Source: Bacteroidales bacterium (GTDB taxonomy: Bacteria; Bacteroidota; Bacteroidia; Bacteroidales; F082). Taken from it: 64,000 bases of DNA. Below are positions 1-64,000 of the stretch, piece after piece. The notes under the pieces are model-generated. The model saw only the letters and a program-made list of their open reading frames with translations. It was not told the origin of the DNA and did no database searches. Both the position numbers and the translations under genes were made by a program. Positions within the stretch are counted from its first letter, which is position 1, and each line of letters opens with the position of its first letter. The stretch is from positions 1 to 64,000 of the forward strand of contig WGCY01000049.1 in NCBI GenBank assembly GCA_015493525.1. Direction: 5' to 3'.

Positions 1-329
1 AGGCTTTGGGTAGCATTCCAGTGGCTGTGTTTTTCAGAGTAATCGGAAATGATGAGTGCCGAGATGTGCACCTGCTCCGACTCAAAATGGAGTAGCAGGT
101 TCTGGTCAACAATTTTTCCGGGTACACCATAATTACCAATGGAAGGATAGGTGAGTACGAGGATTTGTCCTTTGTAGGAAGGGTCGGTAAAACTTTCCGG
201 GTAGCCGGTCATGGCGGTGTTAAAAACAATTTCGCCGGCCACGGCATTTTCGTAGCCGAAAGAGTACCCCGAAAAGGTGTTCCCGTCTTCGAGTACCAAT
301 GTGGCCTGGCGGTAGCGGTTGCTTTTCAT
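1..329 (-). CDS. carA: Carbamoyl-phosphate synthase small subunit, N-terminal part (truncated by window edge)
   Basis: Minus-strand translation [70 protein letters not shown]... matches the CarA N-terminus; an alternative in-frame ATG lies at 338. Confidence 0.93.
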
Positions 330-656
330 AATGTGCATTTTATGGGTTGAAAAGTGCCGGGCACCTGTCCCGCAGTTTTATATTAATTTTCTCATTCCGG
401 GGTTCAAAGATAAACGGATTCTTACGGCTTGAAAAAGATTTTTCACCTGCCTATTAACAGGTTATAAACAGAAAGTTATTATTTGCTGGCAGTCAATATT
501 TTAAATTAAGCCGATAAGGAGTTCCCGTAAGGTTGTTTTTTGTTTCCGAAACCGATTGCGACAGCCCTTTTACTACGGTTTGAACGGTCTGAAAATTTGT
601 TTGCTATGCTGGTCGGATTTTCTCAATAAAATTTTCCCAAAGCGAATCCTGACTGG

Positions 657-726
657 AAAATTAGCGTGAATTTTTCGATTATACCTGAAAAATTCACGCT
701 AATTTTTCGATTGTATTCGAAAAATT
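657..726. repeat. Three-segment A-A'-A inverted repeat
   Basis: Perfect 20-bp inverted repeat aaaattagcgtgaatttttc (657-676) / gaaaaattcacgctaatttt (687-706), followed by tcgaaaaatt (717-726) complementary to aatttttcga (701-710). Confidence 0.8.
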
Positions 727-743
727 CGTGTTTTTGTATTCCG

Positions 744-765
744 CTTCCGGCGTCCACGCCGGAAG
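744..765. repeat. Palindromic GC-rich hairpin at the 3' end of mfd
   Basis: CTTCCGGCGT-CC-ACGCCGGAAG, preceded by TTGTATTCCG; similar to the hairpin at 4231-4252. Confidence 0.75.
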
Positions 766-774
766 AATTAAATT

Positions 775-3700
775 TTATATTTTCCCTGAAAAAGCTTGCT
801 GCAACACTTTTAGGTTTTCCAGTGCTTTTTTTACGCTGCCCACCTTTTCAAAAACCAGTGTCAATTTCTCCTTGCGTTCTTTTATTTCGCAGCAGTTGGG
901 ATGGCTTTTTATAGCTTCAATAATCTTACCGAACAGTTCCGACTGGAAAAAGTCTGTTTCTTCGCTGCCGGTGAAAACGCCTACCATTTTGCCAAATTTA
1001 AGAATCAGCTTTTTAAAGCCCAGATGTTGTGCCTGCCAACGTAAACGCAACGCATCCAGCAAATACTGTGTGGCCGGGGGCAATGGACCAAACCGGTCTT
1101 TTAGCTTTTGTTTGAAACCTTCCAATTCGTCTTCCGTTTTCAGGCTGTCTAACTCTTTGTAAAGCATAAGCCGTTCGGTGGCACTGGCCACATACTCCCC
1201 CGGGATAAAAATCTCCAAATCGGTTTCCAACTGACACTCTTTCACAAAATCGCGTTGTTTGTTTTCTTCGGCAAACAGATCCTGAAATTCCGTTTCTTTC
1301 AATTCCAACAGGGCTTCATCCAGGATTTTCTGGTACATCTCGATACCGATTTCGGAAATAAACCCGCTCTGCTCGGCACCGAGAATGTTGCCGGCTCCAC
1401 GGATATCCAAATCGCGCATGGCAATGTTAAATCCACTGCCGAGGTCGGCATAATCGGTAATGGCCTTCAGCCGTTTACGGGCGTCTTTGGGAAGTGATGC
1501 CAACGGAGGTGTGAGCAGGTAACAAAACGCCTTTTTGTTGGAACGTCCCACGCGTCCCCGTAGCTGGTGCAAATCGCTAAGGCCATAATTCTGCGCATCG
1601 TTGATGATGATGGTGTTGGCATTGGGGATATCCAGCCCCGACTCGATGATGGTGGTGGCCAGCAGCACGTCATAAAGTCCTTCCACGAAATCGAGCATGA
1701 TTTTTTCCAGCTTGCGGCCTTCCATTTGGCCATGAGCCACGGCAATCCGGGCATCCGGAACAAACTTTTTCAGCATATCGTGCACGTGAGTAATATTCTT
1801 CACCCGGTTATGAAGGAAGAAAACCTGTCCGCCCCGTGACAGTTCATACCGAATGGCCTCGCTGATGGTTCCCGGATTAAACGACCGTAGCTCGGTTTGC
1901 ACGGGATAACGGTTGGGCGGTGCCGTGTTGATGATAGAAAGGTCGCGGGCACCCATGAGCGAAAACTGCAATGTACGTGGAATGGGCGTGGCCGTCAGCG
2001 TAAGTGTGTCCACGTGTACTTTCATCTGCCGGATTTTTTCCTTGGCCGACACACCGAATTTCTGTTCTTCATCGATGATGAAAAGTCCGAGATTTTTAAA
2101 CGCCACATCTTTGCTCAGGAGGCGATGGGTGCCAATGAGGATGTCAATTTTTCCATCCTTCAACCGTTGCAGCGTTTCTTTCTGCTGTTTGGTGCTTTTA
2201 AACCGGTTGATGTAGTCGATAGTAACCGGGAAATTTTTCAGCCTTTCCGAAAAGGTTTTAAAATGCTGTAACGCCAGGATGGTGGTTGGCACCAGTACGG
2301 CCACCTGTTTGCTGTCGGCAGCAGCTTTGAAAGCGGCACGAATAGCGATTTCTGTCTTGCCAAAACCCACATCGCCACAGATAAGCCTGTCCATGGGATG
2401 TTCCTGCTCCATATCTATTTTTACAGCCTGTGTAGCTTTCAGCTGATCGGGGGTATCCTCATAGATAAAGCTGGCTTCCAACTCGTTCTGCATATAACTG
2501 TCCGGGTCGAAAGCATAACCCTTTACGGCTTTACGTTGGGCATAAAGCTTAATCAAATCGCGGGCAATGTCTTTTACTTTGGATTTGGTTTTGTTTTTCA
2601 GCCGGTTCCAGGCACCGGAACCCAACCGGTTAAGTTGCGGAGGTGTACCGTCTTTCCCGACATATTTGGTAATGCGGTGCAACGAGTGAATGTTGACGTA
2701 AAGAAGATCCCCATTTTTATAAAGCAGCCGAACTGCTTCTTGCTTTTTGCCATTGTTTTCAATGACCTGTAAACCATCGAATTTCCCAACACCATGATCG
2801 ATGTGTGTAACATAATCGCCCTTGCTCAGGTTGTAGAGCTCCTTGATGGAAATAGCCTCTTTTCGCCCGAAACCTTCACGCAAATGGAATTTGTGGTAAC
2901 GCTCGAAGAGCTGGTGGTCGGTATAACAAAGTATTTTCAGGTCGTGGTCGATAAACCCGGCAGTAAGACTGAGCACTACCGGTGAGAATTGTACGGGAGC
3001 TTCCGACGGGCTCATATCTTCAAAAATGGCATGTAGCCGATCGGTTTGTTTCGGGTTACCCGAAAAAATAAACGGCTGAAAACCTTCCTCGGTTTTCTGA
3101 CGCAGATTTTCGCTGAGCAGGTCAAACTTTTTGTTGAAAGCCGGTTGTGGAGATTGATGAAAAAGGAGTGTCTTCACCTTTTCAAAAAAAGAAGAAGAAG
3201 CAAATTCAAGCGTGTGCAGACCGGCTATTTTTTCCATAAAATGCTGGCCATCAATAAAAAGCTCTTCCGGTGGCAATCTGTGGCTGTTATCCGTTTCACC
3301 AAAAATGTTAAGGGCTCTCTCGTACTCGCTCACCAGCTGGTTATGAATAAGTTCCACATCGGTGAGCCACCAGGCAGTTCCGGCCGGTACATAATCAAAA
3401 AAGCTGATACGTTCTTCCTTCATCTGTCTGTCCTGCACATTGGGAAGCAACGTGATACGGTTCAGGTTTTGAAGCGAAAGCTGGTTGGAAGGGTCAAAAG
3501 TCCGGATGGATTCCACCGTATCGCCAAAAAATTCAATACGGTAAGGATGGTCGTTAGAATAGGAAAAAACATCCACGATGCCACCACGCAGGGCAAACTG
3601 TCCCGGCTCGGCCACAAAATCCGTCATCTCAAAATTAAATTCCATGAGCAGGTCGGTAAGGAAATCCTGTGAGATCTCTTCTCCCTGCCGGAGCTTCATC

Positions 3701-4149
3701 ATGTTTTTGTTGAGCCAGGTTTTGGTTATGACTTTTTCGGCCAATGCTTCCGGATAGGTTACCACGATGGTTTTCCGGTCGTTGTTCATAAAACGCTTCA
3801 GCACCTCCGTCCGCGAAAGCTCATAAGCTTTGTCCAGTTTCTCCGGTTCGTAAGGCCGCTTGTAGGTGGTGGGATAAAAAAGCACCCGTTTTTTATTGTG
3901 GTCCAGATCGTTATCGCCCAACAGGGCTTCCAGGTCGTTGTAAAAATAGGCAGCTTCTTCTTTTTCTGATAACACCACAAGGTGCTGCTGTTTCCCGGCT
4001 TTATCAAAAAGCGCGGCAAGGGTGATGGCGGTGGCCGATCCCATGAGGCCTTTCAGGTGAATATGTTTCACATCGGGACGCAGCACCTCCTCCAAAATCT
4101 TTATTTTGGGATGCTGTTGAAAAAGATGTAAAAAATCCGTTGCGTTCAC
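775..4149 (-). CDS. mfd: Transcription-repair coupling factor Mfd
   Basis: CarD-like and helicase motifs (GDVGFGKTEIAIRAAF, IIDEEQKFGV, TATPIPRTL, QLRGRVGRS). GTG start proposed at 4149 with AGGAG upstream; the track's ATG at 4293 would put the hairpin and promoter inside the coding region. Confidence 0.92.
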   Translation of the reverse strand: MNATDFLHLFQQHPKIKILEEVLRPDVKHIHLKGLMGSATAITLAALFDKAGKQQHLVVLSEKEEAAYFYNDLEALLGDNDLDHNKKRVLFYPTTYKRPYEPEKLDKAYELSRTEVLKRFMNNDRKTIVVTYPEALAEKVITKTWLNKNMMKLRQGEEISQDFLTDLLMEFNFEMTDFVAEPGQFALRGGIVDVFSYSNDHPYRIEFFGDTVESIRTFDPSNQLSLQNLNRITLLPNVQDRQMKEERISFFDYVPAGTAWWLTDVELIHNQLVSEYERALNIFGETDNSHRLPPEELFIDGQHFMEKIAGLHTLEFASSSFFEKVKTLLFHQSPQPAFNKKFDLLSENLRQKTEEGFQPFIFSGNPKQTDRLHAIFEDMSPSEAPVQFSPVVLSLTAGFIDHDLKILCYTDHQLFERYHKFHLREGFGRKEAISIKELYNLSKGDYVTHIDHGVGKFDGLQVIENNGKKQEAVRLLYKNGDLLYVNIHSLHRITKYVGKDGTPPQLNRLGSGAWNRLKNKTKSKVKDIARDLIKLYAQRKAVKGYAFDPDSYMQNELEASFIYEDTPDQLKATQAVKIDMEQEHPMDRLICGDVGFGKTEIAIRAAFKAAADSKQVAVLVPTTILALQHFKTFSERLKNFPVTIDYINRFKSTKQQKETLQRLKDGKIDILIGTHRLLSKDVAFKNLGLFIIDEEQKFGVSAKEKIRQMKVHVDTLTLTATPIPRTLQFSLMGARDLSIINTAPPNRYPVQTELRSFNPGTISEAIRYELSRGGQVFFLHNRVKNITHVHDMLKKFVPDARIAVAHGQMEGRKLEKIMLDFVEGLYDVLLATTIIESGLDIPNANTIIINDAQNYGLSDLHQLRGRVGRSNKKAFCYLLTPPLASLPKDARKRLKAITDYADLGSGFNIAMRDLDIRGAGNILGAEQSGFISEIGIEMYQKILDEALLELKETEFQDLFAEENKQRDFVKECQLETDLEIFIPGEYVASATERLMLYKELDSLKTEDELEGFKQKLKDRFGPLPPATQYLLDALRLRWQAQHLGFKKLILKFGKMVGVFTGSEETDFFQSELFGKIIEAIKSHPNCCEIKERKEKLTLVFEKVGSVKKALENLKVLQQAFSGKI

Positions 4150-4170
4150 GGAACTCCTGTTTTTAGGCGG

Positions 4171-4178
4171 CAAAGATA
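4171..4178 (-). promoter_or_regulatory. Putative Bacteroidota -7 element (TATCTTTG) for mfd
   Basis: Minus-strand TATCTTTG about 22 nt upstream of the GTG start; matches TAnnTTTG. Confidence 0.5.
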
Positions 4179-4230
4179 TTGTTTTTCTTCCGGCTTCCGC
4201 TTCGGCCTCTGCAGAATATCCTTGTATCCG

Positions 4231-4252
4231 CTTCGGGCGTCCTCGCCCGAAG
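4231..4252. repeat. Palindromic GC-rich hairpin upstream of mfd
   Basis: CTTCGGGCG-TCCT-CGCCCGAAG, preceded by TTGTATCCG as in the copy at 744-765. Confidence 0.75.
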
Positions 4253-4338
4253 TTTGGTTTAATCATGCCTGAAAGATGGCGTTGAAAAATCAAATGGCCG
4301 CCAGTAAGTATGTTTCCGGATTTATTGCGAAATTATAG

Positions 4339-4364
4339 ATAGAATTGTCTTTTCTATAATGCAA
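4339..4364. repeat. Direct repeat, copy 1, flanking the DUF4143 ATPase gene
   Basis: ATAGAATTGTCTTTTCTATAATGCAA, 24/26 identical to 5619-5644. Confidence 0.8.
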
Positions 4365-4423
4365 TTTTATGAATATTCTGTATGTTACAGAAGACGAAAG
4401 GATAAAAAATGAAAGGATTGGAG

Positions 4424-5620
4424 TTAATACAAAAAGCCAAACAACCACAGCGGAATTTTGTTTTTAAAACCATATTCGATATTGTCGGAAACTACGAAGG
4501 CATCTTTCAGGGCAGCAACCTGCTTTTTTATTTTGTTTTTTCCGCCCACTTCAAAAACCAGCTTATTGTCAATAATAAAATCGCCTTTCCGAGGCATTGC
4601 CACATGATGCCCCTGTAAAAGTTGACTGTAAAAAAAAGTTTCCCTGACTGTGCCGATATTTGTATTTTCCGGCTGTAAAGCATAAGACAGGTTTGCATTG
4701 TGCAGGTATATTTTGTCCGGTTTAGCCATTTTACTAAGCCCTTTGGTCCCGCTTTTCAACAATGCAACCAACCGTGCTTTTTCCAGGTAGTACAAAAACT
4801 TCAACAAAGTCTCCCTGGTAACACCTATTTTAATACTTAATTTACTGATGTTTGGCTGAAAAGGTACACTTTCACTGATTATCATCAGTAATTGCTTCAG
4901 CTTAACTATGGAAGAATAATCAATGGCAACGGAGGCGGGTAGGTCGGTTTCCAGCACCAGCCTGACAATCCTTTCCAAATGATCGGGATAATCTTCCTGA
5001 CCGGCTTCCAAAAAGAAGGGGTATGCCCCGTAATGATTATAATTGTTGAATTCTTTGACTGGTTTTATTTTTTTATTTATGGCGCGGGCTACTTCAATAT
5101 GGTTTTCGATAATTTCCCGAAGTGAGAAAACCCTGAATTTTATACCATACGAAATTTCAACAAATTCCCTTAATGAAAGTATCGGCAATTCATAGACCTT
5201 CGCCCTCCGGCTCAGGTCTGCTTCCCCTTTGTCTATTTCCAAAATGGAAGAACCCGTAAAGAAGATTTTCAATCCGGAATAATCATCGTATATATTCTTT
5301 ATTTCCCTTGACCAGTGCGGATATTTGTGCACTTCATCCAGAAAAAGGTATTTTCCTCCCGATTTCACAAATTCATCAGCCAGGTCAACCAATTTGTTTT
5401 CAGTAAAATAGATATTATCAAGGCTGACGTACAGTGCTTCATCTGTTAGTCCGAAATTTCCTTTGATATACTGTAACATCAAAGTTGTTTTCCCGGTCCC
5501 GCGAGCCCCCTTTATGCCTGTCAATCGTCTGTCCGGATTTATTTTATCAAAAAGGAATCGTTTAAAATCTGTTTTAACACCATCTACCTTTTTTATAGAC
5601 TTGGCCATTAACTTTTCCAT
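4424..5620 (-). CDS. AAA ATPase with DUF4143-type C-terminal domain (stand-alone)
   Basis: Walker A GARGTGKTT, Walker B YLFLDEVHKYP, GSSILEI sensor region, C-terminal EVGGKNKIKKQ...IEYGFKNKIPLWLFGFLY; start taken at MEKLMAKS; paralog of 31208..32398. Confidence 0.85.
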   Translation of the reverse strand: MEKLMAKSIKKVDGVKTDFKRFLFDKINPDRRLTGIKGARGTGKTTLMLQYIKGNFGLTDEALYVSLDNIYFTENKLVDLADEFVKSGGKYLFLDEVHKYPHWSREIKNIYDDYSGLKIFFTGSSILEIDKGEADLSRRAKVYELPILSLREFVEISYGIKFRVFSLREIIENHIEVARAINKKIKPVKEFNNYNHYGAYPFFLEAGQEDYPDHLERIVRLVLETDLPASVAIDYSSIVKLKQLLMIISESVPFQPNISKLSIKIGVTRETLLKFLYYLEKARLVALLKSGTKGLSKMAKPDKIYLHNANLSYALQPENTNIGTVRETFFYSQLLQGHHVAMPRKGDFIIDNKLVFEVGGKNKIKKQVAALKDAFVVSDNIEYGFKNKIPLWLFGFLY

Positions 5621-5644
5621 AGAATTGTATTTTATATAATGCAA
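5619..5644. repeat. Direct repeat, copy 2, overlapping the ATPase start codon
   Basis: ATAGAATTGTATTTTATATAATGCAA, 24/26 identical to 4339-4364. Confidence 0.8.
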
Positions 5645-5736
5645 AAATAATAAAAAAATGTTTTATTAACAATACAATTATGATTCTGTTTATTCTTTCA
5701 TGAAATTGTTTATCTTCGCTTTTTAATTTCCCCCAC

Positions 5737-6189
5737 ATGAGTAAAATGGAACTGAAAAAGAGGTTGCTGGAGGTGTGCATTGCCCGTCAGCAGGAGACGG
5801 CAGCGGAACTGCAGCACGAAGTAGACGAAACATTGCGGCTCTCCAACGAATACGGTGCGCCCAAAGACCGCTACGACCCTTACCGTACCAAGCTCATGAA
5901 CCAGAACAACCTGTTTGCCCAACAGTTGAAACAGGCCAACACCCTGCTGGTAACTTTACAAAAAATTCCTGTTGACAGGGAAATCAACACGGTGGAATTC
6001 GGTGCCATTGTCATCACCAACAAGCAAAAGATTTTTGTTTCAGTGGGCATGGGGAAAGTGGAACTGGACGGGGAGACCTATTATGCCGTTTCACCTCAGG
6101 TTCCCATTTTTCAGGCCATGCGCGGTAAAAAAGCAGGAGATACCTTTACTTTTAACGGACAGACTTTTCAGATAAAAGAGGTTTTTTAA
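5737..6189 (+). CDS. GreA/GreB C-terminal-like protein (Bacteroidota family)
   Basis: N-terminal coiled-coil-like region followed by GAIVITNKQKIFVSVGMGKVELDGETYYAVSPQVPIFQAMRGKKAGDTFTFNGQTFQIKEV, a Gre C-terminal-like pattern. Confidence 0.65.
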   Translation: MSKMELKKRLLEVCIARQQETAAELQHEVDETLRLSNEYGAPKDRYDPYRTKLMNQNNLFAQQLKQANTLLVTLQKIPVDREINTVEFGAIVITNKQKIFVSVGMGKVELDGETYYAVSPQVPIFQAMRGKKAGDTFTFNGQTFQIKEVF

Positions 6190-6197
6190 AAAATGGG

Positions 6198-6283
6198 GGT
6201 TCACGCAAAGTGCGCAAAACTTAAACCATTATAACAAAATGATTTGCGGCCTTTGCGGATGCTTTGCGCTTTTAGCGTGAACC
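6198..6283. repeat. Intergenic inverted repeat with TTCACGCAAAG-type ends
   Basis: GGTTCACGCAAAGTGCGCAAA ... CTTTGCGCTTTTAGCGTGAACC. Confidence 0.7.
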
Positions 6284-6508
6284 TTCAAAAACTGTCTTTT
6301 TGAATACCTGTCTTTGTTAAGCTTGCTTTTTCCGGAGCTTAAAGTCCCGCAGGGACAATGCAAAAGCAGCCTCCAAATTCATATGGAGACGGAGCAAATT
6401 GTTCCCGTTTTGCTTATTTGTCCTCATTCCATATTTCTTAAATATTCATAAAGTTGTCCGTAAAAAAGCTCAAAATTTCTAACTTTGGGTTTTTAAAAAT
6501 TATTACGC

Positions 6509-7285
6509 ATGGACAATAAAATATTACAGACAAAACTCGAGGATGGCATTTTACTGGTTACCATCAGCAGGCCCAAAGCCATGAACGCGCTGAACACACA
6601 GTTTTTCAACGAAATGGATGAGTTATTGGCTTCGATGAAAAACGATCCCGAAGTAAAGGTTATGGTGATTACCGGCGAAGGAAAAGCTTTTGTGGCCGGT
6701 GCCGACATTGCCGAAATGGTCAACAAAAACCTGGAAGAAGGGGAAGCGTTTTCGCGCCTCGGGCAGCATACTTTTCGAAGTCTCGAAAAATTACCCATCC
6801 CTGTTATAGCTGCCGTCAATGGTTTTGCCCTTGGTGGTGGCATGGAGCTGACCATGGCCTGCGATTTTCGCATTGCCAGTACCAAAGCCAAATTTGGTCA
6901 ACCTGAAGTAAATCTCGGCCTCATCCCCGGATACGCCGGAACCCAGCGGCTTTCACGCCTTACAGGTATGGGAAACGCCCTTTACCTGCTCATGACAGCC
7001 GATATGATTGGTGCTCAGGATGCTTTACGTATCGGGCTGGTGCAAAAAGTAGTGGAACAGGAATCTCTGATGGAAGAGGTGATGAAAATTGCTAAAAATA
7101 TTGCATCCAAAGGTCCGCAGGCTGTCAAAAACGTCAAAGATGTTGCCCGCCGAGGATATGAATTAAGTCTGGATGAAGGTGCTGACCTTGAAGCCCGCGC
7201 CTTTGGTTCGCTTTTCGGCGATAACAGCGAAGGAAGGGAAGGGATGCAAGCTTTCCTGGAAAAGAGAAAGCCGGAGTGGAAGTGA
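6509..7285 (+). CDS. Enoyl-CoA hydratase/isomerase (crotonase family)
   Basis: AFVAGADIAEM, NGFALGGGMELTMACDFRIAS, GLIPGYAGTQRLSRL crotonase signatures. Confidence 0.93.
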   Translation: MDNKILQTKLEDGILLVTISRPKAMNALNTQFFNEMDELLASMKNDPEVKVMVITGEGKAFVAGADIAEMVNKNLEEGEAFSRLGQHTFRSLEKLPIPVIAAVNGFALGGGMELTMACDFRIASTKAKFGQPEVNLGLIPGYAGTQRLSRLTGMGNALYLLMTADMIGAQDALRIGLVQKVVEQESLMEEVMKIAKNIASKGPQAVKNVKDVARRGYELSLDEGADLEARAFGSLFGDNSEGREGMQAFLEKRKPEWK

Positions 7286-7297
7286 GGAGATAAAAGT

Positions 7298-7378
7298 CGG
7301 AAGACGGAAGACAGAAGACCGAAGACCGAAGTCCGGAGTTTCATTTACGCTCATCTTCCGTCTTCTGACTTCCGACTT
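7298..7378. repeat. 7-nt tandem repeat array (CSGAAGA) with inverted downstream arm
   Basis: CGGAAGA|CGGAAGA|CAGAAGA|CCGAAGA|CCGAAGT|CCGGAGT, then CTTCCGT|CTTCTGA|CTTCCGA|CTT in opposite orientation. Confidence 0.8.
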
Positions 7379-7415
7379 ATAAAAAAAACAACATAACAAT
7401 TAAACAAATAAAAAC

Positions 7416-8759
7416 ATGACCTACGACGAAAGATTACAAAACGTTTCGGTGATGGGTGCCGCCGGCAAAATGGGCAGTGGTATTTTACTGCTGACTGCCG
7501 TTGAAATGGCCGACCGTTCACTGCTGCCGGAAAACAAAGGAAAGACCTTTGTCCTGAATGCTATTGATGTATCCGACGAAGGACTGGCAGGGCTAATGAA
7601 CTACCTGCGCGTTCAGGTACGGAAAATTGCCGAGAAAAAAGCAGTCTGGCTGCGAAAAATGTATGCCGACCGTGACGACCTTATCGAGAACTTCGATATT
7701 ATTGATGAATACATTTTTGACGTGATGAACATCGTCCGTCCCACCACAGCCATGGGTGCTGCTTACGGCTCTACCCTCGTTTTTGAAGCCGTGAACGAAA
7801 ACCGTGCACTGAAAGTGAAACTGTTTTCGGAAATCAAACAAAACAACAACAAAGATGTTTGGTTTTTCACCAACACCTCTTCCGTTCCCATTCATTTGAT
7901 TGACAAAGAGGCTAAATTGGAAGGTAAAGTCATCGGGTTTCATTTCTACAACCCTCCGGCTGTCCAGCGTCTCGTGGAGCTTATCCGCACCGACAATACC
8001 AAAGACGAACTTGTTGAGTTTGCTTATGCGTATGCCAAGAATTTGAGAAAAATTATCGTTCCATCCAACGATTTTGCCGGTTTTATTGGTAACGGTCACT
8101 TTATGCGCGATGGCTTGCATGGAATAAAAGAAGCCGAAGCGTTGGCCAAAGAGAAAAACATGCCGCTTTACAAAGCCATTTATATGATAAATAAAATCAC
8201 GCAGGAGTATCTCGTACGTCCCATGGGCATTTTCCAGCTCATGGATTATGTGGGCATCGATGTGATGCAGTTTATCCTGAACGTGATGGATCCCTTTGTG
8301 AAAGATGAAGACCTGCACAGTGATTTGTTGAATACTATGATGGAGCAGGGCGTCAAAGGCGGACAGTATTCCAGTGGAGCCCAGAAAGATGGTTTTCTGA
8401 AATACAAAGGCGGAAAACCGGTAGCCGTTTGGGATGTCCACAAACAGGAATATGTGGATATCGACAGCTTTAAAGACGAATGTGATGAGATGCTCGGCGA
8501 CCTTCCCGATTCGGCGGTAGCCTGGAAAGCTACGCTGCGCATGAAAAACAAAGACGAAGTCTTTACACGTTTTTTCAACGAACTGAAAACCATGAACACG
8601 CTGGGAGCACAAATCGCTATCAACTATGGCAAACGCTCCAAAGCCATTGGCGAAAAGCTGGTGAGCGACGAGGTAGCCCAAAGCAAAGATGACGTGAACA
8701 CGGTAATGCTTACCGGTTTTTTCCATGCCTATGGCCCCATCAATAATTATTTCGATTAA
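7416..8759 (+). CDS. 3-hydroxyacyl-CoA dehydrogenase family protein
   Basis: N-terminal GAAGKMGSGI nucleotide-binding motif, FTNTSSVPI, GFHFYNPPAVQRLVELIRT, NDFAGFIGNG typical of the family. Confidence 0.88.
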   Translation: MTYDERLQNVSVMGAAGKMGSGILLLTAVEMADRSLLPENKGKTFVLNAIDVSDEGLAGLMNYLRVQVRKIAEKKAVWLRKMYADRDDLIENFDIIDEYIFDVMNIVRPTTAMGAAYGSTLVFEAVNENRALKVKLFSEIKQNNNKDVWFFTNTSSVPIHLIDKEAKLEGKVIGFHFYNPPAVQRLVELIRTDNTKDELVEFAYAYAKNLRKIIVPSNDFAGFIGNGHFMRDGLHGIKEAEALAKEKNMPLYKAIYMINKITQEYLVRPMGIFQLMDYVGIDVMQFILNVMDPFVKDEDLHSDLLNTMMEQGVKGGQYSSGAQKDGFLKYKGGKPVAVWDVHKQEYVDIDSFKDECDEMLGDLPDSAVAWKATLRMKNKDEVFTRFFNELKTMNTLGAQIAINYGKRSKAIGEKLVSDEVAQSKDDVNTVMLTGFFHAYGPINNYFD

Positions 8760-8772
8760 AAAATTCTGCATC

Positions 8773-10020
8773 ATGAAAAAGCTAAGAAGAAAAGTATATA
8801 TGACTGCCGGTTACAATACCGTTTCGCTGGGAACCGGCCGCAAGGAGTTTAACCCCAAAAAACCCCGTCCGGGAATTGAACATTATATCAAAGAAGCCGG
8901 ACAAGGAGTCCTGAAACAAATCGGCGGAGCCAAAAACGTGGATGAGTCGGTCATCGGAAACTTTATGGCCGGACGTTTTAACAAGCAAGGCCATGTTGAC
9001 GGGTTTATCCCAATGATTGACAAAGGCTTAAGTATGAAGCCCGCTGTTCATGTGGAAGGTGCCTGTGCCTCGGGTGGACTTTCGCTGGTAACCGGCATAC
9101 GTTCGGTACTGGCAGAAACCTCAGAAGTAGTTTTGTCTCTCGGTTTTGAAGTACAAAATACAGTTAAAGCCATTTATGGTGCCGATATTCTGGCCTTGGC
9201 CGGATGGTTTCAACGCCGCAAAGAGGGGCACGCCTACTTTTTCCCGGGACAGTTTAGCGACCGGGCAGGTGCTTATTACGAAAAATACGGCTATGAGCGT
9301 ACCCGCAAAGGGATGGCCCGTTGGTATGCCAATGCCATCGAAAATGCACGGCTTGACCCGACAGCCCAGGAATACCAGAATACCAATCCTGATCCTTATG
9401 CCACGGCTTTAAAAATGCAACCCAATGGCAAGTCTTTCGTTGATCACCTGACAGTGTTGGATTGCTCCAAAGTGTCGGATGCTGCTTCCGGAATTACCGT
9501 CTGTTCCGAAGAGGGACTGAAACGTATTGGTGTGGACAAGAAAGACGCTGTGGAAGTTATTGGGTTCGGCCATGCCGTTCGCGATATCACTTCTGATCCG
9601 ACAGATCTTACCGAACTGGAAACCATTAAATTCGCTGCCCATCAGGCTTTGGAAAACGCCGGTATTACCATTGACCAGGTGGGAACGGTGGAAACCCATG
9701 ACTGCTTCTCCATTGCCGGTATTCTGGCCGTGGAAGCCCTGGGGCTGGCAGCCAAAGGCGAAGGTGCCGACTACGTGGCTGCAGGCAAAACCGGCCGTAA
9801 CGGGGAAATGCCGTTTAATACAACCGGTGGACTGATTGGCTGGGGACATCCCACGGGCGGAACCGGTGTACATCAAGCCGTAACCATTTGGCAGCAGCTC
9901 ACAGGAAAAGCCGGAAAAGCCCAGATTGAGGTTTCTCCGGAGCGTCCTTACGGCCTGACCATCAACATGGGTGGCGATGACGTTACTGTTACTTCTGTCG
10001 TTTTCAAAAGAGGAGAGTAA
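8773..10020 (+). CDS. Thiolase family protein (acetyl-CoA acyltransferase-like)
   Basis: EGACASGGLSLVTGI, VETHDCFSIAGILAVEALGL, NTTGGLIGWGHPTGGTGVHQ. Confidence 0.87.
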   Translation: MKKLRRKVYMTAGYNTVSLGTGRKEFNPKKPRPGIEHYIKEAGQGVLKQIGGAKNVDESVIGNFMAGRFNKQGHVDGFIPMIDKGLSMKPAVHVEGACASGGLSLVTGIRSVLAETSEVVLSLGFEVQNTVKAIYGADILALAGWFQRRKEGHAYFFPGQFSDRAGAYYEKYGYERTRKGMARWYANAIENARLDPTAQEYQNTNPDPYATALKMQPNGKSFVDHLTVLDCSKVSDAASGITVCSEEGLKRIGVDKKDAVEVIGFGHAVRDITSDPTDLTELETIKFAAHQALENAGITIDQVGTVETHDCFSIAGILAVEALGLAAKGEGADYVAAGKTGRNGEMPFNTTGGLIGWGHPTGGTGVHQAVTIWQQLTGKAGKAQIEVSPERPYGLTINMGGDDVTVTSVVFKRGE

Positions 10021-10075
10021 ATTTTCTTTTTTAATTAAGATGAAAGAGAGGCTGTTCAAAAAGGCAGCTTCTTAT

Positions 10076-10184
10076 AGTTCACGCAGAGGCCGCCAAGAAT
10101 ACGCTAAGAACGCAAAAACACTTATATTTAGCTACTTAGCTTTGCGAATTTTGTATTAAATTTTGACGCACTTTGCGTGGGCTT
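10076..10184. repeat. Intergenic TTCACGC-type repeat element
   Basis: GTTCACGCAGAGGCCGCCAAGAATACGCTAAGAACGCAAAAA ... CTTAGCTTTGCG ... GACGCACTTTGCGTGGGC; related to 6198-6283. Confidence 0.6.
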
Positions 10185-10234
10185 TTCTTTTGATTACCCG
10201 CTTAATGAATGGATATTTATCCTAATCATGCATT

Positions 10235-11149
10235 ATGGATTATCAGAAAATTTTGGATGAGATAACTTCCCAAACTGCTTATTTACAAGGAAAAGGAGAA
10301 GTTGCTTCTTATATACCCGAGCTGGCAAAAGTGGATTCGCACCATTTTGGCATTTCATTGCATTTTCTCGAAGGAAATCATTTTCAGCTAGGTGATGCCG
10401 AAACCCGTTTTTCCATCCAGAGTATTGCCAAAGTTTTCTCACTAAGCATGGCCATCAGGTTGTTGGATGAAACTATTTTTGAGCGGGTGGGAGTTGAGCC
10501 TTCCGGGACGGCTTTTAACTCACTGTTACAGCTGGACTACGAGCAGGGCATCCCCCGTAACCCGTTTATCAATGCGGGGGCATTGGTAATTTCCGATATC
10601 CTTGTTTCTGAACTTGAGCAACCTAAACAGGCACTGTTGGCGTTTGTCCGTAAACTTTCGGCCAATCCTGAAATTGGATTTAATCCGGCCGTAGCTGCTT
10701 CTGAAAAATTACAGGGATACCGCAATACCGCCCTTGCCAACCTGCTAAAATCGCATGGCAACCTGCACAACGAAGTGGAAGAAGTGTTGGATTTTTACTT
10801 TCACCTTTGTTCCATCGAGATGAGTTGTAAGGAACTTTCACGAACTTTTCTGGTTTTTGCAAACCATGGGAAAATTCCCGGCACAAAAGAAGAAATTCTT
10901 TCCACAAGCCAGGCCAAAAGGCTGAATGCGCTCATGCAAACGTGTGGTTTTTATGACGAAGCCGGAGAGTTTAGTTTTACGGTAGGCCTTCCGGGAAAGA
11001 GTGGCGTGGGCGGTGGTATCGTGGCCATTCATCCCGAAAAATACAGTATCAGCGTGTGGAGCCCCAAACTGAATAAAAAAGGAAATTCTGTTCGGGGAAT
11101 GAAAGCACTGGAACTATTTACCACAAAATCAGGATTATCTGTCTTTTAA
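10235..11149 (+). CDS. glsA: Glutaminase
   Basis: FSIQSIAKVFSLSMA, NPFINAGALV, GLPGKSGVGGGIVAIHP. Confidence 0.93.
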   Translation: MDYQKILDEITSQTAYLQGKGEVASYIPELAKVDSHHFGISLHFLEGNHFQLGDAETRFSIQSIAKVFSLSMAIRLLDETIFERVGVEPSGTAFNSLLQLDYEQGIPRNPFINAGALVISDILVSELEQPKQALLAFVRKLSANPEIGFNPAVAASEKLQGYRNTALANLLKSHGNLHNEVEEVLDFYFHLCSIEMSCKELSRTFLVFANHGKIPGTKEEILSTSQAKRLNALMQTCGFYDEAGEFSFTVGLPGKSGVGGGIVAIHPEKYSISVWSPKLNKKGNSVRGMKALELFTTKSGLSVF

Positions 11150-11159
11150 AGTTTTAAAT

Positions 11160-11855
11160 ATGCTCATCATCGGACATCGCGGTGCCAGCGGAACAGCTCC
11201 CGAAAATACCTTGGCTTCTTTTGAAAAGGCCATCCACATGGGGGTAAAAATGGTTGAGCTCGATGTGCATCAATGTGCCAGCGGTGAGTTGGTGGTCATC
11301 CACGATGAAAAGATAAACAGGACGACAACGGAAAAAGGTTTCGTCGCAGAAAAAACACTGGAAGAATTAAAACGGGCAGATGCCGGAGAGGGGGAAAAGA
11401 TTCCTGCTTTGCGCGAAGTTTTGAACCTCGTAAACCGGCGGGCGAAAATCAACATTGAGCTGAAAGGTGCCGGCGTTGCCGTTCCCACTGCAGTTTTGCT
11501 CAACGAATACAGGGAAAACCATGGCTGGGAAATTGAGGACTTCTATATCTCATCGTTTGACCATCAGCAGCTGAGACAGTTTCGGAAACTGGATGATACC
11601 ACAAAAATCGGCATTCTTTATGATAGAAAACCACACGGTTTTGTTGAACTTTCGCAAGTGCTGCATGCTGCTTCTGTCAATATCTCCCTGCGCACGGTAA
11701 ACCCGCAATGGGTAAAAATGATACATGCCGGCAACCTGGAGGTATGGGTTTATACCGTAAATAAACTGTCGGATTTCAACCGGTTGAAACAGATGGGAGT
11801 GGATGCCGTTTTTACAAATTATCCGGAGAACTTTTTAGACGGAGAACCCGGGTAA
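11160..11855 (+). CDS. Glycerophosphodiester phosphodiesterase
   Basis: IGHRGASGTAPENTLASFEKA, ELDVHQCASGELVVIHD, GVDAVFTNYP. Confidence 0.92.
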   Translation: MLIIGHRGASGTAPENTLASFEKAIHMGVKMVELDVHQCASGELVVIHDEKINRTTTEKGFVAEKTLEELKRADAGEGEKIPALREVLNLVNRRAKINIELKGAGVAVPTAVLLNEYRENHGWEIEDFYISSFDHQQLRQFRKLDDTTKIGILYDRKPHGFVELSQVLHAASVNISLRTVNPQWVKMIHAGNLEVWVYTVNKLSDFNRLKQMGVDAVFTNYPENFLDGEPG

Positions 11856-11861
11856 CCCAGA

Positions 11862-13355
11862 TTAATGGTTTTGGTACAAAACCCGTGCGATGGCATCATG
11901 CCAGCTTGCAATTCCCTTTTCCACATCACGGGAACTTTTGACGGGTGCAAATGTTTTTTCAACCTGCCACTGGCTTTCTATTTCTGCCGTATCTTTCCAA
12001 AAACCGACGGCAAGACCGGCAAAATAGGCAGCCCCGAGTGATGTACTTTCCAGTACAGCAGGTCTTTGTACGTTGGTTTGCAAGACATCGGCCTGCATTT
12101 GCATAAGAAAATTGTTGGCTGCCGCACCCCCATCCACGTGCAGGTTTTCGATGACAAAACCGGCATCCTGTTGCATGGCTTTTATCACATCATAACTTTG
12201 GTAAGCTATAGCTTCGAGGGCAGCACGCGTAATGTGTGCCCGTGTGGTTCCGCGGGTTATACCGTAAAGCATTCCCCGTGCATCCTGATTCCAGTATGGT
12301 GCACCTAATCCCGTAAAGGCCGGAACAAAAAAGACGCCGTTGGTATCTTTTACCGAAAGGGCCAGCTTTTCACTCAAATCTGCTGATTTAATGAATTTCA
12401 TCCCATCACGAAGCCATTGGATGACTGCGCCACCCACAAAAACGCTTCCTTCCAGCGCATAGGTAGTCTGGTTGTTCAGCTGCCAGGCAACTGTTGAAAG
12501 CATTCTGTTATTGGAACGAACAGGTTTTGTCCCCGTATTGAGCATGATAAAACATCCGGTTCCGTATGTGTTTTTGGCCATTCCCTGATGAACACACATT
12601 TGACCGAAAAGTGCTGCCTGCTGGTCACCGGCCACGCCTGTGATGGGAATTTTTGTCGAGAAAATCAATCCGGAGGTATCGGTAAAATGGGTACTGTTGG
12701 ATTTTACTTCGGGAAGCATGGAAGCCGGAATGTCAAAAAGTTTTAACAAGTCATTGTCCCATTGCAGTGTGTGGATGTTAAAAAGCATGGTGCGTGAGGC
12801 GTTGGAGACATCGGTCAGATGGGCTTTGCCATTGCTGAGGTTCCACATGAGCCAGCTGTCCACGGTACCAAAAGCAAGTTCGCCGTTTTCGGCAGCTTTA
12901 CGGGCACCTGAAACGTTATCGAGAATCCATTTTACCTTGGTTGCCGAGAAATAAGCATCGATTTCCAATCCGGTTTTTTCCGTGATTTCGTTTTGAAGTC
13001 CCCGGCTTTTTAACGCATCGCAATAAGCAGCTGTCCGCCTGTCTTGCCAGACAATGGCGTTGTACACCGGCTTCCCGGTATTCCGGTCCCAGACGATGGT
13101 CGTCTCGCGTTGGTTGGTGATACCGATGGCGGCAATAACGTTATCATGGATATCCAACTGTGCCAAAGCCTCTGCTGCCACGCTGATTTGGGAACTGTAA
13201 ATTTCCATGGGGTCATGCTCCACAAATCCGGGTTTAGGGAAAAACTGCCGGAACTCTTTCTGCGCCGTGGACATTATTTTTCCTGCATGGTCATAAATGA
13301 TGGCACGCGAGCTGGTTGTTCCCTGGTCCAGTGCAAGAATGTATTTTTTTTCCAT
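11862..13355 (-). CDS. glpK: Glycerol kinase
   Basis: [65 protein letters not shown]. Confidence 0.96.
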
Positions 13356-13378
13356 GAAATGGGTATTTTAAAAACGGC

Positions 13379-14941
13379 CTATTCCAGAATGTAACCTTTG
13401 GCCAGAGCCGTATAATCTTCTATCTGTTCGCGGACCCAACGTCGCCGTAATCCCAGCTCTTCCGCCATTATTTTAGCCACGGCAGGAGCAGCTTTTATGC
13501 TGTTGCGCGCATCCAATAGCAAAAACCGGCTGCGGCGGGCCAGAAAATCCTCTACGGTACGTGCCATCTCCTCACGGACGGCCCAAACCACTTCGGCTTT
13601 GGTGTAAGGGAAACCTTCTACAAGTACTTCATTCATAGTTTTATCTGACAGGGCAAGGGCTTTTATTTTATCCCTGTCGGAGCCATAATAATGCAGTATG
13701 TCCGATTCATCAAAACTTTTCACATAGCCGTGAATAGGCATGTTGTCTGTAACTGATGCAGTTTCTTCAAGGCCGCCAATCAGGATGGCTTTTTCGATGA
13801 CATCTTCACCCATTTTCCGGTAAGTAGTCCACTTCCCTCCGGTGATGGTGAGCAGCCCTGTGGCAGAAATGGTAATTTTATGGCTCCTGGAGATTTCCTT
13901 GGTTTTTTCCCCTTCTTCTTCCGGTGCTGCCAGCGGACGAAGACCGGCATACACGCTACGCACATCCGATCGCTTGGGCGGATAGACCAGGTATTCACCG
14001 GCAGTATTCAGGATAAAGTCAATTTCCTCGGGAAGTGCTCTCGGCTCAAGGCTGATTTTATCCATCAGCGTGTCGGTAGTTCCCACCACTACCTTGTCAT
14101 GCCACGGAACAGCAAAAAGAACCCTTCCATCGGGAGTTTTGGGTATCATTATGGCAGCATCGCCCTGAAGAAATTTCCGGTCCAGGATAATGTGTACCCC
14201 TTGTGATGGGACAATGGTCTTTTTGGTTTCGGGATGATCCATTTGAATGATGCTGTCGGCAAAAACACCGGTGGCATTCACCACGGTTTTCCCCTTTATT
14301 TCATAGGTTTCATCGTTTTCTGTATCCAGCACCCTGACGCCGTCAACAAACCCCATCCTGTCTTTCAGAATATCTGTAACCCGGCAGTAATTCAGTGCTG
14401 TACCCCTGTTATCCTCCAGCGTTTGCGCCAGGCTTATGGCCAGGCGGGCATCATCAAACTGGCCATCGTAATAAATAACCCCACCGTTTAGCCCCTCTTT
14501 TTTCAGATTGGGGATGGCCCTGGTAACCTCTTCCGTGTTAATTCGCTCGGAAGGCCCCAGCCCCAGTTTGCCGGACATCATGTCGTAAACTTTCAGCCCG
14601 ATGGTGTAGAACGGGCCATCCCACCATTCGTAGGTAGGGATGATAAACGCCTGGTTACGTACCAGATGAGGTGCATTTTGGCGTAAAAGGCCACGTTCTT
14701 TCAATGCTTCAAGTACCAGTGAGACATCGCCCTGTGCCAGGTAGCGCACACCGCCGTGCACCAGTTTTGTACTCCGGCTGGAGGTTCCCTTGGCAAAATC
14801 GGCCTGTTCAAGCAGCAGGGTTTTGTAACCGCGCGTAGCCGCTTCCACAGCTGTCCCAAGCCCTGTGGCCCCTCCTCCGATAACAATGACATCCCAAAGA
14901 GGCGTGTTCTTTAGCTTTTCTAAGTTCAGATTTCTGTTCAT
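13379..14941 (-). CDS. glpD: Glycerol-3-phosphate dehydrogenase
   Basis: VIGGGATGLGTAVEAATRGYKTLLLEQADFAKGTSSRSTKLVHGGVRYL. Confidence 0.95.
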   Translation of the reverse strand: MNRNLNLEKLKNTPLWDVIVIGGGATGLGTAVEAATRGYKTLLLEQADFAKGTSSRSTKLVHGGVRYLAQGDVSLVLEALKERGLLRQNAPHLVRNQAFIIPTYEWWDGPFYTIGLKVYDMMSGKLGLGPSERINTEEVTRAIPNLKKEGLNGGVIYYDGQFDDARLAISLAQTLEDNRGTALNYCRVTDILKDRMGFVDGVRVLDTENDETYEIKGKTVVNATGVFADSIIQMDHPETKKTIVPSQGVHIILDRKFLQGDAAIMIPKTPDGRVLFAVPWHDKVVVGTTDTLMDKISLEPRALPEEIDFILNTAGEYLVYPPKRSDVRSVYAGLRPLAAPEEEGEKTKEISRSHKITISATGLLTITGGKWTTYRKMGEDVIEKAILIGGLEETASVTDNMPIHGYVKSFDESDILHYYGSDRDKIKALALSDKTMNEVLVEGFPYTKAEVVWAVREEMARTVEDFLARRSRFLLLDARNSIKAAPAVAKIMAEELGLRRRWVREQIEDYTALAKGYILE

Positions 14942-15027
14942 AATTTTGGAATAACAGGAATAAAGAGTAAAAGTATAAAATTTAGGTTAGCCGGATTTGT
15001 CCGGAAGAAAATAAAAGTTGTGGAAAC

Positions 15028-15720
15028 CTATTCTCCAGTGTTCAGCCCTTTTTCTTTCATGAGCCGGCGGATAATGGCAGCAACGTCTTCTGCATTTTCC
15101 CAGGTAAGGAAGTGGCTTCCATCCTTAATGACAAAATCGGTGGAGGCTTTGTGAATGGGCATGATACGGTCAGCTGTACCGTTAATTTTAAAAAGATTCT
15201 CGGGCCTTTTCCTGTTCTGCCAGTGAACAATTTTATCCACTGCCCATCGGACAAAATCGGGGTCGGCATCGGTGATGATTTCATTAAACAAATTCCTCTG
15301 TTCAGGTTTATTCAGGCTGAACAGATAGTACTTCAGCCGATTGGGCTTGTTCAGCGCGGATTTTGGAATAAGCTGATGCAGGTTAAGCCCTCCTGCTATC
15401 CGGTAAATCAGAGGCAGCTCTTTGCGTGTGGAAGCACTGGAAATAAGAATACTAAGTGCCGGGCGGATAAATTTGTTGATTTCTGTAACCACCAGCCCGC
15501 CAAACGAAAGGCCAACGAGCACGTCGCCATCGTTTATCCTGTATTTTTCTGTCAACTGCCGGCAGTAAGCTGTCAGGGATTCCCGTTTTTCCGGTTTCAG
15601 CCAGTCAATAGGTATCTGCTGTAAAGAAGTTTTTATTTTAAGGTTTGAGAAGGCCCTTTTGTCAGCACCAAGGCCGGGAAAGAAAAAAATCCGGGGAAGC
15701 TTTTGTTGATTATTCATCAT
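15028..15720 (-). CDS. Alpha/beta hydrolase
   Basis: FPGLGADKRAF, nucleophile elbow VGLSFGG, DGSHFLTWENAEDVA. Confidence 0.75.
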   Translation of the reverse strand: MMNNQQKLPRIFFFPGLGADKRAFSNLKIKTSLQQIPIDWLKPEKRESLTAYCRQLTEKYRINDGDVLVGLSFGGLVVTEINKFIRPALSILISSASTRKELPLIYRIAGGLNLHQLIPKSALNKPNRLKYYLFSLNKPEQRNLFNEIITDADPDFVRWAVDKIVHWQNRKRPENLFKINGTADRIMPIHKASTDFVIKDGSHFLTWENAEDVAAIIRRLMKEKGLNTGE

Positions 15721-16255
15721 GGATAAAATGAAAAAAGCTAAAATTTACTTTTCCGTATTTGCGATGGCCGTGAAAAAAAGGCTGATCTGAGAAATCAATT
15801 TCTTTGGGATGCTCTATCACCAGCCATCCGTTTTCACTTAACAGGCCATTCTCAAAAACCTGATGGCTAATGTCTTCAAAATCATCCATGTTATAGGGCG
15901 GGTCGGCAAAAACAAGGCTGTATTTTCCTGGGTTTTGCCTGATAAACCTAAAGCTGTCGGCCTGCCTAACCTGTAAGTTTGATATTTGGAAATCGCTGGC
16001 TGCCTGCCGAATCCATTCTGCGCAATTTCGGTTTTGATCCACAGCAGTTACTTCTTTGCAACCCCGTGAAATCATTTCAAGGGAAACGGCACCTGTTCCC
16101 GAGAAAAGATCCAAGGCGACGGTTTCCCGAAATTCAATGAGGTTGTTTAAAATATTGAATAAGCTCTCTCTTGCTCTGTCGGTGGTGGGACGAACCGGCA
16201 GGTTGGCCGGAGGGTTTATCCTCCGGCTTTTGTATTTACCAGCTATAATTCGCAT
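15710..16255 (-). CDS. rsmD: 16S rRNA (guanine(966)-N(2))-methyltransferase RsmD
   Basis: MRIIAGKYKSRRI, RPTTDRARESLFNIL, LDLFSGTGAVSLEMISRG, FADPPY. Confidence 0.95.
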   Translation of the reverse strand: MRIIAGKYKSRRINPPANLPVRPTTDRARESLFNILNNLIEFRETVALDLFSGTGAVSLEMISRGCKEVTAVDQNRNCAEWIRQAASDFQISNLQVRQADSFRFIRQNPGKYSLVFADPPYNMDDFEDISHQVFENGLLSENGWLVIEHPKEIDFSDQPFFHGHRKYGKVNFSFFHFIHDE

Positions 16256-17115
16256 TGCAGCACATTAAATAATGTATAATATTTGTGTCGGCGAACGTTA
16301 TCAAGGAGGTAAGCGTATAAAAAGTTTTTATTCTCTTCAACAAACTCTATCCGTCTGACATATTGATAAATAAGGTGATAACTCTCTTCTTCTTTATCGA
16401 TGTTTCCCATAACAATCAGCCGTACTTCTTCGGGATTCAGCGAGAGTTGTTCCATGGCAGAAAGCAGGAAATAAGCGAAGTCCTCTTTGGTGCGGAACGA
16501 AAAGCTGTTGGCATAAAAAAGACGGTTTTCCTTAAAATAAACCAAATCGAAACTTTCGTCATGTACATCCAGAAAAAGGCCCTTTTCATCTAAATTGTTC
16601 TTAAAATTGACGGTAAGGCTTTCTATGAGAGCAGAAGTGTAATGGACAATCTTTGCGTTTGGCCACAATTCTTTTACCTTTTCTGAAAACCTCCCGGGAA
16701 GATAATAGATGTTGGCCGAGCCTGTATTTTTCAATTTGTCACAGGCTATTCGATGGTTCTCCTGAAAAGGATGGTTGAAGTTAAGGTACAGCTCTTTGTT
16801 TTCTTCATTGAAAAGGGGAAGTGGGACCAGGGTATTGAAACTATTTTGAATGAGGCAGTAAAAAGCCTTATAGGGAAAGGCAAGCCAAGGTAACTCATTC
16901 AGGATTAATTCAAAAACAGTTGTCAAATCAGCAGGTGTACTTCTTTTGTCCAACACGTAGTGTTGCAACCCCACAAACTTATTCTTATCAGGGTTGTATA
17001 TGGAAAAAGCAAAGCCATGCAGGTTTATCTGCATGGCCATGATATACGAACGTGTATGTGATGTTTTAAAGGATCTGTCGAGGTAACTGATATGTGGCTT
17101 AATACTATAAGGCAT
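16243..17115 (-). CDS. DUF3822 family protein
   Basis: Position next to rsmD and actin/ASKHA-like Bacteroidota family pattern (LFLDVHDESFDLVYFKENRLFYANSFSFRTKEDFAYFLL). Confidence 0.75.
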   Translation of the reverse strand: MPYSIKPHISYLDRSFKTSHTRSYIMAMQINLHGFAFSIYNPDKNKFVGLQHYVLDKRSTPADLTTVFELILNELPWLAFPYKAFYCLIQNSFNTLVPLPLFNEENKELYLNFNHPFQENHRIACDKLKNTGSANIYYLPGRFSEKVKELWPNAKIVHYTSALIESLTVNFKNNLDEKGLFLDVHDESFDLVYFKENRLFYANSFSFRTKEDFAYFLLSAMEQLSLNPEEVRLIVMGNIDKEEESYHLIYQYVRRIEFVEENKNFLYAYLLDNVRRHKYYTLFNVLQCEL

Positions 17116-17125
17116 AAGCCGTGTA

Positions 17126-17725
17126 TTATTCCCAGTTGCCGTCAGTAGAAGGTTCGGTCATAGAGCCAACTTTCAGGCCGGCATATTTTTTCAGCTCTTT
17201 TCGACTGGCACTCAGGTTGACGATAAGCTGTTCATCCATACCTTTCAAATACGTTGAAAAAGGGGCCTTAACTTCAAAAACGTTCACATTGACGCCTCCT
17301 TTTTTTATTACGCCTGCTTTCAACTGGAATTTTTTACCACCGGAAAACGGAATAATATCAATGTGATGATAATCAACGTTTTTTTGTCCCCGGAACAAAG
17401 AGTCAGCGACCTTCACATAACCTACCGTATCGTTAATGGTAAGCGTATAGGTTGTATCGTTGGGGTCGGGAATCATTCTTACCACAGGAATCTGGGCACT
17501 GTCCATAAAATGGATGAGGGTATCAAACGAACCGGTATATTCGTTGTTCAGTTGCTTGTAAATAAACTCTGCCGAACGAATATCTTTAAGATACTGAATG
17601 ACAACTTTTTCACGTGCCCTTTTTTGCTTATTAAAATTCACCGGCTGCATGATACTTGCATAAGTATAGTAAGCTAAAATTGCGGCTATTACGATCAAAA
17701 TAATTTGAAAGATTGTTTTTTTCAT
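17126..17725 (-). CDS. Hypothetical protein with one N-terminal membrane anchor
   Basis: ORF with TM segment TIFQIILIVIAAILAYYTYA; start taken at MKKTIF. Confidence 0.65.
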   Translation of the reverse strand: MKKTIFQIILIVIAAILAYYTYASIMQPVNFNKQKRAREKVVIQYLKDIRSAEFIYKQLNNEYTGSFDTLIHFMDSAQIPVVRMIPDPNDTTYTLTINDTVGYVKVADSLFRGQKNVDYHHIDIIPFSGGKKFQLKAGVIKKGGVNVNVFEVKAPFSTYLKGMDEQLIVNLSASRKELKKYAGLKVGSMTEPSTDGNWE

Positions 17726-17832
17726 ATCATAAAAATTTACGGACAAATTTATAACTTTTTACCATTCCCAAGAGAAATTTTCTGCAAAGAAAACCATTTT
17801 TTTATTTAGATGCAATATACAAATATAACGAA

Positions 17833-18282
17833 CTACAAATCAGTATAATCCGGTATGTTCCGGAGAAAATGATAACGCTGTTTTTCATAATCCATTTTGC
17901 AACAATAATGTAACAGTCCGTTGCTAATGATAAGGTAATGGGCATGAAGTGCCAGGTTATAGGCTGCTACCTGGTCAAAAACGGCCTGACTTAATTTCAC
18001 TTCGGGGGCCTTAAATTCAAGAAGGAGGGCCGGTGTCCCATCCCGGTTAAAAACAACAGCATCAAATCGCTTCGGCATTCCATTTATCATCAGGCTTTTT
18101 TCAACACTTATCAGCGAAGCCGGGTAATGTTTTTTGCTACACAAAAAATGCAGAAAATGCTGGCGTACCCACTCTTCGGGTGTCAGGCGGACATATTTTC
18201 CCCGAAATGTATCGAAGATGTCCTCCCCTTTTCCTTCGTTTTTCCTGATTTTTACTTCGTAAGCCGGCAGGTTGAGTTGCAT
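17833..18282 (-). CDS. Stand-alone HsdR N-terminal-like (PD-(D/E)xK) protein
   Basis: FDAVVFNRDGTPALLLEFKAPEVKLSQAVFDQVAAYN; no other restriction-modification subunits nearby. Confidence 0.75.
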   Translation of the reverse strand: MQLNLPAYEVKIRKNEGKGEDIFDTFRGKYVRLTPEEWVRQHFLHFLCSKKHYPASLISVEKSLMINGMPKRFDAVVFNRDGTPALLLEFKAPEVKLSQAVFDQVAAYNLALHAHYLIISNGLLHYCCKMDYEKQRYHFLRNIPDYTDL

Positions 18283-18331
18283 TCTTTTCAGTTTCAATTG
18301 AAAGTGTAAAAGTAGGGATAATTGAGCATTG

Positions 18332-18485
18332 GTCAAGCGGGAGTCAAACAATGGTCAAGCGGTGGTCAAGCAATTGTCAGGCAGTTGTCAGGCGATGGTC
18401 AGGCAATTGTTAAACAATGGTCAAACAATGGTCAAACAATGGTCAATCAGTGGTCAAGCAGTGGTCAAACAATGGTCAGAAGGTG
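18332..18485 (+). repeat. 11-nt tandem repeat array, 14 units, consensus GTCAARCAATG
   Basis: Indel-free: GTCAAGCGGGA|GTCAAACAATG|GTCAAGCGGTG|GTCAAGCAATT|GTCAGGCAGTT|GTCAGGCGATG|GTCAGGCAATT|GTTAAACAATG|GTCAAACAATG|GTCAAACAATG|GTCAATCAGTG|GTCAAGCAGTG|GTCAAACAATG|GTCAGAAGGTG. Confidence 0.92.
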
Positions 18486-18738
18486 GCTGGTTTGTGGCAG
18501 GGATGGAAGCGGCATCCGGTGGCAGACGGGGGCTTTGGTTTTTGCTGACAGGCGGAGGCTGAGGCACGAAGACCCCGTACTGGCATTGCAAAACCTGCCG
18601 CCGGCAACAGCGATACAGCGGACAGCCCGGTACGGTTCGCGTGGGCTTTGCGCGTGGGAACCGTAGCCACCCAATAAAATAAGTACCCGAATACGCCCCA
18701 AACCACGCATTGTTTTCACGGGCAAGCCACAATCTTTT

Positions 18739-18746
18739 TACTTTTG
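18739..18746 (+). promoter_or_regulatory. Putative -7 element (TACTTTTG) for prfB
   Basis: Matches TAnnTTTG 17 nt upstream of the prfB ATG. Confidence 0.5.
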
Positions 18747-18762
18747 CAGGAAAAGAAAGCTT

Positions 18763-19864
18763 ATGTACACAACAGAAGCCATGAAAGACCTGTCGGAACG
18801 ACTCGCGGCCTTGAGGGGGTACCTTTGACGTGGACCGCACGTTGATGGAAATTGGAGAAGAAGAAGAGAAAACACAGTCGCCTGATTTTTGGAATGACCC
18901 GAAAAAAGCGGAAGTGCTGTTGCGGCAGATTAAAGCCAAAAAGAACCGCATGGAGGCTTTCGCCAAAGCTGAAGAAGCTTTTAATGACGTAAAAGTTTTG
19001 GAAGAGTTTTTTCAGGAAGGGGAGGTTTCGCATGAGGAAATGGATAAACAGTTTGGCACAGCGTTAAAGCAGGTAGAAGAGCTGGAGTTTCTGCAGATGC
19101 TAGGGGAAAAAGAAGATAGCCTAAACGCCATTTTGAAAATTAACCCGGGTGCCGGCGGTACGGAAAGCCAGGATTGGGCAGAGATGCTCATGCGCATGTA
19201 CATCCGTTATGGTGAGCGTAAAGGTTTCAAAGTGAAGGAACTGGACTTTCAGGAAGGTGATGTGGCCGGTATCAAATCGGTGTCGCTGGAGTTTGAAGGG
19301 GATTTTGCTTTCGGCTACCTGAAAGGGGAAAACGGCGTTCACCGGCTGGTAAGGCTTTCGCCTTTTGATTCGGCCAACCGTCGCCACACCTCTTTTGCCT
19401 CGGTATATGTCTATCCCGTGGTGGACGATTCCATAGAAATTGCCGTGAACCCGGCGGACATCAGCTGGGATACTTTCCGCAGCAGCGGCCCCGGCGGACA
19501 GAATGTGAACAAGGTGGAAACGGCTGTTCGCCTGCGGCATGAGCCTTCGGGACTGGTCATCGAATGCCAGGAAACCCGCTCACAACAACAAAACCGCGAA
19601 AAAGCACTCCAGATGCTGCGATCACAGTTGTACGAAATTGAAATGCGGAAAAAGCAGGAAGCCCGGGCGAAAATTGAAGCCGGCAAGAAAAAAATAGAAT
19701 GGGGTTCGCAAATCCGATCCTATGTTCTGCATCCTTATAAGTTGATAAAAGATGTGCGTACGGGATATGAATCTTCCAACGTGCAGGCAGTTTTGGATGG
19801 GGAATTGGATGGTTTTATTAAAGCTTATCTGATGATGAGCGGCGGGGATAAAGAGGAAGAATAA
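18763..19864 (+). CDS. prfB: Peptide chain release factor 2 with +1 programmed ribosomal frameshift
   Basis: ATG TAC ACA ACA GAA GCC ATG AAA ... TTG AGG GGG TAC CTT TGA C (frameshift site at 18823-18829), then GAC GTG GAC CGC in +1 frame; RF2 domains with GGQ ([19 protein letters not shown]). Confidence 0.96.
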
Positions 19865-19903
19865 ATGTTGCAATGGCACAACGGGTGCTGTGTTGTTAGG
19901 CAG

Positions 19904-19970
19904 GGCACAAGCGGATGCTTGCGCCAGGTAGTTGCATTATATAGCGGATGCTGCGCCATATAGTGCTTGC
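19904..19970. repeat. Intergenic palindromic element with AGCGGATGCT cores
   Basis: GGCACAAGCGGATGCTTGCGCC (19904-19925), then TATATAGCGGATGCTGCGCCATATA. Confidence 0.55.
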
Positions 19971-20067
19971 ACCGGAAACACCAATTAGAACCCATTATAA
20001 ATTAGCTTGCCGTTGATTATTTTTTCATAGGATTCTGTAATTTTGATTGTTCTAAAAAACAGTTAAG

Positions 20068-20409
20068 ATGGTTACCATTTATCACAACCCGCGGTGCAAA
20101 AAATCACGTGCCGGATTGCAGTTTTTGCAAAACAAAACAGCCGATTTTAAAATTGTAGAATACCTTAAAAATCCCCTTACCGAAGCCGAATTAAAAGACA
20201 TTTTAATGCGGCTGAACAAAAAACCGCAGGAGATGGTGCGGACACAGGAAGCGGTTTACAAACAGAATTTTAAAGGCAAAAATTTTACCGATGAGGAGTG
20301 GGTAAAGATAATGATTGAGAACCCAAAACTTATCAAACGTCCCATCGTGGTGAAGGGAAGCAAAGCCGTGTGGGGCGACCCGGCCGAAGAAATTGAAAAA
20401 TTATTTTAA
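20068..20409 (+). CDS. ArsC/Spx family arsenate reductase-like protein
   Basis: TIYHNPRCKKSRAGLQFL, IVEYLKNPLTEAEL, LIKRPIVVKGSKAVWGDP. Confidence 0.88.
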   Translation: MVTIYHNPRCKKSRAGLQFLQNKTADFKIVEYLKNPLTEAELKDILMRLNKKPQEMVRTQEAVYKQNFKGKNFTDEEWVKIMIENPKLIKRPIVVKGSKAVWGDPAEEIEKLF

Positions 20410-20438
20410 AATATTAATCTAACATAAATCATAAAACC

Positions 20439-21824
20439 ATGGAATACAGAATAGAACATGACACTTTGGGTGAAGTAAAAGTTGCCGCCGACAAATATTG
20501 GGGCGCACAGACCCAACGGTCAAAAATGAATTTTCAAATTGGCCCCGCCGCCTCCATGCCACGGGAAATTATTGACGCTTTTGCTTACCTTAAAAAAGCA
20601 GCAGCACTCACCAATGCCGACCTCGGTGTACTGGATGATGAAAAAGCCAAGCTGATAGCACAAGTGTGCGATGAAATCCTTGCCGGGAAATTATACGACA
20701 ATTTTCCGTTGGTCATCTGGCAAACCGGTTCCGGAACACAGTCCAATATGAACGTGAACGAAGTGATTGCCAACCGCGGACACGTAATAAAAGGTGGAAA
20801 ACTGACCGACGAAAAGAAATTTCTGCATCCCAATGACGATGCCAATAAATCACAGTCGTCCAACGATACTTTTCCTACGGCCATGCATATTGCCGCTTAC
20901 AAAATACTTATGGAAGTTACCATTCCGGGCGTAAAACATCTGCGTGATGTGTTGGCAAAGAAATCCGAAGAGTTTAAAGACTATGTCAAGACAGGACGTA
21001 CCCACTGGATGGATGCCACACCGTTGACACTGGGACAGGAGTTTTCGGGATACGTTTCGCAACTGGATCACGGGTTGAAAGCTTTGGAAGCTACGCTGGG
21101 CCACCTGACAGAGCTGGCTTTGGGCGGAACAGCTGTGGGAACAGGCCTGAACACCCCAAAAGGCTATGCTGAAAAAGTAGCTGAGAAAATTGCCGAGCTG
21201 ACAGGATTTCCTTTTGTTACTGCTCCCAATAAATTTGAAGCGTTGTCTGCCCACGATGCCGTAGTGGAAACTTCAGGTGCCTTGAAACAGCTGGCAGTAA
21301 GCCTGATGCATATCTCCAACAACGTCCGTTATCTTGCCTCGGGGCCTCGATGCAGCATTGGCGAAGTGAACCTTCCGGCAAACGAACCCGGCTCTTCGAT
21401 CATGCCGGGAAAAGTAAATCCCACGCAAAATGAGGCCTTGACCATGGTTTGTGCCCAGGTGATTGGCAACGATGTGGCCATTACCACAGGCGGTATGCAG
21501 GGACATTTTCAGCTGAATGTATTTAAGCCGGTGATGATTGCTAATTTGTTGCAGTCGGCACGTCTGCTGGGCGATGCTTGTGTTTCGTTTGCCGACAAAG
21601 CCATTGCCGGTGCCCAGGCCAACCTGAAAAACCTCCAGTTTAACCTGGAAAACTCGCTTATGCTGGTTACCGCATTGAACACGCACATTGGCTACGAGAA
21701 ATCAGCCAAAATTGCCAAAAAAGCCCATGCCGAAGGAACCACTTTGCGTGAAGCTGCCCTGGCTCTCGGTTTCGTTACCGATGAAGAATTTAACGAATGG
21801 GTTGACCCGAAGAAAATGATCTGA
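20439..21824 (+). CDS. fumC: Fumarate hydratase class II
   Basis: [47 protein letters not shown]. Confidence 0.96.
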
Positions 21825-21843
21825 CAAAATGCCTGAAAAGTAA

Positions 21844-21884
21844 AAGGTGCCTGAAGTACTTGATGCATTTCAGGCACTTTTTTT
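21844..21884 (+). terminator. Rho-independent terminator downstream of fumC
   Basis: GTGCCTGAA ... TTCAGGCAC followed by TTTTTTT. Confidence 0.8.
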
Positions 21885-22326
21885 ATCTGTATGCCAGATA
21901 AAAGCCCATGGAGGCGAGGGTGGCAAGGGTAGCCCATCCGTAATAAATCATGGCGTATTTGTATTTGGCATGATGGCTGATGGATTTGCTCGTGAAGATT
22001 TTTCCAATCTGGGCCAGAATCAGGGCAAACAACATAACACTGAAATGCTCAATGGACCAAAACCGTAACGACAAAATGCGGTTTACATCCGCTACTGATG
22101 TAATGGCGTATTTGTTGGCCGGTTCCATAAAAAAGTAGAGCAGGAATCCCAAAATAAGTCCGAGATACAGCAACAGGATAAAACTGTTTTCCAGATAGAT
22201 ACAGGTTTTCCCGTACAGTTCCTTTTTTAGAAAAAAGCCTCGCGTAACCCTTACCGTGAGGACGATAGAGATGACCACAAACAAAACGCTGGTCCAAATA
22301 TGGATGTTCAGGACAAGGTGATACAT
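21883..22326 (-). CDS. Hypothetical multi-spanning membrane protein
   Basis: Several hydrophobic segments (TSVLFVVISIVLTV, FILLLYLGLILGFLLYFF, FSVMLFALILAQIG, YYGWATLATLASMGFYL). Confidence 0.65.
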   Translation of the reverse strand: MYHLVLNIHIWTSVLFVVISIVLTVRVTRGFFLKKELYGKTCIYLENSFILLLYLGLILGFLLYFFMEPANKYAITSVADVNRILSLRFWSIEHFSVMLFALILAQIGKIFTSKSISHHAKYKYAMIYYGWATLATLASMGFYLAYR

Positions 22327-22572
22327 GATTTTTTTGTTGCTCCAAAAATACACATAGATGGCTTACGAAAACCTGAACGGGAGATGCTTTGCGGATATTT
22401 GCATTGGCTTTAAGAAATCTTCCGACAATATTTCTCCGGGGTGTATGTTGTCTAATCTTTCCATGGTCATTATTTATGATAGTCTAAAATCGTTACTTCA
22501 TATAAATTGTTGTTTTGCCAAATAAAGATAAGCAATTTATTTTAAACAGATAGAATTGTTTGAATTTATTGT

Positions 22573-22590
22573 AAAACAACAGGTTGTTTT
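22573..22590 (-). terminator. Possible hemN terminator hairpin
   Basis: AAAACAAC-AG-GTTGTTTT inverted repeat just downstream of hemN. Confidence 0.45.
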
Positions 22591-22650
22591 TACTGGTTGA
22601 AACTATCTATAATCGATTGTTTTGTATATATTCAATGATTTTCTTACTTT

Positions 22651-24021
22651 TTAAATAGTCTTCGAATACATGGCCTCCGATGTTTTCAGCAACGGGTCAA
22701 AAGCCATGGCGATGTTGCGGACAATGAAGAACCCCTCTTTGTGAACAGTTATCTCATTCCCGTTAATACTGATAAGGTCGTCCCGCAGAAACTCGGCTAA
22801 CTTCTCCGGCTGAAAAGCCACAATCTCCTTTACCTCGCTTGCCGTTTTACCAAACTGCCGGCCAATTTCCGCAAAATCCATCCGTCCGTTGCACATGATT
22901 TCAGCGATCACTTCGCGCACCACGAGGTTGTCATCAGTCATAAGATAAGCTTTGTCCGGGGCCAGTCCGTTGGCTTCAATTTCCTGTACGTATTGCCCTG
23001 ATGTCTTGACATTTTGCACGTAACCACCCCACAATTGCGTAATCGATGAGCTGCCAAAACCATAAACCTGCCCGGTAGTTTCGCGGGTGGCATAACCCTG
23101 AAAGTTGCGGTGTAAGGTTTTATTTTTTAAGGCTGATGTCAAATCATCGTCTGCTTTGGCATAATGGTCCATCCCTATGGCAACGTATCCGGCTTCGGTA
23201 AGCAGTTTATGGCCTGTTTCAAACATTTGAAGTTTCTCGTCCGGAGTGGGCAGGCCACGTTTTTCCAGAATTTTCTGGGCCGCTTTCACCCACGGCACAT
23301 GGGCATACGAAAAAGTGGCCAACCTGTCGGGCGAGACTTCAATGGTTTTCTGAATATTAAGGGCAAAACTCTCTTTGGTTTGCCCCGGAAGGCCGTATAT
23401 CAAATCCAGGTTTACGCCACGGAAACCTTTTTCTTTCAGATAGTTGACCAAATCTTTAATTGGATATTTGGAAGGTGCACGGTTTACCAGCTTCAGTACC
23501 TCTTCATCAAAATCCTGCACCCCGAGGCTTAAACGGTTAAAACCGATGGCCGCTAACCGGTCGATGTCTTCATATTCGAGATAAGCCGGATGACATTCCA
23601 TGGCAATTTCCGGTTTCTCAATAAATTGAAAATGCTTTTGAAAAGTGCCCATAATTTCCTCCACATAATCCAAATTGATGGAATTTGGTGTCCCTCCTCC
23701 CCAATGTATCTGGCTGACTTTCCGGTTTTTGTCAAGATATTTCGCCACATTTTCAATTTCGGTTATCACAGCACGCACATAACGCCGGATGACTTCTTCT
23801 TTTTGTGAGATACCGGTATTGCAACCGCAAAAATGGCACAGCCGCGGACAAAAGGGAATGTGAACATAAAACGACATATTTTGAGGCTTGTCGTCATTGG
23901 AGCGGATAAGCTGTTCGACGTATTGCTCCGTGGTAAAGCCGCTTTTGAAAAAAGTAGCCGGCGGGTAGCTGGTGTAGCGCGGGCCGGGCTTGTTGTATTT
24001 TTTGAATATATCGAGGTTCAT
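22651..24021 (-). CDS. hemN: Oxygen-independent coproporphyrinogen III oxidase
   Basis: Radical SAM motif YVHIPFCPRLCHFCGCN, HWGGGTPN, RLSLGVQDFDEEVL, GFGSSSIT; start taken at MNLDIFKKYN. Confidence 0.95.
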   Translation of the reverse strand: MNLDIFKKYNKPGPRYTSYPPATFFKSGFTTEQYVEQLIRSNDDKPQNMSFYVHIPFCPRLCHFCGCNTGISQKEEVIRRYVRAVITEIENVAKYLDKNRKVSQIHWGGGTPNSINLDYVEEIMGTFQKHFQFIEKPEIAMECHPAYLEYEDIDRLAAIGFNRLSLGVQDFDEEVLKLVNRAPSKYPIKDLVNYLKEKGFRGVNLDLIYGLPGQTKESFALNIQKTIEVSPDRLATFSYAHVPWVKAAQKILEKRGLPTPDEKLQMFETGHKLLTEAGYVAIGMDHYAKADDDLTSALKNKTLHRNFQGYATRETTGQVYGFGSSSITQLWGGYVQNVKTSGQYVQEIEANGLAPDKAYLMTDDNLVVREVIAEIMCNGRMDFAEIGRQFGKTASEVKEIVAFQPEKLAEFLRDDLISINGNEITVHKEGFFIVRNIAMAFDPLLKTSEAMYSKTI

Positions 24022-24023
24022 CT

Positions 24024-24130
24024 TATTTTGTTTTTCTTCTTTGTGTTTCTTTGTGCTTCTTCGTGATGCACTTTGTGCCCCTTGGTGGTTTCTTCTTTTT
24101 ACCATGAAGGCGAACGAAGGATGCACAAAG
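24024..24130. repeat. Intergenic CACAAAG-type degenerate repeat
   Basis: Minus strand: AAGAAGAAACCACCAAGGGGCACAAAGTGCATCACGAAGAAGCACAAAGAAACACAAAGAAG. Confidence 0.55.
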
Positions 24131-24153
24131 TTTCACCAGGTTATTTTAATCAA

Positions 24154-25176
24154 TTACCATTTCTGTTCCTTTATCCAGTCGGTTACAAAACGGGCATTCT
24201 CAAAAGGTGTTCCGGGCAGGAAGCCGTGCCCGAGGTTGAAAATCCAGTTTTGATGTTTCCGTCCGAATTCCAAATATTTTTCCAATTCATGTTCAATGAC
24301 TTTTTTGTCAGCAAACAAAAGCCTGGGGTCCAGGTTTCCCTGCAAGCCGATACGGTCATCCAAAATTTCTCTCGCCCTGTCCATGGGTGTCAGCCAGTCC
24401 ACACTGATGAAATCGGCATGTTGCGGGCCAAGCATTTGCAGTCCATCGCCCATCCCTTTCGGGAAAAAGATAAACGGGATGCCTTCATCACGAACCGCCT
24501 GTGCAATTTTCTCCACCGAAGGAAGAAAAACCTGGCGGTAAAAATCGTTGGGAACCAACCCTGCATTGGTTTCAAAAAGCTGAAAGGCTTCGATACCGTG
24601 CCGGATTTGATTTCTGACATAATTCAACGTCATCTCCGTAACAGCATCTACCAGCGGCAACAAATCCTTCGGATGGGCAAACATCCATTTTACCGCATCC
24701 GAAAAGTCGGAACGGCTGCCCAGTCCCTGCAGCATAAAACTCAGCACGGTGAGCGGTGCCCCGCAAAATCCAATCAACGGCGTATTCTTAGGACGAACTC
24801 TTTTGACCTGCTCAATGGCTTCATAAATGTATTCCAGTTTTTCCGGATGCGGATCCATCCTTTTTACCGGATTATCAAACTGCTTGAGTGGTTTTTCAAA
24901 AACAGGCCCCTGATGGGTGAAATCGAGTCCCATGCCCAAAGCGTAAGGAATCACCAGAATATCGGAAAACAAAATAGCAGCATCTACGCCCAGATCATGA
25001 ACAGGCAACAAAGTAACTTCTGCTGCCAGCTCCGGACTTTTCATAAGCTGCCAGAAAGTGTATTTCTCTTTGATTTTCAGATAGGAAGGCAATACACGGC
25101 CTGCCTGTCGCATGTACCAAACCGGAGGCCGCGGTGTGGGTTTTCCTTTTAATGTATCTAAAAATAGTGAAGTCAT
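24154..25176 (-). CDS. hemE: Uroporphyrinogen decarboxylase
   Basis: RPPVWYMRQAGRVLPSY, GFCGAPLTVLSFMLQG, NLGHGFLPGTPFEN. Confidence 0.96.
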   Translation of the reverse strand: MTSLFLDTLKGKPTPRPPVWYMRQAGRVLPSYLKIKEKYTFWQLMKSPELAAEVTLLPVHDLGVDAAILFSDILVIPYALGMGLDFTHQGPVFEKPLKQFDNPVKRMDPHPEKLEYIYEAIEQVKRVRPKNTPLIGFCGAPLTVLSFMLQGLGSRSDFSDAVKWMFAHPKDLLPLVDAVTEMTLNYVRNQIRHGIEAFQLFETNAGLVPNDFYRQVFLPSVEKIAQAVRDEGIPFIFFPKGMGDGLQMLGPQHADFISVDWLTPMDRAREILDDRIGLQGNLDPRLLFADKKVIEHELEKYLEFGRKHQNWIFNLGHGFLPGTPFENARFVTDWIKEQKW

Positions 25177-25248
25177 CTTTATCTGTCTCTTTGGTTTTTA
25201 ACTTTTGTGTTCTCTGGTGCTATACTTAACATTTTAATTCTTAATGCT

Positions 25249-25330
25249 GGTCGGGATTTGCAATCCCGACCTATAGGGCAAGGGATTTTAAATCCCTGAA
25301 CTTTTAACATTCGGGTTACAAACCCAAATG
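25249..25330. repeat. Cluster of three palindromes upstream of hemE
   Basis: GGTCGGGATTTGCAATCCCGACC (25249-25271), AGGGATTTTAAATCCCT (25281-25297), CATTCGGGTTACAAACCCAAATG (25308-25330). Confidence 0.8.
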
Positions 25331-25359
25331 AGCCAGGGTTAGCATCAGGTCGCACGCAG

Positions 25360-26661
25360 CTATTCCCTTTCTTTCATTTTTATCAAAGCCTCCCTGTTGG
25401 CTTTAATGGCATAATCGATGTCGGCATCCGTATGGGCATCCGATACAAAACCAGTTTCAAACTGCGAAGGTGCCAGATAAATACCGTTTTCCAGTGAAAG
25501 ACTGAAATATTCGGCAAACTTTTTCGTGTCGGAAGCTACTGCCTCATCATAAGAGGTAACCTGCTGTCCATCATTGAAAAACAGTGTCAGCATAGAACCT
25601 ATCTGGTTTACCAATGCTTTGGTGCCGGTGTCGGCAATATTTTTCCGGAAACCGTCGGCCAGTTTTATGGCTTTCTGTTCCAGATGGCTGTAAATCTGCG
25701 GATTGTCGTTGAGGATATTCAATGCTGTGAGTCCGGCTGCCATGGCCAGCGGATTCCCCGAAAGGGTCCCAGCCTGATAAACAGGTCCGTCCGGTGCCAG
25801 CGTTTCCATGATTTCCCTCTTTCCGCCGTAAGCACCTACCGGCAGTCCGCCACCAATGATTTTTCCCATGGTGGTCAGGTCGGGATCAATGCCGAAAAGT
25901 GCCTGGGCACCGCCTCGCGACAAGCGAAATCCGGTAATCACCTCATCAAAAATGAGCAATGCACCGTATTTTCGTGTAATCTCACGCAAGCCTTCGAGAA
26001 AACCTTTCTGCGGAAGCACCAGTCCCATGTTGCCGGCAACCGGCTCCACAATAATGGCGGCAATTTTATCTCCGGTTTTGGCAAACAAATCTTCCACAGC
26101 CTGCAAGTCGTTGTAAGGTGCTGCCAACGTGTTTTTGGCCGTGGCTTTGGTAACACCCGGGCTGTTGGGAACGCCGAAAGTCATGGCCCCTGAGCCGGCA
26201 TTGATGAGAAAACTGTCGGCATGACCGTGGTAATTTCCCACGAACTTCAGTACCAGCTCACGTCCGGTAAAAGCCCTTGCCAGCCGTAAAGCACTCATGG
26301 TGGCTTCGGTTCCGGAGTTGACCATGCGCACACTCTCCACCGAGGGCATCATCTCGATAATCCGCTCTGCCATTTGCGTTTCTATCACTGTGGGAGCACC
26401 AAAAGATGTCCCTTTTTCCGCCGTCTTTTTGATGGCTTCCACAATTTCTTCTCTGGCATGTCCTAAAATCAATGGCCCCCAGGAGGAGACGAAATCGATG
26501 TACTCGTTGCCATCGATATCAAAAATCCGGGCACCTTTGGCATGGTCTATCAGTACCGGCGGGATGCCCACGCTTTTGTAGGCCCGCACCGGTGAATTTA
26601 CACCTCCGGGAATGGTCTTCCGTGCTCTTTCAAATTCCTGAATGCTGTTTTGATGGTTCAT
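25360..26661 (-). CDS. hemL: Glutamate-1-semialdehyde 2,1-aminomutase
   Basis: [69 protein letters not shown]. Confidence 0.96.
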
Positions 26662-26678
26662 CTATTTTGTTTTTTATC

Positions 26679-26727
26679 CGGATTACAAATCCGTTTTTCA
26701 TTTACATTCGGATTGCAAATCCGAATG
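26679..26727. repeat. Two palindromes upstream of hemL
   Basis: CGGATTACAAATCCG (26679-26693) and CATTCGGATTGCAAATCCGAATG (26705-26727). Confidence 0.8.
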
Positions 26728-26970
26728 AGCTGTATATATTTTCTATTTATCCGTTTAATTCTGATCCGCATAGGGCAGGAAATGTGGGAAGCGTGCGACG
26801 CGAGAATCTGCGGTGAAAATAATTGCTATTTCCAACTACCAAGACCCTCACGGCAATTTCCACGCACAAGGCTTACACCAATTGCCTCAGGGTTGAACGA
26901 TAAAAAAACTAATTCCCTGGTGTTCTTTGTGCCGTACTTTGTGCCCTTTGTGGTTATTTCTCTCGTTTAT

Positions 26971-27942
26971 CTATTGCAATTTTTCGGCAAAATGTTTGGC
27001 ATGATAAGTCAGGATCATGTCGGTACCGGCACGCTTGATGGAAGTCAGGATTTCTTTAACAATCCGGTCTTCGTCAATCCAGCCTTTTTCGGCAGCTGCT
27101 TTTACCATGGCAAATTCTCCACTCACATTGTAAGCGGCAATGGGCATATTGAAACGGTCTTTGGCACGCTGGATGACATCGAGGTAACTCAACGCCGGTT
27201 TTATCATGATGATATCGGCACCTTCGGCAATATCAAACTCCAGCTCACGAATGGCTTCGTTGGTATTGGCCGGATTCATCTGGTAAGAATTGCGGTTGCC
27301 AAATTGCGGGGCACTTTCGGCGGCATCACGAAAAGGGCCGTAAAAAGCGGAAGCATATTTTGCAGAATAGGCCAGGATAGGCATCATGTAATAGCCTTCG
27401 GCATCCAGTCCCTGACGGATTTTCAACACGCGGCCATCCATCATATCGCTGGGGGCAACCATGTCCACACCGTGACGGGCAAAAGTGATAGACTGGGCTA
27501 CAAGTGAATTGAATGTCAGGTCATTGTCCACATCGCCATCCACTACAACACCGCAGTGGCCGTGGGTGGTATATTCGCAATTGCAAACGTCGGCAATGAC
27601 GAACATGCCGGGAACCTCTTTTCTTATGGCATCGATGGCGCGGGGAATGATGGCATCGTCGTGGGCGGCAATCATACCGGTATCATCTTTTTCTTCGGGA
27701 ATACCAAACAGGATAATGGCACGGATACCCACGTCCATCAGCGATTTACACTCTTCGACCAACACGTCAATAGACATTTGGAAGTTACCGGGCATGGATT
27801 TAATGGGATTTTTTACGTTGGTGCCCGGGCAGGCAAACAACGGCATAATCAAGTCGTCAACAGTTACTCTTGTTTCGGTTACCATGTCGCGCAAAACCGG
27901 GTTTTGGCGCAATCTTCTTAATCTTGTCAGTGGAAAACTCAT
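26971..27942 (-). CDS. hemB: Delta-aminolevulinic acid dehydratase (porphobilinogen synthase)
   Basis: RRLRQNPVLRDMV, DVCNCEYTTHGHCG, VAPSDMMDGRV, GADIIMIKPALSYLDVI. Confidence 0.96.
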   Translation of the reverse strand: MSFPLTRLRRLRQNPVLRDMVTETRVTVDDLIMPLFACPGTNVKNPIKSMPGNFQMSIDVLVEECKSLMDVGIRAIILFGIPEEKDDTGMIAAHDDAIIPRAIDAIRKEVPGMFVIADVCNCEYTTHGHCGVVVDGDVDNDLTFNSLVAQSITFARHGVDMVAPSDMMDGRVLKIRQGLDAEGYYMMPILAYSAKYASAFYGPFRDAAESAPQFGNRNSYQMNPANTNEAIRELEFDIAEGADIIMIKPALSYLDVIQRAKDRFNMPIAAYNVSGEFAMVKAAAEKGWIDEDRIVKEILTSIKRAGTDMILTYHAKHFAEKLQ

Positions 27943-27954
27943 TGTTTTATGTTT

Positions 27955-28740
27955 TTAATGAAAATATTGTTTGATTTCGTGCAACAGGCCTTCGGTTCCC
28001 GGTTTTTTTGCGGTAAGCACAAAAGCCTGCGTAGTTTTTAAAATGGCCTGTGTTGTGATGTTGCCAATGGAGACCATCCGCAAACGGGCGTTTGTTTTCT
28101 TCTTTTGATAAATGTCGTAGAAACGGGCAAAAGCCGACGGGCTGCTGAACACCAACACACCGTATTGGCCATCCCTGATTTTTTGCATAAGCCCGGCATC
28201 ATATTCCCTTACGGGAAGCGTACTGTAAACATTGATACGTTGCACGGAAGCCTGTGGCAACAGTTCATGCTGTAAAAAATCAGAAGCCAGGTTTCCCAGT
28301 GCCAGCAGAACATTTTCGCCGCCACGGAGTACATTTTGTTTCAGATAAACGGCAAAATCACGGGAGGTATTTCCCGGTTGGATAAAATCAGCTTTGCGGT
28401 AACGCGCTTCAAGTGTTGCGGCGGTTCCTTTGCCAATGACGGCAGTTTTCGTTTTTTCAGAAAGTGCCTGCCCGGACTGTTGTAATAAATTAAAAAATGC
28501 TTTTACCCCATTACGACTGGTAAAAATAAGTAAATCAATGTTTTGCAAACTGTCGAATACACTCCTGGTTTCACTGTTCAGTTTCTCTGTTTCGGTATAA
28601 ATCATGGGCATGTTGAAAAACCTCAAGTCCGTGCCCCGGAGTGCTTTTTGCAATTCGGCAGCACGCTCAACGGGTTGCATACTTATGACGGTACGTTCCG
28701 CAGGGGCAATATTTTCGGGTTTACCTTTCAAGGCCTGCAA
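27955..28740 (-). CDS. hemD: Uroporphyrinogen-III synthase
   Basis: FTSRNGVKAFF, VLVFSSPSAFARF, SIGNITTQAI; position between hemC and hemB. Confidence 0.87.
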   Translation of the reverse strand: MQALKGKPENIAPAERTVISMQPVERAAELQKALRGTDLRFFNMPMIYTETEKLNSETRSVFDSLQNIDLLIFTSRNGVKAFFNLLQQSGQALSEKTKTAVIGKGTAATLEARYRKADFIQPGNTSRDFAVYLKQNVLRGGENVLLALGNLASDFLQHELLPQASVQRINVYSTLPVREYDAGLMQKIRDGQYGVLVFSSPSAFARFYDIYQKKKTNARLRMVSIGNITTQAILKTTQAFVLTAKKPGTEGLLHEIKQYFH

Positions 28741-29650
28741 TGATTTTGAGTGCCCCGCGTTCGAGAAAAGAGGTGGCGAGGTGACGGGCAGTTTCTACCG
28801 CAGCGGCTTCAGAAAAAGCACATTGTACACTTTCGGATAAATACTGTTTTCCATCCGGCGAAAGTACCATGCCGTTGATGGTCATCTGCTCACCGTTGGT
28901 TTCCGAATAACAGGCAATGGGCACCTGACAACCGCCCTGGATGGTTTCCAGAAAAGTATATTCTGCCCGGCCCCTGATCCAGGTTTCTTTGTGGCTGACC
29001 TGCAACAGAAGTTCATCGATAAAAGTGTCGTTTTCGCGGTTTTCGATGGCAATAATTCCCTGGGCAGGCGGTGGCATTATCAGGGATGGATTGACCAATT
29101 CAGAGATGTTTTCATCCAGTCCGAGCCGTTGCAAACCGGTGGCAGCCATGATCATGGCATCACAATAACCCGATTTCCATTTTTTGACACGCGTATCCAC
29201 GTTTCCGCGAATATCTACGATGTGAAAGCGTGGATTTATCTTTAACAATTGTGCCCTGCGGCGCACGCTGGAAGTGGCGATAATATCCCCTTCCGTTAAT
29301 TCCGATAATTTCCGGCCTCCCGTACTCACCAGTGCTTCACGGGGCTCTCCTCTTTCCAGCATGGCACCGAGTTTCAATCCTTCCGGGAAAAGGGTGGGTA
29401 AATCTTTCATACTGTGCACGGCCATATCAATACGGCCATCCAACAGTGCCAATTCAATTTCCTTGGTAAACAGGCCCTTGTCACCGATTTTAGAAAGTGC
29501 CACATCCAGAATTTTATCCCCTTTTGTACGGATAATTTCCAAATCAAAAGTATGTTCCGGAAAAAGCTTTTCCAATTCGTCTTTGGTACGATTTGCCTGA
29601 TACAGCGCAAGTTTGCTGCCCCGGGTACCTATTTTAACCGTTCTGCCCAT
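28721..29650 (-). CDS. hemC: Hydroxymethylbilane synthase (porphobilinogen deaminase)
   Basis: KIGTRGSKLALYQA, DMAVHSMKDLPT, ATSSVRRRAQLL, GGCQVPIA. Confidence 0.96.
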   Translation of the reverse strand: MGRTVKIGTRGSKLALYQANRTKDELEKLFPEHTFDLEIIRTKGDKILDVALSKIGDKGLFTKEIELALLDGRIDMAVHSMKDLPTLFPEGLKLGAMLERGEPREALVSTGGRKLSELTEGDIIATSSVRRRAQLLKINPRFHIVDIRGNVDTRVKKWKSGYCDAMIMAATGLQRLGLDENISELVNPSLIMPPPAQGIIAIENRENDTFIDELLLQVSHKETWIRGRAEYTFLETIQGGCQVPIACYSETNGEQMTINGMVLSPDGKQYLSESVQCAFSEAAAVETARHLATSFLERGALKIIAGLER

Positions 29651-29655
29651 GATGT

Positions 29656-30909
29656 TTACAGTTCAAAAAATTCTTCGGCCATGGCGATAAAATCTTTTTT
29701 GTCGGCCGCTTTGGAAAGTTCCTTCAGGTTTTTGATAAAAACCCGTGCGAACTTCTCTGTGATATGGTTGGAGTACTCAGCAAGCAGTTTATCCTCTTTT
29801 ATGGAATGGATTTTTTTAAACTCGTCCATTTCTGTTTTGTTGAGCAATTGGAAGTTCTCTTTTATCTTTAAAATAGTGGGCACCAATTCCTGTTCGTTTT
29901 TCCAGGAGACAAAAAGATTTTTGGCACGGGAAATAATTTCCATGGCAGCCGAAATCTCTTTCAATCTTTTATGGTTGGTGCTTTTTACGATTTTTGTAAG
30001 ATCATCGATGGTAAACAATTCAATACCTTCCAGCTTACCAATTTTCTCTTCGATATTGCGGGGAACAGAAAGATCAAAAAACAATTGTATTTGAACGCGG
30101 GTTCTGTTTTTCAACGCTTTTTTTACAGCTTCCAGCTTCATCAGCGGTTCCGGCGAATCGGTGGCTATAAAGATGATATCACTGTCAGCAAGGTAATTGT
30201 CCACCTCAGTCAGCGCAATACTTTTTCCCCCATGAAGTTGCGAAAGTTCTTCGGCTTTGGCATAAGTACGGTTGGCAATATGCAAGGATTTGAAGGTGGA
30301 TTTACGGAGGCTGTTGAGCACCAACTGCCCCGTTTGTCCAGCACCAACCAACATTACATTTTGGTTGCTCAAATCAGGGAAACGTTGATGACACAAATTA
30401 ACTGCTGCCGAGCTGGCCGAAGCCGAGCCACGACTGATTTCTGTTTGGGTACGGACTTTTTTACCTGTCTCCAGTGCTTTGGCAAACAAACGATTCAGGA
30501 TTTTATCGGTACTTTTAATTTCTTTTGCAAATTGAAATGCCTCTTTTACCTGACCAATAATCTGGTCTTCCCCCACAATGAGTGAATCGATGCCTGATAC
30601 CACTTTGAAAAGATGTAAAACGGCCTGATCGTTTGTTTTAATGTAAAAATAGGGTTTCAGGATTTTGGTATAATTTTTCTGAGCCGAAAGAACATGAAAA
30701 ATTTCCTCTAAGGCATCGCCGTTATGATTTTGCGGTGCATGGTAATAAATTTCTGTCCGGTTACAAGTGGAGATAACCACCACGCCCTGGATTTTCTCCG
30801 TTTTTAACAACTGTTCGGTGAAAGTGGCAATCTCCTCTTTGGAAAAGGCAAACCGCTCACGAATTTCCAAATCGGCTGATTTATAACTAATTCCTACAAG
30901 ACCTGTCAT
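29656..30909 (-). CDS. hemA: Glutamyl-tRNA reductase
   Basis: VISTCNRTEIYY, GIDSLIVGEDQIIGQVKEAF, VGAGQTGQLV. Confidence 0.95.
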   Translation of the reverse strand: MTGLVGISYKSADLEIRERFAFSKEEIATFTEQLLKTEKIQGVVVISTCNRTEIYYHAPQNHNGDALEEIFHVLSAQKNYTKILKPYFYIKTNDQAVLHLFKVVSGIDSLIVGEDQIIGQVKEAFQFAKEIKSTDKILNRLFAKALETGKKVRTQTEISRGSASASSAAVNLCHQRFPDLSNQNVMLVGAGQTGQLVLNSLRKSTFKSLHIANRTYAKAEELSQLHGGKSIALTEVDNYLADSDIIFIATDSPEPLMKLEAVKKALKNRTRVQIQLFFDLSVPRNIEEKIGKLEGIELFTIDDLTKIVKSTNHKRLKEISAAMEIISRAKNLFVSWKNEQELVPTILKIKENFQLLNKTEMDEFKKIHSIKEDKLLAEYSNHITEKFARVFIKNLKELSKAADKKDFIAMAEEFFEL

Positions 30910-31207
30910 TTTTTTCCTTTTATAGAGGCAAAATTACCGTTCAAATCTGTAGGAATTCTGAAAATTATAAGATAAAGCGTGTGAAAAGTGCAGTTTGGAA
31001 AAATTTAAAATAGCAGCCCTATTAAAGGACTGAATACCACACCAAGTCCCGGTAATTTGGCTTTATAATTTTTGAAACAGAACATCGGTTTTTATCATTT
31101 GTAGTTTCGGATATTCATGGTTTCCATTATGTCAAATGAATATTTTCTACATTCGCTAATAAATTGAAATGGCATATAAGAACTTCATGGAAAATATTTT
31201 TCTCGAA

Positions 31208-32398
31208 TTAATATAAGAATCCAAATAGCCAAAGTGGGATTTTGTTCTTAAAACCATATTCCATGTCATCCAAAGCAAGATAAGCGTTGTCAACAGATTT
31301 AATTTGATCCAACGTTTTGGACTTACCACCAACCTCAAAAATAAACTTCCCATTTACCAGAAAATCACCTGTTTTGGGATAAGCAATCCTATACCCGACA
31401 GACAACTGATTTAAAAAGAAGGTTTCGCGAATAGTTCCTCTGCCTGCATTATCCTGAAAAACATATACTAAATTTGAATTACTGAAATATATCTTGTCCG
31501 GTTTTCTCAGTAAAGTATGTCCGATACCTTCCGTCGTAAGAAATTTGATAACTCCCGCTTTGTTCAGTAACGTGAGGTATTTCACGAGGACATCTCTGGT
31601 TGTCTGCAACTTTCGGCTTAATTCACTGATATTTACTTTAAACGGTGTAGCAGAAGCCATCATTAAAAGTAATTTTTTCAATTTAATCCTACTTTCAAAA
31701 GTGATATTTTCAATGGCAGGTATATCACTGTCAATCACCGTGTTAATAACAGCTTCCAGTTTGTCAAAATATTTATCAACCCCTTCCAGCACAAAAGGAT
31801 AGGCACCCGAATAAAGATATTCCCTAAAAAGTTTGACACTTTTTATCTTTGCATTGATATCCATTGACAGAGGCTCGTGATGATTAAGAATATCTGAAAG
31901 TTGAAACGCGGAAAAATTTGTTTTGTAAGCCAAATTTAAATATTCACGAAATGAAAGTTCAGGCAGATCGTACACGGAAGCCCTCCTACCCAAATCAGCC
32001 TGGTTGATATAGAAGGCCAAAGCCGAAGAACCGGTAACAATCATTTGTAAATCAGGATAAAAGTCATAAATATTCTTTAGTTCTTCCGACCATCCTTTGT
32101 ACCGGTGAACCTCATCAAGAAACAGGAAACGCCCACCATCCATCACAAATTTTTCTACCATATCAGACAATGTGTTGGCAGAAAAGTAGATGTCATTTAG
32201 GGATACATAGAGTGTCTCCGAGTAATCTGTAAAGGTGGTTTTGATATATTGTAGCAGTAACGTTGTTTTTCCTGTACCACGTTGCCCCTTGATAATAATA
32301 AGGCGATTTTGCCAGTTTATTTTGTCAAACAGAAATCTTTTTGATGAGACCTGAACTGAGTTGAGCAACCTAAAATATTTAACTTTCAATTTTTCCAT
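31208..32398 (-). CDS. AAA ATPase with DUF4143-type C-terminal domain (second paralog)
   Basis: Walker A GQRGTGKTT, FLFLDEVHRYKGW, C-terminal EYGFKNKIPLWLFGFLY identical to paralog 4424..5620. Confidence 0.85.
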   Translation of the reverse strand: MEKLKVKYFRLLNSVQVSSKRFLFDKINWQNRLIIIKGQRGTGKTTLLLQYIKTTFTDYSETLYVSLNDIYFSANTLSDMVEKFVMDGGRFLFLDEVHRYKGWSEELKNIYDFYPDLQMIVTGSSALAFYINQADLGRRASVYDLPELSFREYLNLAYKTNFSAFQLSDILNHHEPLSMDINAKIKSVKLFREYLYSGAYPFVLEGVDKYFDKLEAVINTVIDSDIPAIENITFESRIKLKKLLLMMASATPFKVNISELSRKLQTTRDVLVKYLTLLNKAGVIKFLTTEGIGHTLLRKPDKIYFSNSNLVYVFQDNAGRGTIRETFFLNQLSVGYRIAYPKTGDFLVNGKFIFEVGGKSKTLDQIKSVDNAYLALDDMEYGFKNKIPLWLFGFLY

Positions 32399-32414
32399 AA
32401 GGCAAAAATACATA

Positions 32415-32498
32415 TTTTTAGGTTACGACATGCAATTTATAGATTTTTTTGTATGTTACAACCTAAATTAATTAATAATATCTTTAGGTTACAACCTT
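32415..32498. promoter_or_regulatory. Cluster of AGGTTAC(A/G)AC(C/A)T operator-like sites upstream of the second ATPase
   Basis: TTTTTAGGTTACGACAT (32415), GTATGTTACAACCTAAATT (32451), TCTTTAGGTTACAACCTT (32481). Confidence 0.6.
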
Positions 32499-33751
32499 CA
32501 AAATCGAATTTCAATTTGGTGAACTCCTTCATGATACTTGTATTGGATGTGCATGTTGTAATGCACTACAATCTTTTTTACAATGGACAGGCCAATGCCC
32601 ATAAATCCTTTATCTGAAGCCCGTGAGAATTGTTCGAACAGCTCCCCCGTGGGCACATGTGGGTCATTCCCTGAATTTTCTATAACCATCTCCTCCAATG
32701 TCAGTCGGATACGGACAAAACCATTTTCAACATTATGAAGAACGGCATTTTTTATCAGGTTAGTAACAAGAATACCCGCCAAATCTTTATCCATCACTAC
32801 TTTAGGCTCACCCGCAAAAGATGTTTGAAGTGTTATGTTCCGCGAGGCCATAAGCCCTTCAAAATTTTCAATTTGCTTTTGTATCAACGCCTTAACATCG
32901 ATGTCTGTTTTATTAAAGAATTGATTTTTATCGATGCGGGCAATCAATCCCAGGCTGCGTACGATACCCGAAAGCCGGTTGGTAGCCGAGTAAATAGAAC
33001 CTGCCAGTTCATACTGTTTTTTATTCAGCGATTCCTGGAAAAGCAGTTCCGTTTTGTTTTTTATCACGGCCATTGGCGTTTGTACCTCATGCGAAAGGTT
33101 TCCGGTAAACTCTTTTACTGCTTCATAATCCTGGACGATTTTATCCGTCATTCGCGTCAACTCCTCATTGAGTTGGTTAAACTCGATGATTTCGGAAGGT
33201 TGAAAAGGTTCTTTTTGCGGATTATCCAAACGAAATTCCTGCATGGTGTGTAAAGTGTCGAAAAAATCTGCCCATACTTTTCCAAAGAAATGCCGGTTAA
33301 GAACATAAGCCAACACAAGAAACAAAATTAACATGAGGGTGATAATCAACGCAATTTTTTCAATGAGATAATTGGAGGTAATCAACGACTTGTAAATGCG
33401 GACACGGTAAAAACATCCATCACTTTTTACGGTGGTACTTAACTGGCGATAAGGCATATATGCCTTGACACTCCGGTTATAAAGGATGGTGTCTTTCAAG
33501 CGAAAAGTTGCAGGTTCCGGTTGGTTTACTTTTTCAATATCGATGGGTTCAGTAGCAATAAAAGCAACGTTCTCCAGCGAATCAAGTTGCCGAATGTTGT
33601 TATAAAAATAATGTATGCGGCTGTACAGGTCGGCATCCACTTCGTGTTCCACCAGGTTCTGCATAATCTTGTAAAGGCCAATGCCGCCGGCAAAAAATAC
33701 CACCAACGAAACGGTAACAAAATAGAGCGTGGTTTTGGTAAGAAGTTTCAT
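32498..33751 (-). CDS. Sensor histidine kinase
   Basis: GNLSHEVQTPMAVIKNKTELL H-box, GIGLSIVKKIV G-box, two TM segments. Confidence 0.93.
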   Translation of the reverse strand: MKLLTKTTLYFVTVSLVVFFAGGIGLYKIMQNLVEHEVDADLYSRIHYFYNNIRQLDSLENVAFIATEPIDIEKVNQPEPATFRLKDTILYNRSVKAYMPYRQLSTTVKSDGCFYRVRIYKSLITSNYLIEKIALIITLMLILFLVLAYVLNRHFFGKVWADFFDTLHTMQEFRLDNPQKEPFQPSEIIEFNQLNEELTRMTDKIVQDYEAVKEFTGNLSHEVQTPMAVIKNKTELLFQESLNKKQYELAGSIYSATNRLSGIVRSLGLIARIDKNQFFNKTDIDVKALIQKQIENFEGLMASRNITLQTSFAGEPKVVMDKDLAGILVTNLIKNAVLHNVENGFVRIRLTLEEMVIENSGNDPHVPTGELFEQFSRASDKGFMGIGLSIVKKIVVHYNMHIQYKYHEGVHQIEIRF

Positions 33752-34425
33752 TCTTTTTCAAATTTATAACCCACCCCGTAAATAGTCTTTATGTAATCTC
33801 CGGCTCCTTTTTCCCGGAGTTTTTTTCGCAGATTTTTTATCTGGGCATACACGAAATCAAAAGAGTAGGAGAAATCGGAGTCATCGCCCCAAAGCTGCCC
33901 TGCCAGGCTCTCTTTGGCAATGACACGTCCGGCGTTGGAAACAAAAAACAGCAACAGTTCAAATTCTTTTTTTGTCAACTCTATGGGCTGCCCTTTAACC
34001 AGTACCTGAAAACTGTCAGGAAAAACCTGCAAATCTCCCTGGACGATGGAATTGCTGCCCTGAAACTGCATTCGGCGGATAAGCGACTTGATACGGGCGT
34101 TCAGTTCGGCCAGGTTAAACGGCTTGACAAGATAATCATCGGCACCAAACTCCAGTGCTTTCACCCGGTCGGTAATGGCATCGCGGGCCGTAATAACAAT
34201 AATGCCGCTGGGCTTCTTCAATCGCCTGGCTTCTTTTATTAAATCCAACCCGCTGCCATCGGGCAGGTTGATGTCGATGAGCAGGCAGTCGTATTCAAAC
34301 GACTGTATCTTATCCAAAGCACTGCCAAAGTCAAAAGCTTGTTCACACAGGTAACCTTCCGGTGCGAGATACGCCATAATAGATTCCTGAATCTCGTAAT
34401 CATCTTCGACAATAAGCAGTTTCAT
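33748..34425 (-). CDS. Response regulator, OmpR/winged-helix type
   Basis: MKLLIVEDDYEIQ receiver domain, GADDYLVKPFNLAEL, C-terminal winged helix (DFVYAQIKNLRKKL...IKTIYGVGYKFE). Confidence 0.95.
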   Translation of the reverse strand: MKLLIVEDDYEIQESIMAYLAPEGYLCEQAFDFGSALDKIQSFEYDCLLIDINLPDGSGLDLIKEARRLKKPSGIIVITARDAITDRVKALEFGADDYLVKPFNLAELNARIKSLIRRMQFQGSNSIVQGDLQVFPDSFQVLVKGQPIELTKKEFELLLFFVSNAGRVIAKESLAGQLWGDDSDFSYSFDFVYAQIKNLRKKLREKGAGDYIKTIYGVGYKFEKE

Positions 34426-34593
34426 AGTCTGCAAAGGTAACGGTTTGGGAAATAATAGCAAATCTCAAAAAAGCAGCTTCTTCGAACGCCTGCCTGTCCG
34501 GCTGGACGGACTTTCCGTTATAATTGCCCCGGTCCTGCCGGCCATTGGTAGCCGTACGGGACATACTGGTATTCATTTATGGGCACAAAAAAG

Positions 34594-34666
34594 AGCCTCC
34601 CATGGGACTCGAACCCACGACCTGCTCATTACGAGTGAGCTGCTCTACCAGCTGAGCTAAGGAGGC
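34594..34666 (-). tRNA. tRNA-Thr (anticodon CGU)
   Basis: Minus strand GCCTCCTTAGCTCAGCTGGTAGAGCAGCTCACTCGTAATGAGCAGGTCGTGGGTTCGAGTCCCATGGGAGGCT folds as a cloverleaf; loop CTCGTAA. Confidence 0.95.
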
Positions 34667-34843
34667 ATTGTTTTCGCTTTGCAGCGAAATGCGGCTGCAA
34701 AGATAAAAGAAAGATGCAAACAGGCCATCGCACAAAGTCAAATTGCTAAAAAAGGTATTTAAAAATTTTTAACATTTGCAAAATACAGGAATTTATTATC
34801 TTGCGGCACTTTTTATTTTTAATTTTAAAATTTACTGAAAAAG

Positions 34844-35809
34844 ATGAAAACAGTGTTTAAATCCGCTCTTCTCGTGGGGCTACTGATGTTTGGACTGGGA
34901 CTGTATGCCCAATCCGTTGCCGATGCCGGTGAAAAATTTAATGAAGGAACGGCACAATACAAAGCCAAAGCTTTCGGACAAGCTGCAAAACTATACGAGC
35001 AAGCTCTGGAAATGTGTAAAATGGCCGGGTCTGCTGCTGCCGATTTGAAGCCTCAGGTCGAATCACAACTTACCAATTCCTATTTCTGGGACGGTATCTC
35101 ACTGTACAAAAGAAGAGAATTTGACCAGGCCATTGCCCAGTTGAAAAAAGCGAAAGCCATGGCTGCTTCCATAAAGAATGAAAAAATAAAAGGTTATGCA
35201 CATCTTTATATTGCCAGGGTCTATTCTTCCAAAGGCCTGTCATTTATCAGAGAGAAAAAATATGCAGAAGCCGCCACTCAGTTTGCCAATGCATTAAAAG
35301 AAAAACCGGATTGTTACAACGCCTATTATGGAAAAGTTATTTTGGCCAAATCGCAAAAAGATATGACCGCCATGATGTCGGCAGTTGACCAGCTGGGAAA
35401 ATTTGCTGTCTCCAGTGCCAAGGCCACCCAAAAATATAACGCAGCCAAACAGATAGCTTTCAATGCTTTGCTGAATAATGGTGCCGAACAATTGCAAAAA
35501 TCCCATACGGCAAAAGCCCTTGAATCCCTGAATAATGCAAAGAAATACGGAACAGCCAATGCCGACCTGTTTTACTATATGGCACTGGCCAATGTAAACC
35601 TGAAAAAATGGGATAGTGCCATTGCTGCTGCCAAAAAAGCCCTTTCCATGCAAAGTTCCGATAAATCAGATATCTATTTTACACTCGGGCAGGCTTATCA
35701 GGGCAAAGGGGATAAAGCTGCTGCCTGTGGTGCTTTTAAACATGTCGTGAAAGGCCCCAATGTAAAAGCCGCCCAATATCAGAGAAAACAGGTATTGAAA
35801 TGTAAATAA
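34844..35809 (+). CDS. Secreted tetratricopeptide repeat protein
   Basis: Signal peptide MKTVFKSALLVGLLMFGLGLYAQ and multiple TPR-like motifs. Confidence 0.82.
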   Translation: MKTVFKSALLVGLLMFGLGLYAQSVADAGEKFNEGTAQYKAKAFGQAAKLYEQALEMCKMAGSAAADLKPQVESQLTNSYFWDGISLYKRREFDQAIAQLKKAKAMAASIKNEKIKGYAHLYIARVYSSKGLSFIREKKYAEAATQFANALKEKPDCYNAYYGKVILAKSQKDMTAMMSAVDQLGKFAVSSAKATQKYNAAKQIAFNALLNNGAEQLQKSHTAKALESLNNAKKYGTANADLFYYMALANVNLKKWDSAIAAAKKALSMQSSDKSDIYFTLGQAYQGKGDKAAACGAFKHVVKGPNVKAAQYQRKQVLKCK

Positions 35810-35820
35810 CCTGAGGGTGG

Positions 35821-35870
35821 AAAACAAATAAAAAAAGATGCCTTTTGGCACCTTTTTTTATTTGTTTTTT
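35821..35870. terminator. Bidirectional terminator hairpin
   Basis: AAAACAAATAAAAAAAGATGCC-TTTT-GGCACCTTTTTTTATTTGTTTT between convergent genes. Confidence 0.8.
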
Positions 35871-36523
35871 TCTTCCAGTTTAGAATATTTTTTCAGGTAA
35901 ACCTGATGCAGGATGACAGCAGAGAATTTGGGCACCGATTGGGCACCGCCAAGAAATTCTGCTTCAATAAAGGCTTTACAGGCTTTTTCCAATACTTCCG
36001 ACACCACAAAGGCCTCATCGAGCGTACGCCCGATACAAACGGCACCATGGTTGGCCAACAGTGCAGCTTGTCTGCCTTTTAGGGCCTTTACGGCGTACCT
36101 GGCAAATTTTTTTGTACCGGCAAGCGTATATTTCGAAACCCTCACCGAGGGCCCGATAATCTGAACCATGTCATCAATAATGGGGGGTACTTCACGCCGG
36201 GCCACGGCCACAGTGGTGGCATTCATTTGGTGGGTATGGATAACGGCTTTCGCCTCTTTTCGCTGCTTATAAATTTCGGCATGAAGGTGATATTCGGAGG
36301 AGGGTTTGATTTTTCCTTCGTAAGTCAGTGTGTGGTAATTCATGAGCACAATTTCTTCGGGTTTCAGGCTCTCGTAAGTCCGCCCACTGGGCGTGATGAG
36401 CATATTTTGCGCATCCACGCGTACGCTGATGTTCCCCCAACTGCGTGTGATTAGCTTCTCGTGTACCAGCCGCAAGCCGGCTTCTATAATACGCTTACAC
36501 TCCTCTTTATATTCCATGTTCAT
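35858..36523 (-). CDS. Class II aldolase/adducin family protein
   Basis: GNISVRVDAQNMLITPSGRTYESLKPEEIV, VIHTHQMNATTVA, ALLANHGAVCIG. Confidence 0.88.
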   Translation of the reverse strand: MNMEYKEECKRIIEAGLRLVHEKLITRSWGNISVRVDAQNMLITPSGRTYESLKPEEIVLMNYHTLTYEGKIKPSSEYHLHAEIYKQRKEAKAVIHTHQMNATTVAVARREVPPIIDDMVQIIGPSVRVSKYTLAGTKKFARYAVKALKGRQAALLANHGAVCIGRTLDEAFVVSEVLEKACKAFIEAEFLGGAQSVPKFSAVILHQVYLKKYSKLEEKNK

Positions 36524-36644
36524 TCTGTTTCCAGCCAGTTTTCAATAATAGGTAATGACGCGACTATTTTTTGCAAAGGTAAGAAAGAGAAAGGAAATTG
36601 ATTTTTCAATATCTTTGAAGCATCAACAACAAAAATATTCTCCA

Positions 36645-37061
36645 ATGGAACTTACACATATTGAACATATTGGCATTGCCGTAAAAAACCTGGAACAGGC
36701 CATAAAATATTATGAGGACGTTTTGGGACTGAAATGCTATGCCATAGAAGAGGTAAAAGACCAAAAGGTGAAGACGGCTTTTTTTCAAATCGGGAAAACA
36801 AAATTAGAGTTGCTGGAAAGTACCGACCCGAAAGGGCCGGTGGGGCAATTTATCGAAAAAAAGGGCGAGGGGATTCATCACCTGGCTTTTGCCGTTCAAA
36901 ATATTGAGCAGGCGTTGGAAGAAGCTGAAGACAAAGGCCTCCGGCTGATTGATCAAAATCCCCGCAAAGGAGCGGAAGGACTTGATATTGCCTTTCTGCA
37001 TCCCAAATCAACCTTTGGGGTACTGACTGAATTTTGCGAAAATAAAAGCGAAGAAGGATAG
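36645..37061 (+). CDS. mce: Methylmalonyl-CoA epimerase
   Basis: [58 protein letters not shown] -7-like element at 36610-36617. Confidence 0.92.
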
Positions 37062-37139
37062 TGCGGTATTATTTTTATCTTTTTCGCACAGCAACGGATA
37101 TAATTTTCTTATTTTTGAATAAATTAAAAAAATAATTTC

Positions 37140-37766
37140 ATGCTTATAATTGGTATTGCAGGGGGCAGTGGCTCCGGAAAAACAACGGTGGTAAATAAAA
37201 TTGTAGAAGCTCTGCCCAAAGACTCCGTGGCTGTTGTCTCACAGGATTCTTATTATTACGATAACGGCGATTTAAGTCCGGAGGAAAAACTGAAAATCAA
37301 TTTTGACCATCCCAATTCCATAGAATGGCCTTTGTTAATAAAACATATTCAAATGTTGCAGGAAGGAAAAGACATTGAAATGCCCATCTATTCCTATGTA
37401 ACCTGTGCCCGTGCTTCTGAAACGCAGAAAGTCAGGCCCAAAGAAGTTATTATTGTGGAAGGGATTTTGATTATGTCCAATGCGAAACTCCGTAAGCTAC
37501 TTGATATAAAGCTGTTTGTTTCTACAGACAGCGATGAGCGTTTAATGCGTATCATTCGGCGCGACATACAACAAAGGGGCAGAAATTATGACGATGCGCT
37601 GACCCATTATGCCACCTTTGTAAAACCCATGCACCAACAATTTATTGAGCCTACCAAGCTTTTTGCCGATGTGATTATTCCGCAGGGAGGAGAAAACAAA
37701 GTAGCTATTGATATGGTCGTTTCAAGGATAAAACTAAACCTGAAAGAGCAGGGATACGAGGTATAG
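37140..37766 (+). CDS. udk: Uridine kinase
   Basis: IGIAGGSGSGKTTVVNKI, SQDSYYYD, FDHPNSIEWPLL, VEGILI, RRDIQQRGR. Confidence 0.95.
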   Translation: MLIIGIAGGSGSGKTTVVNKIVEALPKDSVAVVSQDSYYYDNGDLSPEEKLKINFDHPNSIEWPLLIKHIQMLQEGKDIEMPIYSYVTCARASETQKVRPKEVIIVEGILIMSNAKLRKLLDIKLFVSTDSDERLMRIIRRDIQQRGRNYDDALTHYATFVKPMHQQFIEPTKLFADVIIPQGGENKVAIDMVVSRIKLNLKEQGYEV

Positions 37767-37836
37767 GCCGGTCAATGAATTTTGTTATTTTTGCCCACCC
37801 GAAAATTATCTGCAATTTCACAAACACTCCCCGTTT

Positions 37837-38043
37837 ATGCCAACAAAGAAAAATACCATAAAAAACCCCTGTATCCACGTTTGTACCCTCGATGAAGAAA
37901 AGATTTGTATCGGCTGCCACCGTAGTGCAGAAGAGATAAGAGGCTGGTTTACTATGACCGATGAGCAGAAACTGACCGTACTGGCCAACAGCAATGAACG
38001 CCGCAGGAAAAAAGATGCCAACCAATATGACCACTACGTTTAA
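37837..38043 (+). CDS. DUF1289 family small Cys-rich protein
   Basis: NPCIHVCTLDEEKICIGCHRSAEEIRGWFTMTDEQK; TATTTTTG element at 37786-37793. Confidence 0.85.
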   Translation: MPTKKNTIKNPCIHVCTLDEEKICIGCHRSAEEIRGWFTMTDEQKLTVLANSNERRRKKDANQYDHYV

Positions 38044-38202
38044 GCACTTTTCTAAATACTTTCCGATTTCGTAATACATCTCTCTGATTACGACAAAATT
38101 CTGCCTGCAATAAAAGGTACTATTTTATAAATAACTGTTTATTATATTATTATAAAATTGTGCACAATATTTGCTGTTGGTTAAAAACAAAAAGAGAACA
38201 CA

Positions 38203-38523
38203 ATGTTAATTGTAGCCATTGGAATTTATTTAGTCATTACTTTTATACTGACGGCAATAGGTATTGAGCGACAAAACGAAGCATTGAAAATGTTTCTCAT
38301 GGGTTTGGTTCTTACCCCTGCTTACGGCCTTTCCCTTTTGATAAAAGAACGGCGCAAATCGATGAAGATTCAATATTATTATTGTGAAGAATGCCATTAC
38401 ATTTTCCCTGTAAAACTCAAACATTGTCCTGTGTGCCACGAAAAAGGGAAAAAAGTTAAATTGATAAAATTTGAAAACCCCCATAAGCTAACAAAACTCT
38501 ATAAACAGCTATCCCTTGCTTAA
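38203..38523 (+). CDS. Small membrane protein with C-terminal zinc ribbon
   Basis: N-terminal TM (LIVAIGIYLVITFILTAIGI) and CEECHYIFPVKLKHCPVCH. Confidence 0.65.
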   Translation: MLIVAIGIYLVITFILTAIGIERQNEALKMFLMGLVLTPAYGLSLLIKERRKSMKIQYYYCEECHYIFPVKLKHCPVCHEKGKKVKLIKFENPHKLTKLYKQLSLA

Positions 38524-38554
38524 AAAAATTGCCCCAATGGGGCAATTTTTTTTT
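38522..38554 (+). terminator. Rho-independent terminator
   Basis: AAAAAAATTGCCCC-AAT-GGGGCAATTTTTTTTT. Confidence 0.9.
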
Positions 38555-38676
38555 GCCTTTCCTTTTCCCGTACCTATTGAAAATGTTTAAGGTTAACCTG
38601 TTGTTTTTTGAATATAGAACATTGTAAATCATTTTTTAAAAATGATTACTTTTGATAAAATTTAAATGGGAATGTT

Positions 38677-39189
38677 ATGATGAACAAAAATGTAGAAACC
38701 GCATTAAACAAACAGGTTCAAAAAGAAGAATTTTCATCCCGTCTATACCTTGCTATGGCTATCTGGTGCGAAGTAAACGGCTATCCGGGGGCTGCTGCCT
38801 TTTTATACGAACACACCAACGAAGAACGTATGCACCAGATGAAAATGATTCATTACACAAACGAGCGTGGCGGAAAAGCCGCCTTGTTTGAATTGGAAGC
38901 CCCCAAAGCTGATTTTGATTCTCTCGAAGATGTTTTCTCGCAGGTATTGGCACATGAAGAGTTTATAACCAACTCCATCAACACGCTTTATGGCCTTACC
39001 GTGGCAGAAAAAGACTATACCACAGGTAATTTTCTTCAGTGGTACATCACCGAGCAGGTGGAAGAAGAGAGTACTATGCGTACTATCCTCGATAAAATCA
39101 AGCTGGTGGGAAAGGACAAAGCCGGCATGTTCCATATTGACAAAGAGTTGGAAGCAATGGCACAAAGTAGTACCGCCGGTACTGCCTGA
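38677..39189 (+). CDS. Ferritin
   Basis: SSRLYLAMAIWCEVNGYPGAAAFLYEHTNEERMHQMKMI ferritin-like di-iron motif. Confidence 0.93.
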   Translation: MMNKNVETALNKQVQKEEFSSRLYLAMAIWCEVNGYPGAAAFLYEHTNEERMHQMKMIHYTNERGGKAALFELEAPKADFDSLEDVFSQVLAHEEFITNSINTLYGLTVAEKDYTTGNFLQWYITEQVEEESTMRTILDKIKLVGKDKAGMFHIDKELEAMAQSSTAGTA

Positions 39190-39223
39190 TGCACTTCGGA
39201 TGCAAAAGACCTGCTGACCTGAG

Positions 39224-39787
39224 TTATTCGTTGTCTTCCATGGCCCGGGCCAGTTTATGGTACCAGCTGTCCCCGAACTTTCTTATGAGCGGACTTTTCA
39301 GGTATTTGTATAAAGGCAGATTTTCCTGTTTCCCTTTTAAAAGGGCTGCTTTGCAGATAGGCCAACGGTCGTAGTTTACAGCAATGTGATGTTTTAGCTT
39401 TGTCAGCCTTACCGGATACAAATGGCAGGAGATGGGTTTTTGAAAACTGATTTTCCCCTCCAGCCAGGCCTTTTCAATGGCACAATAACTGATGCCGTTT
39501 TCAAAATAAACAAAAGCGCATTCCCGGTCGTTAACTAATGGGGTAACATACTCTCCATCAATATCATAATCAAATACACCGGTTTTTTCCACTACCTCAA
39601 GCCCCTTTGGGGCCATATAGGGTTTTATCTCTTCGAGAGCATCTTCCAATAGGGCTATTTCTTCCTCTTCCAGGGGTGCCCCGGCATCACCTTCTACGCA
39701 GCAGTCGCCTTTGCACTGCGACAAATCACAGGAAAAATTGATGCTTTTCAGCTCTTCCGAAACCAATGTATCATCAACTAAAATCAT
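39224..39787 (-). CDS. DUF3109 family protein (Cys-rich)
   Basis: CDLSQCKGDCCVEGDAGAPLEEEEI, KPISCHLYPVRLTKL. Confidence 0.85.
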   Translation of the reverse strand: MILVDDTLVSEELKSINFSCDLSQCKGDCCVEGDAGAPLEEEEIALLEDALEEIKPYMAPKGLEVVEKTGVFDYDIDGEYVTPLVNDRECAFVYFENGISYCAIEKAWLEGKISFQKPISCHLYPVRLTKLKHHIAVNYDRWPICKAALLKGKQENLPLYKYLKSPLIRKFGDSWYHKLARAMEDNE

Positions 39788-39831
39788 GCTGCAAAAGTAA
39801 ACAATCGACAAACAAGCCCGGCATGGAAATA

Positions 39832-40677
39832 TCAAGCCAGCCGGAAAATTCCCGAAACTTTCTTGAAAGATCTTTTTAATTGAGAAGTTATGGGATGCGC
39901 GGCAGCTTTTTCATCTTTTTCTAAATGTTCTACAAGCTGCAACCCTTCCTGATACCCTATATCGAAAATTTCCTTTGCTTTGTTGAAATCAAGTGTTGTA
40001 TAACGGCGGGTTCCGGGAGGGTCCACAACGTAATCACAGTAACCAAGTTCATCACGGATTGTGTTGTAAATGGCGAGGTGATATGAACGTGCCGCAATAT
40101 CTTTCATACGGCCGAAATTATTCTTTTCGGCAATATGGTTTACATGTACTCCAATGAGTTTATCACACTTATCTTTCAAAATTTGTGCTGCCATGTTTTT
40201 TGTCAGGCCCCCATCTACATAATAAATACCATCAATAATTACAGGGCTGAAAAGCAGTGGGATAGACCCGGAGGCGATGGTGAATTCAATAAATTTTCCT
40301 TCTGATCTTATTTCGTTGTACCCACTGTTGAGGTTGGTAACCGAAAGAAAAGTAGGTATTTTCAAGATACTGAAATCATCCTTTGGTGCCAGTTCCCTGA
40401 AAATATTTGCCACTTTCTGCATATTGAAGATGCCCAACCTGCGCATATTAATATTGTTCAGGTGAACCGGTTTTATTTCATTTTTTATAATGGAGAGCAT
40501 TTCCAACACGGGAATTCCCAGTCCGTAACCGACAGCCACCATAGCCCCCATGCTTGTTCCGGAAATTACGGAAGGGTGAAAGCCTCTCTCTTCCATGGCA
40601 TATAAAATGCCCAGATGTGCAATGCCTCTGGCACCACCACCACTTAATGCCAATCCGTACGATGGTTTCTTTTTCAT
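39832..40677 (-). CDS. Patatin-like phospholipase
   Basis: LALSGGGARGIAHLGIL, SGTSMGAMVAVGY, YVDGGLTKNM. Confidence 0.92.
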   Translation of the reverse strand: MKKKPSYGLALSGGGARGIAHLGILYAMEERGFHPSVISGTSMGAMVAVGYGLGIPVLEMLSIIKNEIKPVHLNNINMRRLGIFNMQKVANIFRELAPKDDFSILKIPTFLSVTNLNSGYNEIRSEGKFIEFTIASGSIPLLFSPVIIDGIYYVDGGLTKNMAAQILKDKCDKLIGVHVNHIAEKNNFGRMKDIAARSYHLAIYNTIRDELGYCDYVVDPPGTRRYTTLDFNKAKEIFDIGYQEGLQLVEHLEKDEKAAAHPITSQLKRSFKKVSGIFRLA

Positions 40678-40764
40678 ACCAATGGGAAGAAAATTAGTTT
40701 CCCAAAGATAAAAAAAACAAAAGACAATTCCTGAATTTATTTTAAAATGGGACGGTACGGCTTC

Positions 40765-42267
40765 TCATCCGCAATGGAAATAACGCGTAACCAGTTGCAT
40801 TACCTTTTCCTCATCGTTTTCAATCTCTTCCCGCAGATGCTCATCGCGAAAAGCTTTCAGAAAATCAATCAGATAATTCAACAGGCCTTCCGGGAACACG
40901 TTATATTTTGTGTAAACGGCCTTCTGTTTCTCCAGCATTTTTGCAGAAGCCACACAAGATGTGGGAAGATGTCCCAGCTCTTTTTGTGCTGCTTTATTTT
41001 CGTCTTTAAAGATATCGATGTCCACATAGGTATTTTTGGCCACCTGCAAGGGGTTTTTCAACTCGAAGCCATGACGTGCCGCTACCGTAATACCTGCCAG
41101 CAAAAGATACACATCCGCCGAGCCATCGGCATTGCGGATTTCGATGGTTTGTTTGTTGGAGAAATCGGTTTTCTTCGCCTCTTCAAGCGGGTTAACCTTG
41201 TGAACCATATTCATGGGGCGGGTCCATCCCAATGGCACACGTACCAGCACCGAACGGTTGCGGTCGCCCCAGCAAACGTTGGTGGGTGCTTCCTGATGGG
41301 GGACCAGCCGAAAATAGGATGTCGGGTTCATGTTACCGAATGCCGTGAGCGACGGTGCCATTTCCATGTATCCGGCAATGGTTGTTTTGGCAACATTGCT
41401 CAGAACACCTTCTTTAATCATCAGGTTTTTGCCGTCTTTCATCACGCGGCTGTGTATGTGCAGGCCGCTACCGGCTTTTCCCACTGTAATTTTGGGTGAG
41501 AAGGTAACCGTAACGCCATGGCGTGCAGCCAGCGTGCGGATAATCCATTTGGCTATAACAAGCTGGTCAGCAGCATCTTCCACATTGACCGGCAAAAATT
41601 CAATTTCGTTTTGTTCATAAACCAATCCATCGCGTGAGAAATTTCCCACCTCCGAATGTCCGTATTTTATATTCCCCCCCGATTCGGCAATCAGTTTCAT
41701 GGCTTCGGTACGAAAAGCGGCCCATTTTGAAAAAGGCGATGACTCGTGGTAAGCTTTTTGGTCTTCTGCCTTAAACAGCCCGTCATCTTCGCTTATGATA
41801 TAATATTCCAGCTCGCCCATGGCTTCAAAAGAGTAACCTGTTTTGTCTTTGAATGCCTGATGGGCTTTTTTCAAAATGTACTCCGGTGCACTTTCCACAG
41901 GGTTTCCCGTACTGTCGTAAAAAGCACAAAGAATATTGAGTGTGGGGATTTCAGAAAACGGGTCCAGAAAAGCCGTTTTAAACCGGGGGATCACATACAA
42001 ATCGCTGGATGCGGCTTCCACAAAAGGGAACAGGCTGGAGCCATCCACACGCTCCCCGGCCGTAAGCAGGTTATCCAGATGCTGGCGGCTGCCAATAATA
42101 AAGTTCAGCGTTTTGAGCCTTCCATCCCAGCCCACATACCTGAAGTTGATCATTTCAATATCGTAATCCTCAATGAACCGGATGAGGTCTTCTTTTGTCA
42201 GCCGGTCTGCCGGTTTATTCAGATACTGAACCACCGGATTCGGGTTCATGGCTATTTTCTTGTCCAT
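40765..42267 (-). CDS. glnA: Glutamine synthetase
   Basis: VDGSSLFPFVEAASSDLYVIPRF, TFSPKITVGKAGSGLHIHSRV, NVCWGDRNRSVLVRVPLG, EIRNADGSADVYL. Confidence 0.92.
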   Translation of the reverse strand: MDKKIAMNPNPVVQYLNKPADRLTKEDLIRFIEDYDIEMINFRYVGWDGRLKTLNFIIGSRQHLDNLLTAGERVDGSSLFPFVEAASSDLYVIPRFKTAFLDPFSEIPTLNILCAFYDSTGNPVESAPEYILKKAHQAFKDKTGYSFEAMGELEYYIISEDDGLFKAEDQKAYHESSPFSKWAAFRTEAMKLIAESGGNIKYGHSEVGNFSRDGLVYEQNEIEFLPVNVEDAADQLVIAKWIIRTLAARHGVTVTFSPKITVGKAGSGLHIHSRVMKDGKNLMIKEGVLSNVAKTTIAGYMEMAPSLTAFGNMNPTSYFRLVPHQEAPTNVCWGDRNRSVLVRVPLGWTRPMNMVHKVNPLEEAKKTDFSNKQTIEIRNADGSADVYLLLAGITVAARHGFELKNPLQVAKNTYVDIDIFKDENKAAQKELGHLPTSCVASAKMLEKQKAVYTKYNVFPEGLLNYLIDFLKAFRDEHLREEIENDEEKVMQLVTRYFHCG

Positions 42268-42442
42268 TTATTTCGAAATTTGATGTACAAACATAGGGAT
42301 ATTTTAGCTTCTCCCCCTGTATTAAATGCTTATTAAAGACGCTAACGGATTCTTTTCCCCCTGAAAAAACAGAAAATATTGGCTGCATCTTCATTATTTA
42401 GAATATTTCTTGTTAATTTTGCGCCCTTAACAAAAGAACTTT

Positions 42443-42727
42443 ATGCAAGAATATATCAACCTTGGGATTGTAACCCTGATTACTTTTTTCTTTAACATGC
42501 CCTGGGGTTACTGGCGTGCTTCGGTAAAGAAATTTTCATGGAAATGGTTTCTTGCCGTACACCTGCCCATTCCGGTTATCGTTTTCCTGCGTTTTTATTT
42601 TAAACTGGGTTTTCAGCTTTATACCTATCCATTCTTGGTGGGTGCTTTTTTTCTCGGACAATTTGTGGGTGCCCGATATTATAAAAAACGAAAAATAGTT
42701 GTCCCGGAGATGGAAGCAGAAGAGTAA
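42443..42727 (+). CDS. Small hypothetical membrane protein
   Basis: Hydrophobic ORF; TAATTTTG -7-like element at 42414-42421. Confidence 0.6.
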   Translation: MQEYINLGIVTLITFFFNMPWGYWRASVKKFSWKWFLAVHLPIPVIVFLRFYFKLGFQLYTYPFLVGAFFLGQFVGARYYKKRKIVVPEMEAEE

Positions 42728-42819
42728 AAATTCTTTAAACTCTCTTAAAAAATCTGAATTAACGGCTTAAAGAAGCCGGAATCCCGTTGTATTCTTTACT
42801 TTTGCCAAAATTTTAGCGA

Positions 42820-44115
42820 ATGAAAAGATTCTTACTCGGATTGTTTATTGTTTTTGGCTTTTACACTGTCAAAGCACAGGATACCATTACTTTCCTGCAA
42901 TATAACCTGTTGAATTACGGGAATTTTACCAGTTATTGTCCTTCAAATATCAACAATGTGGCAAGAAAGACCGGTTACATTGGCGTTATTGTCCATTACA
43001 TTAAACCCGACATCTTTACGGTGAACGAAATGACCGGGACACGCAGTTACCATGATTACCTGCTGAACAACGGGCTGAACAGCGATGGTGTGAAAATGTA
43101 TGCCAAAGCCTCCGATACGCTTGCCCCCAAGGATGCTTACCTTGTCAATGTGCTGTATTACAATAAGAACAAGTTAGGGGAAGCCGGCCATGTGGTGGCA
43201 CAAACCTATATACGCGATGTGGATATTTTTAAGTTATACTACAAATCGGCCAACCTGAATGAGGGGGATACGACTTTTATCTATTGCGTGGTGGCACACC
43301 TGAAGGCCGGAGGGGACTATAACGGCAGCACTTCCAACCAGGATAAGCGAAAGATTATGGCCAAAAATACCATGGATTACATTGCTGCCCACCATCCGGA
43401 TGAAAATTACCTGCTCATGGGCGATTTTAATTTATATTCAGATCAGGAACCTGCATTTCAGGAATTTATCAACTACAGAACAGCGAGCATCCGCTTTAAC
43501 GATCCGGTCAACCAGATTGGAGACTGGCATAACAATTACGATTACCGAATGGTCCAAAGCCAAAGCACGCACACGGCAGATAACGGATGTGCCTCTTCGG
43601 GAGGGCTGGACGACCGGTTTGATTTTATCCTGCTTTCCAATAATGTAAAACAGGGCAACAAAAAAGTAAAATATGTTTCCGGCTCGTTTCATGTGGTGGG
43701 ACAGGATGGGAAACATTTCAATAAATCACTGCTCGATGACCCGACGAACACTACCGTTCCGGCCAATGTTTTAAATGCTTTGTACCAGAACTCGGACCAT
43801 CTTCCAGTAACTTTAAAGGTAACGGTTAACCAGCCTACGGGCATTCCGCAGGTTCATTCCGATGTGGAGCAACTGAGTTTTACCAATCCCGTAACCCATG
43901 TCCTGAACCTTAAAATAAAAGCCGGTAAAGCCATTCCTTTGAAAATGGAGGTGTATTCACTGGTTGGGAAACGCGTTATGGGGCACACTATTTCAGCAAG
44001 AAAAGGCAGCTCCCGCCAATCGCTGGACATCAGCAGCCTGCCGAACGGGCTCTATATCCTGCGTTTTACCGAGCCAAACGGATACAATTTCAGTCGAAAA
44101 TTGCTGAAATATTAA
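42820..44115 (+). CDS. Secreted endonuclease/exonuclease/phosphatase family protein with T9SS type A sorting domain
   Basis: Signal peptide, NYLLMGDFNLYSDQEPAFQE, SDHLPV; C-terminal LSFTNPVTHVLNLKI...MEVYSLVGKRV...DISSLPNGLYILRF. Confidence 0.88.
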   Translation: MKRFLLGLFIVFGFYTVKAQDTITFLQYNLLNYGNFTSYCPSNINNVARKTGYIGVIVHYIKPDIFTVNEMTGTRSYHDYLLNNGLNSDGVKMYAKASDTLAPKDAYLVNVLYYNKNKLGEAGHVVAQTYIRDVDIFKLYYKSANLNEGDTTFIYCVVAHLKAGGDYNGSTSNQDKRKIMAKNTMDYIAAHHPDENYLLMGDFNLYSDQEPAFQEFINYRTASIRFNDPVNQIGDWHNNYDYRMVQSQSTHTADNGCASSGGLDDRFDFILLSNNVKQGNKKVKYVSGSFHVVGQDGKHFNKSLLDDPTNTTVPANVLNALYQNSDHLPVTLKVTVNQPTGIPQVHSDVEQLSFTNPVTHVLNLKIKAGKAIPLKMEVYSLVGKRVMGHTISARKGSSRQSLDISSLPNGLYILRFTEPNGYNFSRKLLKY

Positions 44116-44203
44116 TTTAAGCTACTGAGTAGTAACAACAGGGTTGCTTTTCCCAATCCTTATGCGTATTTTTACCTTTCGTTACCACATCAGATTTTAC
44201 AAG

Positions 44204-45940
44204 ATGGCTAAAATTAAAAAGAAAACAGCGCGTATTCTCGGATTTATTGCCCTTTTGATTATTATATTTGTTATTGCCTTCAACAGCATTGTTGCAAATA
44301 TAATTGAACATAAGATCGATGCCTTTCTCAAGAATGAACAACTAAAACATTACCACATTGTCTACAAAAGGGCCGGTTTTAATTTTTTAAACCGTTCGGT
44401 CAGCCTGATTCAGTTCGGGTACCTTCCTGATTCCGCTTTCCTTGACAGTCTCGACAAGGCAAACCTGAACACCATGGTTCCCAGGATATCTGTTGGCAGG
44501 ATAACGATCTCCGGAATTGATTTCAGGGAATTGATAAAAAGCCGGCATCTTATTATTCAAAAAATAACGGTCAAATCATCCGACATAAAAATGTACAAGT
44601 TTAACGGGAAGTTATCCGTTACAAAAAAGGGGACAAAACAGGATGTTTCTATCAAAGATTCTGTTAAACTTGTCGGGCTAAAAGGACTTTCTGTGAACGC
44701 CATTATTTTCAAAAACGCCCAATTCGAAATCTATAACTATAAACAGAAAAAATACACACTGGCCAGTAAAAACATTACTATTTCCATGCATGGGCTGACC
44801 CTTGACCCGGGCCCATACAACAACAACTATTTTTATCCTGTGCTACTTAATGCTACCCTGCTGGCAAAAAATAATGTATTGGAATTGGGAAATAAATTGT
44901 ATGGAATTCAATTTCAACAGCTTATTGTTGATTTAAAAGGTCAATCGCTGACATTCAGGAAATTTCATTACAAACCACTCTATTCCAAAAAAGCTTTTTC
45001 CAACCATATTCGGTTTCAAAAAGAACGGTTCGACATGAAAGCCAGGGAAATAACTTTTTCGGGAGCAGAGTTTTATCGGTATTTAATGGAAAACGAGATA
45101 CACATTAAAAAAATAACCATTTCGAATGGCTTGATTGACCTGTATCGTGATAAACGGGTACCTTTTAATCATAAGCAGCGGCCACTTTTGCCAAACCAAA
45201 CACTCAAGAGGTTAAAAGGAAAACTTAAGATTGATACCGTGCGGATAAATAATACCCGGTTTGACTATGGCGAAATAACCGGTGCGAAAAGGAAACCTTT
45301 GTCCGTTTACTTTACAAACCTGTCGGGAACCATTACGGGAATCTCCAATTTCCCCTACTTATGGCGCAGAAAAAATTTAAACATGTCAATAACCGGAAAG
45401 TTAATGAAAAAGGCCCCGTTTCGTGTACAATTTCTTTTCCCGCTGGCTGCCAAGAGTGATACATTCTCGTTCAATGGGACAGTCTCCGGGCCGGTACCGT
45501 TTACCATTTTTAACCCGGCCATCTATCCTGCTGCCGGACTGCGGTTTACAAATGGCACGCTGAACAAAATCTCTTTTCATGGAAACGCCAATCCTTCCTA
45601 TGCTTCCGGAACCATGACCATGCTTTACCAAAACATGACTTTTCAGGCCATGAAGAAAAAGGATAAAAATACTGCCAATAAATTTGTCAGTTGGGGAATA
45701 AACTCATTCGTACGAAAAAACAATCCCCAAAAAGGAGAAAAAAAAGAGGCAAAAACTGTTACTATGTTCTTCCAGCGTGATATAGAAAAAGGGTTTGGGA
45801 ACTTTTTCTGGAAAACACTTTTCAGCGGGATGAAAGCCACCATGATTCCCAGTATCAACAACATAAACCGAAAGAACATGCAATCGATATCACAAACCGG
45901 ATCAGGTAAATCAAAAACAAAGACCGGGAAGAAAGAATAA
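44204..45940 (+). CDS. AsmA-like/DUF748-like membrane-anchored protein
   Basis: N-terminal TM, repeated beta-rich motifs with KIDTVRINNTRFDYGEI. Confidence 0.55.
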   Translation: MAKIKKKTARILGFIALLIIIFVIAFNSIVANIIEHKIDAFLKNEQLKHYHIVYKRAGFNFLNRSVSLIQFGYLPDSAFLDSLDKANLNTMVPRISVGRITISGIDFRELIKSRHLIIQKITVKSSDIKMYKFNGKLSVTKKGTKQDVSIKDSVKLVGLKGLSVNAIIFKNAQFEIYNYKQKKYTLASKNITISMHGLTLDPGPYNNNYFYPVLLNATLLAKNNVLELGNKLYGIQFQQLIVDLKGQSLTFRKFHYKPLYSKKAFSNHIRFQKERFDMKAREITFSGAEFYRYLMENEIHIKKITISNGLIDLYRDKRVPFNHKQRPLLPNQTLKRLKGKLKIDTVRINNTRFDYGEITGAKRKPLSVYFTNLSGTITGISNFPYLWRRKNLNMSITGKLMKKAPFRVQFLFPLAAKSDTFSFNGTVSGPVPFTIFNPAIYPAAGLRFTNGTLNKISFHGNANPSYASGTMTMLYQNMTFQAMKKKDKNTANKFVSWGINSFVRKNNPQKGEKKEAKTVTMFFQRDIEKGFGNFFWKTLFSGMKATMIPSINNINRKNMQSISQTGSGKSKTKTGKKE

Positions 45941-45958
45941 GCCTTAAATCCCGAACTA

Positions 45959-48094
45959 TTAGTCTTCTTCGTCCTGTGAAGCTTCGTATTCTTTCAACAA
46001 TTTTTCCTGAACATCGCTGGGAACCTGCTGGTATTGGTCAAAAGCCATGGAGAAAACACCTCTTCCGGAAGTAATGGAACTCAGGGAAGTAGCATATCTT
46101 GCCATTTCGGCACCCGGGACTTTGGCACGGATAATCTGGTTTTTGCCTTTGCTTCCCATGCCCATGATCATACCCCTGCGGCCTTGCAAATCAGTCATTA
46201 CGGCACCCATCATGTCTTCAGGGACAATAATCTCCACATCGTAAACAGGCTCCATAATTTTCGGGCCTGCATCTTTAAAGGCCATACTAAAAGCATTTCG
46301 CCCGGCCAGTTTAAAGGAAATCTCATTGGAATCCACCGGGTGCATTTTCCCATCGTAAACATAGACAATAATGTCGCGGGCATACGATCCGGTAAGCGGG
46401 CCTTCGGTCATACGCTCCATAATCCCTTTCATAATGGCCGGCATAAAACGGGCATCGATGGCCCCGCCCACAATACAGTTATTAAAAATAAGCTTTCCAC
46501 CCCAGGGGAGGTCGTGTTCTTCGGTACCCCGAACCGGGAAATCAGTGGGTTTTTTATAATCTTCCACATAAGGCTGAATGCGCATGTGCACTTCGCCAAA
46601 CTGTCCGGAACCACCCGATTGTTTTTTGTGGCGGTAGCTGGCATCGGCAATTTTGGTAATGGTTTCACGATAGGGAACTTTCGGGACAAAAATTTCCACT
46701 TCGAGGCCATTGGCTTTGGTGAGGTACCATTTTACCGTATTTATATGAAACTCGCCCTGACTTTTAATCAGTAACTGCTTCAGCTCACGTGAAAACTCAA
46801 TGCCGAGACTGGGATCTGTTTTGTGCATCTCATTGAGCAAAGCCCCCAGTTTTTCATCGTCCGCCGAGTTAACCGCTTTTATGGCAACCGTGTACAATGG
46901 ATTAGGCAGGGCAAAAAGCTCAAAACCGGCTTCTGCATTTTTCGGGTCACACAAAGAATCACCGGTTTGCACATCTTTCAGCTTGATGGTCGATACGATG
47001 TCACCGGCAACGGCTTTCTCAACTTTATCGCGGTTTTTCCCGTTCAAAACAAACAGCTGGGTAATCCGTTCTTTATTTCCGGTACGCGGGTTGATGAGGT
47101 CAAGGCCTTCGGAAATTTCCCCTCCGTAAACTTTAAAAAAGGAGACTTCACCAAGGTGCTGCTCGATGGATGTTTTGAAAATAAACAAGGCTACCGGTTC
47201 TTCTACCGAACAGTGAAATTCTTTTCCATTTGTTGCCTTACGGGCAGGCATATCATCCGGTGCAGGGCACGATTTACTGATAAAGTCCAACAAGCGGGCA
47301 ACACCGATACCGTGTTTGGCAGAAGAGACCATAACGGGGAAAATGGCGCGGGTGATAAGTCCCAGGCGCAGGCCTTCGCGCATCTCTTCAATGGTGAGCG
47401 TGTCATTCTCAAAATATTTTTCCATGAGGGCTTCATCCCCCTCGGCAGCATTTTCAATCAGTTTCAAATGTAACTCTTCTGCTTTGGCCATTTCACTTTC
47501 CGGAATGTCAGAAACTTCAGGTTCGCCACCACCTTTTTTATATTTCATCTGTTTCATCAACACGAGGTCAATAATGGTATCAAAATCTTCCCCGGCATTG
47601 ACGGGATATTGAACGATGGTAACTTTATCCCCAAAATAGTCTTTTATGGAATTGACCGCATCATCAAAATTGGCCGTATGATGGTCTATTTGGTTCATAA
47701 CAAAAACAACCGGGCTGTTGGCGGCAACCGTTTGCCTCCAGGCCGTTTCGGTGGTGGCTTCCACGCCTGCCTGTGCATTAACAAGAAGCATGGCCGTATC
47801 TGCAACATTCAGTGCGGCAATGGTTTCGCCCACATAATCAGCGAATCCGGGAACATCAAGTAAATTTATTTTTTTGTTGTCGTAAAAAGTGTGGAGCAGG
47901 GCCGAATGCACAGAATGTTCTCTTTCCTGTTCGATGGTTTTGTAGTCGGAAGCTGTATTTTTATCTTCTATGGTCCCTTTCCGGTTAATTGTTTTTCCTT
48001 CCAGTAACATGGCTTCGGCCATGGTTGTTTTCCCCGATTTAGCCCCTCCGATGAGTGCTACGTTTCTAATCTCACTTGTCTTGTAAACCTTCAT
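45959..48094 (-). CDS. Elongation factor G-like paralog (EF-G2 type)
   Basis: Full-length EF-G architecture; G1 GGAKSGKTT, G3 DVPGFADYVGE, G4 NQID, domain IV GSGQFGEV, C-terminal DLQGRRGMIMGM. Confidence 0.9.
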   Translation of the reverse strand: MKVYKTSEIRNVALIGGAKSGKTTMAEAMLLEGKTINRKGTIEDKNTASDYKTIEQEREHSVHSALLHTFYDNKKINLLDVPGFADYVGETIAALNVADTAMLLVNAQAGVEATTETAWRQTVAANSPVVFVMNQIDHHTANFDDAVNSIKDYFGDKVTIVQYPVNAGEDFDTIIDLVLMKQMKYKKGGGEPEVSDIPESEMAKAEELHLKLIENAAEGDEALMEKYFENDTLTIEEMREGLRLGLITRAIFPVMVSSAKHGIGVARLLDFISKSCPAPDDMPARKATNGKEFHCSVEEPVALFIFKTSIEQHLGEVSFFKVYGGEISEGLDLINPRTGNKERITQLFVLNGKNRDKVEKAVAGDIVSTIKLKDVQTGDSLCDPKNAEAGFELFALPNPLYTVAIKAVNSADDEKLGALLNEMHKTDPSLGIEFSRELKQLLIKSQGEFHINTVKWYLTKANGLEVEIFVPKVPYRETITKIADASYRHKKQSGGSGQFGEVHMRIQPYVEDYKKPTDFPVRGTEEHDLPWGGKLIFNNCIVGGAIDARFMPAIMKGIMERMTEGPLTGSYARDIIVYVYDGKMHPVDSNEISFKLAGRNAFSMAFKDAGPKIMEPVYDVEIIVPEDMMGAVMTDLQGRRGMIMGMGSKGKNQIIRAKVPGAEMARYATSLSSITSGRGVFSMAFDQYQQVPSDVQEKLLKEYEASQDEED

Positions 48095-48268
48095 ATGTTC
48101 TTGCTTTTAAATCGAATAGTTTTAGTATTGCTGTAAAATAATGTTACGTTTATTATTAAATCCATCCTGATTTCTTCGTCGAAACATCCCGGCATTTCCA
48201 CAAAAGGGAAACACGTCTGTTTTTGCTGAATCTTATCAGGCCGACAAATGTAAAAAAAATCAAATTAG

Positions 48269-48319
48269 TAATGAACTACTGTTTTTAAATTAACGTTAAA
48301 GTTCATTATTTGTAACAGT
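48269..48319. promoter_or_regulatory. Interleaved inverted repeats upstream of the EF-G2-like gene
   Basis: TAATGAACT (48269-48277) / AGTTCATTA (48300-48308); ACTGTT (48278-48283) / AACAGT (48314-48319); TTAACGTTAA palindrome (48290-48299). Confidence 0.5.
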
Positions 48320-48361
48320 TAAAAATTAAAGGAGGTTTTTCACCAGGGCCATCTTTGCCTC

Positions 48362-50530
48362 TTACATCACAAACCGCCAGATGAGTTTAACCTGAATGGT
48401 GGTATATTTTGTGTCAAACTTGTGCTGCTGTGTATCGTATCCCTGGTTGACCACAAAATAAAGATTGGTGCCCGGTTTTGGAATCCAGTTAACCCGAAAA
48501 TTCATAAGCATCTCATTCTGTTCATTGTTCCACTGGGCAAAAACAGAGCCGAATAAATCGGGGTTAACGGCAAAATCGACACGGCTGCTCAATTCGTGGA
48601 CCACAAAATCGCCTCCAGGCAAAAAGACGTTCTGATGGGTATAATTGGCATTAAAACGAAGGTGTTTCGACACCTGCCAGTTGACAGAACCGGAGAGTAC
48701 GGTGCGGTTTCCATCATAAAAGCCGCCCCAGTTTGAAAAGAATTCCGCATAGACTTTTCGTCCGCGGTAAGTGGCAAACTGCAACTCCCAGTCTGTAAAC
48801 CAATATTCGCCCTGCGGAATAATAATGTTACCGTAAATATTAAAATCTTCGGTGAGGTTTTCTGCTTTCCGCTGGATATTAAATTCAAAATATTCTCCAC
48901 TGCGGGTAGTAAAGCCCAAAGGCCTGAATTCCGACCAAAACGACTGTAATTTATGGGTAACATCGTCCACATACCAGTTAAAGTCAAAGAGCTTAAAGAC
49001 AAATTGCTGAATAAAATGGAGGTGTCTTTTAGGCCGCGGTTTGATCCTCAAATCGGCATTATACATTTGGTAAGCCCGTCTGCGTTGGTAACCCACTTCC
49101 GGATTGAAGCCTTCGCCCGAGCGGTCCCATACGGCTGAGAAATCGATGAAATCGTTGGGATAATCAAAAAACAGCCGGCTGGCAAGGCCTGTTTTCTGTG
49201 TCCGGTCAGAAGTATAACTTTGCGCCAGTGCACCGCCAAAAGAGATATTTTTATCCCCGTGGAAATGGGAGTTAAAATAATTAAAATCAGCACCGTACAC
49301 AAAATTTTGATGGCCGGGTTCCAATTTACTCACGGCAATTATCCCCACACTCGATTCTTTCAAAACATCCTGTTTCACCCTGACAACCGAGTAGTTGGTA
49401 GCCGGAAGCGTATCTTTTCGGGCTGTTTCGATACTCATGGCACCGATGGAAGTATTTCCGGTTTTTCCCATGACCCGGGCACCGGCAATAATCGGGACAA
49501 TGGAGTTATCGGGGGCCAGGCCAATCCTTCGCGAATAAAACGGTTGTGTGCTGTGTCCCAAGCCGAAGTTAAAATAGTTTTTCCCTTCCAGAAAAAACTC
49601 TCGTTTTTCAGGATAATAAAGCGAAAACCGCGTAAGGTTTACCTGCATTTGATCCGATTCCACCTGGGCAAAATCTGTATTTATGGTCAAATTCAGTTTC
49701 AGTGTGGGAGAAATCAGGTAATTTACATCACCGCCCACATTCCATTTGAACTGAGGTTTTTCATCTTTTTTCATCTCCAGGCCGGTGATGCCATAAGGTT
49801 TTAACTCAATGAGCGATGTTTTGCTTTTTCCGGAAATCCCTGTCAGGAAGCCCGCATTGGAAACTTGTCTTATGTCCGAATTTCTCGACCATCCCTGCCA
49901 GTCGTCCTGTTCGCGTTTGCGCCGGATATTTCGTTCAAAATTGATACCCCAGACCTGTTTTTTCCCTTTGGTAAACCGCAGCGTCGAAAACGGAATTTCA
50001 AATTCGGCAAACCATCCCTGTGCCGTGCGGGTAGTTTTCACATTCCAGACGCCATCCCATGAGGCGTTGTTACTTTGCCCGTTTTGCGAAACGAGTATGT
50101 CTGTACGTGCTGCATTTGGGTTGGTAATAAACAGATATCCATTGCGTTTATCCCCGTAGGTATCAATAACAACCTGAAAATTATCGTCTGTTCCCGGATT
50201 AAAATCACGTTTCATCTGACTGGCAACAATTTTATCCGGATGGTCATCGTAACACCATACTCCCACGTAAAGATTTTTGGCATCATACAAAACGGCCACC
50301 TCCGTACGTTCAGTGGTCGGTTGGCCTTCGTGCAACTCGCGCTGGGTAAAGTTAGAAACCTTTCGGGCCTGTTGCCAGGCGGGTTCGTCCAACTGTCCGT
50401 CCAGTTTGACAGGTTGCTGAATTGGCAAAGCATGTATCGTATCAGGTTGCGAATGTTGTGCAGAGACCTGTCCTGCAGAGAACAGAAATACCATGCCAAA
50501 AAACAAAACAGCCTTAAATGAAGAAAACAT
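48362..50530 (-). CDS. DUF5916 domain-containing protein with CBM9-like N-terminus
   Basis: QPVKLDGQLDEPAWQQARKVSNFTQ, DDHPDKIVASQMKRD, FTPGTDDNF-like motif, LFFDYPNDFIDFSAVWDRSGEGFNPEVGYQRR. Confidence 0.85.
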   Translation of the reverse strand: MFSSFKAVLFFGMVFLFSAGQVSAQHSQPDTIHALPIQQPVKLDGQLDEPAWQQARKVSNFTQRELHEGQPTTERTEVAVLYDAKNLYVGVWCYDDHPDKIVASQMKRDFNPGTDDNFQVVIDTYGDKRNGYLFITNPNAARTDILVSQNGQSNNASWDGVWNVKTTRTAQGWFAEFEIPFSTLRFTKGKKQVWGINFERNIRRKREQDDWQGWSRNSDIRQVSNAGFLTGISGKSKTSLIELKPYGITGLEMKKDEKPQFKWNVGGDVNYLISPTLKLNLTINTDFAQVESDQMQVNLTRFSLYYPEKREFFLEGKNYFNFGLGHSTQPFYSRRIGLAPDNSIVPIIAGARVMGKTGNTSIGAMSIETARKDTLPATNYSVVRVKQDVLKESSVGIIAVSKLEPGHQNFVYGADFNYFNSHFHGDKNISFGGALAQSYTSDRTQKTGLASRLFFDYPNDFIDFSAVWDRSGEGFNPEVGYQRRRAYQMYNADLRIKPRPKRHLHFIQQFVFKLFDFNWYVDDVTHKLQSFWSEFRPLGFTTRSGEYFEFNIQRKAENLTEDFNIYGNIIIPQGEYWFTDWELQFATYRGRKVYAEFFSNWGGFYDGNRTVLSGSVNWQVSKHLRFNANYTHQNVFLPGGDFVVHELSSRVDFAVNPDLFGSVFAQWNNEQNEMLMNFRVNWIPKPGTNLYFVVNQGYDTQQHKFDTKYTTIQVKLIWRFVM

Positions 50531-50637
50531 ACTTCCCCGGAATTTTAGAAAAGCAAAATTATAACATTGGCCTTTAAGGGCTTGTTTTACAAGCTAATTT
50601 AGTATTAATCCAGATTATTGACAACTCAAGACAGGAG

Positions 50638-52440
50638 CTACACCGTAATCCCCATTTTTTTCATAAGGAAGGTGGCATTCAGGTTTTGTGAAACGCCCTC
50701 TTTCAACCGGTAGTCAAACTGCAACTGGTCCTGTTCTATTTCAACTTCAAAGCGTTTGTTGATAACATTTTCGGGGAAATCTGCTGCCAGTTCGCCCAGG
50801 GTCAGGTCGTGCGTGGCAATAAGACCGGAAGCACCGAAACGGACAAACTGCCGGAGCAGGGCTTTGGAACCTTTTTGTTTGTCTTTGGAATTGGTACCCC
50901 GCAAAATCTCGTCGAGAATGATAAACAGCTTCTCCCCTTTCTCCAGCCGGACAATCATCTCTTTCAGCCTTTTCAACTCGGCGAAGAAATAAGATTCGCC
51001 ATCCTGTAACGAATCGGACATCTTGATACCGGTGAAAAGCTGTACCGGTGTGAAAACAAAACTGTCCGCCAAAACGGGGGCACCGGTCATGGCCAGCACA
51101 TAATTGATGCCGATGGTCCGCAGATAAGTACTTTTCCCGGCCATGTTGGCCCCTGTAACCACATGAAACCGGCCCCAGCCATCGATATCTACCGGATTGC
51201 CCACACACACTGCCGGGTCTAAAAACGGATGTTTCAGGTTTTTTCCCTTCACCCGAAAATCATCGGTAACAACCCGGGGAAACACGGCATCCGGATGTTG
51301 GAAAGCAAATCCGGCAAGTGAACAGAGTTCATCCACCTGTGCCAGCGTTTCCATCCACAGCGAAAGTGTTCGTCCGTATTGTCTTTTCCATTTTTCCAAA
51401 CGAATGCTTTGGCGGATGTCCCACAGAAAAAAGATGTTCAGAAAAAATCCGGCAACCATATTCAACCGATAGTCAAAAGCTTTTGAGATAACGGACAGCT
51501 TATGGACGGCCCTGAAGGCAGAAGTCTCACCTGCTACAAGCGTTTCCACCGCCTCTTTCATAATCTTGCAGCTAAATTCTTTCTCTTCTGTTTTTTCAAA
51601 AAGAGCAGCGTACTGCTCCAACAAGGCAGTCCTTTTGCCCAAATGTTCATACACTTTGTTGATTTGCGTCAGCTTGGGCCCCAGCACAGCCAATGGCAAC
51701 AACAAAAAAATCAAAAAGCCGCCAAAGGACAGCATGCCAAAAAGATTGAGGGCCAGAAGGCCAAGCCCCAGCAACGGGGTAACAACCAGCAACATCCTGT
51801 AAACAGGCTTGTTAAAAACCGTCTCCGTTGTCTTTGCCCAGTGCATTAAGCCGGCTGCCTTGTTTCTGTCTTTTTCTCCCGTGTTTCCCAGGGCCTGAAA
51901 AGCCTGCCGCCAGCGGGGCATTCCGGAAAGTTCGGCAATGGCTTCCTGCCGTGCTGTTATTTGCTTTTTTTGTTTCAACGGATACAACAATGTGAGTGCA
52001 AGATGTTCTCGGCCAATCTGTGTAGCACAGCGGTCAAGCAACTGAAAAAGCGACCGCTTCCCGAAAATATCAAGGTCTGCAACAAACGGATGGCTTGTCT
52101 CCATAAATTCCTGACAATCCGGCTGGTGTGAGGTGTCGCGCTTCAGCAGGCGCAGTTCATTTTCGTTGATTTGCAACAGGCTTTCCACCCATTTTTTCTG
52201 TTTGAAAAGGCGGATATGCCGGAAGACGAAAAAGCCAAACAACGAAAAGCCGGCAATGGCCACCACCAACAAACCGCTCAGTGAATGCCCGGCTGTGAGG
52301 TAGATGCCAATTACGGTAAGCAGGAACATCGAAATACGCAACGAAGCCACCCGCCGTATCTGCCGCTGCACCTGAGAGAGTTGCCGGCTGTATTGCCGAA
52401 CCTGTTCCTTAAAAAACTGTTGGGGATGTTGTTCTGCCAT
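50638..52440 (-). CDS. MutS-like ATPase with predicted transmembrane segments
   Basis: Domain V: VTGANMAGKSTYLRTIGINYVLAMTGAPV, IILDEILRGTNSKDKQKGS, GLIATHDLTLGELA; hydrophobic ISMFLLTVIGIYLTAGHSLSGLLVVAIAGFSLFGFFVF and LLVVTPLLGLGLLALNLFGMLSFGGFLIFLLLPLAVL. Confidence 0.88.
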   Translation of the reverse strand: MAEQHPQQFFKEQVRQYSRQLSQVQRQIRRVASLRISMFLLTVIGIYLTAGHSLSGLLVVAIAGFSLFGFFVFRHIRLFKQKKWVESLLQINENELRLLKRDTSHQPDCQEFMETSHPFVADLDIFGKRSLFQLLDRCATQIGREHLALTLLYPLKQKKQITARQEAIAELSGMPRWRQAFQALGNTGEKDRNKAAGLMHWAKTTETVFNKPVYRMLLVVTPLLGLGLLALNLFGMLSFGGFLIFLLLPLAVLGPKLTQINKVYEHLGKRTALLEQYAALFEKTEEKEFSCKIMKEAVETLVAGETSAFRAVHKLSVISKAFDYRLNMVAGFFLNIFFLWDIRQSIRLEKWKRQYGRTLSLWMETLAQVDELCSLAGFAFQHPDAVFPRVVTDDFRVKGKNLKHPFLDPAVCVGNPVDIDGWGRFHVVTGANMAGKSTYLRTIGINYVLAMTGAPVLADSFVFTPVQLFTGIKMSDSLQDGESYFFAELKRLKEMIVRLEKGEKLFIILDEILRGTNSKDKQKGSKALLRQFVRFGASGLIATHDLTLGELAADFPENVINKRFEVEIEQDQLQFDYRLKEGVSQNLNATFLMKKMGITV

Positions 52441-52537
52441 GGAAGAAATTTGTCTGCAAAATAACAGAATTATCCCATACCAACCCGCTTCGGGCATCCC
52501 GTACCGAAAATTTGGCGTTCAGGTATCCCCCATTCGT

Positions 52538-52568
52538 TTCGGGCATTTCCGCTTTAACTATGCCCGAA
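52538..52568. repeat. Degenerate TTCGGGCAT/ATGCCCGAA inverted repeat
   Basis: TTCGGGCAT (52538-52546) ... ATGCCCGAA (52560-52568); nearby CCGCTTCGGGCATCC resembles the mfd-flanking hairpins. Confidence 0.5.
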
Positions 52569-52776
52569 ATCGCACACTTGTGTAGGGAAGCCGAACACTT
52601 TACTCTTTCGGAAAAGAATGTACTTCCGGTAATAAATCTTGTCAAATGGTGATTATCAGCCAGTTCAAGATACCGGCACAGTTCATGACACGAATACTTC
52701 ACTATAAAAATGAAGAATAGCTTATGAGGATTACAGGCAAAAAACAGACAAGCCCATTCCAAAAATATATTAAGAA

Positions 52777-53508
52777 ATGATCAAGCTCGATAATATTCAT
52801 AAATCGTATCAGATGGGGAAAAACAACCTCCATGTTTTGAAAGGTATTCATTTGCATATCCGTGAGGGAGAGCTGGTTTCCATTATGGGATCTTCCGGAT
52901 CGGGAAAATCCACTTTGCTGAACATCCTCGGGATTCTCGACAGCTACGATGAGGGGAAATATCTCCTCGACAAAACCCTTATGGAAGGGCTGAACGAAAA
53001 AAAGGCGGCTTTTTACCGCAACAAAATGCTGGGGTTTGTTTTTCAGTCGTTCAACCTGATTCCTTTTAAAAACGCCATGGAAAATGTGGCGTTGCCTTTG
53101 TATTATCAAAAAGTTCCCCGCAAAAAGCGAAACAAAATAGCCCTGGAATATTTGGAAAAAATGGGACTCAGGCCCTGGGCCGAACATCTGCCCAACGAGC
53201 TTTCAGGCGGACAAAAACAGCGGCTGGCCATTGCCCGGGCCCTGATCTCGAACCCCAAAGTCATTCTTGCTGATGAGCCCACCGGTGCGCTTGACTCCAA
53301 AACATCCATGGAGGTCATGGAGCTGCTCCGCCAAATCAACGGCGAGGGAATTACCATGATTATTGTTACCCACGAACAGGATATTGCCGAGCAGACCGAC
53401 CGCATCATACACCTGAAAGATGGCCGTATAGAAAATGATGCCAGCGACTCCGAAGAGAGACAAAAAGTTTTTGAAACACTGGAAAAAGAAGAGGCATTAC
53501 AGGCATGA
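52777..53508 (+). CDS. ABC transporter ATP-binding protein (MacB/LolD type)
   Basis: GSSGSGKSTLLNILGILD, ELSGGQKQRLAIARALISNPKVILADEPTGALDSKTS. Confidence 0.95.
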   Translation: MIKLDNIHKSYQMGKNNLHVLKGIHLHIREGELVSIMGSSGSGKSTLLNILGILDSYDEGKYLLDKTLMEGLNEKKAAFYRNKMLGFVFQSFNLIPFKNAMENVALPLYYQKVPRKKRNKIALEYLEKMGLRPWAEHLPNELSGGQKQRLAIARALISNPKVILADEPTGALDSKTSMEVMELLRQINGEGITMIIVTHEQDIAEQTDRIIHLKDGRIENDASDSEERQKVFETLEKEEALQA

Positions 53509-54740
53509 TTATCGACAGAGATAAATGGCAGGAGATATTCAGTACCATCAACAAAAACAAGTTGCGTACTTTTCTAACAGGGTTCAGCGTGGCCTGGGGA
53601 ATCTTTATGCTGATTATTTTGTTGGGTTCAGGCCGTGGTTTGCAAAACGGTGTGCAACATCAGTTTGCCGACGATGCCACCAACAGTCTGTGGATCTATC
53701 AGGGGCTGACTACCAAACCTTTCCATGGGATGAATGCCGGACGGAAAATTCAGTTTACCAATACCGATTATACGCGTACAAAGCGGCTCGACAAACATAT
53801 CGACCACATTTCGGGACACTATTATGTGGGGAGCAAAACCATCAGCTACCAGTTCAATTACGGCTCCTACGATATCCGTGCGGTAAATCCCGGACACAAA
53901 TACATTGAGAATACCGACATTACCAAAGGTCGTTTTCTGAACCGCCTCGACATGGAACATTTCAGCAAAGTGGTGGTCATAGGTGATATTGTGCGCAAAG
54001 ACCTTTTTAAAAACGGTGAAAACCCGTTGGGAAAATATGTCAAAGTTGGTGATATTCCGTTTAAGGTGATTGGCGTTTTTAAAGATGCCGGCGGCAACGG
54101 TGAGATGCGAAAAGTCTATATTCCGGTAAGCACGGCACAAAGGGTCTTTAACGGAGGTAACAGGTTGAACCAGATTATGTTTACTGTCGGGAATGCCACA
54201 CTGGGCCAGACCAAGCAGATTGAAAAAGAGGTGCGTACAGAATTTGCCAAAGTGCACCATTTCGACCCCGCCGACCGTCGTGCCATCCGTATTTCAAACA
54301 ACCTCGATGAACACCAAAAGGTAATGAACCTCTTTCTTGGTATCCGGATTTTCATCTGGATTATCGGTATTGGTACCATCATTGCCGGCATTGTGGGTGT
54401 GAGCAATATTATGATGATTGTGGTGAAAGAACGTACCAAAGAAATTGGCATCCGCAAAGCACTCGGGGCTACGCCCAAATCTATTGTCGGGTTGATTTTG
54501 CTGGAATCGGTAATTATCACCAGCATGGCCGGTTACATTGGACTTATGGCCGGCGTGGGCCTGCTGGAACTGATAAACAAATACATGCCGCCTTCCGACT
54601 TTTTCAGAAATCCCGAAGCCAACCTCTCCATTGCCCTGACAGCCATGGTCCTGTTGGTAATTGCCGGAGCCATTGCCGGATTTATCCCGGCCAAAAAAGC
54701 CGCCTCCATAAAACCCATTGAAGCTTTGCGGGACGAATGA
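53505..54740 (+). CDS. ABC transporter permease (MacB/FtsX family)
   Basis: FLTGFSVAWGIFMLIILLGSGRGLQNG, VGVSNIMMIVVKERTKEIGIRKALGATP, IPAKKAASIKPIEALRDE. Confidence 0.94.
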   Translation: MIIDRDKWQEIFSTINKNKLRTFLTGFSVAWGIFMLIILLGSGRGLQNGVQHQFADDATNSLWIYQGLTTKPFHGMNAGRKIQFTNTDYTRTKRLDKHIDHISGHYYVGSKTISYQFNYGSYDIRAVNPGHKYIENTDITKGRFLNRLDMEHFSKVVVIGDIVRKDLFKNGENPLGKYVKVGDIPFKVIGVFKDAGGNGEMRKVYIPVSTAQRVFNGGNRLNQIMFTVGNATLGQTKQIEKEVRTEFAKVHHFDPADRRAIRISNNLDEHQKVMNLFLGIRIFIWIIGIGTIIAGIVGVSNIMMIVVKERTKEIGIRKALGATPKSIVGLILLESVIITSMAGYIGLMAGVGLLELINKYMPPSDFFRNPEANLSIALTAMVLLVIAGAIAGFIPAKKAASIKPIEALRDE

Positions 54741-54796
54741 GGAACGAGGAACGAGGAATGAAAAATGAAGAATGAAGAATGAAGAAGGGATGAGGA

Positions 54797-54969
54797 GACG
54801 AAGAGAAATTGAGAAGTTGAAAAATGAAAAATAGAAAGATTGACAACCGTTTAACAATGAATGACAACTGTTTGACAATGAATGACAATTGCCCGACAAC
54901 TGTCTGACAATGAATGACAATTGCCTGACAACCGTCTGACAACACAGCGAATGACAAATTAACAAATGA
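54797..54969. repeat. Modular 10/11-nt repeat element, copy A
   Basis: Leader GACGAAGAGAAATTGAGAAGTTGA...; core GACAACCGTTT|AACAATGAAT|GACAACTGTTT|GACAATGAAT|GACAATTGCCC|GACAACTGTCT|GACAATGAAT|GACAATTGCCT|GACAACCGTCT; tail GACAACACAGCGAATGACAAATTAACAAATGA. Confidence 0.88.
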
Positions 54970-54989
54970 CGAAATGACCATTACCAACC

Positions 54990-56258
54990 ATGAAGATATT
55001 TGATTTAGACAACTGGCAGGAGATTTGGACAGCGTTGAAAAAGAATCCGGTGAGAACTTTTTTCACGGCTTTCGGCGTATTTTGGGGCATCTTCATGTTG
55101 GTGGTTATGCTTGGGTCGGGAAAAGGGCTGCAAAATGCCGTTTATCAGGGTTTTGGCGACTTTGCTACCAACAGCTTTTTCATGTGGGCACAAAAGACAT
55201 CCATGCCTTACCAGGGATTCAAAAGGGGCAGAAGTTTCAATTTTACCAACAGCGACATTGAAGCCATAAAAAAGAATGTTTCTGAAGTGAAACTGGTGGC
55301 CCCCCGGCTTCAGGGTGGTGGTTACCGTGGTGCCAGCAATGTGGTACGCGGAAAAGAATCAGGGGGTTACACCATTTATGGCGACTATCCCGATTTTATG
55401 AAAATAGACCCTGTTGACATACTCTCCGGTCGTTTCATCAACCTGAACGATGTGCGCAAATACCGCAAGGTAGCAGTCATTGGCAAAGATGTGGTGAACG
55501 GACTTTTCAAAAACGGCGAAAAACCCATCGGGAAATATATTCGTGTACAGGGAGTCTATTTTGAGGTCATCGGAACTTTTAAATCAAAGAAAAAGGGCGG
55601 GCGGGCTGACCGCGACAACAACAGTATTTTCCTGCCGTTTTCCAGTATGCAACGGACCTTTAACTACGGAAACAAAGTTTTCTGGTTTGCCATCACCTCG
55701 CAGGACAATGTGCCTGCTTCCGTTACCGAGGCAAAAGTAATTGCCCTTATGAAAAAAATCCATCACATCAACCCCAAAGACACACAGGCCATTGGCCATT
55801 TTAATGTGGAGAAAGAGTTTAAAAAAATGTCGGGATTGTTTACCGGTATCAACGGCCTCATATGGATTGTAGGCGTGGGAACATTGCTGGCCGGTATTAT
55901 TGGCGTTTCCAATATTATGTTGATTATTGTGAAAGAGCGTACCCGCGAAATAGGCGTAAAACGCGCCCTCGGTGCCACACCCATGAACATTATTTCGCAG
56001 ATTATCCTGGAGTCGGTAACTCTCACTACCGTAGCTGGTTATGTGGGACTGGTGGTGGGTGTCAGCCTGCTTTCGCTCATCGATAAAATTATGGTGAAAA
56101 GCGGTGCCAGTTCGCAGTTCTTTCTGCACCCGGAAGTCAATTTCCATGTGGCATTGACCGCTTTGGGCGTATTGGTAATTTCCGGCATCCTGGCAGGGCT
56201 AATCCCGGCCAAACGTGCCGTAAGCATAAAGCCGGTGGAGGCATTAAGGGACGAGTGA
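54990..56258 (+). CDS. ABC transporter permease (MacB/FtsX family)
   Basis: FFTAFGVFWGIFMLVVMLGSGKGLQNAV, VGVSNIMLIIVKERTREIGVKRALGATP, IPAKRAVSIKPVEALRDE. Confidence 0.94.
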   Translation: MKIFDLDNWQEIWTALKKNPVRTFFTAFGVFWGIFMLVVMLGSGKGLQNAVYQGFGDFATNSFFMWAQKTSMPYQGFKRGRSFNFTNSDIEAIKKNVSEVKLVAPRLQGGGYRGASNVVRGKESGGYTIYGDYPDFMKIDPVDILSGRFINLNDVRKYRKVAVIGKDVVNGLFKNGEKPIGKYIRVQGVYFEVIGTFKSKKKGGRADRDNNSIFLPFSSMQRTFNYGNKVFWFAITSQDNVPASVTEAKVIALMKKIHHINPKDTQAIGHFNVEKEFKKMSGLFTGINGLIWIVGVGTLLAGIIGVSNIMLIIVKERTREIGVKRALGATPMNIISQIILESVTLTTVAGYVGLVVGVSLLSLIDKIMVKSGASSQFFLHPEVNFHVALTALGVLVISGILAGLIPAKRAVSIKPVEALRDE

Positions 56259-56309
56259 GGAATGAGGAACGATGAATGAAGAATAGACGAAGAGATGAAG
56301 AGATGAAGA

Positions 56310-56484
56310 GACGAAGAGAAGTTGAGAAATGAAAAATAGAAAGATAGACAAACTATTCAACAATGAATGACAATTGCCTGACAATGAATGACAATGAATA
56401 ACAACTGCCTGACAATGAATAACAACCGTTTAATAATGAATGACAACCGTCTGACAGCGCAGCAAATGACAAATTAACAAATGA
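56310..56484. repeat. Modular 10/11-nt repeat element, copy B
   Basis: Leader GACGAAGAGAAGTTGAGAAATGAAAAATAGAAAGAT; GACAATTGCCT/GACAATGAAT core; tail GACAGCGCAGCAAATGACAAATTAACAAATGA. Confidence 0.85.
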
Positions 56485-56498
56485 TGAAGAAACAAAGG

Positions 56499-56703
56499 GA
56501 CGAAGAGAAATTGAGAAGTTGAGAAATGCGAGATAAAAATATTGACAACTGTTCAACGATGAATGACAATGATTGACAACCGTCTGACAATGATTGACAA
56601 CCGTCTGACAATGATTGACAACCGTTTGACAATGAATGACAACTGTTTGACAATTGCCTGACAACCGTCTGACAGCACAGCAAATGACAAATTATCAAAA
56701 TAG
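56499..56703. repeat. Modular 10/11-nt repeat element, copy C
   Basis: Leader GACGAAGAGAAATTGAGAAGTTGAGAAATG; core alternating GACAATGATT (10) and GACAACCGTCT (11); tail GACAGCACAGCAAATGACAAATTA. Confidence 0.88.
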
Positions 56704-56729
56704 TATAAAACAATAAAATAGCACAAAAC

Positions 56730-57812
56730 ATGAAGACGTTTTTTAAAATTCTAGTGATTATTATCATTTTGGGTGTTTTCGGATATACCCTTTACTACTT
56801 GTGGGACAAATCAAAAGAGAAACCCGTCGTTTACAAAACAGAAACACCGTTTGTTACCAATATTATCAAGAAGACCGTAGCCACAGGTTCGGTGGTCCCC
56901 CGAAAAGAGATTGATATCAAACCTGTTGTTTCCGGCATCATTTCTTCCCTCTATGTGCAGGAAGGCCAAATGGTGAAGAAAGGAGATTTGATTGCCAAAA
57001 TCCGGCTGATTCCCAATATGATCAACCTGAACAACGCCGTTTCGCGGGTTGACCAAGCTAAAATTAACCTGAAAGAAGCCAAGCGCAATTACGACCGTCA
57101 GCACGAGCTGCTGGTAAAAGGGGTAATTGCCCAGTCTGATTTTGATGCTGTGGAGACCAAATACAGCATTGCCCAGGAAGAGTTGCAAACGGCAAAAGAA
57201 AACCTGCAACTCATCAAAGAAGGACAAATCAAGAAAAAAGGTGCGCCTACCAACACGCTGGTCCGCTCTACCATTTCGGGTATGGTGCTGGACATACCGG
57301 TAGAAATCGGCAATCAGGTCATAGAAGCCAATAACTTCAACGCGGGAACTACCATCGCCACCGTGGCCGATATGAACGACATGATTTTCAAAGGAAAAAT
57401 CGATGAAACGGAAGTGGGAAAAATAAGGGTAGGTATGCCGCTGATTCTTACTATCGGGGCCATCGACAATGCCAAATTTGATGCTGTTCTTACCAAAATC
57501 GCCCCCAAAGGTGTGGAGGAAAACGGTGCCATTCAGTTTGAGATACAGGCCGATGTAAAATTAAAGAAAAATCAGTTTATCCGATCGGGGTACAGTGCCA
57601 ATGCCGATATTGTGTTGCAACGTGCCGATAAGGTGCTGGCCGTACCGGAAGGGTTGTTACATTTTGAAGGCGACTCGACCACTTACGTGGAAGTGGAAAC
57701 CGCCCCGCAGGTATTTAAAAAACAGGTAATAAAAACGGGAATATCAGATGGTATTAACATTCAGGTACTCTCCGGTCTGAAAAAAGGCACAAAGATAAAA
57801 GTGCCGAAATAG
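56730..57812 (+). CDS. Efflux transporter periplasmic adaptor (MacA/HlyD family)
   Basis: N-terminal TM, VATGSVVPRKEIDIKPVVSGIISSLYVQEGQMVKKGDLIAKI, coiled coil, VLSGLKKGTKIKVPK. Confidence 0.93.
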   Translation: MKTFFKILVIIIILGVFGYTLYYLWDKSKEKPVVYKTETPFVTNIIKKTVATGSVVPRKEIDIKPVVSGIISSLYVQEGQMVKKGDLIAKIRLIPNMINLNNAVSRVDQAKINLKEAKRNYDRQHELLVKGVIAQSDFDAVETKYSIAQEELQTAKENLQLIKEGQIKKKGAPTNTLVRSTISGMVLDIPVEIGNQVIEANNFNAGTTIATVADMNDMIFKGKIDETEVGKIRVGMPLILTIGAIDNAKFDAVLTKIAPKGVEENGAIQFEIQADVKLKKNQFIRSGYSANADIVLQRADKVLAVPEGLLHFEGDSTTYVEVETAPQVFKKQVIKTGISDGINIQVLSGLKKGTKIKVPK

Positions 57813-57990
57813 GCGGCTGTCCGCATGGGCTGTCCATTTTAGACAAATTACCGTCCAAAAACGAACACTCTTCTTTTCGCCTGTTTTTGAATAATGAAAC
57901 AACTGTTTGCAATTCAGTATATTCCGTTTTGTGGAACAATTTGTGTAAATTTGTAAAGATTTTTTAAATGTCTCACCAATTAAATTTAAA

Positions 57991-60249
57991 ATGAAAAAAA
58001 TTTCCTACTTTCTGGTAGCCGTGTTCATTTCTATCGGTTTCCAGGTAAAAGCGCACGAAGGCATGTGGATTCCCATGCTTTTGCGACAAAATTTTGCTGA
58101 AATGCAGCGTATGGGATTGAAACTTACTCCCGAACAAATCTACAGCGTGAACCATTCCAGCCTGAAAGATGCCATTGCCGGCCTTTCCAACAGTCCCAAT
58201 CCGCAAGGTTTTTTCTGTACATCCGAGATTGTCTCCAGCCAGGGATTGCTCTTTACCAACCACCATTGCGGCTTTGAGTCGGTGCAGAAACACAGTTCGG
58301 TGAAACACGACTATCTGAAAGATGGCTTTTGGGCCATGAGTCAAAAGGAAGAACTCCCCAACAAAGGGCTTACCGCTTCTATTTTGGTACGTATGGCCGA
58401 TGTTACCGACAGCATTGTCCCAAAGCTCTCCGATACCATGAGCCGGCAACAGCGTTCGGCTATTGCTATGCCCATTATTAGCCGGCTGAAAAAAGCCAAT
58501 TCTGAAAACGGCAAATACAATGTGGTCATCAAACCCTATTTTGAAGGCAACAAATATTACATGTTGGTTTATATCGTTTACCGCGATGTCCGCCTGGTGG
58601 GTGCCCCGCCCTCATCCATTGGAAAATTCGGTGGCGATACCGACAACTGGATGTGGCCCCGCCAAACAGGGGATTTTACCATTTTCCGTATTTACACCGC
58701 ACCGGATGGTTCACCGGCTACCTATTCCGAAAAGAACATACCCCTAAAGCCAAAATACCACCTGCCCATATCACTCAACGGGATAAAAGAGGGGGATTTT
58801 GCCATGGTCTGGGGATTCCCCGGAAGTACCAACCGTTACATGACGGCTCCGGAACTGGAATTCAGAATGGAACACTATTTCCCACCTTTGATTGAAGCTT
58901 TTGGCAAGAAACTGGAAGTATGGAAAAAACACATGAATGCCAATCCCGATGTGCAAATTAAATATGCTTCCAACTATGCCATGATTGCCAACAGCTGGAA
59001 ATATTTTATCGGCCAGATGAGGGGCGTTAAAAAACAGCATGTCGTTGCCAAAAAAGCAGCTTTTGATAAAAGGTTTGCCCAATGGGTAAGCGAAAGCCCC
59101 GAACGCCAGGCCAAATACGGCGATGCATTAAAAGACATGACCGATGCTTTTGCTGCCGAATCCAAAACCATTGAGCCTTTGATTTATGCCAGCATCACCG
59201 GTGCGCAGGGTGCTGAGCTGCTGGGATTTGCACAAAAATACAGTGGGATCGAAGGCCTGCTGAAACAGGCAAAAGAGACCAAAGACAAGGCCCAAAAGGC
59301 CAAAAAAATGGAACGGGCCAAAAAAATGGCTTCTGCCATGGAAGAGAAACTTCAAAAATCATACAAAGATTACGACATGGCCACCGACCGGGATGTTTTT
59401 GCCGCCATGACAAAAATGTTTTTTGAGAAAGTCCCGGAAAACCTGCATCCCGAATACCTTGACAAGATGGTGAAAAAATACAAAAACAATTTTGATGCTT
59501 TTGCCAGTTATGTATTTGAAAAATCTCATTTCAGCACCGAAGCCAAAGCCAAAGCTTTCCTTGCCAATCCCACGTTGAAAGAGATCGAAAAAGACCCGGC
59601 ATTTATCCTGTCGCAAGCTTACATGGCCAAGCTCATGGATGCTTCTTCGGGCTACCGGGCAGCCTCCGGAAAACTGGCCGAAGGCAAAAGGCTGTTTATG
59701 GAAGGTATCATGCAAATGGAACCCCACAAAGCCTTTTATCCCGATGCCAACTCCACTTTGCGGTACAGTTACGGAAAAGTGGAAGGCTACTATCCGCAGG
59801 ATGGCATCCACGACCTGTTCCAGACACATCTGTATGGTGTCATGCAAAAAGAGGACTCCACAAATCCTGAATTTATCGTTCCCAAAAAACTGAAAGAGCT
59901 TTATGAAAAGAAAGATTACGGCCCTTACGGACAGGATGGGAAACAGGATGTTAACTTCCTGACTACAAATGATATAACGGGAGGAAACTCTGGAAGTCCC
60001 GTAATCAATGGTAACGGCGAGCTCATCGGGCTGGCATTTGATGGTAACTGGGAAGCCATGAGCGGCGACATTGCTTATATCCCCAAATTACAACGTACCA
60101 TCGTGGTGGACATTCGTTACATACTGTTTGTCATTGATAAATATGCCGGCGATACCCGCCTGATTGACGAGATGACGCTTCACAAAGCCATGCCGCAGCC
60201 TGACCGTGTGGAAGCTGCCACAACACCTGCTGCCGTTCCCGGCAAATAA
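57991..60249 (+). CDS. S46 family dipeptidyl-peptidase (DPP7-like)
   Basis: EGMWIPMLL, LLFTNHHCGFESVQKHSS, GGDTDNWMWPRQTGDFTIFRIY, NDITGGNSGSPVINGNGELIGLAFDGNWEAMSGDI. Confidence 0.93.
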   Translation: MKKISYFLVAVFISIGFQVKAHEGMWIPMLLRQNFAEMQRMGLKLTPEQIYSVNHSSLKDAIAGLSNSPNPQGFFCTSEIVSSQGLLFTNHHCGFESVQKHSSVKHDYLKDGFWAMSQKEELPNKGLTASILVRMADVTDSIVPKLSDTMSRQQRSAIAMPIISRLKKANSENGKYNVVIKPYFEGNKYYMLVYIVYRDVRLVGAPPSSIGKFGGDTDNWMWPRQTGDFTIFRIYTAPDGSPATYSEKNIPLKPKYHLPISLNGIKEGDFAMVWGFPGSTNRYMTAPELEFRMEHYFPPLIEAFGKKLEVWKKHMNANPDVQIKYASNYAMIANSWKYFIGQMRGVKKQHVVAKKAAFDKRFAQWVSESPERQAKYGDALKDMTDAFAAESKTIEPLIYASITGAQGAELLGFAQKYSGIEGLLKQAKETKDKAQKAKKMERAKKMASAMEEKLQKSYKDYDMATDRDVFAAMTKMFFEKVPENLHPEYLDKMVKKYKNNFDAFASYVFEKSHFSTEAKAKAFLANPTLKEIEKDPAFILSQAYMAKLMDASSGYRAASGKLAEGKRLFMEGIMQMEPHKAFYPDANSTLRYSYGKVEGYYPQDGIHDLFQTHLYGVMQKEDSTNPEFIVPKKLKELYEKKDYGPYGQDGKQDVNFLTTNDITGGNSGSPVINGNGELIGLAFDGNWEAMSGDIAYIPKLQRTIVVDIRYILFVIDKYAGDTRLIDEMTLHKAMPQPDRVEAATTPAAVPGK

Positions 60250-60282
60250 ACGCTGAAACGGTTTTACTTTTTTTAATAAAAA

Positions 60283-60319
60283 AAAACAGCCTTCCAAATA
60301 AATACCGGAAGGCTGTTTT
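60283..60319. terminator. Bidirectional terminator between S46 peptidase and thiL
   Basis: AAAACAGCCTTCC ... GGAAGGCTGTTTT with flanking A and T tracts. Confidence 0.85.
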
Positions 60320-60356
60320 ATTTTAGAAACCCGAGTTCGGGATAGTTTACATCAGT

Positions 60357-61397
60357 TTAACTTTTTAAGGCATCCCAGCCCTGTGCTTTCAGTTCGACAA
60401 CCTGATTATCGGGAGTTATTAAATGGTTGCCTTCTGAGATGTCTGTTGCGTATCCAATCAGGCTAACCCCTGGCAAATCTTTTATCTTTTCATAATCCGC
60501 CTGGGCCACAGTGAAAAGCAATTCATAATCTTCGCCTCCGTTCAAGGCTGCAAGAGCGGGAATAAGGTTAAATTCACGGGCAGTATCAAACGTGTTTTGG
60601 TCAATGGGGATTCTTTCTTCATAAATGGTAATGCCGATACCTGAAGCTTTGGCAATATGCAAGGCCTCGGAAGCCAGGCCATCGGAAATATCTATCATGG
60701 CCGTGGGGACAACCTCTTTTTCGCTCAGCTTTTTTATCATATCCGTACGTGCTTCCGGTTTCAGCTGCCTTTCCAGGATGTATTCCTTTCCTGCCATTTC
60801 GGGTTGCATGTCCGGATTGGCCTGAAAAACTTTCTTCTCACGTTCCAACAACAGCAGGCCCATATAGGCACCGCCCAGATCGCCCGTAACACAAAGAATA
60901 TCACCCTGTTTTGTCCCTTTGCGGTAAGCAATCTTATCTTTTCCCACTTCGCCCAGCACCGTAATGGAGATAAAAAGTCCGTGTACACTGCTGGTGGTAT
61001 CGCCGCCTACAAAATCCACATGATACCTGTCGCAGGCCTTTTTTATCCCGGCATAGAACGCTTCGAGGGCTTCCAGCGTGTATTTGGACGAAACGCCGAT
61101 ACCGACAACAATCTGTGTCGGGATCCCGTTCATGGCGGCCATATCCGAGAAATTGACAACAGCCGATTTATACCCGAGGTGCATCAACGGCGTATAGGAC
61201 ATATCAAAATGAACCCCTTCGATGAGCAAATCGGTGGACACAAGTGTGTACTTTTTGCCCCCCGTATCCATGACGGCAGCATCGTCGCCTACCCCGGCAA
61301 CCGTGGACTTTTGCGACAGTTTTATATCTTTCGTCAGCCGGTCGATTAGCCCAAATTCGCCCAACGCGGCAATATCGGTTAGTTTCTTTTCATCCAT
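60357..61397 (-). CDS. thiL: Thiamine-monophosphate kinase
   Basis: LGEFGLIDRLTK, VGDDAAVMD, NFSDMAAMNGIPTQIVVG, DISDGLASEALHIAKASG, GGEDYELLF. Confidence 0.94.
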   Translation of the reverse strand: MDEKKLTDIAALGEFGLIDRLTKDIKLSQKSTVAGVGDDAAVMDTGGKKYTLVSTDLLIEGVHFDMSYTPLMHLGYKSAVVNFSDMAAMNGIPTQIVVGIGVSSKYTLEALEAFYAGIKKACDRYHVDFVGGDTTSSVHGLFISITVLGEVGKDKIAYRKGTKQGDILCVTGDLGGAYMGLLLLEREKKVFQANPDMQPEMAGKEYILERQLKPEARTDMIKKLSEKEVVPTAMIDISDGLASEALHIAKASGIGITIYEERIPIDQNTFDTAREFNLIPALAALNGGEDYELLFTVAQADYEKIKDLPGVSLIGYATDISEGNHLITPDNQVVELKAQGWDALKS

Positions 61398-61497
61398 GTC
61401 AATTTTTTTTGCAAAAGTAACAAAACAGTCTTTTGTAAGTTGAACCTACATTTAGCCTAAATATTACATTTCTGCACCCGCCGTAAGGGATAAATTG

Positions 61498-61505
61498 TAT
61501 TTTTG
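61498..61505 (+). promoter_or_regulatory. Putative -7 element (TATTTTTG) for ruvA
   Basis: TAnnTTTG match 39 nt upstream of the ruvA ATG. Confidence 0.45.
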
Positions 61506-61543
61506 TTTTTTATGCGCTTTTAAAAACAAAACAAATCAGCGGT

Positions 61544-62125
61544 ATGTACGAGTATTTCAGCGGGAAATTAGCAGAGAAAAATCCGACTTTTGTTATCATG
61601 GACATCCAGGGAATCGGTTATCTGATAAACATTTCGCTTAACACTTTTGAAAAAATCAAAGAGAAGGAAACGGCAAAACTTTTCATCCATTTTGTGGTGC
61701 GTGAAGATGCACAGATTTTATACGGATTTGCCGATGAAAACGAACGCTTTTTGTTCCGCGCATTGATTTCAGTTTCGGGGGTGGGTGCCAACACCGCCCG
61801 GCTGGTTCTTTCTTCCCTGACAACGGATGAAGCCTACAACGCCATATCGGGAGGGGATGCCGCTGTATTGCAAAGTGTCAAGGGCATTGGTGCAAAAACA
61901 GCCCAGCGCATTGTAGTTGACCTGAAAGACAAACTGATAAAACAGGGATTTATTCCCGATAAAATTGGCCTTTCTCACAATACAATGAAAAATGAAGCGT
62001 TATCAGGATTGTTAATCCTTGGTTTTAATAAAACCACCGCCTCAAAAGTACTGGATAAAGTATTAAAACAATCGGCTTTTGACAGTGTTGAGGCTTTGAT
62101 AAAAGAGGCTTTGAAAAATTTATAG
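61544..62125 (+). CDS. ruvA: Holliday junction branch migration protein RuvA
   Basis: MYEYFSGKLAEKNPTFVIMDIQGIGYLINIS, FRALISVSGVGANTARLVLSSL, VKGIGAKTAQRIVVDLKDK. Confidence 0.95.
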   Translation: MYEYFSGKLAEKNPTFVIMDIQGIGYLINISLNTFEKIKEKETAKLFIHFVVREDAQILYGFADENERFLFRALISVSGVGANTARLVLSSLTTDEAYNAISGGDAAVLQSVKGIGAKTAQRIVVDLKDKLIKQGFIPDKIGLSHNTMKNEALSGLLILGFNKTTASKVLDKVLKQSAFDSVEALIKEALKNL

Positions 62126-62170
62126 ATACAAAAGGGCCTTTAACGGCTTCGGTTTGCTAAAAAAAATAAG

Positions 62171-64000
62171 TTGAGGGATATTGATTTTTACTTCTCGTGG
62201 AAACTATTTTTCGTTTTGGCTGTATCGGCAGTTGCCCTGCTGACAGTAAACCCCGTTATTGCCCAAACAGCCGACAGCCTCTCCGCAGATACGCTGCACC
62301 AACAGCTCATCTACCCTTTTCGGGACATGACCGGAAACCCTTATTTGGACACCCTCAACCAAAGCCCGTTATTCCTCAGGAACCCTGACAACATCAAAAA
62401 AGAAATCATCTACAACCCCAAAACCAATTCGTACGAATTTGTTACCAAAGTAGGTAATTTTGAATACCGTACGCCCACTACCCTAAATTTTGAAGATTAT
62501 CAGCATCTGGAAATGAAAAAGGGGATTGAGAAATACTGGCAGCAGAATACACAAACAAAAGGGACAAACAAGGGGAAAAGGCTTATTCCCAAACTTTTCA
62601 TAAAAGGAAAGGCTTTTGAGCAGATTTTCGGTAGCAATGCCATTGACATACGGCCGCAAGGCTCGGCAGAAATCAGTTTTGGCGTACTCTCCAACTTTCG
62701 CGATGACCCGGCTTTGGATGTGCGTCAGCGGCACACCACCAACTTCGACTTCAACGAGAAAATCCAAATGAACGTAACGGCAAAAATAGGTACAAAACTC
62801 ACTTTTAAAGCCGCTTACAACACCGAATCTTCTTTTAGTTTTGAGAACCAGTTGAAGCTGAGGTACCATGGCAGCAAAGACGATATTATCCAGAGTATAG
62901 AAGCCGGAAACGTAAGCCTGCCGCTCAACTCAACACTCATCACCGGGGCACAAAGCCTGTTTGGGGTAAAGACAAAACTACAGTTTGGCAAAACTACCGT
63001 TACAGCTGTTTTCTCACAACAGCAAAGCGAAACAAAAAATATCTCCGTGCAAAACGGTGCACAGCAAAACAGCTTTAAGCTAACGCCCCTCGATTACGAA
63101 GACAACCGCCATTTCTTTATCAGTCAGTTTTTCCGCGATCATTACGAAAAAGCACTGAGTACGTTGCCCATCATTTCTTCGGACATAAACATTACCAAAA
63201 TTGAAGTTTGGGTTACCAACATTGGGCCGGCCACCGAAGAAAACCGTAACATCATCGCCTTCACCGACCTTGCCGAAGGAAAACAAAAAGAAATTTACAA
63301 CAAATATGTCCATCCGAACCCCAACGGCGTTATTCCCACAAACAACTCCAACAACCTGATCCAGCGAATGGACACTGCCCAGTTGCGCAACATCAACACC
63401 GTCTCCTCGTACCTCACCGGCGACCCGCTGGGCATAGGAAGAAACAATTATTTTGTCTCCGGCCAGGATTTTGTAAAACTCGAAAATGCACGGCGGTTGA
63501 AATCTTCGGAATATACCGTGAACAAAAAACTGGGATTTATCTCACTAAACACTTCCCTCAACCAGGACCAGGTGCTTGCCGTGGCCGTCCAGTATACGGT
63601 CATTGGCCACGACAGCGTTTTTCAAATCGGTGAATTTTCGGACCAGGGCATTACTTCTCCCAAAAACCTGATTGTTAAGCTACTGAAAAGCAATACCCTC
63701 AACACGCACATGCCCATGTGGAACCTGATGATGAAAAATGTTTATTCCATTGGTGCCTACCAGGTCCAGAAAGATGGTTTTATTTTAAACGTTCTCTATT
63801 CCGGCAACAACCGGGATGTGCCCACCGGGTATTTTACCGAAGGCCCGTCCAAAGTAAAAGGGGTTCCCCTGATTCATGTGTTGGGATTGGACAATTTAGA
63901 CCAACAGCTGAACCCGATTCCGGGGGGAGATGGCTTTTTTGATTTCATCGACGGGGCGGCCACACAGGGAGGTACCTTTCAGGCCAGCAACGGTCGTTTG
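62171..64000 (+). CDS. sprA: Cell surface protein SprA (T9SS outer-membrane translocon), N-terminal part, truncated by window end
   Basis: Continuous frame from TTG 62171: LRDIDFYFSWKLFFVLAVSAVALLTVNPVIAQT... YLDTLNQSPLFLRNPDNIKKEIIYNPKTNSYEF ... IRPQGSAEISFGV ... YNTESSFSFENQLKLRYHGSKDDIIQSIEAGNVSLPLNSTLITGAQSLFG; next to ruvA. Confidence 0.92.
   Translation, partial: MRDIDFYFSWKLFFVLAVSAVALLTVNPVIAQTADSLSADTLHQQLIYPFRDMTGNPYLDTLNQSPLFLRNPDNIKKEIIYNPKTNSYEFVTKVGNFEYRTPTTLNFEDYQHLEMKKGIEKYWQQNTQTKGTNKGKRLIPKLFIKGKAFEQIFGSNAIDIRPQGSAEISFGVLSNFRDDPALDVRQRHTTNFDFNEKIQMNVTAKIGTKLTFKAAYNTESSFSFENQLKLRYHGSKDDIIQSIEAGNVSLPLNSTLITGAQSLFGVKTKLQFGKTTVTAVFSQQQSETKNISVQNGAQQNSFKLTPLDYEDNRHFFISQFFRDHYEKALSTLPIISSDINITKIEVWVTNIGPATEENRNIIAFTDLAEGKQKEIYNKYVHPNPNGVIPTNNSNNLIQRMDTAQLRNINTVSSYLTGDPLGIGRNNYFVSGQDFVKLENARRLKSSEYTVNKKLGFISLNTSLNQDQVLAVAVQYTVIGHDSVFQIGEFSDQGITSPKNLIVKLLKSNTLNTHMPMWNLMMKNVYSIGAYQVQKDGFILNVLYSGNNRDVPTGYFTEGPSKVKGVPLIHVLGLDNLDQQLNPIPGGDGFFDFIDGAATQGGTFQASNGRL

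Follow-up and report, generated by a model that had tools for sequence, protein, structure and literature searches.

A Family of Degenerate 11-nt Tandem Arrays in the Intergenic Spacers of Uncultured Bacteroidales

The stretch of DNA analyzed here (the window) comprises 64,000 nucleotides of the genome of a Bacteroidales bacterium and carries an ABC transporter operon on its plus strand. The operon begins with the transporter ATPase gene (52777..53508; open reading frame with a PF00005 match at E=3.4e-31) and continues with permease 1 (53505..54740; MacB_PCD and FtsX domains, PF12704 and PF02687), permease 2 (54990..56258; MacB_PCD and FtsX domains) and a membrane fusion (adaptor) protein of the HlyD family (56730..57812), the last two likewise assigned from open reading frames and domains. 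Three repeat elements on the same strand occupy its spacers. Copy A (54797-54969) lies between permease 1 and permease 2, and the spacer separating permease 2 from the adaptor gene holds copies B (56302/56310-56484) and C (56499-56703) in tandem, in agreement with a preliminary description of this DNA, which had also correctly given all three copies a purine-rich leader, a core of 10- and 11-nt units and a tail. In copy A, the leader (54797..54840), which has homologous sequence in two related genomes (G003 and G011), is followed by a core of 10- and 11-nt TRACNAYYGNN units (54841..54936) and by the tail TGACAACACAGCGAATGACAAATTAACAAATGA (54937..54969), in which a GCGNAGC mini-hairpin motif is degraded. 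Copy B consists of a leader with degraded first units (56310..56367), the end of the leader being similar to that of A, a core (56368..56451) and a tail (56452..56484) with an intact GCGCAGC and the same continuation as in A (AATTAACAAATGA). Copy C has a leader (56499..56542), a core with a 21-nt higher-order period (56543..56669) and a tail (56670..56703) that continues like the single copy in the permease 2-adaptor spacer of G011 (AATTATCAAAATAG...). Tandem Repeats Finder (TRF) reported a heptad microsatellite, GAATGAA/GAACGAG, after the permease 1 stop codon (54735..54796, 7.4 copies) and an octad microsatellite, GAAGAGAC, ahead of copy B (56281..56319), and the purine-rich leader is better regarded as grading into such GAAYGAR heptads and octads.

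Copies A, B and C are members of a genome-wide family of intergenic arrays with the pattern TRACNAYYGNN. When up to two mismatches were allowed, the unit pair TGACAAYNGYYTGACAA matched 25 places in the window, compared with a mean of 0.38 and a maximum of 2 in shuffled sequences, and a 26-nt three-unit pattern had 146 matches in the whole genome and none for the reversed control. In a BLAST search, copy A matched the 2.85 Mb genome at 22 places; only at A, B and C themselves did the match extend over leader and tail, the other places matching the core, and about 17 array loci are present in this genome. A fourth array of the family in the window, with 14 units on the minus strand (18325..18478), adjoins a Flavo-1-like RNA and had rightly been related to the core of the three copies. 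The previously proposed unit formula was sound in its 10/11-nt core, and its consensus was corrected to TRACNAYYGNN, with a 10-nt form, TRACNATGAA. Tiling of 67 arrays, drawn from this genome and its relatives, yielded 541 units, in which steps of 11 nt (n=434) predominated over those of 10 nt (n=39) and 12 nt (n=1), so that the spacing is close to one turn of the DNA helix. The largest arrays reach 26 units.

Within interior units, positions 1, 3, 4, 6 and 9 are near-invariant, position 2 is G or A, positions 7 and 8 are pyrimidines, positions 10-11 are mostly AA, TT, CC or TC, and position 5 may be any base. Heterozygosity within arrays ranged from 0.013 to 0.098 at the five fixed positions versus 0.31-0.47 at positions 5, 7, 8, 10 and 11, a contrast whose size is partly due to ascertainment because most arrays were retrieved by a pattern that includes the fixed positions. 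A less biased recount used only spacers reached through protein orthology of permease 2 (22 units from five homologous spacers), where 4 of 110 cells deviated at fixed positions versus 36 of 85 at free positions (Fisher p about 1e-11, the cells not being independent). Arrays from other genera also kept the fixed positions, with different fillings (GCA, GTA; CA/TA endings). Identity at variable positions was 0.39 between arrays and about 0.5 within them, and the units behave as draws from a constrained degenerate pattern, with no single exact unit being copied. The possibility that the arrays are recent copies of each other was rejected, as the longest exact match between loci was 35 nt and most were far shorter. 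The combination of some fixed bases with others that are nearly free suggests that the pattern is recognized by something.

These features bear on the main alternative, in which the arrays are functionless, passive minisatellites, generated by slippage and unequal recombination and dispersed into spacers where they do no damage, their common pattern reflecting common descent. The presence of two- and three-unit higher-order repeats is in line with this explanation, as is the richness of the genome's spacers in other low-complexity words (TAAAAGT, CATCCCACATCCCCA, GAATGAA). However, near-constant positions next to diverse ones are not expected of neutrally drifting tandem copies, units of the same array resemble each other only slightly more than they resemble units of other arrays (the last two bases excepted), and spacings one base longer are almost absent. 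Moreover, likeness at variable positions between adjacent units (0.468) was below that of within-array shuffles (0.507, sd 0.012), whereas likeness at lag 3 (0.546) was above it, which argues for growth by blocks and against single-unit slippage. The independent sample in support of these points is small. Passive growth is somewhat unlikely, and the earlier view that the elements are non-coding and not the product of plain microsatellite growth was borne out.

The ends of the three copies have a more local history than the core. The leader pattern occurs at three further sites in the window genome and is therefore not unique to the ABC operon. The tail TGACARCRNAGCRAATGAC was found without mismatch at 3 sites in the window genome (G000), all in this operon, and at 11 sites in G005, 2 each in G002 and G011, and 1 in G003. 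It includes the motif GCGNAGC, which only B retains intact, A and C having degraded forms of it; d(GCGNAGC) sequences form exceptionally stable DNA mini-hairpins. The permease 1-permease 2 spacers of G003 and G011 contain the leader end and tail as in A. In the permease 2-adaptor spacer of G011 there is one copy, continuing like C, and B resembles A on both flanks of its core. This alignment suggests that A and C descend from ancestral arrays and that B is probably an intra-operon copy of A, a local duplication of the kind that passive growth would also produce. Because the ends of A, B and C appear to reflect vertical inheritance and copying within the operon, they do not mark out a mobile element whose termini are fixed, and this reading was rejected. 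As for the propagating element with defined ends that had been proposed, the recurrence of the core throughout the genome and in relatives was upheld, while the mobile, fixed-terminus part was not; restriction to this operon by local duplication, named at the outset as the outcome that would count against it, largely describes the leader-core-tail composite but not the core family. Leader and tail are thus the least general part of the array family, and the core is its general feature. Carriage by viruses was also rejected, since a search of 2.9 million viral contigs gave 24 single matches and no contig with more than one.

The array family is almost confined to one family of uncultured Bacteroidales. 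Matches were found in 20 of the 173 genomes of this family, mainly in genera g1, g2, g9 and g12, and in a sample of 396 genomes from the phylum there were three others, each with a single match; the relatives are metagenome-assembled genomes of uncultured Bacteroidales/Bacteroidetes. Orthologues of permease 2 were identified in 10 of the 12 genomes of the genus. Five of them have a permease 1-permease 2 spacer of about 120-249 nt with an array (G000, G002, G003, G005 and G011), and another five have an array-free spacer of about 14-65 nt (G004, G006, G007, G008 and G009). Similarly, the sufB-sufC spacer contains an array only in G000 and G003 and lacks it in the other 10 of the 12 genomes. The suggestion that the element is conserved for function therefore failed in the sense that it is not essential to the operon, and array-free orthologous spacers in so many congeners imply that any host function is dispensable. 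This uneven distribution, in which close relatives lack arrays or have lost them, again favors passive growth. On the other hand, at least 12 orthologous spacers bear arrays in two or more species, and in such spacers the arrays stay while their units turn over.

The genomic context of the arrays, which lie at gene borders, was scored in 61 spacers, using gene calls based on codon usage; the long open frames that adjoin antisense arrays agree with these calls. The arrays were sense to two co-directional genes in 31 spacers and antisense in 18, with 9 divergent, 2 convergent and 1 undetermined case; a strict sense orientation relative to genes was thus rejected. Many arrays are located in short co-directional spacers or at the 3' ends of genes, and the neighboring genes that were inspected are housekeeping genes of the chromosome. 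For comparison, a ParR/parC plasmid centromere is an array beside parM/parR on a plasmid. In short, operon-like spacers sense arrays predominate, and in longer ones antisense arrays (p=0.001). In 57 of the 61 spacers the sense strand was the less structured of the two. Fold z values of the sense strand were -0.3 to -0.75, and only the antisense strand of copy A reached -4.0.

Such strand asymmetry might reflect a role in mRNA, where an unstructured, stop-rich sense strand would end readthrough or stage reinitiation between co-transcribed genes, or serve as the site of a translation regulator, as proposed for TAACTGA repeats. The recurrence of TRA every 11 nt places stops in all three sense-strand frames, 475 of 540 units carry a stop at positions 1-3, and the two bases that mostly fill position 2, G and A, both give a stop; the weak sense-strand structure and the preference for sense arrays in short spacers are also consistent with this role. 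However, in 18 of the 49 tandem-gene spacers the array is antisense to both neighbors, and in 17 of these the closest gene border is a 3' end. Furthermore, positions 4, 6 and 9 are fixed yet irrelevant to stops, and stop-destroying A3>G changes (5) were not rarer than A6>G changes (2). Changes of G2>A (26) exceeded those of G9>A (10), but only 16 versus 8 when counted by array. Selection for stop codons hence received no clear support from the substitution counts and was set aside. With arrays also lying in antisense and no clear selection on stops, the mRNA-level roles are weakened and considered distinctly unlikely, and the use of both orientations points to DNA rather than mRNA as the level of action. 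A related proposal, that the arrays are Rho utilization sites in which an unstructured, 11-nt periodic RNA with more C than G halts transcription into the adjacent gene, could draw on the sense-strand C/G ratio of 1.35 and on the 17 of 18 antisense-spacer arrays that point into a gene end; it is most improbable given a C content of 24%, the conserved G at positions 2 and 9, and the location of arrays within housekeeping operons such as sufB-sufC.

Some arrays in G000, G005, G012 and G076 contain longer hairpin units of the form TGAC-(NNNC)GNA(GNNN)-AAA. In this TGAC register, the stems are GTGC/GCAC, GCCC/GGGC and GGCC/GGCC and the loops GAA, GCA and GTA; as the stem changes preserve pairing, a hairpin is plausible at these longer-stem units. 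In two spacers of G076 (L270, contig C352; L271, contig C360), 11-nt units and GNA-loop hairpin units form mosaics within one spacer, where N runs adjoin some of the arrays. In addition, Y1/IS200-like transposase genes of the family (L283-L299) have REP-like hairpins on their flanks, each with a 4-bp stem and a GNA loop (TCCCGTAGGGA, TTCCGTAGGAA and TCCCGAAGGGA), with several repeats at one locus. Arrays might accordingly be targets of a Y1/RAYT-type transposase that uses TGAC plus the GNA-loop mini-hairpin as a cleavage or recognition site and whose activity spreads them. The covarying stems of the TGAC units and the hairpins of comparable architecture beside Y1 genes, such as TCCCGTAGGGA, would suit this idea, which nevertheless appears very unlikely: Y1 genes were present in 16 of 16 genomes tested whether or not these had arrays, array units occurred in the retrieved flanks of 0 of 30 Y1 loci, and the two kinds of hairpin differ in their flanks. 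No co-occurrence of arrays and Y1 transposases was found in these genomes and loci, and the link was rejected.

Several known systems resemble the arrays in part. Intergenic TAACTGA direct repeats, or long simple sequence repeats, have a single exact heptamer as their unit and were proposed to be translation-regulator sites (MacGregor 2015; PMC4679880). They often lie ahead of start codons. In both cases short direct repeats occupy intergenic sequence and, read in one orientation, place stops in every frame, and both show a patchy distribution that includes Bacteroidetes, with array-free orthologous spacers in relatives. In contrast, the units described here are not exact tandem copies but follow an 11-nt degenerate pattern of fixed and free positions, and the intergenic arrays are antisense in a third of tandem-gene spacers (18, with 31 sense). 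PHO boxes and other OmpR/PhoB-type operators are 11-nt direct repeats at promoters, defined by PhoB binding (PMC4415409). The arrays have the same head-to-tail 11-nt units, part conserved and part free, one per helical turn, and their reverse strand contains a GTCA core, the PHO box of Escherichia coli being CTGTCAT; they differ in reaching 26 units and in lying often within operons or at 3' ends. REP elements of the GTAG and CGTC superfamilies accompany RAYT transposases (PMC3733652). Like them, the arrays are intergenic and in some units have a tetranucleotide followed by a small hairpin, but the core is non-palindromic, the tag would be TGAC instead of GTAG or CGTC, and no transposase gene was found beside the arrays, nor array units around the 30 Y1 loci. 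Finally, the arrays share a non-coding intergenic nature with Rfam RNA families, whereas a scan of 54700-56760 gave no Rfam match up to E=1 and the sense strand showed no unusually stable fold. The arrays are thus a real intergenic repeat family, a variant of bacterial intergenic direct repeats, for which no matching description was found in Rfam or in the literature searched, as the preliminary description had anticipated.

The explanation that we tentatively favor, while giving it somewhat less than an even chance, is a DNA-level, helically phased array bound by a putative protein; it is preferred to passive growth. Fixed positions amid free ones, a spacing of one helical turn and the occurrence of both orientations fit sequence-specific, head-to-tail recognition of DNA by a protein. 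The fixed positions would be the contacts of a sequence-specific DNA-binding protein, which may load head to tail onto a single face of the helix, with one protomer for each turn, by analogy with OmpR/PhoB-type regulators on 11-bp direct repeats. Array length would change by gain or loss of two- or three-unit blocks, and arrays inside operons may be tolerated mainly in the orientation that gives unstructured RNA. Against a protein-binding array, it should be noted that arrays frequently lie within operons or at the 3' ends of genes, which is unusual for operators, and that they are missing from the orthologous spacers of many congeners. A bolder form of this reading, in which head-to-tail protein filaments on dozens of dispersed, phased 11-bp arrays bordering genes, their end units being GNA mini-hairpins, form an undescribed chromosomal system that sets transcription or nucleoid boundaries, is speculative and regarded as unlikely. 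Intergenic tandem repeats in bacteria are usually taken as slippage products, and treating units as draws from a constrained pattern turns the question of their being binding platforms into a concrete one; the bases to mutate are those at the fixed positions, and array-free congeners may provide natural controls.

Besides the arrays, spacers across the genus are filled with differing, species-specific repeats. Unbiased sampling of spacers drew on G000 and G004, with about 400 kb from each, the stretches of G000 being picked away from known array loci. Other intergenic tandem words in G000 (L168, L183 and others) include TAAAAGT (10 copies), CATCCCACATCCCCA (6 copies) and a 38-nt CCTAACATCC unit. 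The sufB-sufC spacer of G004, alone, holds a gene for a four-helix-bundle protein (PF05635) together with AAGTACTT repeats (L258). A link between arrays and PF05635 genes was rejected: one such locus in G000 is flanked by arrays on both sides, but the other six copies lie away from known arrays. The Flavo-1-like RNA next to the 18.3 kb array (18492-18636, plus strand), upstream of a prfB-like gene, is a sub-threshold match to RF01705 (27.4 bits versus a gathering threshold of 42, E=0.001). Similar Flavo-1-like elements are found at five other loci (L113, L114, L132, L150 and L155), and several of them adjoin arrays.
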